Positions 1 to 64,000 of a stretch of 64,000 nucleotides of DNA are shown here, piece by piece. Each line of letters opens with the position of its first letter. Within the stretch, counting starts at the first letter, position 1. A program made the translations under genes and the position numbers. The notes under the pieces are model-generated. The model saw only the letters and a list, made by a program, of their open reading frames with translations, was not told where the DNA came from and searched no databases. This stretch comes from Pseudomonadota bacterium (GTDB lineage Bacteria; Pseudomonadota; Gammaproteobacteria; Acidiferrobacterales; UBA6901), in assembly GCA_021785515.1 (NCBI GenBank), contig JAJYEX010000001.1, forward strand, positions 124,001 to 188,000, read 5' to 3'.

Positions 1-724
1 CAAGCGTCTGGGCAGTCTGAGGCGACATGGATGTAAACAGCGCGCTCAGCACCATGGCATCGGCGGTATTGATATTGACGGGCGTGGAGACCGGCAGAGC
101 CACCACGTACGGCCGCAGGGCTTCCACGATCTTGGCATTGAAACCGCGGACCAGACGCAACTCCTCCACGCTCTGCAGCGGCTGGTTGGCGGCACGGTAT
201 GGTGGGGTGAGCGTCAGGTAATAGTCGCTTTGCGCGCCGTCGGGCCGGGGTGGCCCTGGCGGGCCGATCCAGTCGAGCAGTGCATCCATAATCGACGGAT
301 CGATACCCAGCGCGCGCAGCAGATTCTGGAACACAGCGATGTCCGGCTGACTTGGAACATTGCCGCTCATGAGATTATTGAGGTTAAATCGCGACTGGGC
401 ATCAAAGATCCGAACCACAACGGTTCCGTTGGCAACCGGCATCGGCGGCAGCGCACGCGCCCATTCCTGCGTGAGATTGTCAGTAGGGTTGTTCTGCTTG
501 GCATTGTCGTCCAGCACCTTGAGGGCTAGCGCGAGCGCACCGTCTCGAACTTCCTCCGCCTGTGAGCGGTCTGCCAGATTCTGCACCTGGCGTATCCACA
601 CCTCCGTGCTCAGACTGAGATAGGCCGCTATCGTGGCGACAATGGCTACCACCAGCAGGGCGGTAATCAGCGCAAGCCCGCGCTGACCATGCCGGATCCA
701 CCGCTGCCGCCGGTTGCTAGTCAT
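1..724 (-). CDS. gspK: Type II secretion minor pseudopilin GspK (3' end beyond window)
   Basis: GspK caps the pseudopilus tip with GspI and GspJ in the inner membrane/periplasm. I translated the minus strand from the ATG at 724. After a short basic leader comes a prepilin-type site (QRG then LALITALLVVA) lacking the Glu at +5, as is usual for GspK. The typical GspK body follows, with YLTLTPPYRAANQ and a helix-hairpin stretch SVEELRLVRGF, then PVNINTADA. The frame stays open to base 1, so about 241 residues are visible and the C-terminus is missing. The start overlaps the gspJ stop (ATGACTAG), which implies translational coupling. It is the last gene of this operon inside the window. Confidence 0.93.
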   Translation of the reverse strand, partial: MTSNRRQRWIRHGQRGLALITALLVVAIVATIAAYLSLSTEVWIRQVQNLADRSQAEEVRDGALALALKVLDDNAKQNNPTDNLTQEWARALPPMPVANGTVVVRIFDAQSRFNLNNLMSGNVPSQPDIAVFQNLLRALGIDPSIMDALLDWIGPPGPPRPDGAQSDYYLTLTPPYRAANQPLQSVEELRLVRGFNAKIVEALRPYVVALPVSTPVNINTADAMVLSALFTSMSPQTAQTL

Positions 725-1412
725 GGACCAGGAACAGCCACTTAAATCGCCCACGGCCGCGGACCGCAATCTTTACCTCAACACCACGGGGGAGCGGACT
801 GACCATCCCGGGACCCGGTATCGTAGAGTTTGCAATGCCGCCTGGAGGCTGGACTCCTCCCGGAGACTGGGAATTTCCGGAGGGCTGCGGCCATAAACCC
901 GACCACAGCTGGTCGGCTGTGAATGCCTGCACATCAAACGACGTAACATGACGCAGGATTGCCGACTTGACCGGCACCGTGCTGGGCGCTCTGTCCAGCA
1001 CCGGCCAGCTCAGGCGCCAGAGCACGTGGTGCCGCAACGCATAACCCACGCGCTCCAGGTCCCCGCGCACTGCGTTCCCGACCACCAGGACCCCGCCACG
1101 GGTAAATTCGAGCTGCGGAGCATCGAGAGTGCGGACGTCAGCCGGCCGGATGATGAACGCCGGAAGGGTCAGGCCGTCATCATCTATCACGGTCCGCGGC
1201 CGTGCCTGCGTCAGATCGTCCTGCAACTGCGCATAGCACATGGCGAGTCTGCTCCAGAACCGCCGCTCCGCCGCTACGCCGTTGCGAACACGCAGCACCT
1301 GATCCAGCGTGCTGTAGGCCATGATGCCCAGAATCGCGAACAGGGCCAGCGCCACAAGCATTTCCAACAATGTCAGGCCACGTGCGCGGCCTGCTGCGTA
1401 GCCGCACTTCAT
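717..1412 (-). CDS. gspJ: Type II secretion minor pseudopilin GspJ
   Basis: GspJ is a minor pseudopilin of the tip complex. The 231-residue product begins MKCGYAAGRARG, with a prepilin peptidase site after Gly followed by LTLLEMLVALALFAILG. Glu is at +5, and Leu replaces the more common Phe at +1. I chose the ATG at 1412 because it gives a 12-residue leader. An in-frame start further upstream (1634) would bury the leader inside gspI. The start overlaps the gspI stop in an ATGA. Length is normal for GspJ (about 200-240). It is co-transcribed with the rest of the gsp operon. Confidence 0.93.
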   Translation of the reverse strand: MKCGYAAGRARGLTLLEMLVALALFAILGIMAYSTLDQVLRVRNGVAAERRFWSRLAMCYAQLQDDLTQARPRTVIDDDGLTLPAFIIRPADVRTLDAPQLEFTRGGVLVVGNAVRGDLERVGYALRHHVLWRLSWPVLDRAPSTVPVKSAILRHVTSFDVQAFTADQLWSGLWPQPSGNSQSPGGVQPPGGIANSTIPGPGMVSPLPRGVEVKIAVRGRGRFKWLFLVHD

Positions 1413-1777
1413 GATGGCTTTCTCAGGAAACCAATGACCTGCCCGAGGATTTCGCGGTGGCGCTGGGCCCGTACCTCGATCTGCAGGCGACGGAAGTCGG
1501 CGATCGCAGTGGCTGAAACCTGCTGGTGCCAGTACCATTTCCTGCCGTTGAACTCCGTGGTGCCGCTGGTGGTGTCCGCAGACGGCCACTCCTTGCGCAG
1601 CTGCAGCTCGGTAATGCGGTTTACGGCGATCCATTGCGCTTCCAGGTGACTGCGCAGGCTGATACTGGTGTCGGTGGACTGGATGACCACACGCATGAGC
1701 GCGCTCAGGGCGATCGCCAGGATCAGCAGGGCGACCAGAATCTCCAGCAGCGTAAATCCACGGTCAGAGCTAGGCAT
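1409..1777 (-). CDS. gspI: Type II secretion minor pseudopilin GspI
   Basis: GspI is the pseudopilin thought to nucleate the I-J-K tip complex. The product is 122 residues: a short leader MPSSDRG, then FTLLEILVALLILAIAL with Phe +1 and Glu +5, followed by a compact globular domain containing the family's typical RVVIQSTDTSISLR and WY-rich stretches. Length fits the family (about 120-130). It overlaps gspH by 8 bases at its 5' end and gspJ by 4 bases at its 3' end, so the three minor pseudopilins are probably translationally coupled. Confidence 0.93.
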   Translation of the reverse strand: MPSSDRGFTLLEILVALLILAIALSALMRVVIQSTDTSISLRSHLEAQWIAVNRITELQLRKEWPSADTTSGTTEFNGRKWYWHQQVSATAIADFRRLQIEVRAQRHREILGQVIGFLRKPS

Positions 1778-2426
1778 GCTGCCGTACCATCCGGATGGTG
1801 CCGCCGGCCGTTCCCTGCACGCTCCAGTTCACACCCGAACGGCCGAGCACGATGTCGAATTTCGGCAACTCGCCGGTCGGCAGCAGGATCAGCTCCGGGC
1901 GATCCCCGCCGGCAGCGCCATTGATCGTGACCGAGAGGATATGCATGTTGGCCGGAAGGCGCCGTGGCCGCAGGATCTCGTTCGCCCGCACGGCCTCGAA
2001 TCGCCGTTTCTGGTTGTTGAGGACCAGGAAGCGGTAGCCTCCAGCGGTTAGCGCAACCGCGTACACCTCGCCCTCCAGTATGGCGTCCTGGCGCGCCGTG
2101 CGTACGAGCAGCGCCAGCCGCGCCGCTTCCTGCTGGACAGCGCGCACGTTACCCCCGCCGAGACCCAACCCGACCGTGCCGATCACGATCACGATCAGAA
2201 TCATGACCACCAGCAGTTCGATCAGGGTGAAGCCACGCCTCTGCAACCGCGCGGGAGCAAGGCAGCACAAACCGGCGACCGTTCCGAAAGCCGGCCGATG
2301 CGCAGTCGTCACCGAAGACGAACGGGCGCTTTCAGAACGCCCCGGCGCGGGTCGCCAGCCAGTCCATACCGGCGGCAGTCTGCGGACCAACGACCAGCGG
2401 CCACCGATGCCTTGCCTGTGCGCCAT
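1770..2426 (-). CDS. gspH: Type II secretion minor pseudopilin GspH (start uncertain)
   Basis: The core of the product is a clear pseudopilin: RRG then FTLIELLVVMILIVIVIGTVG (Phe +1, Glu +5), followed by a GspH-type domain rich in short beta strands and ending near the gspI start. The ATG at 2426 would give 218 residues with an implausible 65-residue leader, and its purine run sits only one base from the ATG. In-frame GTG (2312) or TTG (2270, 2246) codons would give leaders of about 5 to 27 residues, as usual for prepilins, so the true start is probably among these. The coordinates given are the maximal frame. Confidence 0.85.
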   Translation of the reverse strand: MAHRQGIGGRWSLVRRLPPVWTGWRPAPGRSESARSSSVTTAHRPAFGTVAGLCCLAPARLQRRGFTLIELLVVMILIVIVIGTVGLGLGGGNVRAVQQEAARLALLVRTARQDAILEGEVYAVALTAGGYRFLVLNNQKRRFEAVRANEILRPRRLPANMHILSVTINGAAGGDRPELILLPTGELPKFDIVLGRSGVNWSVQGTAGGTIRMVRQHA

Positions 2427-2456
2427 GCCCCCTGTCCGACGTCATCAACAGAATTG

Positions 2457-2906
2457 CTAGTTCAGATTCCAGTTTCCGATCTCCTGGCTGCTGCCTCCAC
2501 CGTCCGCAGACGGTCCGTTCGGTCCGTAGCTGAACACATCGATCTCCCCGTGCAGTCCGGGGTTGAGGTACTGATACGGACGGCCCCAGGGATCCTTCGG
2601 CACCCGATCCAGATAACCGCCCGGTCGCCAGTTGTCCGGTATGTTGCCGGTATCAGGCTTACGCACCAGGGCGGCCAGCCCCTGTTCGGTGCTTGGATAA
2701 ACACCGTTGTCCAGACGATACATGTTGAGCGCACTGACGATTGCACGAACATCGGATTTGGCCGCCACGATGCGCGCCTGCTCGGGACGATCCATGATCT
2801 TCGGAACGATGACGGCCGCCAGAATTCCCAGAATCACCATCACCACAAGCACTTCGATCAGGGTAAATCCGGAATGTTCTCTACTGCGGTACATAGCAAA
2901 CCTCAC
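2457..2906 (-). CDS. gspG: Type II secretion major pseudopilin GspG
   Basis: GspG is the main subunit of the periplasmic pseudopilus. The product is 149 residues: leader ending REHSG, then FTLIEVLVVMVILGILAA, the conserved continuation VPKIMDRPEQAR, and the C-terminal signature region with DPWGRPYQYLNPG and DVFSYGPNG that carries the calcium-binding loop. The GTG at 2906 overlaps the gspF stop (GTGA). An ATG four codons later (2897..2894 region, MYRSREHSG) would give a shorter leader and is also plausible. Prepilin peptidase (GspO/PilD) is not in this window. Confidence 0.95.
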   Translation of the reverse strand: MRFAMYRSREHSGFTLIEVLVVMVILGILAAVIVPKIMDRPEQARIVAAKSDVRAIVSALNMYRLDNGVYPSTEQGLAALVRKPDTGNIPDNWRPGGYLDRVPKDPWGRPYQYLNPGLHGEIDVFSYGPNGPSADGGGSSQEIGNWNLN

Positions 2907-4132
2907 TTGATCAACTGATTCATGTCAATTATCGGCAACATGATCGCCAGCACGATGAACAGGACAATCCCGCCCATCACCAGTATCAGCGCCGGTTCCA
3001 GCATCGCGGTCAACGCGGAGGCCCAGTTCTCGAGCTCCCTGGTCTGCGCCTCGGCCGCACGCACAAGCATCAGGTCCAGGCTACCGCTGGCTTCGCCGCT
3101 CGCGATCAGATGGATCACGAGGGGCGGAAACAGCCTGGATTTTCCCAGCGATCGCGCCAGACTGCCGCCTTCCCGCACCTGACGCAGCGCATCCTCCACG
3201 GCAGCACGCATCGGCAGATTGGTGACAACCTGGACGGCCGACTGCATGGCATTCAGCAGCGGAATCCCGCTGGCCGTCAGTATCCCGAGGGTGCTCGTGA
3301 GCCGGGCGGCGTTGACGCCACGCAGCAGTCGTCCGAACAATGGTATCCGAAGCAGGCCGCGATGCCAGCGGGCCCGCAGTTTCGGTTCACGCAGAACCAG
3401 GCGCGCGCCCACGAAGGCCGCGGCTGCACCCACCAGCCACCAGATACCCACGGCGCGCACGAATGCGCTTACGTGAATCAGAAAGCGCGTCGGCAAGGGC
3501 AAAGCCTGTCCGGTGTTGGTAAACACCCGCGTCACCTGCGGCACAACGTAGACCAGCAGGCCGGTCACCACCGCAAGCGCCACGACCGTAACAAGAGCCG
3601 GATAAATAAACGCCAGCATCACCTTGTTCTGAAGCGCCTGCCGGTCCTCGGTGTAATCGGCCAGCCGCTCGAGCACCTCGTCCAACCGCCCCGACTGTTC
3701 GCCGGCATCCACCATATTCCGGTAAATGTCCGGAAAGGCATGCGGGAAATCCCCCATGCCGCGGGCGAGAGACTGTCCTTCCAGAACCCGGCCCCGCACA
3801 CCGGCCAGTACGGTACGTGTGTGTGTGGATTCAGACTGCTCAACGAGGGCATTGAGGCATTCCTCGATCGTCAGGCCCGCGTGCACCAGGGTGGCAAACT
3901 GCCGTGTGAGCAGAGCCAGATCGCGGCCGGGAATGCCTCGCCGCAACGACACGTGGAAGGTGGTCCCGCGATCGTCCGTCTGGGACTTGGTGGCGCGTAT
4001 CGCGGCCACGTGCATGGGCGTAAGCCCGCGCTCACGCAGCATGACCCGAACCTGCCGTTCCGCATCACCTTCCAGCACGCCTTTGACGGCCCGGCCTTTG
4101 GCATCCAGGGCCTGGTACTCAAACGCCGCCAT
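2903..4132 (-). CDS. gspF: Type II secretion inner membrane platform protein GspF
   Basis: GspF is the polytopic inner-membrane platform that couples the GspE ATPase to pseudopilus growth. The product is 409 residues starting MAAFEYQALDAKGR, the classic GspF N-terminus. Two repeated GspF cytoplasmic domains each precede hydrophobic segments, with one around residues 165-190 (MLAFIYPALVTVVALAVVTG) and the last near the C-terminus (MLEPALILVMGGIVLFIVLAIMLP), which is the family signature. I chose the ATG at 4132 over one 24 bases upstream because GGAGG lies about 7 bases before it. It lies 30 bases downstream of gspE. Confidence 0.95.
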   Translation of the reverse strand: MAAFEYQALDAKGRAVKGVLEGDAERQVRVMLRERGLTPMHVAAIRATKSQTDDRGTTFHVSLRRGIPGRDLALLTRQFATLVHAGLTIEECLNALVEQSESTHTRTVLAGVRGRVLEGQSLARGMGDFPHAFPDIYRNMVDAGEQSGRLDEVLERLADYTEDRQALQNKVMLAFIYPALVTVVALAVVTGLLVYVVPQVTRVFTNTGQALPLPTRFLIHVSAFVRAVGIWWLVGAAAAFVGARLVLREPKLRARWHRGLLRIPLFGRLLRGVNAARLTSTLGILTASGIPLLNAMQSAVQVVTNLPMRAAVEDALRQVREGGSLARSLGKSRLFPPLVIHLIASGEASGSLDLMLVRAAEAQTRELENWASALTAMLEPALILVMGGIVLFIVLAIMLPIIDMNQLIK

Positions 4133-4162
4133 GGGCGCCTCCGCGCATCCTGCCACCCATCG

Positions 4163-5689
4163 TTAATCCTCGCGTGACACGCGCAATACCTCTTCCAGAC
4201 TCGTTTCGCCGGCCAGCACCCAGCGCAGGCCGTCCTGGCGCAGGCTGCGCATGCCCTGAATTTTTCCGTGATCGCGCATCTGCCCTTCGGCGACGCGGTC
4301 GTGGATGAGACCACGCAGCACGTCATCTACCGGAAGAAGTTCGTAAATGCCGGTTCGCCCCTGATATCCGGTATTTCCGCAAGCCGCGCAACCGGTGGCA
4401 CGATAAAGCGTAATGCCCGCCGCCTTATCCGCGCTCATCTCAAGCAACTCCGCCTCGTTTGCCGTGGGAACGTGCGCCTGTCGGCACTGGGGACAGAGCC
4501 GGCGTACCAGGCGCTGGGCCAGAACCCCAAGCAGGCTCGATGCCACCAGGAACGGCTCGACACCCATGTCCACCAGACGCGTAACGGCTCCCACCGCATC
4601 GTTGGTATGCAGGGTGGCAAGCACAAGATGCCCGGTCAAGCTCGCCTGTACCGCGATCTGCGCAGTTTCCAGATCGCGGATCTCGCCGATCATGATGATA
4701 TCCGGATCCTGCCGCAGAATCGCCCGCAGCGCCCGCGCAAAGGTCAGGTCTATCTTCGGGTTCACGTGCGTCTGGCCGATGCCGTCCAGGTCGTACTCAA
4801 TCGGGTCCTCGACGGTAACGATATTGTGACGCTTGGCATCAAGCTGCGACAGTGCCGCATAGAGCGTCGTGGTCTTTCCAGACCCGGTGGGGCCTGTGAC
4901 CAGAATGATTCCGTGCGGCTGATGAATCAGACGATCTAAAATGGAAAGCGTATGCTCGGACATTCCGAGATTCACCAGCCGTAGCCGTCCCACCTGCTTG
5001 TCCAGGAGTCGCAGCACGACGCGTTCGCCGTGTCCGGTCGGCAGCGTCGACACCCGCACGTCCACCGGACGCCCCGCCAGACGCAGGGTAATGCGTCCGT
5101 CCTGGGGCAGGCGCTTTTCTGCAATATCAAGACGCGCCATGATCTTGATGCGCGAAACGATAACCCCGTGCAGGACAGGCTGCGGCTCGACGATATCACG
5201 CAACACTCCGTCCAGCCGGAACCGCACCACCGAACGGGTTTCGAACGGCTCGATATGGATGTCGGAAGCGCCCTCACGCACCGCCTGGGTGAGAAGCGCG
5301 TTGATCAGCCGCACTATGGGAGCATCATCCTCGCTTTCAAGCAGATCCTCCGCACGCGGGAGATTGTGCGCAAGCTCCGCCAGATCCATATCTTCGCCCA
5401 GGTCGTCGACGATCTGGACCGCCTGGCTCATGCCGCGTTCATAGGCGCGGTTGAGCGCCGACTCGAAATGCTCATTGTCGAGTTCATGCACCCGCAGCGG
5501 CCGCCCCAGCGCGCGCCGCAGTTCCGCCAGGATCGGGGTCGTGACCCCGGGACGCGACCACACCTCGACGATGCCGTCGATCTGGCGCGCGCTTAAGACA
5601 CCATGCCGCTTGGCGAAGTGGTATGGCACGCGCTGGCACGTTTCGGGGTCCAGGTCGTGAAGATCGAATTCGCCGCTCATTGCCGGCAC
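4163..5689 (-). CDS. gspE: Type II secretion ATPase GspE
   Basis: GspE is the cytoplasmic hexameric ATPase that powers the type II secretion system. The 508-residue product has an N1E-type region, a Walker A GPTGSGKT at residues 266-273, an Asp-box region LRQDPDIIMIGEIRD ending near 339 (Walker B), a His box GHLVLATLHTND, and the four zinc-binding cysteines C399, C402, C434 and C437 in two CxxC pairs. Length matches the family. The MPAM start at 5689 and MSGEF at 5680 are both possible. It sits between gspD (5-base gap) and gspF in the standard gsp order. Confidence 0.96.
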   Translation of the reverse strand: MPAMSGEFDLHDLDPETCQRVPYHFAKRHGVLSARQIDGIVEVWSRPGVTTPILAELRRALGRPLRVHELDNEHFESALNRAYERGMSQAVQIVDDLGEDMDLAELAHNLPRAEDLLESEDDAPIVRLINALLTQAVREGASDIHIEPFETRSVVRFRLDGVLRDIVEPQPVLHGVIVSRIKIMARLDIAEKRLPQDGRITLRLAGRPVDVRVSTLPTGHGERVVLRLLDKQVGRLRLVNLGMSEHTLSILDRLIHQPHGIILVTGPTGSGKTTTLYAALSQLDAKRHNIVTVEDPIEYDLDGIGQTHVNPKIDLTFARALRAILRQDPDIIMIGEIRDLETAQIAVQASLTGHLVLATLHTNDAVGAVTRLVDMGVEPFLVASSLLGVLAQRLVRRLCPQCRQAHVPTANEAELLEMSADKAAGITLYRATGCAACGNTGYQGRTGIYELLPVDDVLRGLIHDRVAEGQMRDHGKIQGMRSLRQDGLRWVLAGETSLEEVLRVSRED

Positions 5690-5694
5690 CGCCT

Positions 5695-7947
5695 CTAGTG
5701 CTTGCCTGCGCCGGCCGCAGCCGACCCCTGGTTGATGGGCGAGTCGGGAGGCATGGCCGGACCCAGCAATTTCTGTTTCCCGTATCCGCTCAATGTCGGA
5801 GCAACCTGGATCGGAACATCATGTTTCGCACTGAACCGGCGCAGCAGTGCCCGCTGTTCAGCGGTGAGCGGATTTTGTCCTTCAATATATGAATAGCGGT
5901 CCTCGGTAAATCCTCTGGCATCGGCCATGGTGCGCACGATCACAGGCCGCAGAAAAATCATGAGATTGGTCTTGACTGCCTCATGGTCGCGGTAGCGGAA
6001 GAGCCAGCCGAGCAGCGGCAGATGACCGAGGAACGGAACCGACTCGTCGTTGACATTCAGCGTATTCTGGATCAGTCCGCCAAGCACGACAGTGTTGCCA
6101 TCGTCGACAAGCACGGTGGTATCCAGGGCTCGCTTGTTCGTGCTCTCAGTAAGCGGATTCGAGGAGGGAACAACGCTTGATACCTCCTCCTGAATCTTCA
6201 GCTTCACGGTATTGCCCTCGGAAATCTGGGGCTTCACCTTGAGCGTCAATCCCACATCCTTGCGTTCTATGGTCTGAAACGGATTGACTACACCCGAGGT
6301 CGTCGTCGACTGGGCATACTCACCCGTAAGAAATGGCACGTTCTGCGCTACGACGATCTTGGCCTGGGCGTTGTCCAGGGTAAGCAGGTCCGGCGAGGAC
6401 AGAATATTGGCGTTGTCATCGGTTTCCAGGGCGCGAGCCAGCGCTCCAAGCCCGTAGGTCACGGTTCCGTCCGGCAGCACGATTTTCGGCCCGACAAATC
6501 CGATGGACAATCCGTCGGCAGCGCCCAGCGTCGTAACCGGGTCGGCCACAGAATTGATGATTCCCGGCGCCGCCGAGTAGTTCGTTATCGCGCCTACAGC
6601 GCCAGTGCCGGCCGGAGTCAGTCCGGCCCACTGGATACCGAACTGCGAGGCCCGGTCGCTCGAAACTTCCGCGATCAGCGCTTCGACAAAAACCTGGGCG
6701 CGGCGTATGTCAAGTTTGGCGATGACGCTCCGCAGGCTGTTATATATCGAATCGGGCGCATCGATGATGAGGGCATTGGAGGCCTCGTCCGCCTGTATCC
6801 GCGAAGCCGTGGCTGCCTTGTTTCCCGTCGGCGCTCTGATAGTCGTCGCACCTGTCACGCTCGATGGAACCGATGCCTGCGCCTCGCCAGACAGCAACCC
6901 GCGCAGGATCTGGGCCAGTTTGGTCGCATCAGCATTGCGTAGATAAATGACGTGCGTGCGTCCGCCTGGCTGCGCCGGCACATCAAGCTTGGCCACGAGC
7001 GATCGCAGCTCGGCCAGCCGTCCCGGGTTGTCGGCGCGCACGAGCAGGCTGTTGGTACGCACATCCGGTACGACCACAAGACGGTTGCTGTTTGCGACCG
7101 GAGCCCCAGGCAGGCCAGGCTGCCCGGCAACGTTGGCGCCCGCAATGAAACGGCTGATCACCGGCGCAACATCCAGCACCGACGCATGGTGCAGATGAAT
7201 CACCGTCACGCCCGTGCTCCCGGGTTGATCGAGACGATTGATCACTTCGAGCACATTACGCACACTCTGCGCTGTGTCGGTGATGATCAGCGCGTTATCC
7301 GGCGCATACACCGACAACATCGCGGTCGGCGACATCAGCGGCCGCAACAGCGGAACCAGCTGCGGCGCCGAGGCATTCTTGACCACCACGACATGCGTGG
7401 TCCATTGATCGCTCTTGCGGGCGGTCAGCCCGAAGCGTACTCGCGCCTCGGGCTTGGCTTCGGCCTCGGGGATGATCTTGACGATGCCACCGGGCCCATT
7501 GACGGCCGTAAACCCCTGCGCCTTCAGCGCTGAAATGAAAATCTGGTAGGCGGCTACCTTGGAAACCGGCGTGGACGAAATGATCGTCACCTTCCCCTTG
7601 ACCCGTGGATCGACCAGGAAATTGCGGCCGGTAAGTTCCGATACCGTCTTGATCACCGCCCGGATGTCGGCATTCTGGAAGTTGAACAGCATCTGGCCAG
7701 GTCGCAACCGCGGCGTCACCTTTGGCGCCCCGGAATAGCTGGTCGGCTGCGGGAGCGGCGGCGCAGGCGGGGATGGTATCGACACCTGCGGGCCAACCGG
7801 TTCGGCAGCCTGGGACATAACCGGCACCGGAACCTGTCCATTCGGCGCAATGGGCACCATCTGAACTGCCTGTGCCGGGAGCGCCACGCCGGCCAGCCCG
7901 GCCGCCAGCAGCCGAACGACAATTCTGAGAAACAGACGCGTGTTCAT
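5695..7947 (-). CDS. gspD: Type II secretion outer membrane secretin GspD
   Basis: GspD forms the outer-membrane channel. The 750-residue product has a signal peptide ending near ALPAQA (about residue 27) and a Pro-rich linker. An N0 domain follows (MLFNFQNADIRAVIKTVSEL), then three N-domain repeats each with the NALIITD/NALIIDAPD type motif, and a C-terminal secretin core with LSSPDLLTLDNAQAKI, VPFLTGEYA and VVLGGLIQ. Length is slightly above the usual 650-710 because of extra linker between N2 and N3. No gspS pilotin gene is seen nearby. It lies 53 bases after gspC. Confidence 0.96.
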   Translation of the reverse strand: MNTRLFLRIVVRLLAAGLAGVALPAQAVQMVPIAPNGQVPVPVMSQAAEPVGPQVSIPSPPAPPLPQPTSYSGAPKVTPRLRPGQMLFNFQNADIRAVIKTVSELTGRNFLVDPRVKGKVTIISSTPVSKVAAYQIFISALKAQGFTAVNGPGGIVKIIPEAEAKPEARVRFGLTARKSDQWTTHVVVVKNASAPQLVPLLRPLMSPTAMLSVYAPDNALIITDTAQSVRNVLEVINRLDQPGSTGVTVIHLHHASVLDVAPVISRFIAGANVAGQPGLPGAPVANSNRLVVVPDVRTNSLLVRADNPGRLAELRSLVAKLDVPAQPGGRTHVIYLRNADATKLAQILRGLLSGEAQASVPSSVTGATTIRAPTGNKAATASRIQADEASNALIIDAPDSIYNSLRSVIAKLDIRRAQVFVEALIAEVSSDRASQFGIQWAGLTPAGTGAVGAITNYSAAPGIINSVADPVTTLGAADGLSIGFVGPKIVLPDGTVTYGLGALARALETDDNANILSSPDLLTLDNAQAKIVVAQNVPFLTGEYAQSTTTSGVVNPFQTIERKDVGLTLKVKPQISEGNTVKLKIQEEVSSVVPSSNPLTESTNKRALDTTVLVDDGNTVVLGGLIQNTLNVNDESVPFLGHLPLLGWLFRYRDHEAVKTNLMIFLRPVIVRTMADARGFTEDRYSYIEGQNPLTAEQRALLRRFSAKHDVPIQVAPTLSGYGKQKLLGPAMPPDSPINQGSAAAGAGKH

Positions 7948-8000
7948 TGTTTGGTTGCTATTCCCCGGAGAATTTTGCCATGAACGGCATGACGGACCTG

Positions 8001-8909
8001 TTAATGGACCTGATACTGAAGCACTTCCGGCCGCCCGTTTCGGACGATCTGAAGCTGGATACTCTGCATATCCCGCGCCTGCTGATAGGCATGCATAGCA
8101 TCCTGCATGGTGTTGACGGGTTCGCCGTTGACGCTCCGTATGACGTCACCCACGTGCAGACCGAGCCTTTGGTATACGCTATTGGGCTGGATTTCCCGCA
8201 CCAGAAATCCGCCACCCGGATCCGGAACCATCAGCGCCTGAGTCAGGAGTTTCTGCGGCTGCTGCAACTCGGCATTGACGACGCTCCGCGGCACGACATA
8301 GTCGTTTTCTCCACGCTCACGGATGCTCGAAAGAATCGGGTTGAACGGCAGCGACGCTCCCACGGACACACCTGCGCCCGCATCGGCGCTTTTCAGCAAC
8401 AGACTCTCCATGACCCCATTTCGGATAAGCAGTACGCGGTGCGGGTAGACGGCCTTCAGCACCGCCCCATCCGTCACCTCTTGACCGATAGCAAAGGGTG
8501 CCTGCGGACGGCCGTCGACGCTGATGAGTGCCAGGCTGGCGTTCCCCGCAGCGACCACGCCCGTAAGAACCAGGTTGAGGCCGCTGATCGGAACCGCATC
8601 CAGTGATTTGCCGATGCCAAGCTGCGGTGCCTGACCGAACAGCTGTGCTGCAAGCACCGGCTGCATGTTCAGCGTCCGCCCGGAGGTCGCGGCATTGCCA
8701 CCTGGCGCCAGTTGCGGCACAACGGGCTCCGTGAACATCCAGGTCCAACGCGCCATGCTCCAGGCAAAGATTGCGACCGCCGCAACGTTGACGGAGACAG
8801 CAAGCCACCGGCGTAACCGCGGTGACGTCGACCTCCCCCATAGCGTGGCTATCATATCTTGCCCGGTGCCCATAAACCGCCCCGGTGCGGTAGCACTCAT
8901 GTTTTCCAT
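8001..8909 (-). CDS. gspC: Type II secretion inner membrane protein GspC with PDZ domain
   Basis: GspC links the inner-membrane platform to the secretin. The 302-residue product has a cytoplasmic N-terminus, one transmembrane segment around residues 38-55 (VNVAAVAIFAWSM), an HR domain that binds GspD N0 (GLNLVLTGVVAAGNASLALI), and a C-terminal PDZ domain (about residues 225-300, with YQRLGLHVGDVIRSVNGEPV). It is the first gene of the operon gspCDEFGHIJK. ATG codons at 8909 and 8900 are both possible; the second would be used if the TATAAT overlapping the first is a promoter. Confidence 0.93.
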   Translation of the reverse strand: MENMSATAPGRFMGTGQDMIATLWGRSTSPRLRRWLAVSVNVAAVAIFAWSMARWTWMFTEPVVPQLAPGGNAATSGRTLNMQPVLAAQLFGQAPQLGIGKSLDAVPISGLNLVLTGVVAAGNASLALISVDGRPQAPFAIGQEVTDGAVLKAVYPHRVLLIRNGVMESLLLKSADAGAGVSVGASLPFNPILSSIRERGENDYVVPRSVVNAELQQPQKLLTQALMVPDPGGGFLVREIQPNSVYQRLGLHVGDVIRSVNGEPVNTMQDAMHAYQQARDMQSIQLQIVRNGRPEVLQYQVH

Positions 8910-8936
8910 TATATCCAGCTGCCCGAAAAAAACTAA
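8908..8936 (-). promoter_or_regulatory. Weak candidate promoter for the gsp operon
   Basis: On the minus strand a perfect TATAAT (8913-8908) overlaps the first possible gspC ATG. A poor -35 candidate TTAGTT lies 17 bases upstream (8936-8931). If used, transcription would start near 8901 and the second ATG (8900) would be almost leaderless. The match could be chance. Confidence 0.25.
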
Positions 8937-9406
8937 CCATTAACTGGGGTTTAGCAACGACGGTTTTTAGAGTGCCTGGCCCCCCAAGCCGGCAGTAACC
9001 CTAGCCTGTCACCCGCCGGCAACAGACCGAGACGGATCGGGTTGACCGCTTGCAGACGGGCAGCCTGCCTGCCGGATTTGTTTTCCGCACCCAGTGTGGC
9101 GAGCACACAGGGCTGCAGGAATGGTTTTCAGGGCGCTCGGCCAGGCGCCGACGCGGGGGGCTGAAACCTGTCTGGAGTCAGACACCCATGTAGCCCGCAA
9201 CCCGGACACCTCCCGACATTTTGACTGGTGGAACGCAGATCATGATATGGCAAGCCACGTCTGCGGAGCGCAGCTGGCAAAGAAACGGGTGGCCCGAACA
9301 AGACAAACAGACGGCCATCCGCCATTACTCTGCACCGAGCGTGGACATGCCCTATATCAGCTGCGTCCCGTTAATTCCGGGATGAAGTTAGGAATAGTCT
9401 TCAAAC

Positions 9407-9422
9407 AGGTCTTTAAAGACCT
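9407..9422. repeat. Perfect palindrome AGGTCTTTAAAGACCT
   Basis: The 16 bases read identically on both strands, which is the form of an operator for a dimeric regulator. The palindrome lies about 280 bases before tRNA-Ala and about 490 bases before gspC. No adjacent gene start makes its role obvious. Confidence 0.6.
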
Positions 9423-9448
9423 TTCAAGCCGGTCTCGATTTCAATCCC

Positions 9449-9463
9449 GGCCGCAAGGCGGCC
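9449..9463. repeat. GC-rich stem-loop GGCCGC-AAG-GCGGCC
   Basis: A six-base perfect stem with a three-base loop sits 26 bases after the palindrome at 9407. It has no T-run after it, so it is not a standard intrinsic terminator. The flanking TTTCAATCCC resembles some CRISPR repeats, but there is only one copy. Confidence 0.45.
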
Positions 9464-9660
9464 TCTATATGAAACAATATCTTACAGACGGTCAAAAACC
9501 AATTTCTTCGTTAACCAGGCACTAGTGACCATAAATATGTTTTTGCACCAGCGCATCGCTGAGCCATTTGCCGGCGAGGTGGCCCGGAGACAAATCGCCG
9601 GGCAGCGCCTGCGGATGCGGGCCGCACGCGATCAATATAGAGCGGTTCAGTACAGTCAGG

Positions 9661-9666
9661 TATAAT
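9661..9666 (+). promoter_or_regulatory. -10 box of the tRNA-Ala promoter
   Basis: A consensus TATAAT ends 18 bases before the mature tRNA 5' end, which is a sensible distance for a short 5' leader removed by RNase P. I do not see a good -35 hexamer at 16-18 bases upstream. Confidence 0.6.
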
Positions 9667-9684
9667 CTGGCCTATCCTGTCTGC

Positions 9685-9760
9685 GGGGGCGTAGCTCAGC
9701 TGGGAGAGCGTCTGGTTCGCAATCAGAAGGTCGGGGGTTCGATCCCCCCCGTCTCCACCA
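9685..9760 (+). tRNA. tRNA-Ala (anticodon CGC)
   Basis: The 76 bases fold as a complete cloverleaf. The acceptor GGGGGCG pairs with CGTCTCC (two G-U pairs), the D stem is GCTC/GAGC, the anticodon stem TCTGG/TCAGA holds loop TTCGCAA, and the T stem GGGGG/CCCCC holds loop TTCGATC. The discriminator A and CCA are encoded. Anticodon CGC reads GCG (Ala). Confidence 0.95.
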
Positions 9761-10564
9761 CGCAGGGTTCATGATCAGTCGCACAGCTGCTGTGTGCCTA
9801 GAACCATAATCTTGCAGGTTCGCAACGAGTGTGTGGTCCCAAAATTAGCGACAATAAGCAATTCACTGCGACTCAAGACGCCCTGACGGGTCTCGCTGGA
9901 CGATAAGAGGCCAGATCGGTCAGTTTCCGGAGCCAAGTCACGTTTTTTGGAAAACTGGCCACGCTCACTCCGGCGCATTCCACCAGCCACTGTTGCTCCC
10001 AAAGCAGTTCGTGTTTCTTGGGCACATCCTGTACGGGATGACACCTAATTGACCGGCGATTGCCGGGTAGTTGTGCGGGCCGTGATCTGGCCATCTGGCC
10101 AAGACGCATCTTAACCCGCGCGACCATCCCGGCGTGGGGCAGATGGAGGGCCTCGTCGTCTGAGGGATCGAACAAAAATATCAATAATGAGTTTAAGAAC
10201 CCTGCCCGCCCGGACCAGAACTGCGCCGTCTGTCAGGCACCTCCCCACGCATCCATAATGCCGGCTGTCCCCGATAGAAAAATGTTGTCCGTACTCACCA
10301 ATCTGTAAGCGATCCGTAAGTGGCCTCTCATTATCATGGTCACCACTCATGGCATGAACCATCAAGCGCCATCGTCGGATGCGCCGGGGCGGGGGTGCCT
10401 GCGCATCGCGCGGTGTCACGACAGAGGCTGTCGCTGAGACGGGGTGCCTGCGTGCGCTCCACGACCGGATAACGGGTGCAAGGGCCTTGGGTGGCGCACG
10501 TTACACGCCACAACAGTTTCGACAAAACTGAATGATGCTTCGAAATATAAGGGGGACACACACC
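9761..10564. other. Intergenic region with no supportable gene
   Basis: About 800 bases separate tRNA-Ala from the GloVer lipoprotein gene. Overlapping minus-strand frames (9775-10184) contain a stretch reading KKHELLWEQQWLVECAG that looks protein-like but matches nothing I recognise; it could be a decayed gene fragment. The leader of the next gene contains AAGGGGG about 10 bases before its ATG. Confidence 0.5.
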
Positions 10565-12160
10565 ATGACTACCTGCAACCCATCTGACGTCCGCGCTGAG
10601 CACGTTCATCTGTCTGCCAGGATCCTGTCCGGGAGCGCCCTGGCCTTGAGCCTCGTGCTTACTGCCTGCGGGGGCGGAGGAGGAGGCGGCGGGGGTTCCT
10701 CCGCGACGAGCGGATCAAGCTCCTATCAGGTGGGCGGGACCCTCACGGGGCTGAGTAGCGGCACTTCGGTGACTTTGAAAAACGGCTCCGCCAGTCTGAC
10801 GCTTGCCGGTAATGGCGCCTTCTCCTTCCCGACCCAGGAGGCAAGCGGCAGCACCTATGACGTCACGGTCGGCACCGAACCGGCACTTCCGGAGCACTGC
10901 AGCGTGAGCCAGGGCAGTGGCACGGTCAACGGCGCCAATGTCACGAGCGTCAATGTCGCGTGCACCCAGACCATCACCGAAACAGTGCTCTACCGCTTCA
11001 TTGGCAGCCCCACAGACGGCAGTGCTCCATTCTCCGGCCTGATCGAGGACGCCTCGGGCGATCTCTTCGGGACAACAAGTTACGGTGGAGGCTCCAGCAA
11101 TTGCACCGGGGGCTGCGGTACGGTGTTTGAGCTCAAACCCACTGCGTCAGGCGGGTATGCGGAGGCGATACTCTACAGCTTCGGGGCCAACGCGACTGAC
11201 GGCATGCATCCTTTCGCTGGGCTGGTTGCGGATGCCTCGGGCAATCTCTTCGGGACGACAAATGCGGGCGGGTCCAGCAATTGCACTGGGGGCTGCGGCA
11301 CAGTGTTTGAGCTCAAACCCACCGGGTCGGGCGGGTATGCGGAGGCCGTACTCTGGCGTTTCGCGGGCCCCGGCGCAGACGGGGATGATCCCTACGGGGA
11401 TCTCATCATGGACCGCTCGGGCGATCTGTTCGGCACGACGGAACTCGGCGGTGCGTCCAGCGAGGGCATCGTGTTTGAGTTGATCCCCAACGGCAACAAC
11501 TATGTCGAGACTGCGCTCTATAGTTTCGGGAGCAATGGCGCCAATGACGCCGCGTATCCTTATGCCGGCCTGATCGAGGACTCCTCGGGCGATCTGTTCG
11601 GCACGACGGAATATGGCGGTTCCGGCGGCCATGGCGCCGTCTTCGAGCTCACGCCCGGTAGCTTAGGCTATCAGGAATCGGTGCTCTACAGTTTCAAGGG
11701 TGGCACCACAGACGGCTCTGCTCCGTACGCCGGTCTCATCGAAGACAGCTTAGGCAATTTGTTCGGCACGACGAGTGCTGGCGGCTCCAGCGCAAGCGGC
11801 ACCGTGTTCGAGCTGAAACCCAACGGGTCTGGGCCGTATACCGAAACAGTGCTTCACAATTTCACTGGGGGCACTGCCGGCGATGGCGTTCCTTACGCCG
11901 GCCTGATCGAGGACTCTTCAGGCGACCTTTTTGGGACGACAAACGGTGGTCTCGCCGGCAATGGCACAGTGTTCGAACTGACGCCAGGCGGCACCGGCTA
12001 CACCGAGACCGTGCTCCACAGCTTCGCGAACAATGGCGTCGACGGCAGAAGTCCTTATTACGGTAGTCTACTCCAGGATGCCTCGGGCGACCTGTTTGGA
12101 ACGACGTGGTTAGGCGGCTCCACCAGCAGCAATGCGGGCACGGTGTTCGAGATCCAGTGA
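10565..12160 (+). CDS. GloVer-repeat lipoprotein
   Basis: The product is a predicted outer-membrane or cell-surface lipoprotein of 531 residues. A signal peptide ends in a lipobox LTAC, followed by a Gly run. A short beta domain comes next (about residues 35-130, with VGGTLTGLSSGTSVTLKNG), then seven tandem repeats of about 50-65 residues, each with (D/N)LFGTT and GTVFEL and Y.E..LYSF. This is the choice-of-anchor tandem repeat (GloVer, TIGR03803) pattern. Function is unknown; such repeats probably form a beta-propeller-like fold, which is inference. The ATG at 10565 was preferred to one at 10532 because it gives a proper signal peptide with an AG-rich site upstream. Confidence 0.85.
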   Translation: MTTCNPSDVRAEHVHLSARILSGSALALSLVLTACGGGGGGGGGSSATSGSSSYQVGGTLTGLSSGTSVTLKNGSASLTLAGNGAFSFPTQEASGSTYDVTVGTEPALPEHCSVSQGSGTVNGANVTSVNVACTQTITETVLYRFIGSPTDGSAPFSGLIEDASGDLFGTTSYGGGSSNCTGGCGTVFELKPTASGGYAEAILYSFGANATDGMHPFAGLVADASGNLFGTTNAGGSSNCTGGCGTVFELKPTGSGGYAEAVLWRFAGPGADGDDPYGDLIMDRSGDLFGTTELGGASSEGIVFELIPNGNNYVETALYSFGSNGANDAAYPYAGLIEDSSGDLFGTTEYGGSGGHGAVFELTPGSLGYQESVLYSFKGGTTDGSAPYAGLIEDSLGNLFGTTSAGGSSASGTVFELKPNGSGPYTETVLHNFTGGTAGDGVPYAGLIEDSSGDLFGTTNGGLAGNGTVFELTPGGTGYTETVLHSFANNGVDGRSPYYGSLLQDASGDLFGTTWLGGSTSSNAGTVFEIQ

Positions 12161-12335
12161 TCTGTTTGCCCGAGTGGGAGTGCTGCCCTGCCGAAGCGCT
12201 ATAACGCATGAGGCGGTTATGAACGGCCTGGATCGGGCAGTAATTTTCGTCACGGGATGGTTCCGTTCGTGTTCATTCTCATTGGGAAAAAAGATGCAGA
12301 AAAGTAAGGCGACGATTTAAAACAAGGAGCAGGTT

Positions 12336-12953
12336 ATGACGGAAGAAAAAGGATTTGGCGAACTTTTGGACGATTCCCCCTTGGCCACGAACGAGGGTAC
12401 GGTAACGTTGGTCGGCGCCTTACAACGTTCCCGCGAGTCAGGCAAATTCGTGCTCTCGCTGGGTAACGGACAGAACGTGACGCTCGATGTCGCGGCCGTC
12501 AGGGGGCATAAGGTTCTCGCCGGCATGGCCGGACAGCGCCTGGTGCAGGTCGAGCTTGATCAGAACAAGCTTCCAAACGACTTTCCGGGAATGTCTGCTA
12601 CGGCTTTCACCAGCCCGGAAGCCGACTATGGTGTTCGTCCCAAATTCCCACCGGGAGACTTGCCGCCCGTTGGCACGATAATGGAACACCTTCCCTCGGC
12701 CGGCGGTGATCCGTACTTCGGCGCGGGATTTCCCGCCGCAGGCGTGCCCGTACCCTTCGTGCTGGCGACACCGCATCATGTGCCCACGGAAACCGCGTAC
12801 CGCCTCTTCTCCCGCGGTCAATATCCGAGCATACCATGGTGGTCTGAACACATTAAGAGCGTCCCGGAACTGGATTACAATCGCAAGGTCGCCACGGATC
12901 CGTCTCTCGATATCCAGGAAGGCGGAACCATGTTGTATTACGACTACGTCTGA
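12336..12953 (+). CDS. Unrecognised 205-residue protein, candidate substrate of the adjacent ATP-grasp ligase
   Basis: I do not recognise a family. A strong ribosome site (AAGGAG, about 8 bases before ATG) suggests high expression. The acidic N-terminus (MTEEKGFGELLDDSPLATNEG) leads into a beta-rich stretch (residues 21-80, EGTVTLVGAL and FVLSLGNGQNVTLDV). A Pro/Gly-rich middle follows (100-140), then a C-terminal part (141-205) rich in Thr, Ser, Lys, Asp, Glu and aromatics, ending MLYYDYV. There is no signal peptide. The ATP-grasp gene follows after 61 bases. Position, strong expression signal and the Ser/Thr/Lys plus Asp/Glu-rich tail would suit a graspetide-type precursor, but it is much longer than microviridin precursors. 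The function is a proposal only. Confidence 0.8.
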   Translation: MTEEKGFGELLDDSPLATNEGTVTLVGALQRSRESGKFVLSLGNGQNVTLDVAAVRGHKVLAGMAGQRLVQVELDQNKLPNDFPGMSATAFTSPEADYGVRPKFPPGDLPPVGTIMEHLPSAGGDPYFGAGFPAAGVPVPFVLATPHHVPTETAYRLFSRGQYPSIPWWSEHIKSVPELDYNRKVATDPSLDIQEGGTMLYYDYV

Positions 12954-12997
12954 GGTCCCGCGGCGTCCGGCGGCCGCGGTAGCCTTCTTTGTTGAAC

Positions 12998-13010
12998 GTC
13001 GAGATTCGAC
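12998..13010 (+). promoter_or_regulatory. Small hairpin before the ATP-grasp start
   Basis: GTCGA-GAT-TCGAC forms a five-base stem with a three-base loop, ending four bases before the ATG at 13015. It covers the place where a ribosome site would be; none is otherwise visible. It may lower or regulate translation of the ligase relative to the upstream protein. Confidence 0.3.
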
Positions 13011-13014
13011 AATC

Positions 13015-13974
13015 ATGATTGTCATGATCGTTTCTACGCCGGGCGACGTGCATGCACAGGCCGTCATGGACGCTTTATCGGATAGCGGGGTCGGGATCGA
13101 ATTGCTCGACCTGTCTGAATTCCCGACAAGGATCTCGCTTTCCATGGAGTTCGAAAACAGCAAACGCCGGTTCTGCCTGCGCCGGACTGATTGTGCAAAG
13201 CTGGACCTCTCGACCATATCGGCGGCCTGGTGGCGCAGGCCGCCGCCTTTCAGAGTTTCTGCCGCCCTCACCGAGACCGCGTATCGCAGATTTGCGTTAT
13301 CCGAGGCCGCGACGGCCTTCGCGGGACTCTACCAATCGATGGATGCCTTTTGGGTGAACGATCCGCGCCGAGACGCCGCCGCACAGCACAAACCCTGGCA
13401 GCTTGCGCTGGCGCAGCAAATAGGGCTCGAGATCCCCGTAACGCTCATGACCAGCGACCCTGAGGAGGCGCACGACTTCTGGATGAGATTCAAGGATTGC
13501 GTCATTTACAAACCATTCCTTTCTCTCCCAGAGGCGTGGAGAGAAACGAGACGTCTGCGTGCGGAAGAAATTTCGCTCTCCGAGTCGGTGAGAACGGCCC
13601 CGGTCATCTTTCAGCGATACGTAGATGCGATCGCGGACGTCCGCGCGACCATCGTCGGCGACGAAATATTCGCGGCCTCTACCGACGTCCGGAAAGGCGA
13701 ATATCCGACGGATGTGCGGTTTAATCCCGATGCCCGGTTTGAATCCCATCTGTTGCCTGCAGACGTGCAAGACGCGCTGCGCGCGATGATGCGCCGCATG
13801 GGGCTGGAGTACGGAGCGGTCGATCTGCGTCTTACACCGGAAGGCAAGTATGTGTTTCTTGAAATCAATCCAGCGGGGCAATTTTTGTGGATCGAGATAG
13901 CGACAGGTCAGAAGATCGCATCGGCTCTTGCGGCTCATCTTGTGAACGGCGCGAAGACGCGCGGTGGAACCTAG
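13015..13974 (+). CDS. MvdC/MvdD-like ATP-grasp ligase (graspetide maturase family)
   Basis: The product is a 319-residue ATP-grasp enzyme. Family members form ester or amide bonds between Ser/Thr/Lys and Asp/Glu side chains of a ribosomal precursor, using ATP to make an acyl phosphate. Visible motifs are AWWRRPPPF (71-79, like the WxRRP motif), NDPRRDAAAQHKPWQLALAQ (115-134), VIYKPF (163-168, ATP-binding Lys), and a C-terminal stretch at 263-294 with GLEYGAVDLRL and FLEINPAGQFLWIE, the metal-binding region typical of MvdC/MvdD. Length fits (about 320). The ATG at 13024 is an alternative start. The gene is downstream of the unrecognised 205-residue protein and probably co-transcribed. A RimK-like peptide ligase is the main alternative. 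Confidence 0.85.
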   Translation: MIVMIVSTPGDVHAQAVMDALSDSGVGIELLDLSEFPTRISLSMEFENSKRRFCLRRTDCAKLDLSTISAAWWRRPPPFRVSAALTETAYRRFALSEAATAFAGLYQSMDAFWVNDPRRDAAAQHKPWQLALAQQIGLEIPVTLMTSDPEEAHDFWMRFKDCVIYKPFLSLPEAWRETRRLRAEEISLSESVRTAPVIFQRYVDAIADVRATIVGDEIFAASTDVRKGEYPTDVRFNPDARFESHLLPADVQDALRAMMRRMGLEYGAVDLRLTPEGKYVFLEINPAGQFLWIEIATGQKIASALAAHLVNGAKTRGGT

Positions 13975-14497
13975 GGCGAATTGACCCGATCGATTCGAAC
14001 TTCCGCATGGCAGCTTACAACACTCTTGGGAGCCCCAGAAAGTGAATGATCACAAGATGCTGTTGTCCTGGGTGGCGCGTCTTGCACGCGACACTGGGCA
14101 ACAGAAACGGGTGGCTGGCGACGGTTTCCATGCGTGCTTTCGGGTTCGCGAGTCGCACGAACGACGACCAGCAATTTGATAGATCAAGGCGACGGCTATC
14201 AGGTTGAAACAGCAACGCTTGAGATTCTGCGTCCTCAAGGGAGGATATCCATGCGTCATAGGCTAATAACCACGGATATCGACCTGGAAAATGACCCTCG
14301 TCTGAAACCAGCGCAGTGCTTGCGGTCCGGTGCGTTCTGGCAGACCAGGCGGGAAACACGACGGCCGGCTTGCAAGCTAACCGATACCATCGCCCGCGCG
14401 GCAACATGGACCTGCGCAACAGGTACTGGACAAGACCGCCAAATTCCGGGGGCCCGTTACGACGATATCGGTGACCGCCACAAACATCAGTGCACGC
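13975..14497. other. Intergenic region, no gene seen
   Basis: This 520-base stretch separates the ATP-grasp gene from the convergent sco1 gene. A minus-strand frame of 134 codons (14015-14419) exists, but its composition and lack of motifs do not support a protein. No clear terminator is visible. Confidence 0.5.
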
Positions 14498-15106
14498 CTA
14501 CCCGCTACGCAGCAACAACTGCAGATCATGCGTGATGTCACCCACGGAGTCCGTGTCGGTGGCAAGCAACCGCGCCTTGCCACTGCGGTCGAAGATGAAG
14601 ACCCCAATGCTGTGGGCCACAATGTAATCTCCATGAGCATCGTGCGGCGCGTGCGTGTAGACAACACGGTAACGCTTGGCCAGCGCTTCCAGTTGCCCGT
14701 TGCTGCCACGTAGCCCGACAAACTGGCGTCCGAAAGCGCGCACGTACCGGTGAAGCACCGCAACGGTGTCACGCGACGGATCGACCGTGACAAACAGGAC
14801 GCGAACGTTGGTTGCCTCGTGACCCAGACCCTGTATGGCGCTGGCAAGTTTGGCAAGGGTATCGGGGCAGATATCTTTGCAATGGGTATAGCCGAAATAG
14901 AGCAGCACCACCTTGCCGCGATAGCTGGCGGCATCGACGGTCTGGCCGGCATCGTCTGTCATCCTGAACTTGAGCGCCGGAGAGAGGCCTGTAATATTGG
15001 GCAGCAACCACGGCTGCGGCCGGCTGCAGGCCGCCATGAACGTGAGGACCAGCACTGCCGTCGCAGCGGTCCACCGTCGGCAGATGCCGGCATGCTTCGT
15101 GATCAT
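14498..15106 (-). CDS. Sco1/SenC family copper chaperone for cytochrome oxidase
   Basis: Sco1 proteins deliver copper to the CuA site of cytochrome c oxidase in the periplasm. The 202-residue product has an N-terminal signal with lipobox FMAAC (Cys 27), so it is probably a lipoprotein. A thioredoxin fold carries the copper motif FGYTHCKDICPDTL (C76, C80) and the distal His in IVAHSIGVFIFD (H165). The ATG at 15106 gives this lipobox; a start 69 bases upstream would only add Arg/Pro-rich sequence. It lies downstream of a CtaG-type gene on the same strand, a usual pairing in oxidase assembly loci, although no oxidase subunits lie in this window. Confidence 0.93.
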   Translation of the reverse strand: MITKHAGICRRWTAATAVLVLTFMAACSRPQPWLLPNITGLSPALKFRMTDDAGQTVDAASYRGKVVLLYFGYTHCKDICPDTLAKLASAIQGLGHEATNVRVLFVTVDPSRDTVAVLHRYVRAFGRQFVGLRGSNGQLEALAKRYRVVYTHAPHDAHGDYIVAHSIGVFIFDRSGKARLLATDTDSVGDITHDLQLLLRSG

Positions 15107-15261
15107 CCGCGGTCTACTCCATTGGTTTTGAATCGGGCTCGGCCGCGGTATCCGGAACACAAACCACCGGCACACCCTGCATCATCCAGGGGAACCTCAT
15201 ACCCTGTCCCGGCCTGCCCGGTGATTTTGCGCGCGACGATTCAGCGCGCGTCCGCCCGGAG

Positions 15262-16125
15262 TTACTGCCCGGAAACGCCCGCCATCGCAGAAGCCGCAAC
15301 CGGCCGGGTATCCGGCTCATGCAGCATGCGGCGCAGCACAACCAGAATACCCAGCACACACATCATCGATGGCAGTACCCAGGTCAACAACCCGCCCCAC
15401 TGCTGATCTGTCATCGGGTTGATATTCCAAACGCGTCCGCACAAGGCGTACACGGTATACAGTACCGATCCGTGCAGCGTAATGTACGCACCCAGCACGA
15501 TCTGGAAAAGCATCACGATAAAAAAGATCACGACCCGCAGCGGGTAGGCGATGCTGGCGTGCCCCTGCGCGCTGCGCGGAGCCAGCATAATCCACCAGAA
15601 AAACATTCCGTCCACCACCATGCTCCAGTTCATGGCGTTATAGCGGTACACGTCGAGCATGGCGGTGAAATGAACTGAGGGAATCAGCCAGAAATACAGC
15701 AGACCCACGAATATCGTCGGCGCCACCAGCGGGTGCTGGAGAACGCGGTACAGCAGCTGCACTGTCCGGTTGCCGAGCACAGGCCGCAGTATCCGTTCGC
15801 GCAGCACACGGGGCGTACCACGCGCCATAATTTCCCAGGGCGCAGCCAGCGTCACCAGAAACGGGGCAATGTGGTGCAGGATCCCCTGCTGCAGACGATG
15901 CACCCAGAACATGTGCTGGGACAGAAAATCCGCATACGTCTGCAATGAGATATAGATGAGCGCGACACCAACGAAATACGACAGGGGCGGCCAGAAGCCG
16001 ATGGTTCCGCCGGCACGCCGGGTGAGCACCAGACCCCGCAGGTAGGCCGCGGTGGGCAGCAGGCAGGCCAGAAGTACGGTGGGAGAAAACTCCCAAGGCT
16101 CAAGATAGAAGATAAGCGACTGCAT
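15262..16125 (-). CDS. Cytochrome c oxidase assembly protein, caa3 CtaG-type
   Basis: The product is an integral membrane protein of 287 residues with about seven hydrophobic segments and family-typical stretches: MFWVHRLQQGILHHIAPFLVTLAAPW, PTIFVGLLYFWLIPSVHF and VDGMFFWWIMLAPRS. These match the Caa3_CtaG family (Bacillus CtaG-like) needed for assembly of aa3/caa3 oxidase, probably in copper handling through conserved His residues. The ATG at 16125 gives MQSLIFYLEPWEFSP, a sensible beginning. The upstream ATG at 16194 adds only Arg/Thr-rich sequence. It is probably co-transcribed with sco1, 155 bases downstream. Confidence 0.88.
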   Translation of the reverse strand: MQSLIFYLEPWEFSPTVLLACLLPTAAYLRGLVLTRRAGGTIGFWPPLSYFVGVALIYISLQTYADFLSQHMFWVHRLQQGILHHIAPFLVTLAAPWEIMARGTPRVLRERILRPVLGNRTVQLLYRVLQHPLVAPTIFVGLLYFWLIPSVHFTAMLDVYRYNAMNWSMVVDGMFFWWIMLAPRSAQGHASIAYPLRVVIFFIVMLFQIVLGAYITLHGSVLYTVYALCGRVWNINPMTDQQWGGLLTWVLPSMMCVLGILVVLRRMLHEPDTRPVAASAMAGVSGQ

Positions 16126-16722
16126 GTAGGTGGTTCGGTCCGTTCCGGACGGGGTTCGCGGTACCGGTCTGCGGGCAGTGACGGGTCGGAGCAATTTGCT
16201 CCGCTATGACCGCCCGCTACCCCAGTCCGCGTGTCGTTGCAGTACGGGCCCCGTTAGCCTGGCCATTGCCAATCGGTCCAGCAATAGCCGCGCCATCCGT
16301 CCGTTCTGCCTCAGTGCTGAATACCCTGGTTCCGCGCGTACGGCAACACGGTACTCTCGTTCAGGCGCCGGCACTCCAGGATCGATTGCGGCATCAAGAT
16401 TGAACAATTCTTGGGCTAAGAATGCTTACATAAATCGCCACACGATGCAAATGGGCATTTCGCGCACCACCACATCCGGGAGAGGCCAGACCCGCGGGCT
16501 TCTCTGGCGCTGCATGCTGCGATCTCCCGAAACCCCTGAACGGAGAGCGTCCATGCCCGACAAACCCGGACCGCACGACGGCAGCGCCAATCCGCCAAGA
16601 AGCGATATAATTAGTAGCCTGATCCCGGTTCCGAAACCCCGGCTGCGCAGAGACATCCTGCCGGCACCCACCGCTCGTCTTTCCAGTGATTCTGCCCTCG
16701 AGGATGCTAGAATGCCGCCGCT
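16126..16722. other. Intergenic region before tRNA-Arg
   Basis: About 600 bases carry no convincing coding region; open frames here are Arg/Ser/Pro-rich and overlap each other on both strands. A -10-like TAGAAT (16708-16713) precedes the tRNA by nine bases, and I see no -35 match at the right spacing. Confidence 0.5.
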
Positions 16723-16798
16723 GCCCCGGTAGCTCAGTGGATAGAGCAGCCGCCTCCTAAGCGGCAGGTCGCACGTTCGATTCGTGTTCGGGGCACCA
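16723..16798 (+). tRNA. tRNA-Arg (anticodon CCT), integration site of the island
   Basis: A complete cloverleaf of 76 bases. Acceptor GCCCCGG pairs with TCGGGGC, the D stem is GCTC/GAGC, the anticodon stem GCCGC/GCGGC holds loop CTCCTAA, and the T arm is GCACG-TTCGATT-CGTGT. CCA is encoded. Anticodon CCT reads AGG (Arg). Its 3' half from 16754 onward is repeated three times downstream, so it is the attachment site of integrated elements. Confidence 0.95.
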
Positions 16799-16807
16799 TA
16801 TTTTCAA
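16754..16807 (+). repeat. att direct repeat, original copy in tRNA-Arg 3' half
   Basis: Runs from CTCCTAAGCGG in the anticodon loop through the CCA to CATATTTTCAA beyond the tRNA. It matches 17760-17813 at all but two of 54 positions. Confidence 0.9.
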
Positions 16808-16873
16808 GGTCTATGGGGGGGGTGTACTCCCGCCTATTGCGCAACAGTTGGCGTTTGTCGAGCTTGTCCATCG

Positions 16874-17179
16874 TTACGCAGCGTGGCGCTGCACACGTTT
16901 GTCGACCTCATCGCCAATGGTGCGTTGCGCAATACGCAGGTCGTATTCCGCTTGCAAGCCCATCCAGGTCTGTGGCGAGATGCCGAAGTACTTCCCAAGC
17001 CGTAGCGCCGTGTCCGCCGTGATGGCGCGCTTGCCATTGACGATGGCGCTGATTCGGCCTGGCGGCACGACAATGTCACGGGCAAGCCGATTGATGCTCA
17101 CACCCATCGGTTTCATGAATTCTTCCAACAGTATTTCGCCAGGGTGAATCGGTTCAAGACGCTTGTGCTTGGCGGCCAT
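16874..17179 (-). CDS. higA: HigA-family antitoxin
   Basis: The product is a 101-residue XRE-family DNA-binding antitoxin that would neutralise the adjacent HigB RNase and repress the operon. It opens with the family signature IHPGEILLEEFMKPMG. A helix-turn-helix follows (INRLARDIVVPPGRISAIVNGKRAITADTALRL, about residues 29-62), then the FGISPQTWMGLQ.EYDLRIA stretch that defines HigA. It follows higB by eight bases, and toxin-first order is typical of higBA. It is cargo of the first island module. Confidence 0.93.
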   Translation of the reverse strand: MAAKHKRLEPIHPGEILLEEFMKPMGVSINRLARDIVVPPGRISAIVNGKRAITADTALRLGKYFGISPQTWMGLQAEYDLRIAQRTIGDEVDKRVQRHAA

Positions 17180-17187
17180 ATCTCACC

Positions 17188-17466
17188 TCAGTGATAGTCC
17201 ACAATTTCAACATCAAAGGCATCACCGTCCTTCCAGCGAAAACAGATTCGCCATTGGTCGTTGATGCGGATACTGTGCTGCCCTTTGCGCGCGCCCTTCA
17301 AGGCCTCCAGCCGGTTTCCAGGCGGAACTCTCAATTCGTCAAGGCGCTGTGCCTGGTGCAGGTACAGGAGCTTACGGCGGGCGACCCGCTCGATGGCCCG
17401 GAACCGTGGCACGTCCTGGTCCTTGAATAGGGCTTCGGTCCTAGGGTCACGGAAAAAGCGGATCAT
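17188..17466 (-). CDS. higB: HigB-family toxin (RelE/ParE superfamily)
   Basis: HigB is a ribosome-dependent mRNA endoribonuclease. The product is 92 residues with the family pattern: MIRFFRDPRTEALF near the N-terminus, RKLLYLHQAQRLDELRVPPGNRLEALKGARKGQHSIRINDQWRICFRW in the middle and DVEIVDYH at the C-terminus. The conserved H-x-I-R-I-N-D-Q-W-R-I-C-F segment and C-terminal YH are present, so it should be active. It is co-transcribed with higA and has a palindromic operator upstream. Confidence 0.93.
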   Translation of the reverse strand: MIRFFRDPRTEALFKDQDVPRFRAIERVARRKLLYLHQAQRLDELRVPPGNRLEALKGARKGQHSIRINDQWRICFRWKDGDAFDVEIVDYH

Positions 17467-17474
17467 TACTGTTC

Positions 17475-17503
17475 AGGTTATTACGCAAGACGTAATATGT
17501 CAA
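17475..17503 (-). promoter_or_regulatory. higBA promoter with operator in the spacer
   Basis: On the minus strand TTGACA (17503-17498) is a perfect -35, and TAACCT (17480-17475) lies 17 bases downstream as a weak -10. The spacer contains the inverted repeat TATTACG-TCTTG-CGTAATA (17497-17479), the expected place and form for HigA autorepression. Confidence 0.7.
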
Positions 17504-17759
17504 ACATGACGATTGGCGATGAACCATCCCCGGTTTAAGGGGGTTCCATTCTCCTCCATAAAGGTTGGGGCTTCCTCAAAACCGAGGGTGGTCTACCCGG
17601 GCAAGTCAGCATCGGATACATGACACGCATTCGTGGCGTAAATTTGGCGTAAACGCACAGTCTATCCGAGTCAACGCGAGTATCTCAGAGTCAACGTAAG
17701 TCGTTGACGAAACAACACGTCTCCCGTAAGTCGCTGATCCGGAAAGGGCCCAGAACCGA
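17504..17759. other. Right end of island module 1, non-coding
   Basis: No gene is seen. The part from 17631 carries the repeated right-end segment: two TGGCGTAA-type motifs (17634-17652), then two GTAAGTCG(T/C)TGA motifs about 30 bases apart, then the att copy. The same layout recurs before the copies at 18681 and 22549. Confidence 0.65.
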
Positions 17760-17813
17760 CTTCTAAGCGGCAGGTCGCATGTTCGATTCGTGTTCGGGGC
17801 ACCATATTTTCAA
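17760..17813 (+). repeat. att direct repeat, second copy of tRNA-Arg 3' half
   Basis: A near-exact copy of 16754-16807 with two base differences. It includes CCA and the following TATTTTCAA, but lacks the 5' half of the tRNA, so it is not a gene. Confidence 0.9.
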
Positions 17814-17850
17814 TTACTTAGCGTTTCATAACACGGGGGCCATTCGTGAT

Positions 17851-17870
17851 TTTGGCGTAATTTGGCGTAA
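17851..17870. repeat. Tandem TTTGGCGTAA repeats (candidate integrase arm sites)
   Basis: Two perfect ten-base copies lie directly adjacent, 38 bases after the att repeat. Related pairs occur at 17634-17652, 18555-18573 and, degraded, at 18781-18800 and 22423-22440. Paired short repeats flanking att are typical arm-type binding sites of tyrosine recombinases. Confidence 0.6.
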
Positions 17871-18049
17871 TCGATGCTGGCAAATTGAACCCGACAATGG
17901 CGGCTGCAGTTGCATTACGCTCTCGCGCACCGCATCTCCATTTGTCGATGTCGATTGCTGACCGGACACCATTAGCGACAACGGTCTTTCGCTTGAGTCT
18001 TTTCGTTTGTCCGCGTAGGGTGCACCCATACCTTGAACGTTAGTTACAT

Positions 18050-18424
18050 TCAGGCGGCCACACGCCAGCCTTGTTTGGTCTCTTCGAATTTCACGTTCTT
18101 GGCGTGCAACGCTCGGTTGAGTTCGGCCAGGCGACTCACCAGCTCCCGGATCTCCGAATTGCCCGTCGCATATTCCTGATAGAGAACACGAATCATTCTG
18201 TCGCCATGTCCAGTCACCTTAATGCGCCCGCTCTCCCAGTTACGCACGGTGGTTTCGCCGACCTGCAGACATTTGGCCAAGGTCGCCTGCGACATATCGA
18301 GCTCGTTCCGGAGAAAGCGTACTTCCGCTTCCGCCAGCGAATTGAACTGCCCTATAACGATTGCTGGTTCGCGGTACCCCCCGGCATGCCATTTGGACAG
18401 CATCCGAAGCTTGGCATCTTGCAC
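18050..18424 (-). CDS. HTH regulator of MqsA/HigA-like type, apparently N-terminally truncated
   Basis: The 124-residue product has an XRE-type helix-turn-helix at about residues 34-66 (AEVRFLRNELDMSQATLAKCLQVGETTVRNWESGR). A helical tail follows, ending HAKNVKFEETKQGWRVAA, as in regulators whose full-length forms begin with a zinc-binding or FRFVRK-type N-terminal domain. Here that domain seems replaced by 20-30 unrelated residues, suggesting truncation. The start is GTG at 18424 or ATG at 18403. It is the only gene in island module 2, and no partner toxin is seen. A fragment of the same gene lies at 22193-22287. Confidence 0.75.
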   Translation of the reverse strand: MQDAKLRMLSKWHAGGYREPAIVIGQFNSLAEAEVRFLRNELDMSQATLAKCLQVGETTVRNWESGRIKVTGHGDRMIRVLYQEYATGNSEIRELVSRLAELNRALHAKNVKFEETKQGWRVAA

Positions 18425-18724
18425 CCGTCGCTGATACGACGGTCTGAAGCAGCGTATCGGGTGGCGATGACAATCAAGTGAGAGAAATGCTCATCGAAGA
18501 AGCTGGCATAGCAAAACATCGTTCGGTTTTTCAGACACCTTGGGTTTGTATTCGTGGCGTAAATTTGGCGTAAACGCAGCGTCCATCTGAGTCACTGCGA
18601 GTATCCCAGAGTCAACATAAGTCGTTAACGAAACAGCACGCCTCTCGCAAGTCGCTGATCCTGAATGCACCCTGAACCCACTCCTAAGCGGCAGGTTGCA
18701 CGTTCGATTCGTGTTCGGGGCGCC
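18328..18724. repeat. 400-base island repeat, copy 1
   Basis: This stretch covers the 5' part of the HTH gene, its upstream region, the arm-type repeats and the att copy. It aligns over its length with 22193-22593, with scattered substitutions and small indels. Copy 1 keeps the HTH frame open; copy 2 does not. Confidence 0.8.
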
Positions 18725-18728
18725 ATAT
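18681..18728 (+). repeat. att direct repeat, third copy of tRNA-Arg 3' half
   Basis: Copy of 16754-16801 with changes in the T arm (GTTGCACG) and at the CCA (GCCA for ACCA). It is more diverged than the copy at 17760. Confidence 0.85.
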
Positions 18729-18807
18729 ATTTCCATGTGCTATGAGATAACAAACCTCTTGTCGTTGTGCCAAATCGGCGTTTCGGTGTAATTTCGGCAT
18801 ACATATA

Positions 18808-19918
18808 CTGATCCGTTCACCAAATAGTGCGTAGTATGTTATCATTTCAGGCATGCAAAAACGAAGCGATGCCAGGAAATTGGGGTCATCGGCGCTGCAA
18901 TTGCTGCGCCGGCAGGTAGTGCGCTCGGTGCGTGCCGGGATGACGCAAACGCAAGCCGCGCTCACATTCGGTGCGAGCCTGCGGGTGGTGAGCAAGTGGA
19001 TGCGCCTGGACCGCGAGGGCGGGCTGCGGGCCCTCGCGCTCAAGCGCCGGGGACGCCGTGCGGGAGCGGGGCGCCTCGGCACCATGCAGGCGCGGCGCAT
19101 TCGCCAGATGATCATCGATGCGATGCCCGATCAACTGAAGCTGCCGTTTTATCTCTGGACGCGTGCCGCCGTGGCGAGCTTGATTGCCCGCGAATACGGC
19201 ATTGAGGTATCGCTTGTGACCGTCGGGCGCTACCTCAAGGCCTGGGGCATGAGCCCGCAAAGACCGGTGGCGCGTGCCTACGAGCGCAACGATCGAGCGA
19301 TCGGGCACTGGCTGAAGCACGAGTACCCCGCGCTTGCCCGGCAGGCTAAGCGCGAAAAGGCCGAGATTTACTGGGGCGATGAGATGGGCCTGAGAAGTGA
19401 TCACGTCACCGGGACGAGCTTCGCCCCGGTGGGCGAAACCCCCGTGATCCGGGCTACTGGACAGCGCTTTGGCTGCAACATGATCTCGGCAATCACCAAC
19501 AAAGGGGCGCTTTCCTTCATGGTGTTTCAGGGCAAGTTCGAAGCAGCCGTGTTCGTGGAGTTCATGGGACGGCTGCTCAAACAGTTCACCGGGCGGATCT
19601 ATCTCATCGTTGATGGGCATCCGGTACACCGATCCGGCCAGGCCAAGCGCTTTGCGCAGACGCACAAAAGCCGACTGCGACTGATTCGAATGCCAGGCTA
19701 TTGTCCGGAGCTTAATCCGGATGAGTTGCTCAACCAGGACGTGAAAACCAATGCCGTGGGCAAAAGCCGACCGACGAACCGCGGCGAACTCATGAGCACC
19801 GTGCGCCGGCACTTGCACCGTCGCCAGAAACAACCCCAGATCATCCGTAATCTCTTTTGCGAGGAACATGTCCGCTATGCTGCTCAATAAAGTACGCACT
19901 ATTTGGTGGTCGGCTCAG
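18808..19918. mobile_element. IS630-family insertion sequence, complete
   Basis: The element is 1111 bases with 26-base terminal inverted repeats that differ at three positions. Both contain ACCAAATAGTGCGTA near the inner side and start CTGA at the tip. It is flanked by TA on each side (18806-18807, 19919-19920), the target duplication expected for IS630/Tc1-mariner. One intact transposase gene fills it. It sits between the arm-like repeats after the att copy at 18681 and an integrase remnant. Confidence 0.9.
18853..19890 (+). CDS. IS630-family transposase
   Basis: A 345-residue DDE transposase of the IS630/Tc1-mariner type. The N-terminal helix-turn-helix (GMTQTQAALTFGASLRVVSKWMR, about 29-51) precedes a winged-helix region (LPFYLWTRAAVASLIAREYGIEVS). 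The catalytic core has D176 in YWGDEMGLRSDH, D254 in LIVDGHPVH and E291 in CPELNPDELLNQD. All three acidic residues are present and no frameshift is seen, so it could be active. It sits inside its own inverted repeats. Confidence 0.95.
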   Translation: MQKRSDARKLGSSALQLLRRQVVRSVRAGMTQTQAALTFGASLRVVSKWMRLDREGGLRALALKRRGRRAGAGRLGTMQARRIRQMIIDAMPDQLKLPFYLWTRAAVASLIAREYGIEVSLVTVGRYLKAWGMSPQRPVARAYERNDRAIGHWLKHEYPALARQAKREKAEIYWGDEMGLRSDHVTGTSFAPVGETPVIRATGQRFGCNMISAITNKGALSFMVFQGKFEAAVFVEFMGRLLKQFTGRIYLIVDGHPVHRSGQAKRFAQTHKSRLRLIRMPGYCPELNPDELLNQDVKTNAVGKSRPTNRGELMSTVRRHLHRRQKQPQIIRNLFCEEHVRYAAQ

Positions 19919-19921
19919 TAA

Positions 19922-20188
19922 GTGCCCGCTATGACGCCTAGGAATCGCATCGATCTACAGAGGCAAAGGATCTGGCGCGCTCAAATCTGCCGTCGCAGCA
20001 TTCGCATATCGTACATCTTCGACACCAAGGCTGAAGCTGACACTTGGGCGGCCAAAGTCGAATCAACAATCAGCCGCGGCGTCTTCTTCGTAGACCACTT
20101 GGAAGCTGAACACACCACTCTGGCAGACGCCCCGCACCTCTATAGAACGCGAGCTGCTTTCACAGAAGAAATCGCAGCGCTCGATTAA
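19922..20188 (+). pseudogene. N-terminal fragment of a tyrosine-type site-specific integrase
   Basis: The frame reads WRAQICRRSIRISYIFDTKAEADTWAAKVESTISRGVFFVD then TLADAPHLYRTR. This is the arm-binding N-terminal domain pattern of island integrases (WRAQIRRKG...TFDTKAEAEAWA...ESEMDRGVF). It stops after about 88 codons, with no core-binding or catalytic domain. The IS630 element ends two bases before the frame, and arm-like repeats lie just before the IS. So the IS probably landed between the attachment region and the integrase start, and the 3' part was lost separately. Confidence 0.75.
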
Positions 20189-20222
20189 TCCTCAAGTCAA
20201 ATGCATCAAGGATGCCACCGTC

Positions 20223-20793
20223 ATGGACGAACAGCAAAAACAACGGCACATCTACCAATCGGCGCAGCTCGCGTAGCTCGCGCTCGATAACTACATGCAA
20301 CCTGTATTGAAGGTGTGCGGCGCCGGCTGCGATGCGTGCTGCCACCAGAGCGCGGATGTGTGCAGCTGGGAAGAAATGCCGATCCTTCATTACATCGAGA
20401 CCGTCCTCAAAGATGCGACACGAAAACAAATTGGCGAAGGGGTGATACAGTGGTTCGATTTTTTCAACTCGATTACACGCCCCCGCGAACCACGAGACGC
20501 CATTGACGGAACACGAACTGGAGGAGGTCGATCACCAGTTTCGCGAGAAGCACCTGCCCTACACTTTTCTCATCGATCAGACCTGCGTCATTTACCCGGT
20601 GCGGCCGCTGGTCTGTCGTCGCCACATCGCCGAGTCCAAACCCGGCCTGTGCCGAACAGATTCACATCGGGTCACCACACCAGAGGCGATGCACGGGTTC
20701 CGGCAGGCAATCCGTATGTTCTTTAACCCTACAGTCTCGGCCGTATTTGCAAGACCGCTTGCTTTTGTCGTAACCGACGCACTCAAACTTTAA
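20223..20793 (+). pseudogene. Decayed YkgJ-family cysteine-cluster protein
   Basis: From ATG 20223 the frame reads MDEQQKQRHIYQSAQLA and hits a TAG at 20274. It then continues in frame as LKVCGAGCDACCHQSADVC...MPILHYIETVL, the CxxCC cluster start. It must shift by one base near 20490 to continue as FREKHLPYTFLIDQTCVIYPVRPLVCRRH...FF, the second half of the family (C..Y..RPLVCR). One nonsense codon and one frameshift make it a pseudogene. Intact members are metal-chelating proteins of unknown role. Confidence 0.75.
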
Positions 20794-20904
20794 CTCGCGG
20801 GAAAGCTGATTGCTGTCCGCCTCATCGGAAATGCCGACAACATCCGGCTGAGAAAAGCCCCAAAACAATCGGGGCGACGCGTGTTTCCTGTGCTGTGCCG
20901 ACCT

Positions 20905-20922
20905 GACTTGGCCCGCCAAGTC
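20905..20922. repeat. Inverted repeat GACTTGG-CCCG-CCAAGTC
   Basis: A perfect seven-base stem with a four-base loop, 28 bases before the higBA operator. It could end transcription from upstream or be a second regulatory site. No T-run follows. Confidence 0.4.
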
Positions 20923-20949
20923 ATCGCATCATCGGTGCCGCCTCTTTGC

Positions 20950-20971
20950 TATACTACGTTCCACGTAGTAT
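20950..20971 (+). promoter_or_regulatory. Operator and -10 of the second higBA
   Basis: ATACTACGT-TCC-ACGTAGTAT (20951-20971) is a perfect nine-base inverted repeat ending nine bases before the toxin ATG. TATACT (20950-20955) overlaps its left arm and could be the -10. Binding by HigA would block the promoter. Confidence 0.7.
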
Positions 20972-20980
20972 CATTTACGT

Positions 20981-21268
20981 ATGATTAAAACTTGGGCGAA
21001 CCGGGCCTCGGAGCGCTTTTACGCCGAGGGCAAAAGCTCACCATTCCGGGGCCTCGACGTTGAGGCTGCCCAGGATCTGCTCGCCGCCCTTGATGCGGCC
21101 CGGACCCTGCAGGACCTCAGCCCCCTGAAAAGCGTGGGCCTGCACAAGCTGAAGGGGGACCGTGCCGGTCAGTGGGCAATGACCATAAATGACCGATGGC
21201 GCATCTGCTTCCGATTCAAGGATGGCGATGCTCATGCAGCAGAGATTACCGACTATCACCGAGGGTAA
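20981..21268 (+). CDS. higB: HigB-family toxin (second locus)
   Basis: A 95-residue HigB/RelE-type mRNA interferase. MIKTWANRASERFYAEGKSS opens it, followed by the family core LHKLKGDRAGQWAMTINDRWRICFRFKDGDAHAAEITDYHRG with the conserved W-x-M-x-I-N-D-x-W-R-I-C-F and terminal DYH. It is only moderately similar to the first HigB (17188-17466), so the two are not a recent duplication. higA begins six bases after the stop. It is cargo of island module 3. Confidence 0.93.
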   Translation: MIKTWANRASERFYAEGKSSPFRGLDVEAAQDLLAALDAARTLQDLSPLKSVGLHKLKGDRAGQWAMTINDRWRICFRFKDGDAHAAEITDYHRG

Positions 21269-21273
21269 ACAAC

Positions 21274-21588
21274 ATGGTGCCGATCCATCCTGGTCGAATC
21301 CTAAAACGGGAACTGACGACACGCGGCCTCTCGGCCAATCGCCTCGCGCTCGGCCTGCGCGTGCCATCGGGTCGAATTACCGACATCCTAAATGGTAAGC
21401 GAGGGATTACTCCTGAAACCGCCTTGCGACTCGCTCATTTCTTTGGGACCAGCGCAGATTTCTGGATGAATCTACAGACCCGTTTCGACCTGGCAACCGC
21501 CGAAAAATCCATTGGCGCCAAGGTAGCCGCAGAAGTCGAGCGCGCGGACTCCGTCAGCCAGACCGGAAAGCGGCACAGGGCGGCTTGA
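21274..21588 (+). CDS. higA: HigA-family antitoxin (second locus)
   Basis: A 104-residue XRE antitoxin beginning MVPIHPGRILKRELTTRGLSANRLALGL. It has the helix-turn-helix RVPSGRITDILNGKRGITPETALRL and the HigA hallmark FFGTSADFWMNLQTRFDLATAEK. I chose ATG 21274 (with GAGGGTAAAC before it) rather than 21196, which lies inside the toxin gene and would add unrelated residues. It should autoregulate through the palindrome at 20951-20971. Confidence 0.93.
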   Translation: MVPIHPGRILKRELTTRGLSANRLALGLRVPSGRITDILNGKRGITPETALRLAHFFGTSADFWMNLQTRFDLATAEKSIGAKVAAEVERADSVSQTGKRHRAA

Positions 21589-22192
21589 GCATCAAGCCTT
21601 CGTGCCATGGAGGAAGACGATGACGAACTCACGGCGATCATTCTTGACTTGCACGCCTGTCCCACGTCTTGACCTGAAGGCTCCTCGCCCAATCTCCGTG
21701 ATGGTCGGCCGCGCTGTGTCGTAGCTTGGCGCCACCGGTGCACCCGTACCGCAGCTCGGCGGCAAGGGTGATGGTGCCCACCACCAGCCCGACGGCACCG
21801 CGCTCTACAGCCCCTGCCAGCCCATCTCCCAAAGATCTCCGCTGTCCTTTCAGCAAGCAAGCCTAAGACCATGCTATTCTTGAAAAACACATACGGGTGC
21901 TTGTCTGAGCAGCAGCGAGTATCCCGATTTCTGGCATGTGGCTGCATCTGTTAAATCCGCGGTTCTCGTTCCCCACAACTCGGTTTTTGTAACCTAATGA
22001 GCTGGGCGGGTTTTGGCGGGAAATCGCGGGGGTTGTGAAATTCCGGGGCTTGCCGGCGGTTACCATTTCCTTCGATGTCTTGGTGACGCCTGTCTTGGAA
22101 CGGTCGGGAATAAACCAACCTCCAGGGGAGCACTTCATGGCTACCCGCGCGGCCAATACCGTATCCGGGCTGAGTTATTCGACTAAATTCAA
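21589..22192. other. Decayed region of island module 3
   Basis: No gene can be supported in these 600 bases. Open frames on both strands lack motifs. A short frame around 22137 (MATRAANTVSGLSY) follows a GGGGAG-like site but runs into the 400-base repeat and stops. It is probably remnant island DNA. Confidence 0.5.
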
Positions 22193-22287
22193 CTTCCGCC
22201 AGCGAATTGAACTACCCTAACAACGACCGCCGGCTCTCAATACCGCCCGACATGCCATTTGGATAGCATCCGAAGCTCGGCATCTTG
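22193..22287 (-). pseudogene. Fragment of the island HTH gene
   Basis: The minus strand reads QDAELRMLSKWHVGRY, then TGA, then a shifted EPAVVV and QFAGG. It is clearly homologous to the first 30 codons of the gene at 18050-18424 but has lost its GTG start and acquired a stop and a frameshift. The DNA-binding part is absent. Confidence 0.75.
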
Positions 22288-22593
22288 CCCCCGTCGCTCG
22301 CGCGGCGGTCCGAGGCAGCGTATCGGGTGGCGATGACATCCCGGCGTGAGAGAAATACTCAGCGATGAAGCTGGCACATCAAAACGTCGTTCGGTATTTC
22401 GGACAGACTGGATTTGTATTCGTGGCATAAATTTGGCATGGACGTACAGTCAAACCAGGTAACTGTGGGCAACCCAGAATCAGCGTAAGTCATTGACGAA
22501 ACAGTGCACCTCCAGTAAGTTACCGGTCCTTAATTCGCCCCGAGCCCACTCCTAAGCGGTAGGTCGGACGTTCAGTTCGTCTCCGGGGCACCA
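22193..22593. repeat. 400-base island repeat, copy 2 (degraded)
   Basis: Aligns with 18328-18724 throughout, including the HTH gene start, the arm-type motifs (22423-22440, mutated to TGGCATAA and TTTGGCATG) and the att copy. Divergence is visibly higher than between the first two att copies. Confidence 0.8.
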
Positions 22594-22595
22594 TT
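22549..22595 (+). repeat. att direct repeat, fourth and most diverged copy
   Basis: CTCCTAAGCGGTAGGTCGGACGTTC-type sequence through CCGGGGCACCA, with several changes relative to the tRNA. It marks the distal boundary of the island. The likely ribosome site of ccmA begins about 15 bases later. Confidence 0.8.
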
Positions 22596-22620
22596 ATCCC
22601 GCAGATGCGGAGAGGGCAAA

Positions 22621-23232
22621 TTGCTGCAAGTCGTCGATTTAACCTGCTCGCGCGGGGACCGGGCTCTGTTCGAGAACCTGTCTTTCTCGGTTCGTCCGGG
22701 CGAGCTGCTGCATATCCAGGGCGCCAATGGGTGCGGCAAAACGACGCTCCTTCGAGCCCTGTGCGGCCTGTCCCAACCGGCGCACGGGGAGATACGGTGG
22801 CAGGGAACTGCAATTCGCGAACTGGCGGGACAGTACCGGACCCAGCTGTGCTATGTGGGGCACGCTAACGGGATTCAGGGCGATCTCAACGCGGCCGAAA
22901 ACCTGCGTTTTGGCACCTGCGTCGGAAACGCAGACTCCCATGCCGACATTACGGCCGCCCTTGAGCGAGTCGGCCTCAGCCGGGCTGCCCGGCTACCTGC
23001 AAAGTTCCTGTCCCAGGGTCAGAAGCGGCGCCTGGCCCTGGCGCGACTCCTGGTGAGCTCCAGCCCGCTCTGGGTGCTCGACGAACCGCTGACCGCACTC
23101 GATGTCCACTTTGGCGCAACCATGAGCGGGCAACTGGCCAGCCACGTGGCCGGTGGCGGGCTCGTGGTCATTACCTCGCACCAGGAACTTACGGTGGCCG
23201 CCCCCATTCAGAAGATTCAACTCGACCGCTGA
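22621..23232 (+). CDS. ccmA: Heme exporter ATP-binding protein CcmA
   Basis: CcmA is the ATPase of the CcmABCD complex that releases holo-CcmE during cytochrome c maturation. The 203-residue product has Walker A GANGCGKT (34-41), signature LSQGQKRRLALARLL, Walker B LWVLDEPLTALD and switch His in VITSHQE. The start is TTG at 22621, preceded by GGAGAGGG at about five bases. The ribosome site lies only about 15 bases past the last att-like repeat, so any native promoter region has been displaced by the island. The stop overlaps ccmB by one base (TGATG). Confidence 0.95.
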   Translation: MLQVVDLTCSRGDRALFENLSFSVRPGELLHIQGANGCGKTTLLRALCGLSQPAHGEIRWQGTAIRELAGQYRTQLCYVGHANGIQGDLNAAENLRFGTCVGNADSHADITAALERVGLSRAARLPAKFLSQGQKRRLALARLLVSSSPLWVLDEPLTALDVHFGATMSGQLASHVAGGGLVVITSHQELTVAAPIQKIQLDR

Positions 23233-23912
23233 TGCCCCAGACCCTGCTTGGCACTGCCCGCTGCATATTCCGGCGCGACCTGACTCTGGCCGCACGCAAA
23301 CCGGCCGACGTGGCCACGCCGCTCGCATTCTTTGTCATCGTCACGAGCCTGTTCCCGCTGGGTGTCGGCCCGGAACCCAACGTGCTGAGCAAATTGGCGC
23401 CAGGAGTCCTGTGGGTGGCGGCACTGCTTGCGTCGATGCTGTCGATGGGCCGGCTGTTTGCAGCCGATTATGCGGACGGGACGCTGGAACAGCTGACCCT
23501 GAGTCCGCACGCCCTGACCCCGATTGTTTTTGCCAAGGTGGCGGCCCACTGGGTAACCAGCGGACTGCTATTGGTGGTTTTGAGCCCGCTTCTGGCCATG
23601 CAGCTGAGTCTTCCGGGACAGGCCACGTGGACTCTGATCGCGACCCTGCTGCTCGGCACCCCCGTGCTCAGCCTCCTGGGGAGCGTCGGGGCGGCCCTCA
23701 CCCTCGGTGTACGTGGCGGGGGCGTACTGCTGTCCCTGCTGGTGCTGCCGTTGTATACTCCTATTCTGATTTTCGGAGCGGGGGCCGTTACGGCCAGTGC
23801 CTCGGGTCTTGATACCACAGCCTATTTCTCCCTGTTAGGGGCCTTTTTGCTGCTGGCACTGGCGTTCACGCCGTGGGCCACGGCTGCAGCACTTCGCATT
23901 TCTCTGGACTAA
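23232..23912 (+). CDS. ccmB: Heme exporter membrane protein CcmB
   Basis: A 226-residue inner-membrane protein with six hydrophobic segments, starting MPQTLLGTARCIFRRDLTLAARKPADVATPL. It carries the family motif FAADYADGTLEQLTLSP near residues 75-92 and GSVGAALTLGVRGGGVLLSLLVLPLYTPILIFGAGAV. CcmB pairs with CcmA as the membrane half of the transporter-like complex. Length matches the family (about 220). It overlaps ccmA by one base, implying coupled translation. Confidence 0.95.
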   Translation: MPQTLLGTARCIFRRDLTLAARKPADVATPLAFFVIVTSLFPLGVGPEPNVLSKLAPGVLWVAALLASMLSMGRLFAADYADGTLEQLTLSPHALTPIVFAKVAAHWVTSGLLLVVLSPLLAMQLSLPGQATWTLIATLLLGTPVLSLLGSVGAALTLGVRGGGVLLSLLVLPLYTPILIFGAGAVTASASGLDTTAYFSLLGAFLLLALAFTPWATAAALRISLD

Positions 23913-23933
23913 GTCCAAACAGGCATTAACGCC

Positions 23934-24683
23934 ATGTACAAGTACGCCTCTCCAAAAAATTTCTATGTTCTGGCCGGGCAGCTGATCCCCTGGCTGGGCA
24001 TTATTACCCTGGTGCTGTTCGCGACCGGTCTCTACCTGGGGCTGTATGTCGCGCCACCCGATTACCAGCAGGGCGACAGCTACCGGATCATGTTTATCCA
24101 TGTCCCGGCGGCATGGATGTCGATGTACGTGTACGTCATGATGGCCGGGGCCGGGCTGGTCGGACTGGTATGGAACATCAAGCTGGCCGATATGCTGGCC
24201 ACCGCGAGCGCCCCGATCGGGGCCTCCCTGACGCTCATGGCACTGGTGACCGGTTCGCTCTGGGGCAAGCCGACCTGGGGAACGTACTGGGTGTGGGATG
24301 CGCGCCTCACCTCGGAGCTGCTGCTGTTCTTCCTGTATCTCGGTTTCATTGCCCTGCAAGCCGCGATTGATGAACCCCGCCGCAGCGCACGGGCCGGGGC
24401 GGTGCTGGCCCTGGTTGGCGTGGTCGACATTCCGATCATTCATTTTTCGGTGATCTGGTGGAACACTTTGCATCAGCCGGCATCTATAGGAGCACTGAAC
24501 AGGATCATATCCCCTACAATTTATCCGACAATGCTGCACCCGCTGCTGATCAATTCGCTGGCCTTTTTTCTGTTCTACTATATGGTGGTCCTGATGCGCA
24601 TGCGCGGGGAAATCCTGGCGCGTGAACGCCATACCGGCTGGGTCATGCAGATTGTACGGGCCAGCGCGGAGGCAGCACGGTGA
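23934..24683 (+). CDS. ccmC: Heme handling protein CcmC
   Basis: CcmC loads heme onto CcmE. The 249-residue polytopic protein has the tryptophan-rich periplasmic motif WGKPTWGTYWVWDARLTSELL (about 110-130), with flanking heme-ligating histidines in FIHVPAAW (H56) and IIHFSVIWWNTLHQP. Six hydrophobic segments are visible. Length matches E. coli CcmC (245). It overlaps ccmD by four bases (GTGA). Confidence 0.96.
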   Translation: MYKYASPKNFYVLAGQLIPWLGIITLVLFATGLYLGLYVAPPDYQQGDSYRIMFIHVPAAWMSMYVYVMMAGAGLVGLVWNIKLADMLATASAPIGASLTLMALVTGSLWGKPTWGTYWVWDARLTSELLLFFLYLGFIALQAAIDEPRRSARAGAVLALVGVVDIPIIHFSVIWWNTLHQPASIGALNRIISPTIYPTMLHPLLINSLAFFLFYYMVVLMRMRGEILARERHTGWVMQIVRASAEAAR

Positions 24684-24880
24684 CCTGGCATACCTTTTTT
24701 GCCATGGGCGGTTATGCGTTTTACGTCTGGGGCGCTTACGGTTTCGCCACGGTGGTGGTGATCTGGAATGTGGTGAGCGCCATCCGCAAACGCCGGACTG
24801 TCCTCAAGATGCTGCGGGAATTCGCCCTGGCCGAGCAAGCGCCGAAGGAAGGCACGGGGCAACATTACGCGAGTGAGTGA
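24680..24880 (+). CDS. ccmD: Heme exporter small subunit CcmD
   Basis: The 66-residue product has one transmembrane segment (YVWGAYGFATVVVIWNVVSAI) followed by a basic tail RKRRTVLKML, the CcmD layout. It tethers CcmABC and CcmE. GTG start at 24680 overlaps the ccmC stop. Position between ccmC and ccmE confirms the assignment. Confidence 0.92.
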   Translation: MTWHTFFAMGGYAFYVWGAYGFATVVVIWNVVSAIRKRRTVLKMLREFALAEQAPKEGTGQHYASE

Positions 24881-24896
24881 GGTTCGAAAGACCCCG

Positions 24897-25361
24897 ATGA
24901 AACCCAGACACAAGAAACTTTTGCTCATAGTCAGCGGCGTGGCCGTGCTCACGGTAGCCTCGCTCCTGATCCTCAATGCGTTCCGCAACAATCTGGTGTT
25001 CTACTTCACGCCCACCCAGGTTTTCACGGGCAAGGCACCGATCCACACGGTATTCCGGGTGGGCGGTCTGGTGGAGAAAGGCAGCATCAAGAAAAGCGAC
25101 GGCGGCCTGACCGTGAATTTCGTGATCACCGATCTGAAGAAGAGCATCCCGGTGTACTACCACGGAATCCTGCCCGACCTTTTCCGGGCTGGCCAGGGCG
25201 TCGTATGCCAGGGCCGGCTGAATGCCCAAGGCCAGTTCATAGCCGACCAAGTCCTCGCCAAGCACAGCGCAACATACATGCCGCCGTCCGTCGCGCAGGA
25301 ACTCAAGCATAACGCTGCGACTGCGCAGGTTGACTCTACTCCGCACTCCTACAAGCCATGA
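24897..25361 (+). CDS. ccmE: Heme chaperone CcmE
   Basis: CcmE carries heme covalently in the periplasm and hands it to the CcmFH ligase. The 154-residue product has an N-terminal membrane anchor (KLLLIVSGVAVLTVASLLIL), an OB-fold domain with YFTPTQVFTGKAP, and the heme-binding His123 with Tyr127 in AKHSATYMPP. The ATG at 24897 gives the usual MKPRHKK start; an in-frame GTG at 24873 overlapping ccmD would add eight residues and cannot be excluded. It overlaps ccmG by four bases (ATGA). Confidence 0.94.
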   Translation: MKPRHKKLLLIVSGVAVLTVASLLILNAFRNNLVFYFTPTQVFTGKAPIHTVFRVGGLVEKGSIKKSDGGLTVNFVITDLKKSIPVYYHGILPDLFRAGQGVVCQGRLNAQGQFIADQVLAKHSATYMPPSVAQELKHNAATAQVDSTPHSYKP

Positions 25362-25888
25362 AGAAGTTTTTGATCCCGATCACCCTGTTTGTGGTGATCG
25401 GCGCGCTCCTTGCCTATGGACTGCGCCTTAATCCGCGAAGAATTCCATCTCCATTGATTGGCAAGCCACTGCCCCACTTCGATCTGCCTGTGCTCCAGGA
25501 TCCGGGCAAAACCGTAGACAATGCAGACCTGCGCGGCCACGTGGTGCTCATCAATCTCTGGGCATCCTGGTGCGTATCCTGCCGTGAGGAACACCCGCTG
25601 CTGGTGGCCCTGGCACATCAGCACGTGGTTCCGATCATAGGGGTAAGTTACAAGGACAAGCCGGCTGATGCGCTGGCTGAGCTCAAGGTAAGCGGCGATC
25701 CCTACACGGAAGACCTGCTGGACGCCAACGGGCAGACGGCGATCGATTGGGGGGTTTACGGAGTCCCGGAGACCTTTGTCCTCGATCGCAACGGCATCAT
25801 CCGCTACAAACAGATTGGACCCATCACCCCCGGAGCTTGGCGACGGACGCTGTTGCCGCTGATTCACGAGCTCCAGAGCCAATCCTAG
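25358..25888 (+). CDS. ccmG: Thiol:disulfide oxidoreductase CcmG (DsbE)
   Basis: CcmG is a membrane-anchored periplasmic thioredoxin-fold reductant that keeps apocytochrome or CcmH cysteines reduced. The 176-residue product has an N-terminal anchor (FLIPITLFVVIGALLAYGL), the active site WASWCVSCREEHP (C72, C75), a cis-Pro loop YGVPETFVLD and a C-terminal IRYKQIGPI stretch. It is the last gene of ccmABCDEG. Note that ccmF, which usually lies between ccmE and ccmG, is on the other strand downstream. Confidence 0.95.
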   Translation: MKKFLIPITLFVVIGALLAYGLRLNPRRIPSPLIGKPLPHFDLPVLQDPGKTVDNADLRGHVVLINLWASWCVSCREEHPLLVALAHQHVVPIIGVSYKDKPADALAELKVSGDPYTEDLLDANGQTAIDWGVYGVPETFVLDRNGIIRYKQIGPITPGAWRRTLLPLIHELQSQS

Positions 25889-25930
25889 CCTGGACCGGGC
25901 GGGGATTTGACCGGGGTGCGAGAGATTCAT

Positions 25931-25978
25931 CACCCGGCAAGCCCTGACGCCTCACCATTGAGGCTTTACCTGCCGGTG
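25931..25978. terminator. Structured region between converging ccm operons, possible bidirectional terminator
   Basis: An inner hairpin GCCTCA-CCAT-TGAGGC (25949-25964) is followed by TTT. It is nested in an outer imperfect stem of CACCCGGCA (25931-25939) with TGCCGGTG (25971-25978). It lies between the stops of ccmG (25888) and ccmI (26041). The T-run is short, so this is moderate evidence. Confidence 0.5.
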
Positions 25979-26040
25979 ACACGGTGCCGGCGCGGGGACC
26001 CCGGCCTACAACTCCGTCAGATGGACATGTAAGTGAACGA

Positions 26041-26955
26041 TTACTTTTGTTTCCCGCCTTCTGCCTGCTTCATCTGAGCCTGCACAACCGCGATGCCGTG
26101 TATCAGGGCACGATGCGCCGGATTGTCGCCCGGAATTAGGGCCGCCAGCTGCTTCCAATAGACGATGGTCCTGGCCGGATCATTGTTATGGTAGGCAGCA
26201 AGGCCTAGGAACCAGAGCGCATCGGGATTATCCGGCTGCAGCCTGTGCAACCGGCTGTAGAGGGAAAAAACCAGTCCGCTGGTCTTCGCCGGATCATTTG
26301 TGAATTTGGCCCAGGCGTAGTCGGACACGATTTCCGCGTTCCCCGGAGCCAGCCGGTAAGCCCTGGCATAGGCCCTGAAGGCATCATCCTTGCGACCGAG
26401 AATGAAATAAGAGTGGCCCAGTTGCGCCCAGCCGACCGCGTCATTCGGTTGCCGGATGAGCTGCCGGTGAAGCTTCTCGACCATGGCCAGCACCATGGGA
26501 GGCACATCACCCTGCGCCTGCTTCGTCCCATCCGCGATGCTGAGCATCCCTTCGAGCGTTGCGCGGTTCGTGAGGGTATAGATTCCCACCGCGGCGGCCG
26601 GCACCAAAATACCCAGCACCACGATGGTTCCCAGCCAAAGCCGGCGCGGGCCTTCGGTGGCCTTCCCGCCGGCCGGGCCGGCCGGCAGCTGTTCCAGCTG
26701 CCGGAGCACGGCCGCGAGCTCTGCCGAAACCCGCAGTTCCTCGTCCCGCGCTATCTGGGCGTCCATCCCCTTGTCCACACGCTCCGCGTCAATCTCGTTG
26801 AGCTGGGCCACAAGCCGCTCGCGCACCAGCTCAAGCTCGTGCCGCGGCGTGCCGGGCAATTCACGTGCCGCGCGCCGTAGCGGGCGCGCAACGAACCAGA
26901 CCGTGCCGGCAACTAACAGCAGCGCGGCTGAGAGCAGTATCCAGATCCAGAGCAT
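26041..26955 (-). CDS. ccmI: Cytochrome c biogenesis TPR protein CcmI
   Basis: CcmI chaperones apocytochrome c to the CcmFH ligase. The 304-residue product has an N-terminal transmembrane segment (LWIWILLSAALLLVAGTVWFVARPL), a cytoplasmic loop rich in Arg/Glu with VAQLNEIDAERVDKGMDAQIARDEEL, a second membrane segment (LGTIVVLGILVPAAAVGIYTLT) and a periplasmic TPR region (about 150-290, with VGWAQLGHSYFILGRKDDAFRAYARAYRLAPGN). It is the third gene of ccmFHI, with a three-base gap after ccmH. Confidence 0.93.
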   Translation of the reverse strand: MLWIWILLSAALLLVAGTVWFVARPLRRAARELPGTPRHELELVRERLVAQLNEIDAERVDKGMDAQIARDEELRVSAELAAVLRQLEQLPAGPAGGKATEGPRRLWLGTIVVLGILVPAAAVGIYTLTNRATLEGMLSIADGTKQAQGDVPPMVLAMVEKLHRQLIRQPNDAVGWAQLGHSYFILGRKDDAFRAYARAYRLAPGNAEIVSDYAWAKFTNDPAKTSGLVFSLYSRLHRLQPDNPDALWFLGLAAYHNNDPARTIVYWKQLAALIPGDNPAHRALIHGIAVVQAQMKQAEGGKQK

Positions 26956-26958
26956 GAC

Positions 26959-27438
26959 TTAATCCTGTTGACGGGCGGCGCGCACGCGCGCCAGGTCTTC
27001 CTCGGTGAGTTGCGGCGGGGGTGGCTCGGTCGCCCGGCTGTGACGACGGATAACCAGCCAGCCGGAGGTGGCCAGCACCGCCAGCAGGAACAGCGGCAAT
27101 ACCCAGACGATCGTGCCCACGAGATCAAACCGGGGCTTCAGCAGTATGTAATCGCCATAGCGCGACACAAAGAAGGCAACTATCTGCTTGCGCGACTTGC
27201 CGGCAACCAGCTGCTGGCGTATCAGCGTGCGCATATCCTTGGCAATGCCGGCCTTGGAATCGGCCACCGACTCATTCTGGCAGACCGTACAGCGCAGCGT
27301 GCGGGCGATACTCAGCTCCCGGCGAGTGAGTGCACTCTCATGCACTACCGGACCACCGGCCGCAGGCGGTGCAGCCCCGAAAGCCGGCACCAGCAACATC
27401 AGAAGTCCCAAGGCCAACAACATCCGACGCATCGTCAT
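26959..27438 (-). CDS. ccmH: Cytochrome c maturation protein CcmH
   Basis: CcmH is a periplasmic membrane-anchored thiol-disulfide component of the heme ligase. The 159-residue product has a signal sequence (MLLALGLLMLLVPAFGAAP), the active motif LRCTVCQNESVADSKA (C50, C53), the three-helix fold stretch RQQLVAGKSRKQIVAFFVSRYGDYILLKP and a C-terminal membrane segment (VLPLFLLAVLATSGWLVI). ATG 27438 (or 27432) fits; a longer frame to 27489 would overlap ccmF and add Arg/Pro-rich residues before the signal. It starts 10 bases after ccmF ends. Confidence 0.93.
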   Translation of the reverse strand: MTMRRMLLALGLLMLLVPAFGAAPPAAGGPVVHESALTRRELSIARTLRCTVCQNESVADSKAGIAKDMRTLIRQQLVAGKSRKQIVAFFVSRYGDYILLKPRFDLVGTIVWVLPLFLLAVLATSGWLVIRRHSRATEPPPPQLTEEDLARVRAARQQD

Positions 27439-27448
27439 GGCACCGGAC

Positions 27449-29470
27449 CTACTTGGCGTAGGCCGACGCGGCCTCAGGGGCCGTGGCACGCGCAGCGCGT
27501 CGCACCCTGTGGCTCAGGGTGAAACCCAGTCCGAACACCATGGTCAACCCACCCATCCACAGGAAAGCGACCAACGGGTTGATAAAGACCTGGATGAGGT
27601 AGTGCGTGGTGCCGTTTTTCCCGGGAACCGGACTGCCCATCACAACGTAGACATCGCGCAGCAAATTGGAATTTACCGAGGCAACGGTGGTGGTCATCTG
27701 CTGCGGACCATAGTCCCGGCGTTCCGGCCGGAGCACAAAACCATGATCCAGCGAGGTCAGTTTTCCCTGCAAGGCAGTGTAGTTCGGCCCCTTGAGATCA
27801 TGCACGCCGTCGAACTGCAGGCGCTGCGCCCCGATCTTGACCACATCGCCCGGGGCCATAACGACCGATTTTTCGACCCGGAACATGCCGGTACCTACGA
27901 TGCCGACTGCAACCATCAGGATGCCCAGATGCACGATCATTCCGCCATAGTGACGCCGGTTACCGAACACGGTACGCCATGTTGCCACCACGACATTTTC
28001 CGAGATGTGTTGGGCGCGACGCTGCTGGACCGCACGCGCCAGATCCACGATCAGGGTGCCGAGGACAAAGCCCACCAGTCCGACGGCCACCGGTCCGGTC
28101 CAGTATACCGGCCACGCCAGCACCGCCATCACGACACCTGCGCTCAGGCCCAGGATGGCCGGAAACAGCACGCGCGCGCGCAGCCGGATCATATTGGCCT
28201 TGCGCCAGGGAACAAGGGGACCGACCGCCATCAGCAGCAGCATGACAAAGAATATGGGCATCATCACGGCATTGAAATACGGCGGACCGACCGTGATGCG
28301 CGATCCATTCAGGGCATTGATCGCCAGCGGGTACAGCGTCCCCAGCAGAACGCAGGCCGCGGCCGTTGTGAACACGACGTTATTCCAGACGAACAGCGAT
28401 TCCCGCGACATGGGCGACGCTAACGTCTCCTCCGCCTCCTGAAAACGGCCGCGGGCAAGAAAAATGCCGAAGGATATCGCCAGCGTGACCGTCATGAATG
28501 CCAGGATATAAGACCCCTGCCCCGGGCTGACAGTAAAGGCGTGCACCGAAGACAACACGCCGGAACGGACCAGAAAGGTCCCCAGCAGAGACAGCGAAAA
28601 CGTGGTGATTACCAGAAAGATGTTCCAGGTGTGAAGCATCCGGCGCCGCTCCTGGACCGTAATTGAATGAATCAGTGCCGTTCCCACCAGCCAGGGCATG
28701 AACGACGCATTTTCAACCGGATCCCAGGCCCAGTACCCGCCCCATCCCAGGACGTAATATGACCACCACGCCCCGAGCACGATACCCAGTGTCAGAAATC
28801 CCCAGGCAATCAGCGCCCAACGGCGGATCAGGCCGATCCACAGCTCACTCTTCCATCGGGTGATCAGCGCCGCCATGGCAAACGCGAATGGCACCGAGAA
28901 TCCGACGTAACCCATGTAGAGCATGGGCGGGTGCATCACCATTCCCGGATTCTGAAGCAACGGATCCAGATCGGCGCCCTGCAAGGGTACCGGAAACAAC
29001 CGCACGAAGGGGCTCGACAGAAACAGGGACAGTCCAAAAAAACCGGCGACGAGCCATCCCTGAACCGCCAGGATCACCGGGAGACGTTCTGGATAGCGCG
29101 TCTGCCCGTCGAATGCCAGCACCATGGTAAACAGGGTGAGAATCCATATCCAGAGGTACAGCGAACCGCGGTGCCCGCCCCACAGCGCCGCCACCTTGTA
29201 GAACAGCGGCATGTGCGTATTCGAGTGGCTCGCCACGACCAGCACCGAGAAGTTGTTGGTCAGAAACGAGTAGATGATTGTCGCCCCGCCGATGCTGGTG
29301 AGCACGAACACCGCTACCGCCAGATTACCGGTCAGACTTGCCAACTGAGGACGGTGCAGACCCCGCGCTACTATCGGAGTCAGGCCCTGCACGATGGCCA
29401 GGACGAAGGCCAGGATGGCGGCAAAATGCCCGAGTTCAATCAGATTGAGGGACAAAGCATTAGGAGACAT
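27449..29470 (-). CDS. ccmF: Heme lyase subunit CcmF
   Basis: CcmF is the core of the cytochrome c heme ligase. The 673-residue product has about 14-15 membrane segments and the WWD-type motif WGGYWAWDPVENASFMPW (243-260), in which Tyr replaces the second Trp of the common WGGWW. Heme-coordinating regions such as HPPMLYMGYVG (180-190) and SHSNTHMPLFYKVAALWGGHRGS (81-103) are present. Length fits the family (about 650). It is the first gene of the minus-strand operon ccmFHI. Confidence 0.96.
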   Translation of the reverse strand: MSPNALSLNLIELGHFAAILAFVLAIVQGLTPIVARGLHRPQLASLTGNLAVAVFVLTSIGGATIIYSFLTNNFSVLVVASHSNTHMPLFYKVAALWGGHRGSLYLWIWILTLFTMVLAFDGQTRYPERLPVILAVQGWLVAGFFGLSLFLSSPFVRLFPVPLQGADLDPLLQNPGMVMHPPMLYMGYVGFSVPFAFAMAALITRWKSELWIGLIRRWALIAWGFLTLGIVLGAWWSYYVLGWGGYWAWDPVENASFMPWLVGTALIHSITVQERRRMLHTWNIFLVITTFSLSLLGTFLVRSGVLSSVHAFTVSPGQGSYILAFMTVTLAISFGIFLARGRFQEAEETLASPMSRESLFVWNNVVFTTAAACVLLGTLYPLAINALNGSRITVGPPYFNAVMMPIFFVMLLLMAVGPLVPWRKANMIRLRARVLFPAILGLSAGVVMAVLAWPVYWTGPVAVGLVGFVLGTLIVDLARAVQQRRAQHISENVVVATWRTVFGNRRHYGGMIVHLGILMVAVGIVGTGMFRVEKSVVMAPGDVVKIGAQRLQFDGVHDLKGPNYTALQGKLTSLDHGFVLRPERRDYGPQQMTTTVASVNSNLLRDVYVVMGSPVPGKNGTTHYLIQVFINPLVAFLWMGGLTMVFGLGFTLSHRVRRAARATAPEAASAYAK

Positions 29471-29941
29471 TCTAGGAGCACCAATACCCGTCGATACGAA
29501 GAGATTTCCGAGACACGGTCGAACGCTGGATGCGGCGACTGCGTAGTCTACGCCCTACCCGCCGGCAGAACAAACCGTTACCATTACGCCCCGGAGCTGT
29601 GCGCTCCGCGGCGCGCTTGGCCCTGCTTCGGGGCATTCGCGACTCGGAGAGAATCCGCCGAGTTCGCGATAAGGGATAGACAGGCGAGGTTGTGCACAGT
29701 TCCTGTGGATAAATGTGTGGGCAAGCTGGGAATTCCAATTCAAGTTTCCGGTTATTTCCATATTTCAGCTGAATTGAACATTTTTTAAACAGCAACAAAT
29801 TCCATATTAAACAATGACATATAATTTAGCTAATATTGACCCAAAGCACTTAGTCTCTGTCGCAGAAAGATTTTTTTGGTCTGTGCAAAATCCGTCCGCG
29901 ACGGTACCCCGCCAGTTATCGCGACCTGACAGGATCCACCC
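29471..29941. other. Intergenic region with DnaA-box-like site and AT-rich tract
   Basis: This 470-base stretch lies between divergent ccmF and the RDD gene. It holds a perfect DnaA-box sequence TGTGGATAA (29704-29712), a nearby TGTGCACAG, and an AT-rich tract from about 29745 to 29850 that stands out in this GC-rich window. Minus-strand frame 29472-29798 is basic and motif-free, and I do not call it a gene. The tract may hold promoters for the flanking genes. Confidence 0.5.
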
Positions 29942-30415
29942 ATGACAACACCGATTCCCGCGCCTGAGACTGCGGGTCTTCTCCGGCGGCTGGCTGCCAT
30001 CGTCTATGACGTCATGGTGTTTATCGCGGTGCTGCTGCTGGCCACCATACCGTTCGTGCTGGTAGCCGGGGGAGCGCCGACAAACCGCGGTGGCCAGCTC
30101 GCTTACCAGTTCTATGTGTTGCTGATCGGCTTCCTGTTTTTTGGATGGTTCTGGGTCCATGGCGGTCAGACCCTCGGAATGCGTGCCTGGCGACTGCGCC
30201 TGGTCGACCGGACCGGCACAGCGATCACCTGGCGGCAGGCTCTGCTCCATTTCCTGGGAGCCATCCTGTCGTGGGCCGTATTCGGCGCCGGCTATCTCTG
30301 GATCCTGGTCGATCGCGACAGACTTTCCTGGCACGACCGCCTGTCCGGGACACGGGTGATTGTGATTCCGAAAATCCGGCGCGCCCCTGCGGCTAGCCGA
30401 CCCTCTGCAACATGA
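29942..30415 (+). CDS. RDD-family membrane protein
   Basis: The 157-residue product matches the RDD pattern: GLLRRLAAIVYDVMVFIAVLLLATIPF near the N-terminus (conserved R and D), a second segment YQFYVLLIGFLFFGWFWVHGGQTLGMRAWRLRLVD, and a third segment AILSWAVFGAGYLWILVDRDRLSWHDRLSGTRVI, with the conserved WHD.LSGT. The function of RDD proteins is poorly known; some act as sodium/proton antiporters. Its 3' end overlaps the end of the convergent lptG by 23 bases. Confidence 0.9.
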   Translation: MTTPIPAPETAGLLRRLAAIVYDVMVFIAVLLLATIPFVLVAGGAPTNRGGQLAYQFYVLLIGFLFFGWFWVHGGQTLGMRAWRLRLVDRTGTAITWRQALLHFLGAILSWAVFGAGYLWILVDRDRLSWHDRLSGTRVIVIPKIRRAPAASRPSAT

Positions 30416-31457
30416 CCAGCGCAATCCCCAGAAACAGGGCCACCGGCAGCACGCTCCCGAGGGCCGGAGGCAGACCGTACAATAATCCGAAATACCCGAA
30501 CCCGCGACTGAGGATGTAGAACGCGGCACCCATCCCGAAGCCGATCATCAGGCGCCCGCCCACTCCGCTGCTGCGCAGATGGGTGAAAACGAAGGGGATT
30601 GCCAGTATCACCATTACGGCCGTGGCAAATGGAGAAACCACCTTGTTCCAGAATGCCAGCTCGTAGCGGCCGGTGTTCTGCTTGTTCTCCTTCAGATGCT
30701 GGATATAGCTGTAGAGGTGCCAGATCGACAGGCCTTCCGGCTTAACCGCGAAAACTGCCAGGGTGCTGGGCTTTGGCGCAGCCGACCAGACCTCGGACTC
30801 CAGGTTGCGCGTCTGGACCCGGTCGTTCTGGATCCAGCTCTGGCGCACGTCGGCCAGGTGCCAGTGGTGGTTCACATAGCGGCCGCTGGCCGCGTAAGTC
30901 TGCAATCGCAGATGGTCGTTGTCACCGAACTCGTAGATGTTGACCCTGAGAACACTCAAATCAGGCAGCACCTCGCCGATATGGACAAAATACGGCCCAT
31001 CCCGCATCCACAGACCATAGTTCTTTTCCTGTTCAACGCCCTGGTGCAGCGCCTGGGAACGTCCCCGTTCTGCCATGTTCTCGGTCACCGGCGCAATCAC
31101 CTCCCCGAGGATCAGCGCAAGCACCGCGAATACCATCCCAACCTTCATTGCAGCGCCGGCGATCTGCAGGATCGAAACGCCGGCGGCACGCATGGCAATG
31201 AGCTCCGAATCCACCGCCAGCGACGACAGGCCTAGCGTGGTTCCTAGCAGTGCCGTCATGGGGAACAGCCGGTACATTTCCCAGGGCATGCGCAGCAGTA
31301 CGTAGGTAATGACCTCCGTCATTCCGAAACTGCCCTTGCCGTAGTCACCCAGCGCGTCGGCAAGCTTGAAGAACATGAACAGCGCCATCAGCACCACAAA
31401 CACCAGAAGCGTGCTGGTCGCGATGGTCCGGGCGATATGCCGCTCAAGTATCTTCAT
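30393..31457 (-). CDS. lptG: LPS export permease LptG
   Basis: LptG with LptF forms the transmembrane part of the LptB2FG transporter that extracts LPS from the inner membrane. The 354-residue product opens MKILERHIARTIATSTLLVFVVLMALFMFFKLADALGDYG, has the conserved LLRMPWEMYRLFPMTALLGTTLGLSSLA, a large periplasmic jellyroll domain (about 130-270) and three C-terminal membrane segments. It follows lptF by seven bases in the standard order. Its last codons overlap the RDD gene on the other strand. Confidence 0.95.
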   Translation of the reverse strand: MKILERHIARTIATSTLLVFVVLMALFMFFKLADALGDYGKGSFGMTEVITYVLLRMPWEMYRLFPMTALLGTTLGLSSLAVDSELIAMRAAGVSILQIAGAAMKVGMVFAVLALILGEVIAPVTENMAERGRSQALHQGVEQEKNYGLWMRDGPYFVHIGEVLPDLSVLRVNIYEFGDNDHLRLQTYAASGRYVNHHWHLADVRQSWIQNDRVQTRNLESEVWSAAPKPSTLAVFAVKPEGLSIWHLYSYIQHLKENKQNTGRYELAFWNKVVSPFATAVMVILAIPFVFTHLRSSGVGGRLMIGFGMGAAFYILSRGFGYFGLLYGLPPALGSVLPVALFLGIALVMLQRVG

Positions 31458-31464
31458 GACCGGG

Positions 31465-32556
31465 CTAGCGCAGAATCCGCGGACGCGGCAGCAACGGTCG
31501 ATTGGCCGACCGCCGCATCAGCAGATAGATGGCGAGAACGGCAAAGATGCCATGGACCCACCACAGCCCCACCGCCGATGACACACGACCGCTCTTGATC
31601 AGCGCATCTCCCACCGCAAGCAAATTGGCATAGACGAAATATACCAGTATCGCACCGAACAGGCCGGTATAGCGGCCACGGCGCGGATTGGTATACGCGA
31701 AAGCCACTGCGATGAACGCCAGGATGAACAGCGTGACCGGTTTGGCGATCCGCCAGTGCAGCTCGGAAACCGCGTTCGGGTTTTTCGTGTGCAGCAGCTG
31801 GTGCAATGACATCGCATCGAACTGTGTCGGCAATGGCGGCGCCACCCGCGGCACAATCCGCACAATATAGGTCTGGAACTGAAGGATGCGGTAATCAGCC
31901 TTGCCGGGGTAGCCCTCATAGCGGGTGCCGTTGTCCAGCACCAGGTACTGGTCTCCGGTAGTCCGGTCCCAGTAGTAGTGGCCTGTCTTGGCGAACAGCA
32001 CGCCCTGCTTTCCGAGCTGCTCATTATTCACAAAGACATCACGCAAGCTGGATTTGGCACGGTCTATCCCGCCGACGTAAAAAAAGCCGCCGCCCTTCAC
32101 CTGGTTGAAGGTGCCCGGAATGATTCCGCTGACCTCATAGTGATCGTTGTTGGCACTCTGGGCCTTGTGGATCAGGCCGGCGGCCAGCGGCTCCAGATAG
32201 AATGAAAAGAGCCCCACAACGAGCGCGAAAGCGGCCGCAACCAGCGCGATCGGGCGCACAAAATGACCTATCCCCAGACCGCAGGCGGCAAGTACCGTCA
32301 TCTCGTTATCCCGGTACCAGCGACCAAGCGCCAGAAGTATGCCGATGAACACGGACAGCGGCAGCATCAGCGCGATCGTTTTTACCGTCTCCAGTCCAAG
32401 CAGCGTAAACAGGATGGTCACCGGCACATCGCCCAAGGCCGCTTTCGCCAGACCGTTGACCAGGCTGATTACCAGAAAAAGCACCAGGAAAATGATCGAT
32501 ACCGCGAGGCTCGACTGGAATGTGTCGCGCATGAGCGCGCGGTCAATGATCAGCAT
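31465..32556 (-). CDS. lptF: LPS export permease LptF
   Basis: The 363-residue product is the LptG partner. It begins MLIIDRALMRDTFQSSLAVSIIFLVLFL and has ALGDVPVTILFTLLGLETVKTIALMLPLSVFIGILLALGRWYRDNEMTVLAACG, the typical coupling-helix region. A periplasmic domain follows, then C-terminal membrane segments. I chose ATG 32556 because the longer frame to 32637 adds Cys/Ser/Pro-rich sequence unlike the family. Divergent from pepA, as in E. coli. Confidence 0.94.
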   Translation of the reverse strand: MLIIDRALMRDTFQSSLAVSIIFLVLFLVISLVNGLAKAALGDVPVTILFTLLGLETVKTIALMLPLSVFIGILLALGRWYRDNEMTVLAACGLGIGHFVRPIALVAAAFALVVGLFSFYLEPLAAGLIHKAQSANNDHYEVSGIIPGTFNQVKGGGFFYVGGIDRAKSSLRDVFVNNEQLGKQGVLFAKTGHYYWDRTTGDQYLVLDNGTRYEGYPGKADYRILQFQTYIVRIVPRVAPPLPTQFDAMSLHQLLHTKNPNAVSELHWRIAKPVTLFILAFIAVAFAYTNPRRGRYTGLFGAILVYFVYANLLAVGDALIKSGRVSSAVGLWWVHGIFAVLAIYLLMRRSANRPLLPRPRILR

Positions 32557-32809
32557 GTCTGACGGGCCACCGGATACGGTCGGGCAGGTACATGACGACA
32601 CACCGCCGCGACGGGAATTCCGGAGAATCCCGCACATCGGTGGAGGGAGACTGCCCTGGCGATGATTCGCCTATCCATTACAAACCTAAGTGTCCCCTTT
32701 CTGTCTGCTCTTCACGAGTGGCGGCCCGACTCCGCCCCGGGGATGTGCTTGTGCCGGAAAATATACCATAATCGACGCGCGCACAGACTCAACCAATCCC
32801 GAGGTGTCC

Positions 32810-34318
32810 ATGGAATTCTCCGTCAAGAGTGGCGGCCCAGAGAAGCAGCGCAGCGCGTGCATCGTGGTCGGTGTCTATGAGGGCCGCAAACTTACTCCCA
32901 GCGCCCGCCAGATTGACCAGATTTCAGGGGGTGCGCTAACCACCCTCCTTCGCCGTGGCGATCATTCCGGCAGCCTGGGCCAGTCCCTGCTCCTGCATCG
33001 TGTGCCGAATGTGCCTTCCGAACGGGTACTTCTGGTGGGCTGCGGCAAGGACAAGGAACTGGGGGATGGTTCCTACCGGGCCATCCTCGGACATGCTGCA
33101 CGCGCCCTTGGCGACACGGGGGCGACCGAAGCAGCCGTGTTCCTGACCGATGTCGACCTGCGGGGCCGCGACCTCAGCTGGAAACTGCGTCACGCGGTTG
33201 AGAGCGTGGAAGAGGCATACTACCGGTTTGACCAGCTGAAAAGCCGGAAAAGCGAGAAGCGGCCGGCGCTGCGCCGTATGGTGCTCATGGTCCCCAAACG
33301 CAGCGACCTGGCGCCAGCCGAAACCGCGCTTCGCCAGGGCGTGGCCATCAGCGCGGGCGTGATCCTGACCAAGAATCTGGGCAATCTCCCGGGCAACATC
33401 TGTACCCCCAGCTATCTGGCAGAACAGGCGCTGGCGTTACAGGAGGAGTACGGCGTCAAAACCACGGTGCTCGAAGAGCAGGATATGCGCACGCTCGGCA
33501 TGGGCGCACTGCTCTCGGTGGCGCGCGGCAGCCGTCAGCCGCCGAAGCTCATCACCGTTGAATACCACGGCGGCGGCGATGCACACCCGCCGGTCGTGCT
33601 GGTTGGCAAGGGCATCACCTTTGACGCCGGCGGCATCTCCATCAAGCCCGCTTCGGCAATGGACGAGATGAAGTACGACATGTGCGGGGCCGCAGCCGTG
33701 CTCGGCACCATCAAGGCAGTGGCCGAACTCGGACTGCCGATCAACGTGGTTGGCGTGATCCCGAGCTCGGAGAACCTGCCAGACGGCAATGCCAGCAAGC
33801 CAGGAGACATCGTCACCAGCATGTCGGGTCAGACCATCGAGGTCCTGAATACGGACGCCGAAGGCCGCCTGATCCTGTGCGATGCCCTGACGTTCACCGA
33901 ACGCTTCAACCCTTCAGTGGTTGTCGATCTGGCCACCCTCACTGGCGCCTGTATCGTGGCGCTCGGGCGACATGCCAGCGGCTTGTTGGGCAACAATGAA
34001 CCTCTCGCCCGCGCCCTGATTGGGGCTGGTCGATATGCCTTCGACCGGGCCTGGCAGCTCCCTCTGTGGGACGACTACCAGAGGCAGCTCGACAGCAATT
34101 TTGCCGACATGGCAAATATCGGCGGGCACGACGCCGGCACCATCACCGCCGCCTGCTTTCTTGCCCGCTACACCAAGAAGTTCAAATGGGCACACCTGGA
34201 CATAGCCGGCACGGCGTGGAAAACCGGCAAGGACAAGGGCGCGACCGGCCGACCGGTGCCACTGTTAACCACGTTCCTGATAGAACTCAGCGAACGTCGC
34301 GGCCAGCCGGACGCATGA
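32810..34318 (+). CDS. pepA: Leucyl aminopeptidase PepA
   Basis: PepA is a cytosolic hexameric zinc/manganese aminopeptidase of family M17, and in E. coli also a DNA-binding factor. The 502-residue product has an N-terminal macro-like domain and the catalytic C-terminal domain with VGKGITFDAGGISIKP (266-280), MKYDMCGAAAVLG (287-299) and the signature NTDAEGRL (347-354). ATG 32810 was chosen over upstream starts because MEFSVKSG is the normal family beginning. It overlaps holC by four bases (ATGA). Divergent from lptF, with 253 bases for promoters. Confidence 0.96.
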   Translation: MEFSVKSGGPEKQRSACIVVGVYEGRKLTPSARQIDQISGGALTTLLRRGDHSGSLGQSLLLHRVPNVPSERVLLVGCGKDKELGDGSYRAILGHAARALGDTGATEAAVFLTDVDLRGRDLSWKLRHAVESVEEAYYRFDQLKSRKSEKRPALRRMVLMVPKRSDLAPAETALRQGVAISAGVILTKNLGNLPGNICTPSYLAEQALALQEEYGVKTTVLEEQDMRTLGMGALLSVARGSRQPPKLITVEYHGGGDAHPPVVLVGKGITFDAGGISIKPASAMDEMKYDMCGAAAVLGTIKAVAELGLPINVVGVIPSSENLPDGNASKPGDIVTSMSGQTIEVLNTDAEGRLILCDALTFTERFNPSVVVDLATLTGACIVALGRHASGLLGNNEPLARALIGAGRYAFDRAWQLPLWDDYQRQLDSNFADMANIGGHDAGTITAACFLARYTKKFKWAHLDIAGTAWKTGKDKGATGRPVPLLTTFLIELSERRGQPDA

Positions 34319-34752
34319 CGCGGATCGATTTCTATGTGGCGCAGAACCCGGATCCGGGCAGCACCGACGTGCTGGTCTGCCGCTTTGTCGAAAAAGCGTT
34401 TCGCAATGGTCACGAAACGTACATCCTGACAGCCGATGCCCGGCAGTCCGCACGGCTGGACGACCTGCTGTGGACCTTCAGTCCCGGCAGCTTCGTCCCA
34501 CACCAGACCGGACCGGACCACGATGACACCCGACTGGATCCGCGACCGACGGTGCTTATCGGACATGAAGAGCCGCCGCCGGCCTTCAACGACATTCTGG
34601 TATCGCTCAGGGCGCAGGTGCCAGGCTGCTTCAGCCGCTTCCAGCGCGTGGCTGAATTCGTCGGTACCGGCGAAGAGGAGAAACGCCAGGCACGCGTCCG
34701 GTTCCGCTATTACCGGGACCGGGGCTACCCGCTGGAGAATCACAGCATCTAG
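34315..34752 (+). CDS. holC: DNA polymerase III chi subunit HolC
   Basis: HolC links the clamp loader to single-stranded DNA-binding protein. The 145-residue product begins MTRIDFYVAQNPDPGSTDVLVCRFVEKAFRNGHETYILTAD and has the conserved LDDLLWTFSPGSFVPHQ and a C-terminal RFRYYRDRGYPLENHSI. The ATG overlaps the pepA stop, so it is translationally coupled. The order pepA-holC-valS is conserved in gammaproteobacteria, here with one extra gene before valS. Confidence 0.95.
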   Translation: MTRIDFYVAQNPDPGSTDVLVCRFVEKAFRNGHETYILTADARQSARLDDLLWTFSPGSFVPHQTGPDHDDTRLDPRPTVLIGHEEPPPAFNDILVSLRAQVPGCFSRFQRVAEFVGTGEEEKRQARVRFRYYRDRGYPLENHSI

Positions 34753-34785
34753 TACAGTCCGGGCCGAGCACCTTACACTACGGCA

Positions 34786-35586
34786 ATGACCAGCGGGCCC
34801 GCAGACAAACCCAAACATGCTCCTTCGCCCAGACACACCCTGGAGGAAGTACTTCACTCCCTGCATGATCTGCTGCGCAACGAACTCCAGACCGCAGGTG
34901 ACAAGCCGGCTCCAACGGCGGCGGCTGCGGCGGCGGCACAGCCTCCCACACCTGCCGATGTGATCGCACAGCTCCAGGGCAGCCTGGAGGCGCTTGCGCC
35001 ATACGATTCGAAAACCGAGACATCGACCACAGGGGCTGGCCAGGCCATCAGGCCTGGTGGCCGGACCGTGACCCACGGGCGCCCGGACCACAAATCCGCG
35101 GACGGGACACTTCAGCGACAACTGCCATTCGCGGACCCGTCAGCCCCATCACCGACACCGGCGGCGAAGACTGCGGACCAGACCACGCCGGATGATTTCG
35201 TTCTCACGCCCTTCGGGGACACGGGAAATTCCCGCACGGACGGCAATACCGCCGACCTTGAACCGGAAACGGCGCGGCCGCGCCGCGAGGAGCCCCAGTG
35301 GGACGACATTCCGGTACTGCAGAACGTGGTCGATCCGGGGCCCAAGGCCGCTTCGCGGAAGAAGAAGGCCACGAGGCCGGGCAAGCCACCGCGATCACCC
35401 GGCTCAACTGCGGCAACGATTGATACCCACCGGGTCGCGGTCCTGGTTGCCGCGCGTCTCGATCTCGAACTGCGCCGTCTGGGCGCGTTGCCGATGGATA
35501 CCGGCGCCGTCACGCGGCTGGCACAGATCCTTGACGAGGTGCTGGCGCAGGCTGTGGCAAACATGGACAATACTTTCAGGAACTAA
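34786..35586 (+). CDS. Unrecognised Pro/Ala-rich protein between holC and valS
   Basis: I do not recognise a family for this 266-residue product. A short helical N-terminus ([19 protein letters not shown], 17-35) is followed by a long low-complexity, Ala/Pro/Thr/Asp-rich and probably disordered middle (36-210), then a compact helical C-terminus (about 215-266, [47 protein letters not shown]). No signal peptide or membrane segment. It sits 33 bases after holC and before valS on the same strand, so it is probably in the operon. The two helical ends joined by a linker suggest a scaffold or adaptor, but that is inference. Confidence 0.75.
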
Positions 35587-35669
35587 ATGTGGCCGCACTT
35601 GCCCGGATCCGCGGATACGGGCGACAAAACGGCATCCAACAGTACACCCTTCATCCAAGAAAACGCGAC

Positions 35670-38528
35670 ATGAGCCCGCATAACGAGAATAGCGGCACGC
35701 CCCGACCGGGCAACGCACCGCTCGAAAAGACCTATGAGCCGCGTTTGCTAGAACAGCGCATCTACCAGGAATGGGAACGCCACGGTTATTTTGCGCCGGG
35801 CGTCAGGACATCTGGCATGACCGGCCAGGAGGCTGAGGAGCGCGCGGCCTATTGCATCATGATCCCGCCGCCCAACGTCACGGGCAGCCTGCATATGGGA
35901 CACGCATTCCAGGACACACTGATGGACGCGCTGGTCCGCTATCACCGCATGCTCGGCAGCAAGACGCTGTGGCAGGCCGGAACGGACCACGCTGGAATCG
36001 CAACACAGATGGTTGTCGAACGGCAGCTCGAGGCGGAGGGCAAGAACCGCCACGACCTGGGACGGGACGCCTTCGTCAAGCGGATCTGGGAATGGAAGGC
36101 ACAGTCGGGCGGCTCCATCACCCGCCAACTGCGACGCATGGGCGCATCGCTGGACTGGTCACGCGAACGGTTCACGATGGACGATGGACTGTCACGCGCC
36201 GTGAGCGAGGTCTTCGTGCGCCTGTATTCGGAAGGCCTCATCTATCGCGGCAAGCGACTGGTCAACTGGGACCCCGTATTGCACACCGCCGTGTCCGACC
36301 TGGAAGTGGTGGCTGAAGAAGAGGCTGGACACCTGTGGCACATCCGCTATCCGATCGCCGGAACCACCCGATGGCTGGTGGTGGCCACCACGCGGCCCGA
36401 GACCCTGCTCGGCGACAGCGCCGTGGCGGTAAATCCCGCCGACGCGCGTTATGGCGACCTGGTCGACAAGATGGTCGAGCTGCCCCTTACGGACCGCCAA
36501 ATACCCGTGATTGCGGATACCTACGTCGATCCGCAATTCGGTTCGGGATGCGTCAAGATCACTCCAGCGCATGATTTCAATGACTATGAGGTCGGGAGAC
36601 GCCACGACCTGCCGCTCATCAACATCTTTTATTCGGATGCCTGCATCAATCTGCCGGGCTCGCCGTATCACGGCCTCGACCGCTTTGAGGCGCGCAAGAG
36701 GATCGTTGCCGATCTGGAAACGGCAGGGCTAATAGAGAAAATCGAAGACCACCGGCTCAAAGTGCCGCGCGGCGACCGCACCAATGCCGTGATCGAACCC
36801 TTTCTAACTGACCAGTGGTACGTGAAAATCGCCCCCCTTGCGGCTGATGCCGTCAAGGCGGTTGAGGATGGCCGCGTCCGGTTCGTTCCGGAAAACTGGA
36901 CCAAGACCTATTTCGAGTGGATGAACAACATCCAGGACTGGTGCATTTCACGACAGATCTGGTGGGGACACCGGATTCCGGCGTGGTATGACGCCGACGG
37001 TAACGTGTATGTAGCACGCAATGCCGCCGATGCCCACCGCCAGGCCAAGGAAAAACATGGGGAAGAGGTGCTGCTGGAGCAGGATGAAGACGTGCTCGAT
37101 ACCTGGTTCTCCTCGGCGCTATGGCCTTTTTCCACCCTCGGATGGCCAGACGCGACACCGGAACTGGCAACCTATTATCCCACAAGCGTGCTGGTCACGG
37201 GCTTTGACATCATTTTCTTCTGGGTCGCACGCATGATCATGATGGGCCTGAAGTTTGCCGGGGACGTGCCATTCCGGGAGGTGTACATACACGGCTTGGT
37301 GCGCGATGCCCACGGCAACAAAATGTCAAAATCAAAGGGCAACGTGCTCGACCCGATTGATCTTATCGACGGAATCGACCTTGACGAGCTGGTTCGCAAA
37401 CGCACCACCGGACTGATGCGACCCCAGGACGCCCCCAAGATCGAAAAGGCGACGCGCAAGGAATATGCGGGTGGCATTCCGGCTTTCGGCACCGACGCGC
37501 TACGCATGACATTCGCCAGCCTTGCCACGCAGGGCCGCGACATCAAATTTGATCTGGGGCGGATAGAAGGCTATCGCAATTTCTGCAACAAACTCTGGAA
37601 CGCAGCGCGCTACGTCCTGATCAACACCGAAGGCTGCGATTGCGGTGAGACTGGCGCGGAGGTCGATCTCAACGCCATCGACCGCTGGATGGTGTCGCGC
37701 CTCCATGAGGTGGCCTGCGAAGTTACCGCTGCATTCACCGCATATCGCCTTGATCTGGCGTCCCAGGCTATCTACAGCTTCATCTGGCACGAATACTGCG
37801 ACTGGTACCTGGAGCTGTCCAAGATCGTGCTCAACAACCCGGAAGCCAGCCGCACTGCGCTGCGCGGGACCCGCCGGACCCTTGTGCAGACTCTGGAGGC
37901 AGCCTTGCGCCTGCTCCATCCCCTCATGCCCTTCATCACGGAGGAGATCTGGCAGCGCGTGGCGCCACTCGCGGGCCGCGATGGCCCGACGATCATGCTG
38001 CAACCCTATCCCCGTTCCGACAATCGGCTGCTTGACCCGGAAGCGGTAGCGGAGAGCCGCTGGGTCATGGCAGTAATCACGGCCGTGCGCACCATGCGCA
38101 GCGAACGCGACATCGCCCCGTCGCGGACACTGCCGGTGCTGTTGCAAAACGGCGGAGCCCTGGAACACAGCTGGATGGATCGTAACCGCCACTACCTGGT
38201 GGCGCTCGCCCGCATGGAATCGCTCACCTGGCTTACTGACGGCGATTCGGCACCCGAGTCAGCCATGCAGCTGGTCGGCCAGCTAAAGGTACTGGTGCCT
38301 TTGGGCGCATTTATCAACAAGCGCGAAGAACTGGCGCGTCTGAAAAAGGAGATCGAGAAGATCGACAAGGATCTCGTTAAGGCACGCACCAAACTCTCCA
38401 ACAATGACTTCCTGGCCCGCGCACCCCGTCAGGTGGTCGAGCAGGAGCACAGGCGGGTACAGGAATTCGAGGCGATCCGCGCAGAACTCGAGAAACAGCA
38501 GGTCCAGGTGGAAGCACTGGCAGACTGA
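35670..38528 (+). CDS. valS: Valyl-tRNA synthetase
   Basis: Class I aminoacyl-tRNA synthetase that charges tRNA-Val and edits threonine. The 952-residue product (E. coli 951) has [15 protein letters not shown] with HMGH at 75-78, the editing domain with [19 protein letters not shown], the KMSKS loop at 551-555, an anticodon-binding domain and the C-terminal coiled-coil arm ([36 protein letters not shown]). I chose ATG 35670 for its length match; the in-frame GTG at 35589 would add 27 unrelated residues. Confidence 0.97.
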
Positions 38529-38589
38529 GGCCGCGTCCGTTTCCGGATCCCCGGCATGAAAATCCCGGCGCGGCCCCCGCATTCCAATC

Positions 38590-38609
38590 CCGGCCGACGG
38601 GACGGCCGG
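38590..38609. terminator. Hairpin between convergent valS and the ExeA-like gene
   Basis: CCGGCCG-ACGGGA-CGGCCGG forms a perfect seven-base stem with a six-base loop, placed between the two stop codons. There is no T-run. It may act as a bidirectional terminator, but this is uncertain. Confidence 0.35.
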
Positions 38610-38626
38610 TCAGCCAGCCGGCAGGT

Positions 38627-40561
38627 CTACTCTTTGCAGGTCGAAAGGAACTTTGCTGCCGGTCCGTTGCAGGGGTTGGGTGAAAACTTGAGCGTCCGGG
38701 AATCGGGTTCTACCCTTGCCACCGGCGATCGGACAGGATGCCTGATTGCCACGGGTGGCCGCGCCGGCTGTCGGACCACCACCGGCCGCGCCATCCTGGT
38801 GATCTGCTTGGGATGCCGCTGTGCCGCAGCACGGGCCGAGCTGAGCTTGACCAACTCCTGGTCGGCACGTTGTCGCAGCTTCGCTTGCGCGCGCTCTTCC
38901 ACCAGGGCTGCCTGCAGTTCGGCCTGGGCCGCGCGTTCCCGCGCCTGGGCCACTGCCAGCGCCGCATCACGCTCCTTCTGCAGGGCACGGGTCTCGGCGA
39001 TTGCCGCATCCCGCTCGTGACGCAGCTCACGCAGTCTCGCCCTTGCTGCGGAGTTCCGGGCCTTGGCCGGCGCGGCCACTGCGGGAGTGGCAACAGCCGG
39101 AGCGCTAACCGCCGCAGCGGCGGCTACTGGAGCACGTGGCGGGGCAACCGACGGCGCCACCACCGGCTGACGCGCCGGCACCTGCAGCGCAGGCAGCGCC
39201 TGCCTGCCAAGATCAAGATACACGGCGCCAATCAGGATTACCGCAATCAGCAGCCCGGCAACGAGCCCCAGCATGACGGCCAAACCCCAAGCAGGCCGTC
39301 GCTGATCCGCCGCGACGGGAACCATCCGGTAGTTTGTCATGTCCTCCCCTCTCTCAACTGCGGCCGCGGCCAGTTTCTCGTCTACGTCACCTCCCTTGCT
39401 CGCAGACTGCCTCTCGCGGTCGACATCTAATCCAATTCCTGCCTGCACCTGCGGCGGATCACCGTGCCCGTCCGTCGGCGGAAGTATGGCGGACGCAGTC
39501 ATCAGCCCAGGTTTCGTCTCCGACGCACGGACAACACGGTTGCCCGTCGCCACCCGACGCTCCACCTGCGGCAAGGCCTCAATGCTGACCAGCCTGGTTA
39601 CGGAAGGGCGCAGGGGGAACTGTATTCCACCTCCACCCCCTCCTCCGGCGGTCGGCACCGGGCGCAACTCTTCCGCCAGGGCGCCCGCCGCGGCTACGGC
39701 AGGCATACTCTGTTGCACACCCTCGTTCACCGACCGGACCGCGAACAGCGGCAGCATTCCGTATGCCTCCCGGTCGCGTATGACTTCATGCACGATATCG
39801 GCCTCGACCACGGCACGTTTCGCGGCATAGGCGCGGGCCAGGGCATTGTCGCACAGCAGATTGATCAGCCTCGGCACCCCACCGCTGTAGTGAAAAACCG
39901 CATCGCAGGCCTCGTCATCCAGTATGTCCGGACTGCCTCCCGCTGCCGTCAGGCGGTAACGGATGTATTCGTCAGTTTCACTGCGATCGAGAGATCCCAG
40001 ATGGTAGTCCACCACAACCTGCTGGGCGAACGGCTCCAGCCCCGGGGCATGCAGGGTCGTCTGCAGCTGCGGCTGGCCCACCAACATGATTTTCAGCGAC
40101 TCACTCGGGCCACCGCCCACCTTGGACAGGACACGCAGTTCAGCCGCCATCGCGGCCGAAAGGTTCTGGGCTTCATCGATGATCAGAACGGTCTTCCGGC
40201 CGCGAGCTTGCTGCTCAGTCAAGAATTGCCGGAAATCGTCATAGATCTGCGAGCGGCTTCGTCCCTGGCAGTCAAGTCCGAACGCGAGGGCCACCCAGCC
40301 GAGAAGATCCCCCAGCGATCCCTGGGTATTGGATATCAGGCCCATGGTGATCCGGTCGGCATACTGGGACAACAGCCGGCGGATCAGCGTGGTCTTGCCG
40401 ACCCCGGGCTCGCCCCAGATCACACAGAATCCATCCTGCCCGAGCAGACAGTACTCAAGCAGCGCCAGTGCCGTCCCGTGCTTGCGACCCGGATAAAGAT
40501 AATCCGTGTCGGGAAGCAGCGAAAACGGCTTCTCCCTCAACTGAAAGAAGGATTCATACAT
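38627..40561 (-). CDS. ExeA/GspA-like AAA ATPase with membrane segment and coiled coil
   Basis: The 644-residue product begins MYESFFQLREKPFSLLPDTDYLYPGRKHGTALALLEY, the hallmark of ExeA/GspA-type ATPases. Walker A GEPGVGKTT is at 50-58, Walker B VLIIDEAQNLS near 133-143, and the AAA fold ends near 270. A long linker follows. A transmembrane segment (LAVMLGLVAGLLIAVILIGAVYLDL) lies at about 430-455, then an Ala/Pro region and a long Arg/Glu/Ala coiled coil. In Aeromonas, ExeAB helps place the type II secretin in the envelope, so a role with the gsp genes at the other end of the window is plausible. No GspB-like neighbour is seen. Alternative: a peptidoglycan-linked assembly ATPase for another envelope system. 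Confidence 0.82.
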   Translation of the reverse strand: MYESFFQLREKPFSLLPDTDYLYPGRKHGTALALLEYCLLGQDGFCVIWGEPGVGKTTLIRRLLSQYADRITMGLISNTQGSLGDLLGWVALAFGLDCQGRSRSQIYDDFRQFLTEQQARGRKTVLIIDEAQNLSAAMAAELRVLSKVGGGPSESLKIMLVGQPQLQTTLHAPGLEPFAQQVVVDYHLGSLDRSETDEYIRYRLTAAGGSPDILDDEACDAVFHYSGGVPRLINLLCDNALARAYAAKRAVVEADIVHEVIRDREAYGMLPLFAVRSVNEGVQQSMPAVAAAGALAEELRPVPTAGGGGGGGIQFPLRPSVTRLVSIEALPQVERRVATGNRVVRASETKPGLMTASAILPPTDGHGDPPQVQAGIGLDVDRERQSASKGGDVDEKLAAAAVERGEDMTNYRMVPVAADQRRPAWGLAVMLGLVAGLLIAVILIGAVYLDLGRQALPALQVPARQPVVAPSVAPPRAPVAAAAAVSAPAVATPAVAAPAKARNSAARARLRELRHERDAAIAETRALQKERDAALAVAQARERAAQAELQAALVEERAQAKLRQRADQELVKLSSARAAAQRHPKQITRMARPVVVRQPARPPVAIRHPVRSPVARVEPDSRTLKFSPNPCNGPAAKFLSTCKE

Positions 40562-41265
40562 CCGACCATACTCCCTCACCACAGCAATAACCCTACGAAT
40601 TCATCGGTCCCGAGGCAACATAAGCCGTGGGTTTGCCACACAGAGACGCAGAGGTACAGCTGAGTTATCCACCCCCCTGAAGCGCCAATATGGTCTGACA
40701 CAGCTGTCGCCGGTTAAACCCTATTTATTTCATTCTAGGCTAGTTTGCTGTATTGGCGGTCATTCATTGTGGTATCGATGGCCGGAAAAGGCAACCTTGA
40801 CCATGGTATATATCCGTCCGGCCCCTGTCAGCGCTCCGGACCGCGCCAGCGAGCCGGCCGGGCGCACCCGAAAGCCCCCCGGGAGGACAGGTGGCACCCC
40901 CGCCGCCAGCTGCGGTCGCAAGACATCCGACCCATGAATTTCCGGGCCTTTCGCCAGCACGCGGGCCATAGCCGCCACTGATAATCAATGACCTGAAACA
41001 CATTACCCGTTTGCCGGTCTCAATATCAGGGGGTAAATGACCGCGGCGGTTGACCACGGACTGCTGACAGGACGCGGGGACGCCGCCACGCACCAGGACA
41101 AAATCAGGGATGCGGCGCCACCTTGGTGCAAGAGGCGTCGACTCTTGGAATCCGACGAAGAAAAGCGCTATATAAAGATTCATAAGGTCGAAAAAAAGGG
41201 GTGCCAGAGGGAGCAATACAATGCGGTAATTGATGACTGCAGGACCCAATGCAAGGAGATCGGCC
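40562..41265. other. Intergenic region upstream of prkA
   Basis: About 700 bases between divergent genes with no convincing coding region. Near the prkA end it has CTATATAA (41168-41175), which resembles a sigma-S type -10, and an excellent ribosome site AAGGAGAT before the prkA ATG. A TTATCCACC (8/9 match to a DnaA box) lies at about 40664. Confidence 0.5.
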
Positions 41266-43197
41266 ATGACTGACAAGACATCCAGTTTTGTCCAACTCAT
41301 CGAGAAGGATCGCGCCAGCCGCGAAAACCTGGAGTGGCGGGGGACCTTGCTCCAATACCTCGAGAAGGTCAAGACCGACCCGTCCATTACCCAGCTGGCT
41401 CACGCGCGCCTGTACGACGCCATCACCCGCCACGGCATGTCTGACGTTTCCGCACCCGGCGATTCACGGATCAAGCGGCTGTTCGGTGACGAGGCGGTGA
41501 AGGTCTACCGGTTTTTCAGCGACGAATTCTTCGGAATAGAACCCGCACTCGCCCAGGTCGTCCGCTATTTTCATTCCGCATCGATGCACGGCGAGGAGTC
41601 GCGCCAGGTACTCTACCTGATGGGACCGGTCGGAGCCGGTAAAAGCTCACTTGTGGAGCGGCTGCAGCGAGGCTTGGAGGAAAGTCCCCCGGTTTACGCC
41701 ATCGAGGGCTGCCCGATGGCCGAGGAACCGCTGCACCTGATTCCCAAGCAGCTGCGCGAGGAGTTTGCGAAAATGCTCGGACTGCACATGGAGGGAGAAC
41801 TCTGCCCCGTATGCCGGCACCGACTCAAGGAGGAATTCAAGGGCCGCTATGAGGACGTCCCAGTCGTCACAGTCCGCTTCTCACGGCACGAACGCCGCGG
41901 AGTAGGCGTAGTACCACCGGTCGATCCAAACAATCAGGACACCTCGGTGCTGATTGGATCAGTGGACATCTCCAAGCTTGACACGTTTTCAGAGGGCGAC
42001 CCGCGCGCGCTCGATCTGAACGGGGCGTTCAACGTCGGCAATCGCGGGATGACCGAGTTTATCGAGGTGTTCAAGAACGAACCGGAATACCTGCACACGA
42101 TGATTACGGCGACGCAGGAAAAGTTCATCCCCGCACCCGGCCGGCATGGAACCGTTTACGTGGACACCTGCATCGTGGCCCACTCGAATGAGGCCGAATG
42201 GCAGCGTTTCAAAGGCGACCCGACTAACGAGGCGATACTGGACCGGGTGGTCGTCATCAAGGTCCCGTACAACCTGCGGCTGGCCGAAGAGACCAAAATA
42301 TACAGCAAGCTTCTGGAAAAATCCGACTTCCGTGAACACATCGCGCCCCATACCCTGGAGCTTGCGGCAATGTTTGCGATCCTCTCCCGGCTCGAGCCGA
42401 CCAACAAGTGCGATTTGATGACCAAGCTTCGCCTGTACAACGGTGAGGACGTGGTGGAAAAAGGCAAGACCGCCAAGATCAACGTGCGCGAGCTGCGTGA
42501 CGAGACCAAACATGAGGGGATGTTCGGCATTTCCCCCCGCTTCATCATGAAAGCGATCGACAACGCTCTCGCCGAGAGTCCGGAGGGGATCAACCCGATC
42601 AACGTGCGCGAGGCGCTGATCAATATGGTCAAGGGGTCGGACCTGCCCGACGACACCCGCAAGCAGTATCTGGAGTTCCTGCAGGATACCCTGCACAAGG
42701 TCTATCTTGAGCTTCTCGAGAAGGAAATCACGAAGGCCTTTGTGTTTTCCTTCGACGAGCAGGCGGAGGCGCTGTTCCAGAACTACCTGGATCATGCCGA
42801 AGCTTACGTCAACAAGACGCGTCTGCGGGACCGCAACACTGGAGAGGAACTCCAGCCGGATGAAAGCTTCCTCAAGTCGGTCGAGGAACAGATCGCCATC
42901 GTCGGTTCGGCCGCACAGGGATTTCGCCAGGAGGTTATGGCCTACCTGTGGGCCAAGAGTCGCCGCGGAGAGAAGGTGTCGCATCACTCCTACGAACCGC
43001 TGAAGGAGGCGATTGAACGCAAGCTGATGAGTTCAGTGCGCGAGATGAGTCGCGTCATCACCAAGTCACGCACTCGCGACGAGGAACAGCTCAAGAAGTA
43101 CGATGATCTTGTCCGGGCGCTCATAGACCGGGGCTACAGTCCGAACTCGGCGGAGGTCGTGCTGAAATACGCTGCCAACAACCTGTGGAAGGACTGA
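41266..43197 (+). CDS. prkA: PrkA-family serine protein kinase (YeaG)
   Basis: The 643-residue product (E. coli YeaG 644) starts MTDKTSSFVQLIEKDRASRENLEWRGTLLQYLEKV. It has an AAA module with Walker A GPVGAGKSS (120-128), the PrkA-typical GCPMAEEPLHLIPKQLRE and CPVCRHRL segments, and a C-terminal PrkA kinase-like domain (TRDEEQLKKYDDLVRALIDRGYSPNSAEVVLKYAANNLWKD). In E. coli the gene is induced by starvation and other stress through sigma S. ATG 41266 has AAGGAGAT seven bases upstream. First gene of prkA-yeaH-spoVR. Confidence 0.96.
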   Translation: MTDKTSSFVQLIEKDRASRENLEWRGTLLQYLEKVKTDPSITQLAHARLYDAITRHGMSDVSAPGDSRIKRLFGDEAVKVYRFFSDEFFGIEPALAQVVRYFHSASMHGEESRQVLYLMGPVGAGKSSLVERLQRGLEESPPVYAIEGCPMAEEPLHLIPKQLREEFAKMLGLHMEGELCPVCRHRLKEEFKGRYEDVPVVTVRFSRHERRGVGVVPPVDPNNQDTSVLIGSVDISKLDTFSEGDPRALDLNGAFNVGNRGMTEFIEVFKNEPEYLHTMITATQEKFIPAPGRHGTVYVDTCIVAHSNEAEWQRFKGDPTNEAILDRVVVIKVPYNLRLAEETKIYSKLLEKSDFREHIAPHTLELAAMFAILSRLEPTNKCDLMTKLRLYNGEDVVEKGKTAKINVRELRDETKHEGMFGISPRFIMKAIDNALAESPEGINPINVREALINMVKGSDLPDDTRKQYLEFLQDTLHKVYLELLEKEITKAFVFSFDEQAEALFQNYLDHAEAYVNKTRLRDRNTGEELQPDESFLKSVEEQIAIVGSAAQGFRQEVMAYLWAKSRRGEKVSHHSYEPLKEAIERKLMSSVREMSRVITKSRTRDEEQLKKYDDLVRALIDRGYSPNSAEVVLKYAANNLWKD

Positions 43198-43219
43198 ACC
43201 GGATCGCGCGAGCTCCATT

Positions 43220-44404
43220 ATGACCGAATCAGCGTTCCGCTCGTATTCCGAAACCGGCGCGTTGCGATCGGACCGCAGCGCCGGAGACCGTCTGCGCCAT
43301 CGCCAGAAGGTGCGGGAGGCTATTCGCGAGAATGTTGCCGATATCGTCGCGGAAGAATCGATCATAGGCCAGAGCCGCGACAAGATCATCAAGGTGCCCA
43401 TCCGCGGCATACGCGAGTATCACTTCATCTTCGGAGACGACTCCCCCGGGGTTGGCAGCGGACAGGGGAACAGCCAGCCGGGACAGGTGATCAGCACGAG
43501 CCAGGGGGCGCAACCGGGCAGCGGCAAGGCCGGCAGCCAGCCCGGAGTCGACTATTACGAAACCGAAATCACGCTCGAGGAGCTGACGGACATCATGTTC
43601 GAGGACCTGGAGCTGCCCGACATGGAACGCCGGAAGCTGCGTGAGGTCATGGTCGAGAGCCTGCGCCGGCGCAAGGGATTCCGGCGCGTCGGCGTTCGCG
43701 CCCACCTGGACAAGAAACGCACGGCGATGGCACGCATGCGCCGCAAGCTTGCGGCTCGCACCGGCATCGGCGACAGGCCTGAACGCTTTCCCTTTCACCG
43801 TGACGACCTCAAATACCGCCGGATTGTGCGCGATCTCAGGTTTCAGTCCAATGCCGTGGTCCTGTGCATCATGGACACCTCGGGGTCGATGGACACCATG
43901 AAGAAGTACCTGGCGCGCAGTTTCTTCTTTCTCCTGCACCAGTTTGTCCGCACCCGGTACAACAATGTGCAGGTGGTATTCATCGCGCACGATGCACAGG
44001 CTCGCGAGGTCAGTGAAGAAGAATTCTTCGCGAAGGGCGGATCGGGCGGCACGATCATCTCCTCGGGATACCTCAAGGCCCTGGAGATAGTCCGCGAGCG
44101 ATTCCATCCGTCGCTGTGGAACGTATACGCCTTCCACTGCTCCGACGGGGATAACTGGACGCAGGACAACCCGACGGCATTGCGTGCCGCGGAGGAATTG
44201 GCCGAGGTCTGTAATCTTTTCGGATACGGCGAAATCAAACCACTCAATTCCGGATCATACGGCGACTCGCTGCTGGAGCTGTTCGAGAAGATCGAGGCGG
44301 ACAATTTCCATGCCCTGATGATTGAAAACAAGGAGGACATATGGCCGAGCTTCAAGGAGCTGCTCCTGCGTGAGCGCACCGATGTCCCGGCCGATCGGGC
44401 GTAA
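43220..44404 (+). CDS. yeaH: YeaH/DUF444 family protein with VWA-like domain
   Basis: The 394-residue product has the DUF444 layout: an N-terminal basic helical part (GDRLRHRQKVREAIRENVADIVAEESII), a Gly/Ser/Gln-rich linker (about 85-115), and a VWA-type domain with MIDAS-like DTSGSMDTMKKYLARSFFFLLHQFVR near residue 220, then FFAKGGSGGTIISSGYLKALEIV and CSDGDNW. It acts with PrkA in an unknown stress pathway. It lies 22 bases after prkA, and spoVR follows after 11 bases. Confidence 0.94.
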   Translation: MTESAFRSYSETGALRSDRSAGDRLRHRQKVREAIRENVADIVAEESIIGQSRDKIIKVPIRGIREYHFIFGDDSPGVGSGQGNSQPGQVISTSQGAQPGSGKAGSQPGVDYYETEITLEELTDIMFEDLELPDMERRKLREVMVESLRRRKGFRRVGVRAHLDKKRTAMARMRRKLAARTGIGDRPERFPFHRDDLKYRRIVRDLRFQSNAVVLCIMDTSGSMDTMKKYLARSFFFLLHQFVRTRYNNVQVVFIAHDAQAREVSEEEFFAKGGSGGTIISSGYLKALEIVRERFHPSLWNVYAFHCSDGDNWTQDNPTALRAAEELAEVCNLFGYGEIKPLNSGSYGDSLLELFEKIEADNFHALMIENKEDIWPSFKELLLRERTDVPADRA

Positions 44405-44415
44405 CGGCGAAGATC

Positions 44416-45846
44416 ATGGCTCGCAACTGGACCATTGAGGACCTGGAATACTGGGATGCCCGCATTCAGGAAAAAGTGCGGGAATTCGGCCTGGCGTGTT
44501 TCCCCCAGGAGTTCGAAGTCTGCGACCATGAGCAGATGCTCGGCTATATGGCCTATCACGGCATGCCGGCCCATTATCCGCACTGGTCATTCGGCAAGGC
44601 CTACGAGAAGCTGCGGACGCTGTACCGCTATGGCGTATCCGGCCTTCCCTACGAGATGGTGATAAACACCGCACCATCGCTCGCCTATTTGATGCGTGAG
44701 AATTCCCTGTGTCTACAGATCCTGACCATAGCCCACGTCTACGGTCACAACGATTTCTTCCGAAACAATTTTTCGTTTCGCGACACCCGCCCCGAGCTGG
44801 CGATCGCGCATTTCAAGCTGCGTGCTGAGCGTGTTCGCCACTACGTCGAGGATCCGTCGATAGGACCGCAGCGGGTGGAGGAGATCCTGGATGCCGCCCA
44901 CGCCCTGTCCCTGCAATGCCGGCGGGATACTGCCATCCGCAAGCTTTCCCGCGCGGAGCAGCAGGATCGCGCGCTGGCGGATGCCATCCCCCCAAGGGAC
45001 CCGTACGCCGGGATCCACAAGGCACGCGAATACCATGCGCCGGATTTAAACAGGATTCCGCTCGAACCGGAGGAAGACATACTGCTGTTCATCGCGGAGA
45101 ACCAGCCCTACCTGAGCGAGTGGCAGAAGGACCTGTTGCGCATCGTGCATGAAGAATCGAGATATTTCATTCCGCAGATAGAAACAAAAATCATGAACGA
45201 GGGCTGGGCCAGCTACTGGCACTTCCAGATCATGAACAACCTCGATCTCCCCGAAGACCTGTATCTGGAATTTCTGGTTCACCATAACCAGGTCGTCCGC
45301 CCCCACCCTGGCGACATCAATCCCTATTACCTCGGGTTCCGGGTCTGGGCGGACATACGACAACGCTACGACGGCGAATCCCAGGGAGCCGGGCAGCGAA
45401 AGATCTTCGAGGTGCGGGAAACCGATCGCGACGCTTCCTTCCTGCGACGGTTCTTGACCGAACCGCTGATGCGTGACATGGACCTGTTCGAATACCGTCG
45501 CGATCAGGGCCAGACGGTGATTTCGCAGATATCGGATGCCGATCACTGGGAATCAGTGCGTGATTCCCTTCTGAAGAACGTGGGAATGGCGACGGTACCG
45601 GTCATAAGGATCACTGATGCCGACTTCCGCCACAACCGGGTGCTGCTGTTGCGTCACGCACACGACGGTCGTGACCTGCAGCGGGAATACCTGGAGAAAA
45701 CTCTCGGCTACCTGCACCGCCTGTGGGGGCGGCAGGTGTTACTGGAGACGACGGTCTCTGGCGCCAGCGTGACATTCAGCTACGACAACAGCGGCCTCGG
45801 AGAGATCAGAACCGGCTCCGCGGAACAGCGCAACACTCACGCCTAG
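44416..45846 (+). CDS. SpoVR family protein (YcgB)
   Basis: The 476-residue product matches SpoVR/YcgB: WTIEDLEYWDARIQEKVREFGL, YPHWSFGKAYEKLRTLYRYGVSGLPYEMVINTAPSLAYLMREN, AHVYGHNDFFRNN and EGWASYWHFQIMNNL are all conserved family stretches. The His/Glu-rich core suggests metal binding. The family is required for spore cortex formation in Bacillus, but is widespread in non-sporulating bacteria with prkA and yeaH, as here. Biochemical function is unknown. Last gene of the operon. Confidence 0.95.
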   Translation: MARNWTIEDLEYWDARIQEKVREFGLACFPQEFEVCDHEQMLGYMAYHGMPAHYPHWSFGKAYEKLRTLYRYGVSGLPYEMVINTAPSLAYLMRENSLCLQILTIAHVYGHNDFFRNNFSFRDTRPELAIAHFKLRAERVRHYVEDPSIGPQRVEEILDAAHALSLQCRRDTAIRKLSRAEQQDRALADAIPPRDPYAGIHKAREYHAPDLNRIPLEPEEDILLFIAENQPYLSEWQKDLLRIVHEESRYFIPQIETKIMNEGWASYWHFQIMNNLDLPEDLYLEFLVHHNQVVRPHPGDINPYYLGFRVWADIRQRYDGESQGAGQRKIFEVRETDRDASFLRRFLTEPLMRDMDLFEYRRDQGQTVISQISDADHWESVRDSLLKNVGMATVPVIRITDADFRHNRVLLLRHAHDGRDLQREYLEKTLGYLHRLWGRQVLLETTVSGASVTFSYDNSGLGEIRTGSAEQRNTHA

Positions 45847-46351
45847 CTTCTGTTCAGCCAGAACCTGCCTGCCAGCGAACGATCCGTGCCTGCCGCTGAA
45901 AATTACCTTACCGATCAGTCTTTACCGACCATGGAGTCCGCAGACGCTTGCTCTGCCGTGCTGCGGGGGTCTGTGCGTCCGGCTGCCGCTTTTGCCGCAA
46001 CCGCACAACGCGTGACATGGTCGCAAAACGATTGCGCAGTTTCATGGTGACTATGCCCTCCAAGGCATGCTAACACACGCCCGCCGGCGCACGATTGCGA
46101 ACTGCGGCGGACAAAACCGTAACGGCCGGGCCCTGGCCATCATCCAGAACCCTATATGTTCATAGACCGGCAAATGGCGCCAATAGTTTCCGCGCCGATG
46201 TCCGGCCAATTTCGCCCGCCACTCCTCCGGCACCGGGACGACAGGAACCCTGTTATGTGCGGCTTCGCGGCCGTTGTATATTAGGCGCTGTGCACCTGCC
46301 CGCGCTCCCGGGATAGGCCGACAGACACCGGACGGTGAGAGAACCGGCTCC
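45847..46351. other. Intergenic region between spoVR and yihY-like gene
   Basis: About 500 bases without a supportable gene. A minus-strand frame of 100 codons (46051-46353) overlaps the yihY-like start and is Arg/Pro-rich, so I reject it. No obvious terminator with a T-run was found. Confidence 0.5.
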
Positions 46352-47719
46352 ATGATGGATTTAGGCAGAATTCGCAGCGCCCTCAGCGACGCCGTCTGGA
46401 AGGTTGACTTGGCGTCACTCCCCCCCTTAAACCGCGGGATTCTATGGATCCTGCGCGTAACCTATGTGCTCGGACGCGATATCACCGAAGGGCAACTCAC
46501 GCTCCAGGCAATGGGCCTGGTATACACCACCCTCCTGTCGTTGGTGCCCCTGCTTGCGGTCAGCTTTTCGGTGCTCAAGGCCTTTGGCGTACACAATGCT
46601 ATCCGCCCGCTGCTGCTTCATTTTCTTGCCCCCCTTGGAAACAGTGGCAACCTAATCAGCACGCACATCGTCCAGTTCGTCGAGCATATGAAGGTTGGTG
46701 TACTCGGTACCCTGGGGCTCGGACTGCTGATCTACACCGTCGCCTCGCTTGTCCAGAAGGTGGAGCGGGCCTTCAACTACACCTGGCAGGTCGAGCAGTC
46801 CCGGCCGCTCATCCAGCGGTTCAGCCAGTACCTAAGCGTGCTGACGGTCGGTCCGGTGCTGGTGTTCTCGGCAATGGGTCTGACGGCGGCCGTCATGAAC
46901 GCCGGAGTAGTCAAGGAATTGACCCAGACCACGCCACTGGGCCCGGCGCTGCGGGTCGTCGGGACCCTGACGCCGTATGTGTTCATCACCGCCGCCTTCA
47001 CGTTTGTCTACGCGTTCATCCCGAACACGCAGGTGCGCGTGCGGGCCGCTCTGACCGGCGGCGTCATCGCCGGTACGCTCTGGGAAGCGGGAGGGTGGCT
47101 GTTCGCCTCCTTCGTGGTCGGATCAACGCGTTACAGCGCAATCTACTCGGGTTTTGCAATCCTGGTCATGTTCATGATCTGGCTCTATCTGAGTTGGCTG
47201 ATACTGCTCATCGGCGCCAGCATCGCCTTTTACCAACAGCACCCTGAATCCCTGACGCTGCACCGCGGACCACTACATCTCGGCACCCACAGACAGGAAC
47301 AGCTGGCGCTCTTGCTGATGACCTGGATTGCCCGCGGCCACTACGGCAGCGGACCGCAAAGCACCCTGGACACCCTGGTGCAGCAGGCGCGGATTCCCGA
47401 ACCACCGGTAACGGCCATGCTGAGCCGGCTCGAGCACCACGGATTCCTGGTACGCTCGGCAGAGAACCCGGAACTGTACCTCCCGGCAAAATCCCCGGAC
47501 ACCGTACGGCTGAAGGATCTGATCGAAGTAGTGCGCAGCGACCACGACGCGCCGGTCGACCGGCTTCCCGGGGAACCGTGCGTGGACCGGCTGATCCAGA
47601 GCATGGATTCGGTCCTGGACAAGGTGCTGGCTGGCACAACACTCAGGGATCTGGTGTTTTCGGCGACGGACACCCCGTCTGCCCGGGCCACACCGGACAG
47701 CAAGGCGCTATCACACTGA
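46352..47719 (+). CDS. YihY/BrkB family inner membrane protein with C-terminal winged-helix-like region
   Basis: The 455-residue product has the YihY (formerly RNase BN-like) pattern: ITEGQLTLQAMGLVYTTLLSLVPLLAVSFSVLKAFG, LGLGLLIYTVASLVQKVERAFNYTWQV, and PNTQVRVRAALTGGVIAGTLWEAGGWLFASFV then YSAIYSGFAILVMFMIWLYLSWLILLIGASIAFY, giving six membrane segments. A soluble C-terminal part (about 320-455) resembles a winged-helix (QARIPEPPVTAMLSRLEHHGFLVRS). Function is unproven; it is probably a transporter-like envelope protein. The ATG at 46352 or the next codon starts the family-like sequence. Confidence 0.9.
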   Translation: MMDLGRIRSALSDAVWKVDLASLPPLNRGILWILRVTYVLGRDITEGQLTLQAMGLVYTTLLSLVPLLAVSFSVLKAFGVHNAIRPLLLHFLAPLGNSGNLISTHIVQFVEHMKVGVLGTLGLGLLIYTVASLVQKVERAFNYTWQVEQSRPLIQRFSQYLSVLTVGPVLVFSAMGLTAAVMNAGVVKELTQTTPLGPALRVVGTLTPYVFITAAFTFVYAFIPNTQVRVRAALTGGVIAGTLWEAGGWLFASFVVGSTRYSAIYSGFAILVMFMIWLYLSWLILLIGASIAFYQQHPESLTLHRGPLHLGTHRQEQLALLLMTWIARGHYGSGPQSTLDTLVQQARIPEPPVTAMLSRLEHHGFLVRSAENPELYLPAKSPDTVRLKDLIEVVRSDHDAPVDRLPGEPCVDRLIQSMDSVLDKVLAGTTLRDLVFSATDTPSARATPDSKALSH

Positions 47720-47731
47720 GCGTGCGCCCAT

Positions 47732-47751
47732 CCGGGTGATGGCGGACCCGG
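47732..47751. terminator. Hairpin after the yihY-like gene
   Basis: CCGGGT-GATGGCGG-ACCCGG forms a six-base stem 13 bases after the stop codon. Without a T-run it is only weak evidence for termination. Confidence 0.25.
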
Positions 47752-47829
47752 GGGACCTGAACTGGTAAACTGTGCAACAATAGGTCCATCAAAATATGAG
47801 GGTGCCGCCAGGCGCCGGGAAGGTGATCG

Positions 47830-48138
47830 ATGACTGCCGAAACTCTCTCTGCGGAGGAACGCCTCCTGCGCGCTGTCAAGAAAGTGCTGGCCGATGTCGC
47901 GAAAGACACGTTTACGAGGCCAGGACACAGTCATCCCCTGTCCGATCAGACCATACAGGGAATCCGCGAGTGCTTCGGACTGATCGCCGCCCGGGAACGC
48001 GAGCTCGCCGAAATGGCAGGACGGTCGATGAACCAGAGACCCCGCTTTGCCGACGAATCCGCCGCTGACGGACGCGTAGTTATCCCGCTCCCCAAGACCG
48101 GACGGACCAAACCTACCGGCCCGGACGGACAGGACTGA
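47830..48138 (+). CDS. Unrecognised 102-residue protein
   Basis: The product has a helical N-terminal half (LSAEERLLRAVKKVLADVAKDTF), a middle with HPLSDQTIQGIRECFGLIAARERELAEMAGR that looks like a conserved helical hairpin, and a basic Pro-rich tail ending PTGPDGQD. Ala/Glu/Arg helix composition and AAGGTGATCG before the ATG support coding. No membrane segment or signal. I do not recognise its function; the conserved-looking helices may mediate protein contacts. Confidence 0.75.
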   Translation: MTAETLSAEERLLRAVKKVLADVAKDTFTRPGHSHPLSDQTIQGIRECFGLIAARERELAEMAGRSMNQRPRFADESAADGRVVIPLPKTGRTKPTGPDGQD

Positions 48139-48241
48139 CAGTCTCCGGCAAAAGTGCCGGCCCTCCGCAAAGGTCCATCCCGACCCGCTCCCCGGGGACA
48201 TGCCGTCACCGGATCCGGCGGAAAAAAGCCGGGTGGCGACC

Positions 48242-48595
48242 TCAGTTCAACAGATAGGGTTCTTCGTCCTGCAGATCCAGGACGCGCGCCACGACCTCAA
48301 GGGTATCGCTGACGAACCCGTCGAGGTCGCCCCAGCGGTCCGAGGAGCCGATGACCTGCTCGCCATCACGCATGATCATGCGCATCACGTGCTTGCCGCC
48401 CCGCGTCGGACTGCCGGCAGGATGCTCACAGGTGACATACAGGCCCGGTTCCGCATCGCCGTCCGTGATGACGGCCGCAATATAGCGATACTGTACTCCG
48501 CCGCTACTCTCGATTTCCCCAAGAACGGTGATCAGGAACGCGCCGAGCTTGTAACGGCATTGCGGCAGGGCTGTGATGATCTTCGGTTTGTCCAT
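48242..48595 (-). CDS. Unrecognised 117-residue protein
   Basis: The product has alternating short hydrophobic strands (KLGAFLITVLGEIESSGGVQYRYIAAVI, GLYVTCEHPA, KHVMRMIMRDGEQVIG) and an acidic C-terminus LEVVARVLDLQDEEPYLLN. This suggests a small beta-rich cytosolic domain. No known motif. It is transcribed convergently to the gene at 47830 and in the same direction as the gene at 48712, with a 116-base gap. Coding is supported by composition and a sensible MDKPKIIT start. Confidence 0.75.
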   Translation of the reverse strand: MDKPKIITALPQCRYKLGAFLITVLGEIESSGGVQYRYIAAVITDGDAEPGLYVTCEHPAGSPTRGGKHVMRMIMRDGEQVIGSSDRWGDLDGFVSDTLEVVARVLDLQDEEPYLLN

Positions 48596-48711
48596 GTCGT
48601 GCAGTCATCCCAACGACACCATGGCGCCACCATCCCGCGATTTCCGGAATCACCGCAATGCCGGACACCCGGTACGCGGCCGTCACCAGGGTGGAAGGCG
48701 CCCACAGATGC

Positions 48712-49107
48712 CTAGAACATGTTGAACAAATCACCCACCACGTCACTGGCCACCGCGAATCCCGCTCCCATTCCGAGGCCGCTGGTCACGTTGCTCCAGA
48801 ATCCGCCGCCGCCGCTTGGCTGGGATGCCCATCCCCGTGGCTGCACGCTGGGATTGGGGTGCGTTGCAAGCTGGGATTCCAGTGTCCGGATGTAATCCGC
48901 CATCTGGTTGACCAGCCCAACCATCGCCTGATTCTGCGTTTGCATCGACATGGCGATCTCGCGCAGGTCAAGTGCCCATTCGCGTCCGGTGGTGTCATCA
49001 GGCGCTGCCGAATGCAGCTTCTGCGCGAACTGCTGTATGTTCTGTATAACCGTCTGGGACTGCTGCTGGACCTGAGCGATCTGATTCTCTGCAGTGGAGT
49101 AATCCAT
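48712..49107 (-). CDS. Unrecognised coiled-coil protein with Gly-rich C-terminus
   Basis: The 131-residue product has a Gln-rich coiled-coil N-terminus (AENQIAQVQQQSQTVIQNIQQFAQKLHSA), a helical middle (AMSMQTQNQAMVGLVNQMADYIRTLESQLA), a Pro/Ser/Gly linker with SQPSGGGGFW, and a Gly/Ala hydrophobic tail SGLGMGAGFAVASDVVGDLFNMF. The tail resembles the glycine-rich C-terminal modules of some DUF2076-like proteins. No signal peptide. The function is not recognised; the tail could insert in a membrane or oligomerise. Confidence 0.75.
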   Translation of the reverse strand: MDYSTAENQIAQVQQQSQTVIQNIQQFAQKLHSAAPDDTTGREWALDLREIAMSMQTQNQAMVGLVNQMADYIRTLESQLATHPNPSVQPRGWASQPSGGGGFWSNVTSGLGMGAGFAVASDVVGDLFNMF

Positions 49108-49536
49108 GTTCGTAATCCTCTGGAAATTTACGTGAACCCGGTCGATCCGACCATGCGGGCTGCGAATGGTTCCTTGCGTACCGCCGCGGGCGGAGCCGGT
49201 CCTGATCGCGCAATTCTAAGCTACAAAGGCATCCGATGGCACCTTGCCCCGCCGCGGTGCGGCGAACCACCCCGCCCGGCCGTCTTCCCGCAAAACAGCG
49301 CCACGCGGACGCTCCGGTGCGGCTGCGGACACCGGAACCCACCCCCCCAGCCAGGCAGCCGTTGGTCGCGGGACCGGCCGAACCGCAGCCCGAAACCCAC
49401 CCCTGTGGTTATAATGGTAAAAAGGTGGATTTTGTCCCGGCAGGCAGCGCAGACTGCCTGGCGACACCGGCGTGCGGGACACGACAGACATAGCGGCCAA
49501 ACGGCTCAACCCCCCTGACGGGGAAGCGCCTGACAC
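49108..49536. other. Intergenic region, no gene seen
   Basis: About 430 bases lie between divergently transcribed small genes. Open frames here are Pro/Arg-rich and overlap on both strands. Promoters for both neighbours are expected but no clear hexamer pair stands out. Confidence 0.5.
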
Positions 49537-49758
49537 ATGCGTGAAAGAACAATGGATAACGACAACACGGAAAACCTCGGCGAGCTCCTGCAGAAACTGC
49601 GCACCGAACACCGGAACCTCGATCAGGTGATCGCCGGACTGTCATCGGACGTGTCTGTCGACCAGCTGCAGTTGCGGCGCCTGAAGAAACGGAAGCTGCA
49701 ACTGAAAGACTTCATTGCGCGCGTGGAGAGCCGCATGATTCCCGATCTGAATGCCTGA
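49537..49758 (+). CDS. YdcH/DUF465 family small protein
   Basis: The 73-residue product ends with the DUF465 pattern: LLQKLRTEHRNLDQVIAGLSSDVSVDQLQLRRLKKRKLQLKDFIARVE. This is a helical hairpin with L-x-x-E-H and LKKRKLxLKD. Function is unknown; the family is widespread in proteobacteria. The start may be ATG 49537 or 49552. The stop lies ten bases from the end of convergent pepN. Confidence 0.88.
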   Translation: MRERTMDNDNTENLGELLQKLRTEHRNLDQVIAGLSSDVSVDQLQLRRLKKRKLQLKDFIARVESRMIPDLNA

Positions 49759-49768
49759 CGACCGCCGT

Positions 49769-52462
49769 TCACCGCGGCTTCCGTTTGCGTTTCCCTCCGG
49801 CCGCAGACGAACCGAGGCTCTTCGACACAATCTCATGCACATCGCGAGACAGCCGCGGCGCCGCCAGGATGCGTTCGATCTGACCCTTCATTAGCGCCTG
49901 ACGCCGTGGCTCGTATCTGCGCCACAGGCTGAGCGCACCGGCGAGCCGGGCCGCAAGCTGCGGATTCAGCCGGTCGATCTCGAGCACCCGTTCCGCGAGA
50001 AAACGGTACCCGGCACCGCTGCGATCATGGAACCGGACGGGATTGCCCGTGCTAAACGAACCAATCAGGGCGCGCACACGGTTGGGATTCTTCAGTGTGA
50101 AGGCCGGGTGACGTGTCAGCGTTTTCACCTCGGCGAGCGTCCCGGGCAGGCGCGAAGTCGCCTGAAGCGCAAACCACTTGTCCAGCACCAGCGGCTCGTC
50201 CCGCCATTTGTGGTGAAATGCCGCCAGCGCATCGTGCCGCTCGTGGCAGTCGGTTCCAGCAAGCGCCCGCAACGCCGCCATGACGTCGGTCATGTTGTTG
50301 CCATCATGAAACTGCGCGACACAGGCTGCCCTCACTTCCGGATCATCGAGCTCCATGAGGTAGGACAGACAGAGATTCCTGAGGCTGCGACGCCCCACCA
50401 CCTGCGGATCCACGCTATACGCTGTGGGCAGCGCGCCATCCCGGTATACGGCCAGCAGATCCGGGCGCAGCGTCTGCGCCAGGAGCCGCAGCACCAGCGT
50501 GCGGGCATCGTGCAGCGCCTGAGGATCGATCGGATCCATGAAGTCCGCAAGATAGGTTTCCGACGGCAGTGTCAGCACCTGCGCAATCATCGCCCTGTCG
50601 GCATGATTGCTGCGTAGCGTAGCGCGGAACGCTTCCGCAAACCGCGGATCCAGAACCGGCACGTCCTGAGTCCGCGACCGGGTCGCGATATCGAGTATGA
50701 GTTTGCAGCCGAGCCCCTGGGCAGCTTCCCAGCGGCTGAACGAATCACTGTCATGCTGCATCAGAAAACTGCACTCGTCGTCGCTGCGATCGACCTGCAG
50801 ACGGATTGGTGCCGAAAACCCCCGCAACAGGGACGGCACCGGCTCCCGGGAAAGGCCGTCAAACACATAGGTTTCCTCCGCCTGCCGCAGCTGCAGAACG
50901 CGCGTTCCGGTCGTGCCCACAGGCTCGCCGAGCAGCCGAACCGGCAGTTCCTGGCCGTCGACATCCAGCAGGGCGACCGCCACGGGCATGTGAAATGGTT
51001 CCTTGTGCGGCTGTCCGGGTGTCGGAGGACAGGTCTGGCGCAGATGAAGAATGAAGACACCGGATTGGGCATCATAGGCATGCCCAACGGCCACCACGGG
51101 AGTGCCTGCCTGGCTGTACCACAAGCGGAACTGGCCGAGATCGACGCCGCTGGCGTCTTCCATGGCCTTCACGAAATCGTCCGTGGTGACCGCTTGACCG
51201 TCGTGCCGACTGAAATAGAGATCGGTGCCACGGCGGAATGCCTCCGCCCCTATCAGCTGCCGGAGCATACGTACCACCTCGGCACCCTTGTTGTAGACCG
51301 TGCTCGTGTAAAAGTTGTTGATCTCCACGTAGGAATCCGGCCGCACCGGGTGCGCCATCGGTCCGGCGTCCTCGCGAAACTGGTGAGTGCGCAGCACGTT
51401 CACATCCTGCACGCGAGCCACGCCGCGGGAGGTGACATCCGCGCCGAACTCCTGATCGCGGAAAACGGTAAATCCCTCCTTCAGGCTCAGCTGGAACCAG
51501 TCCCGGCAAGTCACGCGGTTCCCGGACCAGTTATGGAAATATTCGTGCGCGATCACACGCTCGATGGCTTGGTAGTCGGCATCCGTTGCAGTATCGGGCC
51601 GGGCCAGGACGTAGACCGAATTGAAGACATTAAGCCCCTTGTTTTCCATCGCGCCCATGTTGAAGTCATCAACCGCGACGATCTGGTAGATATCCAGATC
51701 GTATTCGCGCCCGAACACTTCCTCATCCCACCGCATGGCCTTCTTGAGCGACTCCATGGCATGGCCGCACTTGTCGGCATTATGGTGCTGGACATACATA
51801 TGAAGCTGCACCGTGCGACCGGAACAGGTCACGAAGTGGTCCTCGATGCGCGCCAGGTCTCCCGCGACCAGCGCGAACAGGTAGGACGGTTTTGGAAAGG
51901 GGTCTGTCCAGGTCACACGATGCAGACCATCGCCTACATCAAGATGCTCCCCCGGGTTTCCGTTGGACAGCAGCACAGGGTAACGTGAACGGTCGGCCGT
52001 GATCGTGGTGGTGTATCTGGTCATCACGTCCGGACGGTCAGGGAAAAAGGTTATCTTGCGAAAACCCTCAGCCTCGCACTGGGTGCAGAAATTGCCCCCG
52101 GAAACATACAGCCCGGTCAGCGTCGTGTTGTCCCGTGGACAGATCTCGGTCTCGATTTCCAGAAGAAAGCGGTCCGGAACACGCGCAATGGTCAGATGTG
52201 CGGCATCCAGACGATAATCCCGGCCGCGATGCAGGCGCTGCCCGTCCAGGGTAATCTGCTTCAGGCGCAGATCGCGGCCGTCAAGAACCAGCGGCTGATC
52301 CTGCGAAACGGTACGGCGGGTCACGTCCATGCGCGTACGCACCCGGGTGGCGGCCTCATCCAGCAGGAAGTCCAGGTGCACCTGCTCGATGCCGAAGTCC
52401 AGCGGCCGGTAATCCTTGAGAAAGACCGCCCTGTTCCTGCCCACCGCCCTGGATACCGCCAT
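49769..52462 (-). CDS. pepN: Aminopeptidase N
   Basis: PepN is a cytosolic zinc metallopeptidase of family M1. The 897-residue product (E. coli 870) has the exopeptidase motif GAMEN (270-274), the zinc motif HEYFH (306-310) with the third ligand E329 in LKEGFTVFRDQEF, and the C-terminal DUF3458 domains typical of the PepN type. It begins MAVSRAVGRNRAVFLKDYRPLDFGIEQVHLDF. It ends with a basic tail KRKRKPR that is longer than usual. Transcribed alone; neighbours are on the other strand or 168 bases away. Confidence 0.97.
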   Translation of the reverse strand: MAVSRAVGRNRAVFLKDYRPLDFGIEQVHLDFLLDEAATRVRTRMDVTRRTVSQDQPLVLDGRDLRLKQITLDGQRLHRGRDYRLDAAHLTIARVPDRFLLEIETEICPRDNTTLTGLYVSGGNFCTQCEAEGFRKITFFPDRPDVMTRYTTTITADRSRYPVLLSNGNPGEHLDVGDGLHRVTWTDPFPKPSYLFALVAGDLARIEDHFVTCSGRTVQLHMYVQHHNADKCGHAMESLKKAMRWDEEVFGREYDLDIYQIVAVDDFNMGAMENKGLNVFNSVYVLARPDTATDADYQAIERVIAHEYFHNWSGNRVTCRDWFQLSLKEGFTVFRDQEFGADVTSRGVARVQDVNVLRTHQFREDAGPMAHPVRPDSYVEINNFYTSTVYNKGAEVVRMLRQLIGAEAFRRGTDLYFSRHDGQAVTTDDFVKAMEDASGVDLGQFRLWYSQAGTPVVAVGHAYDAQSGVFILHLRQTCPPTPGQPHKEPFHMPVAVALLDVDGQELPVRLLGEPVGTTGTRVLQLRQAEETYVFDGLSREPVPSLLRGFSAPIRLQVDRSDDECSFLMQHDSDSFSRWEAAQGLGCKLILDIATRSRTQDVPVLDPRFAEAFRATLRSNHADRAMIAQVLTLPSETYLADFMDPIDPQALHDARTLVLRLLAQTLRPDLLAVYRDGALPTAYSVDPQVVGRRSLRNLCLSYLMELDDPEVRAACVAQFHDGNNMTDVMAALRALAGTDCHERHDALAAFHHKWRDEPLVLDKWFALQATSRLPGTLAEVKTLTRHPAFTLKNPNRVRALIGSFSTGNPVRFHDRSGAGYRFLAERVLEIDRLNPQLAARLAGALSLWRRYEPRRQALMKGQIERILAAPRLSRDVHEIVSKSLGSSAAGGKRKRKPR

Positions 52463-52630
52463 CGTCTACGCCCCCTCACCACCAGTCCACGACAAACCGG
52501 GCAAGCCGCGCCAAACGAATGCGCTCCGGATACCTCCCGCAACTTTAACATGTCCGGACCGGGCCCGCCCGGCGTCGGGACCGGCTACCGGCAACACGTC
52601 CGGCCTGCCGGCCGATGATGCCCCGTCCGG

Positions 52631-53821
52631 TCACCGCCGTCCGTCTCCAATGCCATTGACGATGCGCTCGACAAACCCCCACAGCTGCTCGCCGAACCGC
52701 GCACGCAAAGGCCGGCGTATCCAGTCCGCGTATGCGTATTCGATGGTCTGTGCGAAGTCGTCTTCGAACATAGCCCGAACCTGCCTGGCAAAATCCGGAT
52801 CGTCAACAGCCTGGTTGGCATCGAGCGCCCAGCGCAGGGTCCAGCGATCCAGGTTGCTGGATCCGATCGACACCCAGGAATCGCACAGACTCACCTTGCT
52901 GTGCAGGACGCGTGGCTGAAATTCGAATATGCGCACGCCACTTCTCAGAAGGGATGCGTAGAATCTCCTCCCCGCAAGACGGACCGCCGGATGATCGGTC
53001 AAGGCGCCGGGCAGAAGCAGACGTACATCGACGCCGTGCCGTGCCGCGCGCCTGAGTGCGCGGCGAATACGCCTGGGGGGACCAAAATAGCCGGTCGAGA
53101 ACCAAACCTGGCGCTGTGCGGAGTACACGTGCCTAAGCAGGTCGCGCTTGATGCCCTGTTGCGATCGGCCGCGCATCACGGTGACGCGCCCTGCACTGTG
53201 GCGCCCATCGGGCGATTCCGGCATGGCCAGCAGATGCAGCAGAAAATCCGTATGACGTGCCCAGCTCTCGACGAAAAGAGCCTGCCAGTCGGCGATGACG
53301 GGTCCCTCTGCCAGCACCACCGTTTCACGCCAGCGCGTGTTCGGTGCCGCCACTGGATCGAACACATCACTGATGCCGGCACCCCCCACAAACGCCACGG
53401 TACCGTCGACGATCAGGAGTTTGCGATGATCGCGCGCCAGGTTATTCAGCCACTTGTCGAGGCGCAACAGATTGTAGAAGGCGAGATGCACACCGCCGGC
53501 ACGCAGACGCGCCCGATCCACGGCGTTGAGCTTGCGGGCACCGAAGTCATCGAGCAGGACGCGCACCTCCACGCCGCGGGCGACCGCGGAAACCAGAGCA
53601 TCTATGAAGCGCGTGGCAACCGCCCCGGATCCGAACAGGTAGATTTCCAGCAATACGTAGCGACGGGCTTGCGCTATGGCCTGGAGCATGCGCGGGAAAA
53701 ACCGGTGTCCGTCGATTAGCAGCTGAAAGCGGTTCCCGGTCCGCCACGGAAATCGGTACTTGGAGATGGGCGAGCGCCCTGTCGCCGCAGCGGGCCCGTT
53801 CCTGACCGCCGACCCGCTCAC
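52631..53821 (-). CDS. clsB: Phospholipase D family cardiolipin synthase, ClsB-like
   Basis: The product is a membrane-associated enzyme of 396 residues. It joins phosphatidylglycerol (ClsB type) to make cardiolipin. Two HKD motifs are present: HRKLLIVD at 132-139 and HSKVSLCD at 307-314 with GSSNLD after. The N-terminal LLIDGHRFFPRMLQAIAQARRYVLLEIYLFGSGAVATRF is typical of ClsB/YbhO. The gene overlaps the upstream endonuclease/exonuclease/phosphatase-family gene by four bases, the same pairing as ybhP-clsB (ybhO) in E. coli, which supports ClsB over ClsA. Confidence 0.92.
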   Translation of the reverse strand: MSGSAVRNGPAAATGRSPISKYRFPWRTGNRFQLLIDGHRFFPRMLQAIAQARRYVLLEIYLFGSGAVATRFIDALVSAVARGVEVRVLLDDFGARKLNAVDRARLRAGGVHLAFYNLLRLDKWLNNLARDHRKLLIVDGTVAFVGGAGISDVFDPVAAPNTRWRETVVLAEGPVIADWQALFVESWARHTDFLLHLLAMPESPDGRHSAGRVTVMRGRSQQGIKRDLLRHVYSAQRQVWFSTGYFGPPRRIRRALRRAARHGVDVRLLLPGALTDHPAVRLAGRRFYASLLRSGVRIFEFQPRVLHSKVSLCDSWVSIGSSNLDRWTLRWALDANQAVDDPDFARQVRAMFEDDFAQTIEYAYADWIRRPLRARFGEQLWGFVERIVNGIGDGRR

Positions 53822-54564
53822 TTCAACTCAAAATCGGCAATCACAGGCAGGTGATCACTCGCCACGCGTGACAGCCGCAGGTGGCAGGCGCGCGCGTCAA
53901 GCAGGCGAAAGCACCCCCGGAAGAAAATCTTGTCGAGTCCGCCAGTCGGGGAAAACGCCGGAAACGTCCGTATCGGCTGCCGATGTCCGCCGCCGCGGGC
54001 AGTCGCGCACTGGAATCCGAGCTCCCCGGTGAATATCGGAGGCAACTGGCTGCGCCAATCGTTGAAGTCCCCTCCCACCAGACAGGCTCCCGTCTGGTCC
54101 AGATCCGCAAACTCGCGCGAATGCTGCAGCAGGGCAATCTGCCGCAGCCGTTCACGCGCTGACAGACCAAGATGCAGGTTGAATACCTCCAGGATATGGG
54201 CATGTCCAGCCTGCTTCTGGGCCTGGATGCGGGTATGCTGGCAACCGCGACGCTTACGCGAATCGATCGTCAGATCAATATTGCGCTCGCGCAGGATGGG
54301 AAAACGGCTCAGGGTAGCGTTGCCGTAGCGACCCTTGCGCAGATCGACGTTGTGACCGACCGCGTAGTAGGGAAAGCCAAGAAGCTCGGCCAGCTCCCGG
54401 GCAAGGTCGAGCTCACCGGAGCGCGGCGCTCCGGAATCAACTTCCTGGAGCAACGCCACGTCGGGCCGCACATGTCCGAGTATCGTTACGATGCGGTCAA
54501 GCCTGAAACGGCGGTCAATGCCGATGGCGCGATGGATATTGTATGATACGATCCGAAGCTGCAT
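53818..54564 (-). CDS. Endonuclease/exonuclease/phosphatase family protein (YbhP-like)
   Basis: The 248-residue product has the EEP fold pattern: LRIVSYNIHRAIGIDRRFRLDRIVTIL at the start, VALLQEVD with the metal-binding Glu, FNLHLGLSARERLRQ, LVGGDFNDWRSQ with catalytic Asp/Asn, GLDKIFFRG and SDHLPVIADF with the catalytic His. It is the YbhP-type partner of ClsB, with start MQLRIVSYN at 54564. Its substrate is unknown; the pairing suggests phospholipid-related phosphodiester hydrolysis. It overlaps clsB by four bases (ATGA). Confidence 0.9.
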   Translation of the reverse strand: MQLRIVSYNIHRAIGIDRRFRLDRIVTILGHVRPDVALLQEVDSGAPRSGELDLARELAELLGFPYYAVGHNVDLRKGRYGNATLSRFPILRERNIDLTIDSRKRRGCQHTRIQAQKQAGHAHILEVFNLHLGLSARERLRQIALLQHSREFADLDQTGACLVGGDFNDWRSQLPPIFTGELGFQCATARGGGHRQPIRTFPAFSPTGGLDKIFFRGCFRLLDARACHLRLSRVASDHLPVIADFELK

Positions 54565-54807
54565 CCGAATGCCGAACCTTGCTCTGATTCAATCTGCCGG
54601 CCTTGGGTTATTATTGGGTCCGGGCGGGCTGCTGACAAGGCCCCGGGGAACGGAATGTGGCACTATCACCGAGGTGACGGTCGGCTGCCCCGCGGCAGAC
54701 CACGCGCGGTGAATGCCGTTACCGGACGATGGTGGTGACGTTCAGGTCAGCACGAGTCGCGCGGCATGGAGTGGGTGCACGTCGTGCGGACAGGCGTTCC
54801 GTGGACT

Positions 54808-55272
54808 TCAGTGGACAAAATGTCCATGCCGCGCCGTCCGCAGCAGCGACAGAAAAACCTCACCGTCTACCGCGATCATCTGTTCGTGATCACCACCTTC
54901 GAAATAGATCACCGGCTGCCCCACCAGGCTGTCGTCCACGATGGTGTCCATGCCGTATGCCGGCCCGAGCGGAGGAATTGCGCCCCGATCGCAATCCGTG
55001 AATACGGGTGCAATACGGTTCTCGCTTGCGAGCTCAAGATGCCGGCCCAGCAGCTCGGACAGACGCGGGGTGCTAACAAAACGGTTGCTGGGGACCACCG
55101 CCATCAGGTAACCGCGCTCATCCGTCAGCACCACAGCCTTGGCAAGCCGCTCCTCGGGTATTCCGGCGGTCATGGCGGTCTCGCGGCTGGTTTCGGTATG
55201 ACGGTGTGGCACAACCGTGTACTGTGCATGCCGCCTCTGGAGAAATCCTGCGATTGTTTCGGCAACAGCCAT
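54808..55272 (-). CDS. YbaK/EbsC-type aminoacyl-tRNA deacylase-like protein
   Basis: The 154-residue product fits the YbaK/ProRS-editing family: HTETSRETAMTAGIPEERLAKAVVLTDERGYLMAVVPSNRFVSTPRLSELLG, then FTDCDRGAIPPLGPAYGMDTIVDDSLVGQPVIYFEGGDHEQMIAV. The conserved Lys in LAKAVVL and the GAIPPLG loop are present. Such proteins hydrolyse mischarged tRNAs in trans. A PilZ gene lies upstream on the same strand, 17 bases away. Confidence 0.88.
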   Translation of the reverse strand: MAVAETIAGFLQRRHAQYTVVPHRHTETSRETAMTAGIPEERLAKAVVLTDERGYLMAVVPSNRFVSTPRLSELLGRHLELASENRIAPVFTDCDRGAIPPLGPAYGMDTIVDDSLVGQPVIYFEGGDHEQMIAVDGEVFLSLLRTARHGHFVH

Positions 55273-55289
55273 GGCGAATCCTCCCTGCT

Positions 55290-55676
55290 TTATGACCTTG
55301 ACCGCTGTTCGGTCTCTGTTCCCGGCCCATCGATATCAGCAGGCCGATCGGTATCCATCACCCTGTCCCTGGCTGCCAGCGCATTCATTACGGCTACCAC
55401 AATAGGCGGACCGATTTCGTAGAACATAAGCCCAGCCAGGTTGCTTGATGTCCATACGATGAGTGCGGGAACGCGCCGAATCTGAAGCACCCCGCCTTCA
55501 TTCCAGATAAAAATCACCTCTACATGGAGGTTGGCTGGCAGCGTAGCGCCCTCGACCTCGACGCAAGCCCCTCCCGCCCCGATGTCTTCAATTCTGGCCC
55601 ATTTCGGTCCGAACGCGGCACTGCTCAGGATGACCTTGGCCGTAACGAGTCGACGCGGATTCCAGCGATGCTCCAC
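55290..55676 (-). CDS. PilZ domain protein
   Basis: The 128-residue product has the cyclic-di-GMP-binding elements of PilZ: EHRWNPRRLV (RxxxR) near the N-terminus and IEDIGAGGACVEVEG (the D/N-x-S-x-x-G-like motif, here DIGAGG with Gly for Ser) in the barrel. The C-terminus is a charged tail TDRPADIDGPGTETEQRSRS. It may bind c-di-GMP; the imperfect second motif lowers certainty. Probably in an operon with the YbaK-like gene. Confidence 0.85.
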   Translation of the reverse strand: MEHRWNPRRLVTAKVILSSAAFGPKWARIEDIGAGGACVEVEGATLPANLHVEVIFIWNEGGVLQIRRVPALIVWTSSNLAGLMFYEIGPPIVVAVMNALAARDRVMDTDRPADIDGPGTETEQRSRS

Positions 55677-55928
55677 CGTCTGTATCTCCCTGTGTCCGCC
55701 ACGGGTTCAGCATAAGCGCCGGCTGAATATAACCGCATTGACTCAGGTCAAATCTGCCGATACGCACGGGGCTGCGCGGCACGATCCGTTTCACGCTCAC
55801 CCTTCACGGCACGGTATGGCGGAACCTGCCTCCACCGCATTGATTCGTGCCAATCGGGAAAACACAGAAGTACATGCTAATATTGCGAGGCCCATCGACT
55901 CTGGTGTCCCCTCACGAGCTGCAGCGTT

Positions 55929-58900
55929 ATGCGAATCCGCGAAATCCCCTATAACTACACGTCCTTCTCCGACCGCGAAATCGTCATCCGTTATCTCGGG
56001 GAGGCAATGTGGGACACGCTCAACGAGCTGCGCGCGAGCCGGCGCACGGGGCGATCTGCGCGCATGCTGTTCGAGGTCCTTGGGGATATGTGGGTCATAC
56101 ATCGCAACCCCTACATCCAGGACGATCTGCTGGAAAACCGCAAACGCCGGGAGTCGCTGGTTCATGCGCTCCACCACCGCCTCGATCAGATCAGTGCGCG
56201 TGCCGAGGCCAACCCGCTCACGCTGGCGCTGGTCGAACGGGCTCGTGAATCGGTACGCGAGTTCGAGAACTGGTTTCCGCAACAGCGGGAGTGGCGCCGG
56301 CGCCTGCGCAAACACATGGCGGGGGTGACGCACCGGGATAACGTGGATTTCAGCGGTATCGCACGCGTCTCCCACGTCACCGACGCAACCGACTGGCGCG
56401 TTGAATACCCGCTGGCAGTGATATATCCACACACCGAGGAAGAGACGATCCTCATCGTGCGGGCCTGCATCGAGCTCGGACTGAGCATCATTCCGCGCGG
56501 TGGCGGTACCGGCTACACCGGCGGCGCCGTACCGCTACACGCCGAATCGGTCGTGATCAATACCGAGAAACTGGACCAGCTCGGTTCCGTCGAAATCCGC
56601 GAACTCGAAGGCGTCGACACCCCTGTGCCTGTAGTACGGGCACAGGCCGGCGTGATCACCTTGAGCGTCGCACACCTCGCCGAAGCGAGCGGCTACAGCT
56701 TTGCGGTCGACCCGACCTCCCAGGACGCGTCCACGATCGGCGGCAACATCGCCATGAACGCTGGCGGGAAAAAGGCCGTACTCTGGGGCACAACGCTCGA
56801 CAATCTTGCATCCTGGCGCATGGTGACTCCCGATGCGCACTGGATGGAGGTGAGGCGGCTTAACCACAATCTGGGAAAGATTCATGAACAGGACGAAGTC
56901 CTGTTCCGCATAACACGTTACGAGATCGACGGCCGTACGCCGGTCGGCGAACCGCACGTGCTTTCGGTCCAGGGGAGCACCTTCCGAAAGGTCGGCCTGG
57001 GGAAAGACGTCACCGACAAGTTTCTGTCCGGTCTTCCAGGCGTGCAGAAGGAGGGATGTGACGGACTGATCACGTCCGCCGAATTCATCCTGCATCGCAT
57101 GCCGAAATACCTCCGCACCCTGTGCCTGGAGTTCTTCGGCCACGATCTCGGCTATGCGGTACCCGCCATTGTCGAGACCAAGCGCTATCTGGATAGCTGT
57201 GCCGGCGTGTCGCTGTCCGGACTCGAACACCTCGACGAACGCTACCTCAAGGCTGTCGGCTATGCCACCAAATCCGCACGACGCGAACGCCCGAAAATGG
57301 TGCTGCTCGTCGACGTCGCCGGCGACGATGAGAACGCGGTGGCGGCTGCGGCGTCCTCAGTGGTACGCCTCGCTAATGCGCGCGGCGCCGAGGGATTCAT
57401 CGCCGTAAGTCCCGAGGCCAGACGCCGGTTCTGGCTGGACCGCGCACGGACCGCCGCGATCGCAAAACACACCAACGCCTTCAAGATCAACGAAGACGTG
57501 GTAATCCCGCTGGACCGTCTGGCAGAGTATTCCGCGGGCATCGAGCGCATCAACATCGAGCAGTCCATATCCAACAAGCTGCGCATCATAGAAGCGGTTC
57601 GCGACTATCTTCAAAATCTCACCGATGTTCCACCGCCGGCCTCCGATTACGAGACCAGTCACGAGGTAACGGCAATCCTGAGCGACAAGAAGCTCGCGGC
57701 GGTTAGCCTGCTTGACCGCGTGCATGCACGCTGGTCGTCCGTACTGAAGGGGCTCGATCGCACGGTCGACGATGTCTCCGGGCTTTTCGGTGGGGATCTT
57801 CCGTCCGGGCTTAAACCGGGAGAGACGCTGCTGCAACTGCTGCTGCGGCATGGCCAGCGCATCTCCTATCGTACCGAGGTCGCACACCCGCTCAAGCAGA
57901 TCTTCGGCGGGCTGGAGTTCAGCGCCGTGCACCGTCAGATCGATGCGATCCATTCCCGGGTGCGCAATGCACGGCTGTTTGTTGCGACCCACATGCACGC
58001 CGGCGACGGTAATGTCCACACCAACATTCCGGTGCATTCCAATGACTACGGCATGCTGCAGGAGGCTGACCGCATCGTCGCGCGGGTCATGGCCCTGGCA
58101 TTGTCGCTCGGCGGAGTCATATCGGGCGAGCACGGTATAGGAATAACCAAGATCCAGTATCTGGACCAGGCTTCCATCGACGCGTTCGCGCGCTACAAGC
58201 GCGACGTCGATCCGAACGGCAACTTCAATCGCGGGAAACTGCAGGCGCAGTCCGGACTCGACCGCGCCTACACGCCATCCCTGCGCCTGCTGGAGCAGGA
58301 GGCGATCATACTTGAGGAAAGCGAGCTGGGCGCACTCAACGATGACATACGGCACTGCCTGCGCTGCGGCAAGTGCAAGCCGGTATGCAACACCCATGTT
58401 CCCAGGGCAAATTTGCTGTATTCACCACGCAACAAGATTCTGGCGACGGGCCTGATCATCGAGGCATTCCTCTACGAGGAACAGACGCGCCGCGGCATTT
58501 CGTTGCGTCACTTCGAGGCGATGAACGATGTTGCCGATCACTGCACGATCTGCCACAAATGCCTCAATCCGTGCCCGGTGAACATCGATTTCGGCGACGT
58601 GACGATCCGCATGCGCCGTATTCTGAAAGACCGCGGGAAACGCAGCCCGAGTCCTGCCACATGGCTGTCCATGGCCTATCTCAACGCCACAGACCCGACA
58701 ACAGTCACGTTGATGCGCAAGACGCTTATCGGCTGGGGATACGGGGCGCAGCGCCTGGCGTATCACCTTGCCAAACACCTTGGCCTGTTGCATAACGGTC
58801 GGCCACCGGCCGCCACCACCGGACACCCTTCCGTTCCGGCACAGGTCATCAATTTCGTGCGCCGCCCCATGCCGGGCAAGCTGCCGTCCATGACCACACG

Positions 58901-59765
58901 CGCACTGCTGGGTATCGAGGACAGCAAGACGATACCGATCCTGCGCGATCCTGCGCGCATCAGTGAGGACTCCGACGCGGTTTTCTATTTTCCCGGATGC
59001 GGGTCCGAACGGCTGTTCAGCCAGGTCGGCCTTGCGACCCTGGCCATGCTCTATGAAGTGGGTGCACAGACGGTTCTGCCTCCCGGCTACCTGTGCTGCG
59101 GCTACCCCCAGCTGTCCGCCGGCGAAGAACGCAGGGGCTCCAAGATCACTGCTGACAACCGGGTGCTGTTTCATCGGGTCGCCAACACCCTGAACTACCT
59201 CGATATCCGGACGGTCATTGTGTCCTGCGGCACCTGCATGGATCAGCTGCTCAAATACGAATTTGATGCGATATTCCCGGGATGCCGTCTTCTGGACATC
59301 CATGAATATCTCGTCGAGAAGGGTGTGAACGCGGACGGAGCCAGCGGCATGCGCTACATCTATCATGACCCCTGTCATTCGCCCATGAAGACCTACAGCC
59401 CCACCGTCATCGCCTCGAAGCTCATGGGGCAGAACGTGTTGTTGTCCGACCGCTGCTGCGGAGAGGCGGGAACCTTCGCCATCGCCCGTCCTGACATCGC
59501 TCACCAGGTAAGATTCCGCAAGCTCGAGGAGCTGCGTCGGGCGAATCAGCGCCTCTCGGACAACGGAAAGACTCCCGAAGCGGGAACAAAGATCCTGACG
59601 TCCTGCCCGGCCTGTGTGCAGGGCCTGTCCCGATACCGGGATGAAACCGGCCTGGACACGGACTACATCGTCGTCGAGCTGGCGAACAGGAAACTCGGGC
59701 CGGACTGGCAGCAGAAATTCGTGGAGCGTGTCCGACGCGGAGGGTTGGAGCAGGTGCTGCTGTAG
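55929..59765 (+). CDS. DUF3683 FAD-linked oxidase / Fe-S oxidoreductase fusion
   Basis: The 1278-residue product fuses four modules. The N-terminal DUF3683 (residues 1-160) begins [22 protein letters not shown]. An FAD-binding type 4 domain covers about 160-330 ([18 protein letters not shown] and [21 protein letters not shown]). A D-lactate dehydrogenase-like FAD-oxidase C domain covers about 380-770 ([13 protein letters not shown] and SGEHGIG). Two 4Fe-4S motifs lie near 815 ([11 protein letters not shown]) and 870 ([12 protein letters not shown]). Two CCG domains follow at the C-terminus ([16 protein letters not shown] with DRCCGEAG). It probably oxidises a 2-hydroxyacid such as lactate or glycolate and passes electrons to the chain. 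ATG 55929 has no in-frame alternative nearby. Confidence 0.92.
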
Positions 59766-59798
59766 TGCGGTCAGACCCGGTCCGGCGCCGGGCAAAAC

Positions 59799-60203
59799 TC
59801 AGTTCGTGGCCGGGCGACTCCAGTCAAAGGTGCAATCGAGATGCGCACGCACCGCGATGACCCCGCTCAGGCCGTCACTGATCATGACCTCGAGGGGGGT
59901 ACGGTCGTCGAAACGGCGATTGGCCGTATTCATCCAGATTGCATCCATCGCGCCGTTCAGAGGGTAGGTGGTGCGCAGTGCGTCGGCGATTCCCGCCAGA
60001 TGTTTTATGCGCTCGGCAACCCCGTCATCGTCCGGAAACGCCATGTGTTCGCGGTATTGCCGGATCATACCCGCCCGGGTGCCCGAGGGGAGCGCCAGCA
60101 CGGTCACCTGGTCTGCTGCCGACAGCCCCCAGTGATCCAGGATGGCGATGACCGTGCGCGTGAGCTCCAGCCTCTCATCAGAACTCAGATCATGCATAAC
60201 CAC
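59799..60203 (-). CDS. Xre/MbcA/ParS-type (DUF2384) antitoxin-like protein, no toxin partner
   Basis: The 134-residue product has a helical N-terminal half resembling the Xre-like domain (LTRTVIAILDHWGLSAADQVTVLALPSG). Its C-terminus has the ParS/MbcA toxin-binding signature: MNTANRRFDDRTPLEVMISDGLSGVIAVRAHLDCTFDW. Antitoxins of this group normally pair with a RES-domain NAD-degrading toxin, but none lies on either side. The gene ends near the DUF3683 gene and its 5' end faces the ppc promoter region. It could be an orphan antitoxin or a regulator. Confidence 0.8.
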   Translation of the reverse strand: MVMHDLSSDERLELTRTVIAILDHWGLSAADQVTVLALPSGTRAGMIRQYREHMAFPDDDGVAERIKHLAGIADALRTTYPLNGAMDAIWMNTANRRFDDRTPLEVMISDGLSGVIAVRAHLDCTFDWSRPATN

Positions 60204-60447
60204 ACTCCGCGGGGTTCAAGGAAACAGCCGGGCAGTCAGATGGACCAGGGGTTGTTGCCGACATTATAATAATTACAAGACTAGCACAGAACCCGGTACG
60301 GAGCACCGTCGCGGAGACCGTCCGCGAACGGATCGGCCCTGTCCCTGCAGCTTTATATTACGGCCCGCTTGGGGCATCATAGCGCCCCGGCAACAGTCAC
60401 TCACCCGGCCGACCCGGGCACACGCGGGGCCGGTACCTACAACCTAT

Positions 60448-63276
60448 ATGATCCGACATTTCACGAATCCAGAATCCATTCCTGGTGACAAGGATCTGCG
60501 CGGCCGCGTCAAGCTGTTCGGCGAGCTTCTAGGCCACGTGCTGCACACCCAGGCCGGCGGGCAGGTGCTCAAGGCGGTTGAGACACTGCGAAAGGGCTTC
60601 ATCAGCCTTCATCGGCGCGAGAATCCGCGCACGCGGCAGCGCCTGATGCGCCTCATAGACCGCCTCGAACCGGAGACAATGACCCACGTTCTGCGCGCCT
60701 TCAACGCGTACTTCAGCCTGGTCAACATAGCCGAGGAGGCGTTCCAGCACCGCCAGCGGCGGCGCATGATGCGCTCCGGCGGACCGCTGTGGACGGGTTC
60801 ATTCGACGAAACGCTGCGCTGGTTCCAGACACAAGGTGTGGGTGCCGCGGAACTGCAGTCGCTCTTCGACCGGCTGGCTTTTATCCCCGTGTTCACCGCT
60901 CACCCGACCGAGGCCAAGCGCCGGACGATCATGCAGACACTGAGGCGGATTTTTGTCACCTCCGAGCGCCTCAATGATCCGCGCCTGGGGCGCGAGGAAG
61001 TCGACGACACCATCGATGAGCTCAGGGCTCAAATCCAGATACTGTGGAAGACCGATGAGGTGCGGACCCTGCGTCCTGCGGTCCGTGATGAGATCCGCAA
61101 CGGCCTGTATTATTTCCAGGAGAGCTTGTTCCGGGCGGTTCCCACGACCTACCGGCTCGTTGAAGGGGCGATACGGCGGATCTACGGCTGCGATGCGGCA
61201 GGACAACCGGTCGTGCGCGTCCCCAGCTTCCTGAGATTCGGCTCATGGATCGGCGGTGACCGCGACGGCAACCCCAACGTCAGGCCGGAGACCACGCGGC
61301 TTGCGGTCGCGCTGCATGTCGAGGAGATACTGCAGGAGTACATACGCCGGCTCAACGCGCTCAGCAACATTCTCACCTACTCGATACGGCTCACGAGACC
61401 GTCCGAAGAGCTGATCAAGAGTCTGGCGCGCGACGAACGTTTCGGACACGATGCGTTCGATACCAAACCGGAGCAGTTTTTCTCCGAACCCTATCGGCGC
61501 AAGCTGTGCTTCATGCGCTACCGGATCCAGCATACGCTGCGCGCTGCGCACCAGCGTATTCACGGGGAATCCGGCGACCACGTCCTGGCCGCGTATGAAC
61601 GTAGCGATCAGTTTCTTACCGACCTGTACCTGATCCGCGATTCACTCGTCAGTCACGGCGATCAGGAAATTGCCGATGGCGAACTCAAGGACCTGATACG
61701 CCTGGCGGAAACTTTCGGGTTTCATCTCGTCCAGCTCGACATCAGACAGGAGGCCTCACGCCACTCGGACGCCGTCGGCGAGATCATGGCGCAGATTCCC
61801 GGATCTAGCGCCTACGAGTCCCTGAATGAAGCCGCGCGTCTGCAGGTGTTGTCCGACATGATCGCGGCCCCGGACCCCCAGACGGTCGACCGCCGGCGCC
61901 TGAGTCCTGCAACACGCGAGACCCTCGAAACGTTCGAGCTCATGGCACGCCTGCAGAAGGGCGTGAGCTACCACGTGTTTGGCAATTACGTCATCTCCAT
62001 GACCCATGCGGCAAGTCATATCCTTGAAGTGATGCTGTTGGCACGCATGGCGGGACTGGCGGGTTATGGCCCGGAGGGTTGGCATTGCGATATCCGGGTA
62101 AGCCCGCTCTTTGAAACAATCGACGACCTCGCCAGGATAGAGGACGTCTTGTACACGCTGCTGGGCATTCCGACCTACGCCGCGCTGTTGCAGGCATCCG
62201 GAAACATGCAGGAAGTCATGCTGGGCTACTCCGACTCGGCCAAGGATGGCGGAACATTGTCGTCCGCATGGAATCTGTACGAAGCCCAGAAAAAGATCGT
62301 CGGTATTGCCGAACACTTCGGGGTCCGATGCCGCCTGTTTCACGGTCGTGGAGGCACCATCGGTCGCGGAGGCGGACCGACGCACGAGTCCATCCTGGCC
62401 CAGCCGCCGGGCACGGTCAACGGCGAGATCAAATTCACCGAACAGGGCGAAGTGCTGTATTACAAGTACAGCAACGCCGAAACCGCCGCCTATGAGCTCA
62501 CCATGGGCATCACCGGTCTGATGAAAGCGAGCATATCGCTTATCCGCCCTGCAGTGCAGGACCAGAAAGAGCACCTGACGATAATGGAGGAGCTCTCGCG
62601 CGCCGGCGAGGATAGTTACCGGACGCTGACCGATCATACCCCAGGTTTCATCGACTATTTCTATGATGCGACGCCGGTAAACGAAATCGGACTGCTAAAC
62701 ATCGGGTCCCGCCCAAGCCACCGGACCCGGACCGACCGGTCGAAGTCATCGGTGCGGGCCATTCCCTGGGTATTCGGCTGGGCCCAGTCCCGGCACACCT
62801 TGCCTGCGTGGTACGGGCTCGGCAGCGCGCTCGCGTCCTGGCGCACAAACGACCCGACACGACTGGAAAAACTCCAGGCCATGTATGCCGAATGGCCGTT
62901 CTTCCGATCACTGCTGAGCAACACCCAGATGGCGCTGTTCAAGAGCGACATGGACATCGCGCGCGAATACGCCGAACTGTGCGCGGACCCTGATACGCGC
63001 CAGCGGGTGTACGGTATGACGAAGGATGAATTCCAGCGTACCGTGACACAGGTGCTCGAAGTCAGCCGTGCCACACATCTGATCGCGGACAATCCCGTGC
63101 TCGCCCTTTCGCTTGCGCGCCGCAACCCTTACCTGGACCCCCTCAACCACATCCAGACGGTACTGCTCAAACGCTACCGTACTGCACCCGGTGACGAGCA
63201 CCGCCCGTCGGTATGGCGCGACCCGCTGTTGCGTTCCATCAACGCCATCGCCGCCGGCATGCGCAACACCGGATAG
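60448..63276 (+). CDS. ppc: Phosphoenolpyruvate carboxylase
   Basis: PEPC makes oxaloacetate from phosphoenolpyruvate and bicarbonate to refill the TCA cycle. The 942-residue product has the catalytic His152 in FTAHPTEAKRRT, the GYSDSAKDGG motif near residue 592, the Gly-rich loop HGRGGTIGRGGGPTH near 632, and the C-terminal tetrapeptide RNTG (QNTG in E. coli). ATG 60448 begins MIRHFTNPESIPGDKDL; the reading frame continues open upstream but is Arg/Ser/Pro-rich there. Length agrees with the family (880-960). Confidence 0.96.
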   Translation: MIRHFTNPESIPGDKDLRGRVKLFGELLGHVLHTQAGGQVLKAVETLRKGFISLHRRENPRTRQRLMRLIDRLEPETMTHVLRAFNAYFSLVNIAEEAFQHRQRRRMMRSGGPLWTGSFDETLRWFQTQGVGAAELQSLFDRLAFIPVFTAHPTEAKRRTIMQTLRRIFVTSERLNDPRLGREEVDDTIDELRAQIQILWKTDEVRTLRPAVRDEIRNGLYYFQESLFRAVPTTYRLVEGAIRRIYGCDAAGQPVVRVPSFLRFGSWIGGDRDGNPNVRPETTRLAVALHVEEILQEYIRRLNALSNILTYSIRLTRPSEELIKSLARDERFGHDAFDTKPEQFFSEPYRRKLCFMRYRIQHTLRAAHQRIHGESGDHVLAAYERSDQFLTDLYLIRDSLVSHGDQEIADGELKDLIRLAETFGFHLVQLDIRQEASRHSDAVGEIMAQIPGSSAYESLNEAARLQVLSDMIAAPDPQTVDRRRLSPATRETLETFELMARLQKGVSYHVFGNYVISMTHAASHILEVMLLARMAGLAGYGPEGWHCDIRVSPLFETIDDLARIEDVLYTLLGIPTYAALLQASGNMQEVMLGYSDSAKDGGTLSSAWNLYEAQKKIVGIAEHFGVRCRLFHGRGGTIGRGGGPTHESILAQPPGTVNGEIKFTEQGEVLYYKYSNAETAAYELTMGITGLMKASISLIRPAVQDQKEHLTIMEELSRAGEDSYRTLTDHTPGFIDYFYDATPVNEIGLLNIGSRPSHRTRTDRSKSSVRAIPWVFGWAQSRHTLPAWYGLGSALASWRTNDPTRLEKLQAMYAEWPFFRSLLSNTQMALFKSDMDIAREYAELCADPDTRQRVYGMTKDEFQRTVTQVLEVSRATHLIADNPVLALSLARRNPYLDPLNHIQTVLLKRYRTAPGDEHRPSVWRDPLLRSINAIAAGMRNTG

Positions 63277-63324
63277 GACTTTGCCAGGCCACATAGCGGC
63301 GAGAACCGTGGGAGCGGGGAACAA

Positions 63325-63855
63325 CTAGCCCGAGGTATCGCGGGGGTCGTGTGCAAGCCGTGATTGCGGCCGCCCTTCCAGTCTGGCGATGACCCCGGCC
63401 TCGGCCAGCAAGGCATCGAGCCCCTGCGGCGCAACCGGCACCTGACCCAGCTCCAGTCGACGCAGCAGGATATGGCGCCGCCGCATGGCCAGGTAGTCTT
63501 GCGCCTTCAGCAGCGGGGTGGCCAGTGCAAAACCCGCGTCCAGATGACTGAAGGCGCCGGCAAGCTTGCCGCTGAGGAGCAGCTGCCCGTATACCAGTTC
63601 AGCCAATGCCCGTGCCCGGCGGTTGTGGAGTCCGGCACGCAAAGCCATGTCGTAATCCGACGGTTGCGGTACCCCTGTCAGCCAGTGGTGCGCAATCATG
63701 ACTTGCAACCGCCCGGTGACGAGCTGAAGTCCGGCGCGGTGTCTATGGCGCACACCGCGCCCTGCCCGCTCGAGCAAACCGCGCGCCTGCTCCGGCGCCA
63801 GCGGTTCGGCAAACCATCTTGCAAGCAGGCCGGGCGGGCTAACCGTGCCGATCAT
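63325..63855 (-). CDS. Unrecognised 176-residue protein
   Basis: The product is Ala/Leu/Arg-rich and mostly helical (ARGLLERAGRGVRHRHRAGLQLV, ALAELVYGQLLLSGKLAGAFSHLDAGFALATPLLKAQDYLAMRRRHILLRRLEL). There is no signal peptide or clear membrane segment. It does not match a family I know. Its ends are sensible (MIGTVSPPGLLARWF at the start; stop 48 bases from the ppc end), and composition is protein-like. The helices with repeated Leu/Ala suggest a TPR-like or helical-bundle fold, as inference. Confidence 0.7.
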   Translation of the reverse strand: MIGTVSPPGLLARWFAEPLAPEQARGLLERAGRGVRHRHRAGLQLVTGRLQVMIAHHWLTGVPQPSDYDMALRAGLHNRRARALAELVYGQLLLSGKLAGAFSHLDAGFALATPLLKAQDYLAMRRRHILLRRLELGQVPVAPQGLDALLAEAGVIARLEGRPQSRLAHDPRDTSG

Positions 63856-64000
63856 GGCCGTTGGTGGGTATTCAGAGTCGCTTCCCTTCGGTTCCGCGAC
63901 ACCACCAGCCTACGAAAATGCCGCGGCCGTGGCAAGCACGCCTGCCGCCAAACCCGACGTCAACGCTCAAGCGCCTGGCCCTGACCGCCCGGCAGACGGC
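63854..64000 (+). CDS. Possible partial gene, N-terminus of an Ala/Pro-rich protein
   Basis: From ATG 63854 the plus strand is open to the window end (49 codons: MAVGGYSESLPFGSATPPAYENAAAV and onward, rich in Ala, Pro, Asp). Such a start would be consistent with a disordered N-terminus. But it overlaps the divergent start of the gene at 63325-63855 by two bases, and no ribosome site is visible, so it may be chance. Confidence 0.3.
   Translation, partial: MAVGGYSESLPFGSATPPAYENAAAVASTPAAKPDVNAQAPGPDRPADG

Follow-up and report, generated by a model that had tools for sequence, protein, structure and literature searches.

A 205-residue protein with a predicted disordered tail as the probable substrate of an MvdC/MvdD-type ATP-grasp ligase in a gammaproteobacterial genome

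Background

What does an ATP-grasp ligase of the graspetide type act on when the only gene beside it encodes a protein of 205 residues, predicted to be a small folded domain followed by a long tail? We address this question for two adjacent genes in a stretch of 64,000 nucleotides, hereafter the window (contig JAJYEX010000001.1, positions 124,001 to 188,000), from a member of the Acidiferrobacterales. We propose that the two genes probably form a graspetide-type modification pair, in which the 205-residue protein is the substrate of the ligase, a large precursor whose tail would be stapled between residues i and i+5. The observations on which this proposal is built are the pairing of the two genes, a motif shared across the upstream proteins, the spacing of donor and acceptor residues, the disorder prediction and the ligase tree.

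Results

The gene pair and its surroundings

The upstream gene (12336-12953 on the forward strand, stop codon included) is an open reading frame for the 205-residue candidate precursor, homologs of which lie directly upstream of related ligases at loci L019-L022 and L030 of the locus set described below. A Shine-Dalgarno-like AAGGAG, read directly from the sequence (12324-12329, forward strand), stands 6 nt 5' of its ATG. After a gap of 61 nt follows the ATG of a 319-residue ligase (13015-13974, forward strand, stop codon included). The ligase reading frame has been open since 12706, but the protein starts at the ATG at 13015 (or 13024) and not at 12706, and the start at 13015 agrees with homologs that open with M[TS]VLI.SS. 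The first-pass annotation had described a strongly initiated 205-residue protein followed by an MvdC/MvdD-type ligase, and the open reading frame, the AAGGAG and the Pfam, NCBIfam and PDB comparisons given below all confirm that description. A perfect 16-bp palindrome, GACAATCATGATTGTC, at 13008-13023 overlaps the ligase start codon at 13015; it could serve as an operator or form a hairpin at the start codon.

No short canonical precursor, C39 peptidase or transporter, protease or acetyltransferase adjoins the pair in the window, as had already been noted for the transporter, protease and acetyltransferase, nor does any export or maturation gene adjoin it. The idea of a hidden short precursor beside the pair was rejected after all ORFs of at least 20 residues had been checked. 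Just upstream on the same strand (10532-12160) lies a gene whose lipoprotein-like product has a poly-Gly stretch and seven GloVer (TIGR03803) repeats; at the homologous loci that were inspected, it was not seen next to the pair. On the other side of the pair, the window holds a type II toxin-antitoxin pair, a HigB-like toxin (PF05015) with an HTH antitoxin (16874-17466, reverse strand), and an IS630-like DDE_3/HTH transposase (18853-19890, forward strand), the latter about 5 kb downstream.

The ligase

In Pfam, the ligase matches the MvdD pre-ATP-grasp domain (PF21068, 49.9 bits, cut-off 27) and RimK (24.0 bits, cut-off 21). Its NCBIfam scores are 261.2 bits for TIGR04187, the GRASP_SAV_5884 subfamily (1.2e-77), which is under the curated cut-off of 350, 178.9 bits for the MvdD equivalog TIGR04184 (1.4e-52), under the cut-off of 475, and 168.9 bits for the MvdC equivalog TIGR04185 (1.4e-49), under the cut-off of 425. 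The best PDB relative is 9bou (1e-38), the nearest solved relatives are graspetide ligases of the MdnB/CdnC type (at 1e-29 or better), and 5/5 aligned solved members share D270, E283 and N285, the ATP-grasp metal-ligand positions. The window ligase thus carries the MvdC/MvdD-type pre-ATP-grasp domain that is asked of a graspetide ligase. A search of viral contigs with the ligase gave zero matches. One Pseudomonadota genome holds two MvdC/D-like ligases in tandem (L008 and L016, G309:C3:93341-95301).

The 205-residue protein and its homologs

The 205-residue protein has no match in Pfam, NCBIfam or the PDB. Its N-terminal region (residues 1-80; 12336-12575, forward strand) is a small beta domain common to eight ligase-adjacent proteins according to AlphaFold and an N-domain HMM; with six sequences as input, AlphaFold placed five strands in residues 21-80 at a pLDDT of about 76-86. 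Residues 83-205 (12582-12950, forward strand), with a pLDDT mostly below 50, form a predicted disordered tail. A Foldseek comparison of the model with the PDB returned nothing at E<=0.001 and weak OB/IF-1-like matches only, a profile search gave nothing convincing against the PDB, and Pfam found nothing significant in six small-family homologs.

Single-sequence searches with the 205-residue protein found nothing in plasmids, viral contigs, 194 relatives and the genome contigs; three weak matches among 398 genomes of the phylum appear to be due to chance, the best of them overlapping an RNase H-like ORF on the opposite strand. A plasmid search with the ligase, by comparison, led to a 45% identical ligase in Burkholderia stagnalis, where the gene overlapping the ligase start encodes a 522-residue M43 peptidase (PF05572) with Thr/Asp repeats and then APFVLSTPHHSMAW, which corresponds to VPFVLATPHHVPTE of the window protein. 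Three aligned ligases, used to scan 84,980 species genomes, yielded 80 loci. Among these, the upstream proteins of the closest ligases are 170-245 residues long, share the N-terminal domain and show 31-41% identity overall; they come from Silvibacterium (L019), two Bryobacterales (L020, L022), Pararobbsia (L021) and Caballeronia (L030), and the N-domain HMM adds the upstream proteins of L023 (Krumholzibacteriota) and L024 (Nitrosomonas). The domain therefore occurs in seven other proteins, from Acidobacteriota, Burkholderiales, Krumholzibacteriota and Nitrosomonas, and all eight including that of the window lie directly upstream of a related ligase. Profile A2 of the small family, a search independent of the ligase as bait, brought up no additional member among 397 other Pseudomonadota genomes, 268 of the Pararobbsia family and 269 of the Silvibacterium class (about 930 in total), and plasmid searches with the small proteins of L019 and L021 gave zero matches. 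In the ligase tree, the six small-domain ligases group together as a single clade (support 99/94). The pair occurs sporadically and is probably moving horizontally, since none of the four other sampled species of the window genus has a homolog of the 205-residue protein.

The first-pass annotation had suggested checking whether homologs always neighbour this ligase type, and had named two outcomes that would speak against its proposal: homologs found mainly away from the ligase and with an unrelated conserved function, and a tail lacking conserved donors and acceptors. The eight N-domain proteins and the survey of the other genomes answer the former in favour of the pairing. Because the homologs always adjoin the ligase and the tail has significantly spaced pairs, as detailed below, neither outcome was seen.

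The shared motif and the spacing of donors and acceptors

The sole invariant tail residues in the small family are P140 and F141, which open the motif PFVLATPHH (residues 140-148; 12753-12779, forward strand), a clade-wide motif and a candidate ligase recognition element. Graspetide leaders are expected to show Phhx(1,2)h near the N-terminus, in the first 30 or so residues, with the core behind; the N-terminus of the 205-residue protein is a folded domain, and residues 140-148 are its only candidate for such a motif. GG occurs at residues 123-124 and 195-196, where it is not conserved, and no C39 peptidase is encoded nearby.

Across the six small-family tails, Lys, Ser or Thr is followed by Asp at +5 in 26 cases against 6.7 expected (0/500 shuffles), with a weaker signal at +4, and the N-domains of the same six proteins show no such spacing signal. 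When no donors were preset, position -5 before Asp was enriched in Lys (7.9x), Thr (3.2x) and Ser (2.1x), and position -3 in Pro (3.7x). In the wider clade, where distinct segments were counted once because tandem duplication inflates the raw counts, +5 was the sole enriched offset (285 vs 140). The window tail by itself holds five +5 pairs (p=0.001), all candidate crosslink units on the forward strand: T92-D97 (TSPEAD, 12609-12626), K103-D108 (KFPPGD, 12642-12659; compare KHPIQD in L019 and KPPFVD in L021), S175-D180 (SVPELD, 12858-12875; compare SVPVFD in L021), T187-D192 (TDPSLD, 12894-12911) and T198-D203 (TMLYYD, 12927-12944; compare TIAWWD in L021 and TVHFFD in L023). All except the last have the exact form [KST]xPxxD, four occurrences vs 0.18 expected (0/20,000 shuffles) of a form that was itself derived from six sequences, the window among them. 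The units are scattered along the tail, which has no tandem repeat. This unit is not universal, since the close homologs L020 and L022 have one or two +5 pairs only and zero [KST]xPxxD.

An alignment of the C-terminal tails had also been suggested at first pass; it shows an invariant P140 and F141, and the six tails together are enriched in +5 pairs, of which L020 and L022 have few. Residues 141-205 had been singled out as rich in donors and acceptors. Significantly spaced Lys/Ser/Thr-Asp pairs do occur there, but they are not confined to that region, two of them lying at 92-108; candidate core units stand on both sides of PFVLATPHH, and residues 140-148 are more likely the recognition motif. 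By residue spacing, the protein next to the window ligase shows what is expected of a graspetide precursor, namely spaced donors (Lys/Ser/Thr) and acceptors (Asp/Glu).

The wider ligase clade

The ligases of the small-domain group branch from within a larger clade, in which the gene upstream of the ligase encodes in most cases a peptidase. These peptidases come from unrelated families and by their active-site patterns are astacins (31), M43 peptidases (7), trypsin-like peptidases (7) and subtilases (4), with examples confirmed by Pfam; inspected by eye, their N-termini lack an obvious signal peptide. From the enzyme domain to the C-terminus, the tails in this clade consist of repeats (TLKFRDD, KEVRKDPIRD, KHPIQDK, PTIATAD), PF[VI]L[AS]TPHH or a looser form of it and, usually, a helical segment. 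The loose motif P[FL]xhx was present in the last 125 residues of 57 of the 59 upstream proteins vs 1 of 96 control windows, the 59 being the clade rows with a readable upstream protein, picked after the tree was seen; of the remaining two, L024 has it at -138 and L080 in a shifted frame. The loci had been picked by ligase similarity and not by the motif, with all three bait ligases already known to have the motif or a variant, and the count leaves out L054 (contig end), L068 (no upstream ORF) and the Phyllobacterium-type pair L018/L077. The ligases of this last pair, from Phyllobacterium/Mesorhizobium (L018 5482-5979, L077 3272-3979), are preceded by a different protein, which contains PYAILTISH and may represent a third kind of cargo.

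At L026 (2406-3851), the upstream protein is a tyrosinase (PF00264) with TLKF-type repeats and PFVLATPHH, so that cargo with such a tail extends beyond peptidases. In Streptomyces endophytica (L080 2776-4004), the astacin-type upstream gene is split over two frames, with the motif in the second, which we attribute to a frameshift or a sequencing error. A YscW-family ORF lies directly 3' of the ligase at two astacin-type Pseudomonadota loci, L052 (4911-5330; 23.0 bits in Pfam, cut-off 22.6) and L060 (3441-3857; a weak score). By sequence, the window pair belongs to a small-domain branch within a widespread ligase clade and is not an isolated oddity.

Discussion

Proposed function

In the pair that we propose, the ligase would recognise PFVLATPHH at residues 140-148 of the 205-residue protein, much as microviridin ligases bind PFFARFL, and would phosphorylate Asp side chains in the disordered tail, whereupon the Lys, Thr or Ser at position -5 would attack the activated Asp and close a six-residue lactam or lactone ring. 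Up to five such staples could form, at T92-D97, K103-D108, S175-D180, T187-D192 and T198-D203, each with a loss of 18 Da. The folded N-terminal beta domain would be the cargo, as a peptidase or a tyrosinase would be in the sister systems, and the modified tail would presumably be the functional product. The first-pass annotation had offered a choice between a large-precursor graspetide and a crosslinked folded protein; the long protein does appear to be the likely substrate, but the predicted target is a disordered tail attached to a folded domain. The recognition motif would stand after or among the cores, unlike in the characterised natural graspetides, and this reversed order appears to be a property of the clade, since RPWG precedes the core in the outgroup.

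A broader reading, which we put forward tentatively and at somewhat short of an even chance, is that of a tail-stapling system, in which the ATP-grasp ligase reads a C-terminal PFxLATPHH tag and staples the disordered tails of whole proteins between i and i+5, the staples persisting in the mature protein. As part of the same reading, the cargo would comprise astacin, M43, subtilisin-like and trypsin-like peptidases, a tyrosinase and small beta domains, and the system would represent natural C-terminal recognition and protein modification and not small-peptide production. Two uses can be envisaged, a permanent protease-resistant stapled tail or the release of small inhibitors. The permanent tail fits the diversity of the cargo better, because self-excision would be impossible both for the small domain and for the tyrosinase.

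Alternative explanations

The second of these uses, in which the chemistry is the same and proteolysis frees the stapled segments as small protease-inhibitor graspetides, with the fused peptidase doing the cutting at the sister loci, has perhaps a modest chance of being correct. According to a 2022 survey, every graspetide characterised up to then inhibits proteases (PMC8939145), and fused peptidases are common in the clade; however, a peptidase is missing from the small-domain systems, one of the cargo proteins is a tyrosinase, and a conserved cleavage motif was not found. Another conceivable role for the 205-residue protein is that of a partner or adaptor for the ligase, comparable to MirC in the rosaritide system, with the true precursor elsewhere in the genome. 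Partner-dependent graspetide synthetases do exist (PMC13097080), and an adaptor would suit both the folded beta domain and the few donor/acceptor pairs of some homologs. We consider this unlikely given that the neighbour at sister loci is an enzyme with long Lys/Thr/Asp repeats, that over 59 loci the upstream gene is the common neighbour and has both motif and repeats, and that the separate short precursor expected of a partner-protein graspetide is matched by no ORF found nearby or conserved near the ligase.

The two remaining explanations dispense with the rings. If the Asp-rich repeats were Ca2+-binding or spacer repeats and the ligase acted elsewhere, there would be little reason for position -5 to be specifically Lys, Thr or Ser, or for the only universal gene neighbour to be a ligase family whose known members join these very residues; the units of the window tail, moreover, are scattered and form no tandem array. 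We regard this explanation as improbable, even though tandem Asp-rich repeats do stand behind peptidases in several phyla, as they do in secreted RTX proteins. Equally, the RimK-like ATP-grasp domain (24.0 bits against a cut-off of 21) would be compatible with a ligase that adds free amino acids such as Glu to the tail without ring closure, but over its full length the protein resembles graspetide synthetases that have the MvdD pre-ATP-grasp domain, and a fixed +5 spacing of donor and acceptor is unexpected for terminal or side-chain addition, making this account improbable as well. The graspetide-type pair, with the 205-residue protein as substrate, remains the reading that we prefer.

Comparison with known systems

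The window ligase resembles the microviridin synthetases MvdC/MvdD (MdnB, MdnC, CdnC) in its fold, its pre-ATP-grasp domain and its conserved metal ligands. Microviridin precursors, however, are short, with a PFFARFL leader at the N-terminus and a single compact core, whereas the window protein has 205 residues and its motif at 140-148. The nearest large outgroup in the ligase tree consists of TgmA/TgmB and fuscimiditide (ThfA/ThfB), and ThfA has Thr-Asp esters; the Tgm/Thf precursors differ in being about 75-125 residues long, with a leader RPWG...RLAPYP before a C-terminal Thr/Asp core, and are often accompanied by a methyltransferase. When the ThfA leader was moved to the C-terminus by engineering, ThfB was still active, at about half speed (PMC13003496). 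If our reading is true, the clade provides a natural C-terminal recognition sequence for graspetide ligases, enzymes with stapled tails, and ligases acting on whole-protein tails that would be useful for protein cyclisation.

The precursor had been thought far longer than known ones, a claim that does not hold. Corallotide (graspetide group 15) has a precursor of about 22 kDa with K-D (i+4) lactams and a TIGR04187 enzyme (PMC13097080, Carter et al.), and long repeat precursors are known in graspetide groups 34 and 35 (PMC13097080), so that precursor size alone is not new. The window pair resembles corallotide CorA/CorB, whose precursor has a folded N-terminal part and repeated Lys-Asp lactam units and whose synthetase is assigned to TIGR04187 (PMC13097080). 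Corallotide differs in its K-D spacing of i+4 (KxxxD), the CorC hydroxylation and a beta-lactamase gene, whereas the window shows i+5, Thr and Ser besides Lys, and two genes only.

Among the openly licensed papers searched, none describes a peptidase or tyrosinase acting as a graspetide precursor or a peptidase-graspetide fusion, which is not proof of novelty. Makarova et al. (2022) described ATP-grasp branches 7 and 8, which have no predicted precursor and hold peptidases of several unrelated families (PMC8939145); they proposed that these peptidases cut other proteins and found branch 7 often with a YscW homolog (PMC8939145). Compared by locus content, the wider clade is like these branches, being rich in unrelated peptidases and having YscW beside L052, and the window's own branch is unlike them in having neither a peptidase nor a YscW homolog. 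The branch 7/8 peptidases may themselves be the precursors; those of the wider clade bear both candidate cores and motif. The clade thus suggests what the precursor-less ATP-grasp branches act on, namely the peptidases and, in the branch of the window, the small-domain protein.
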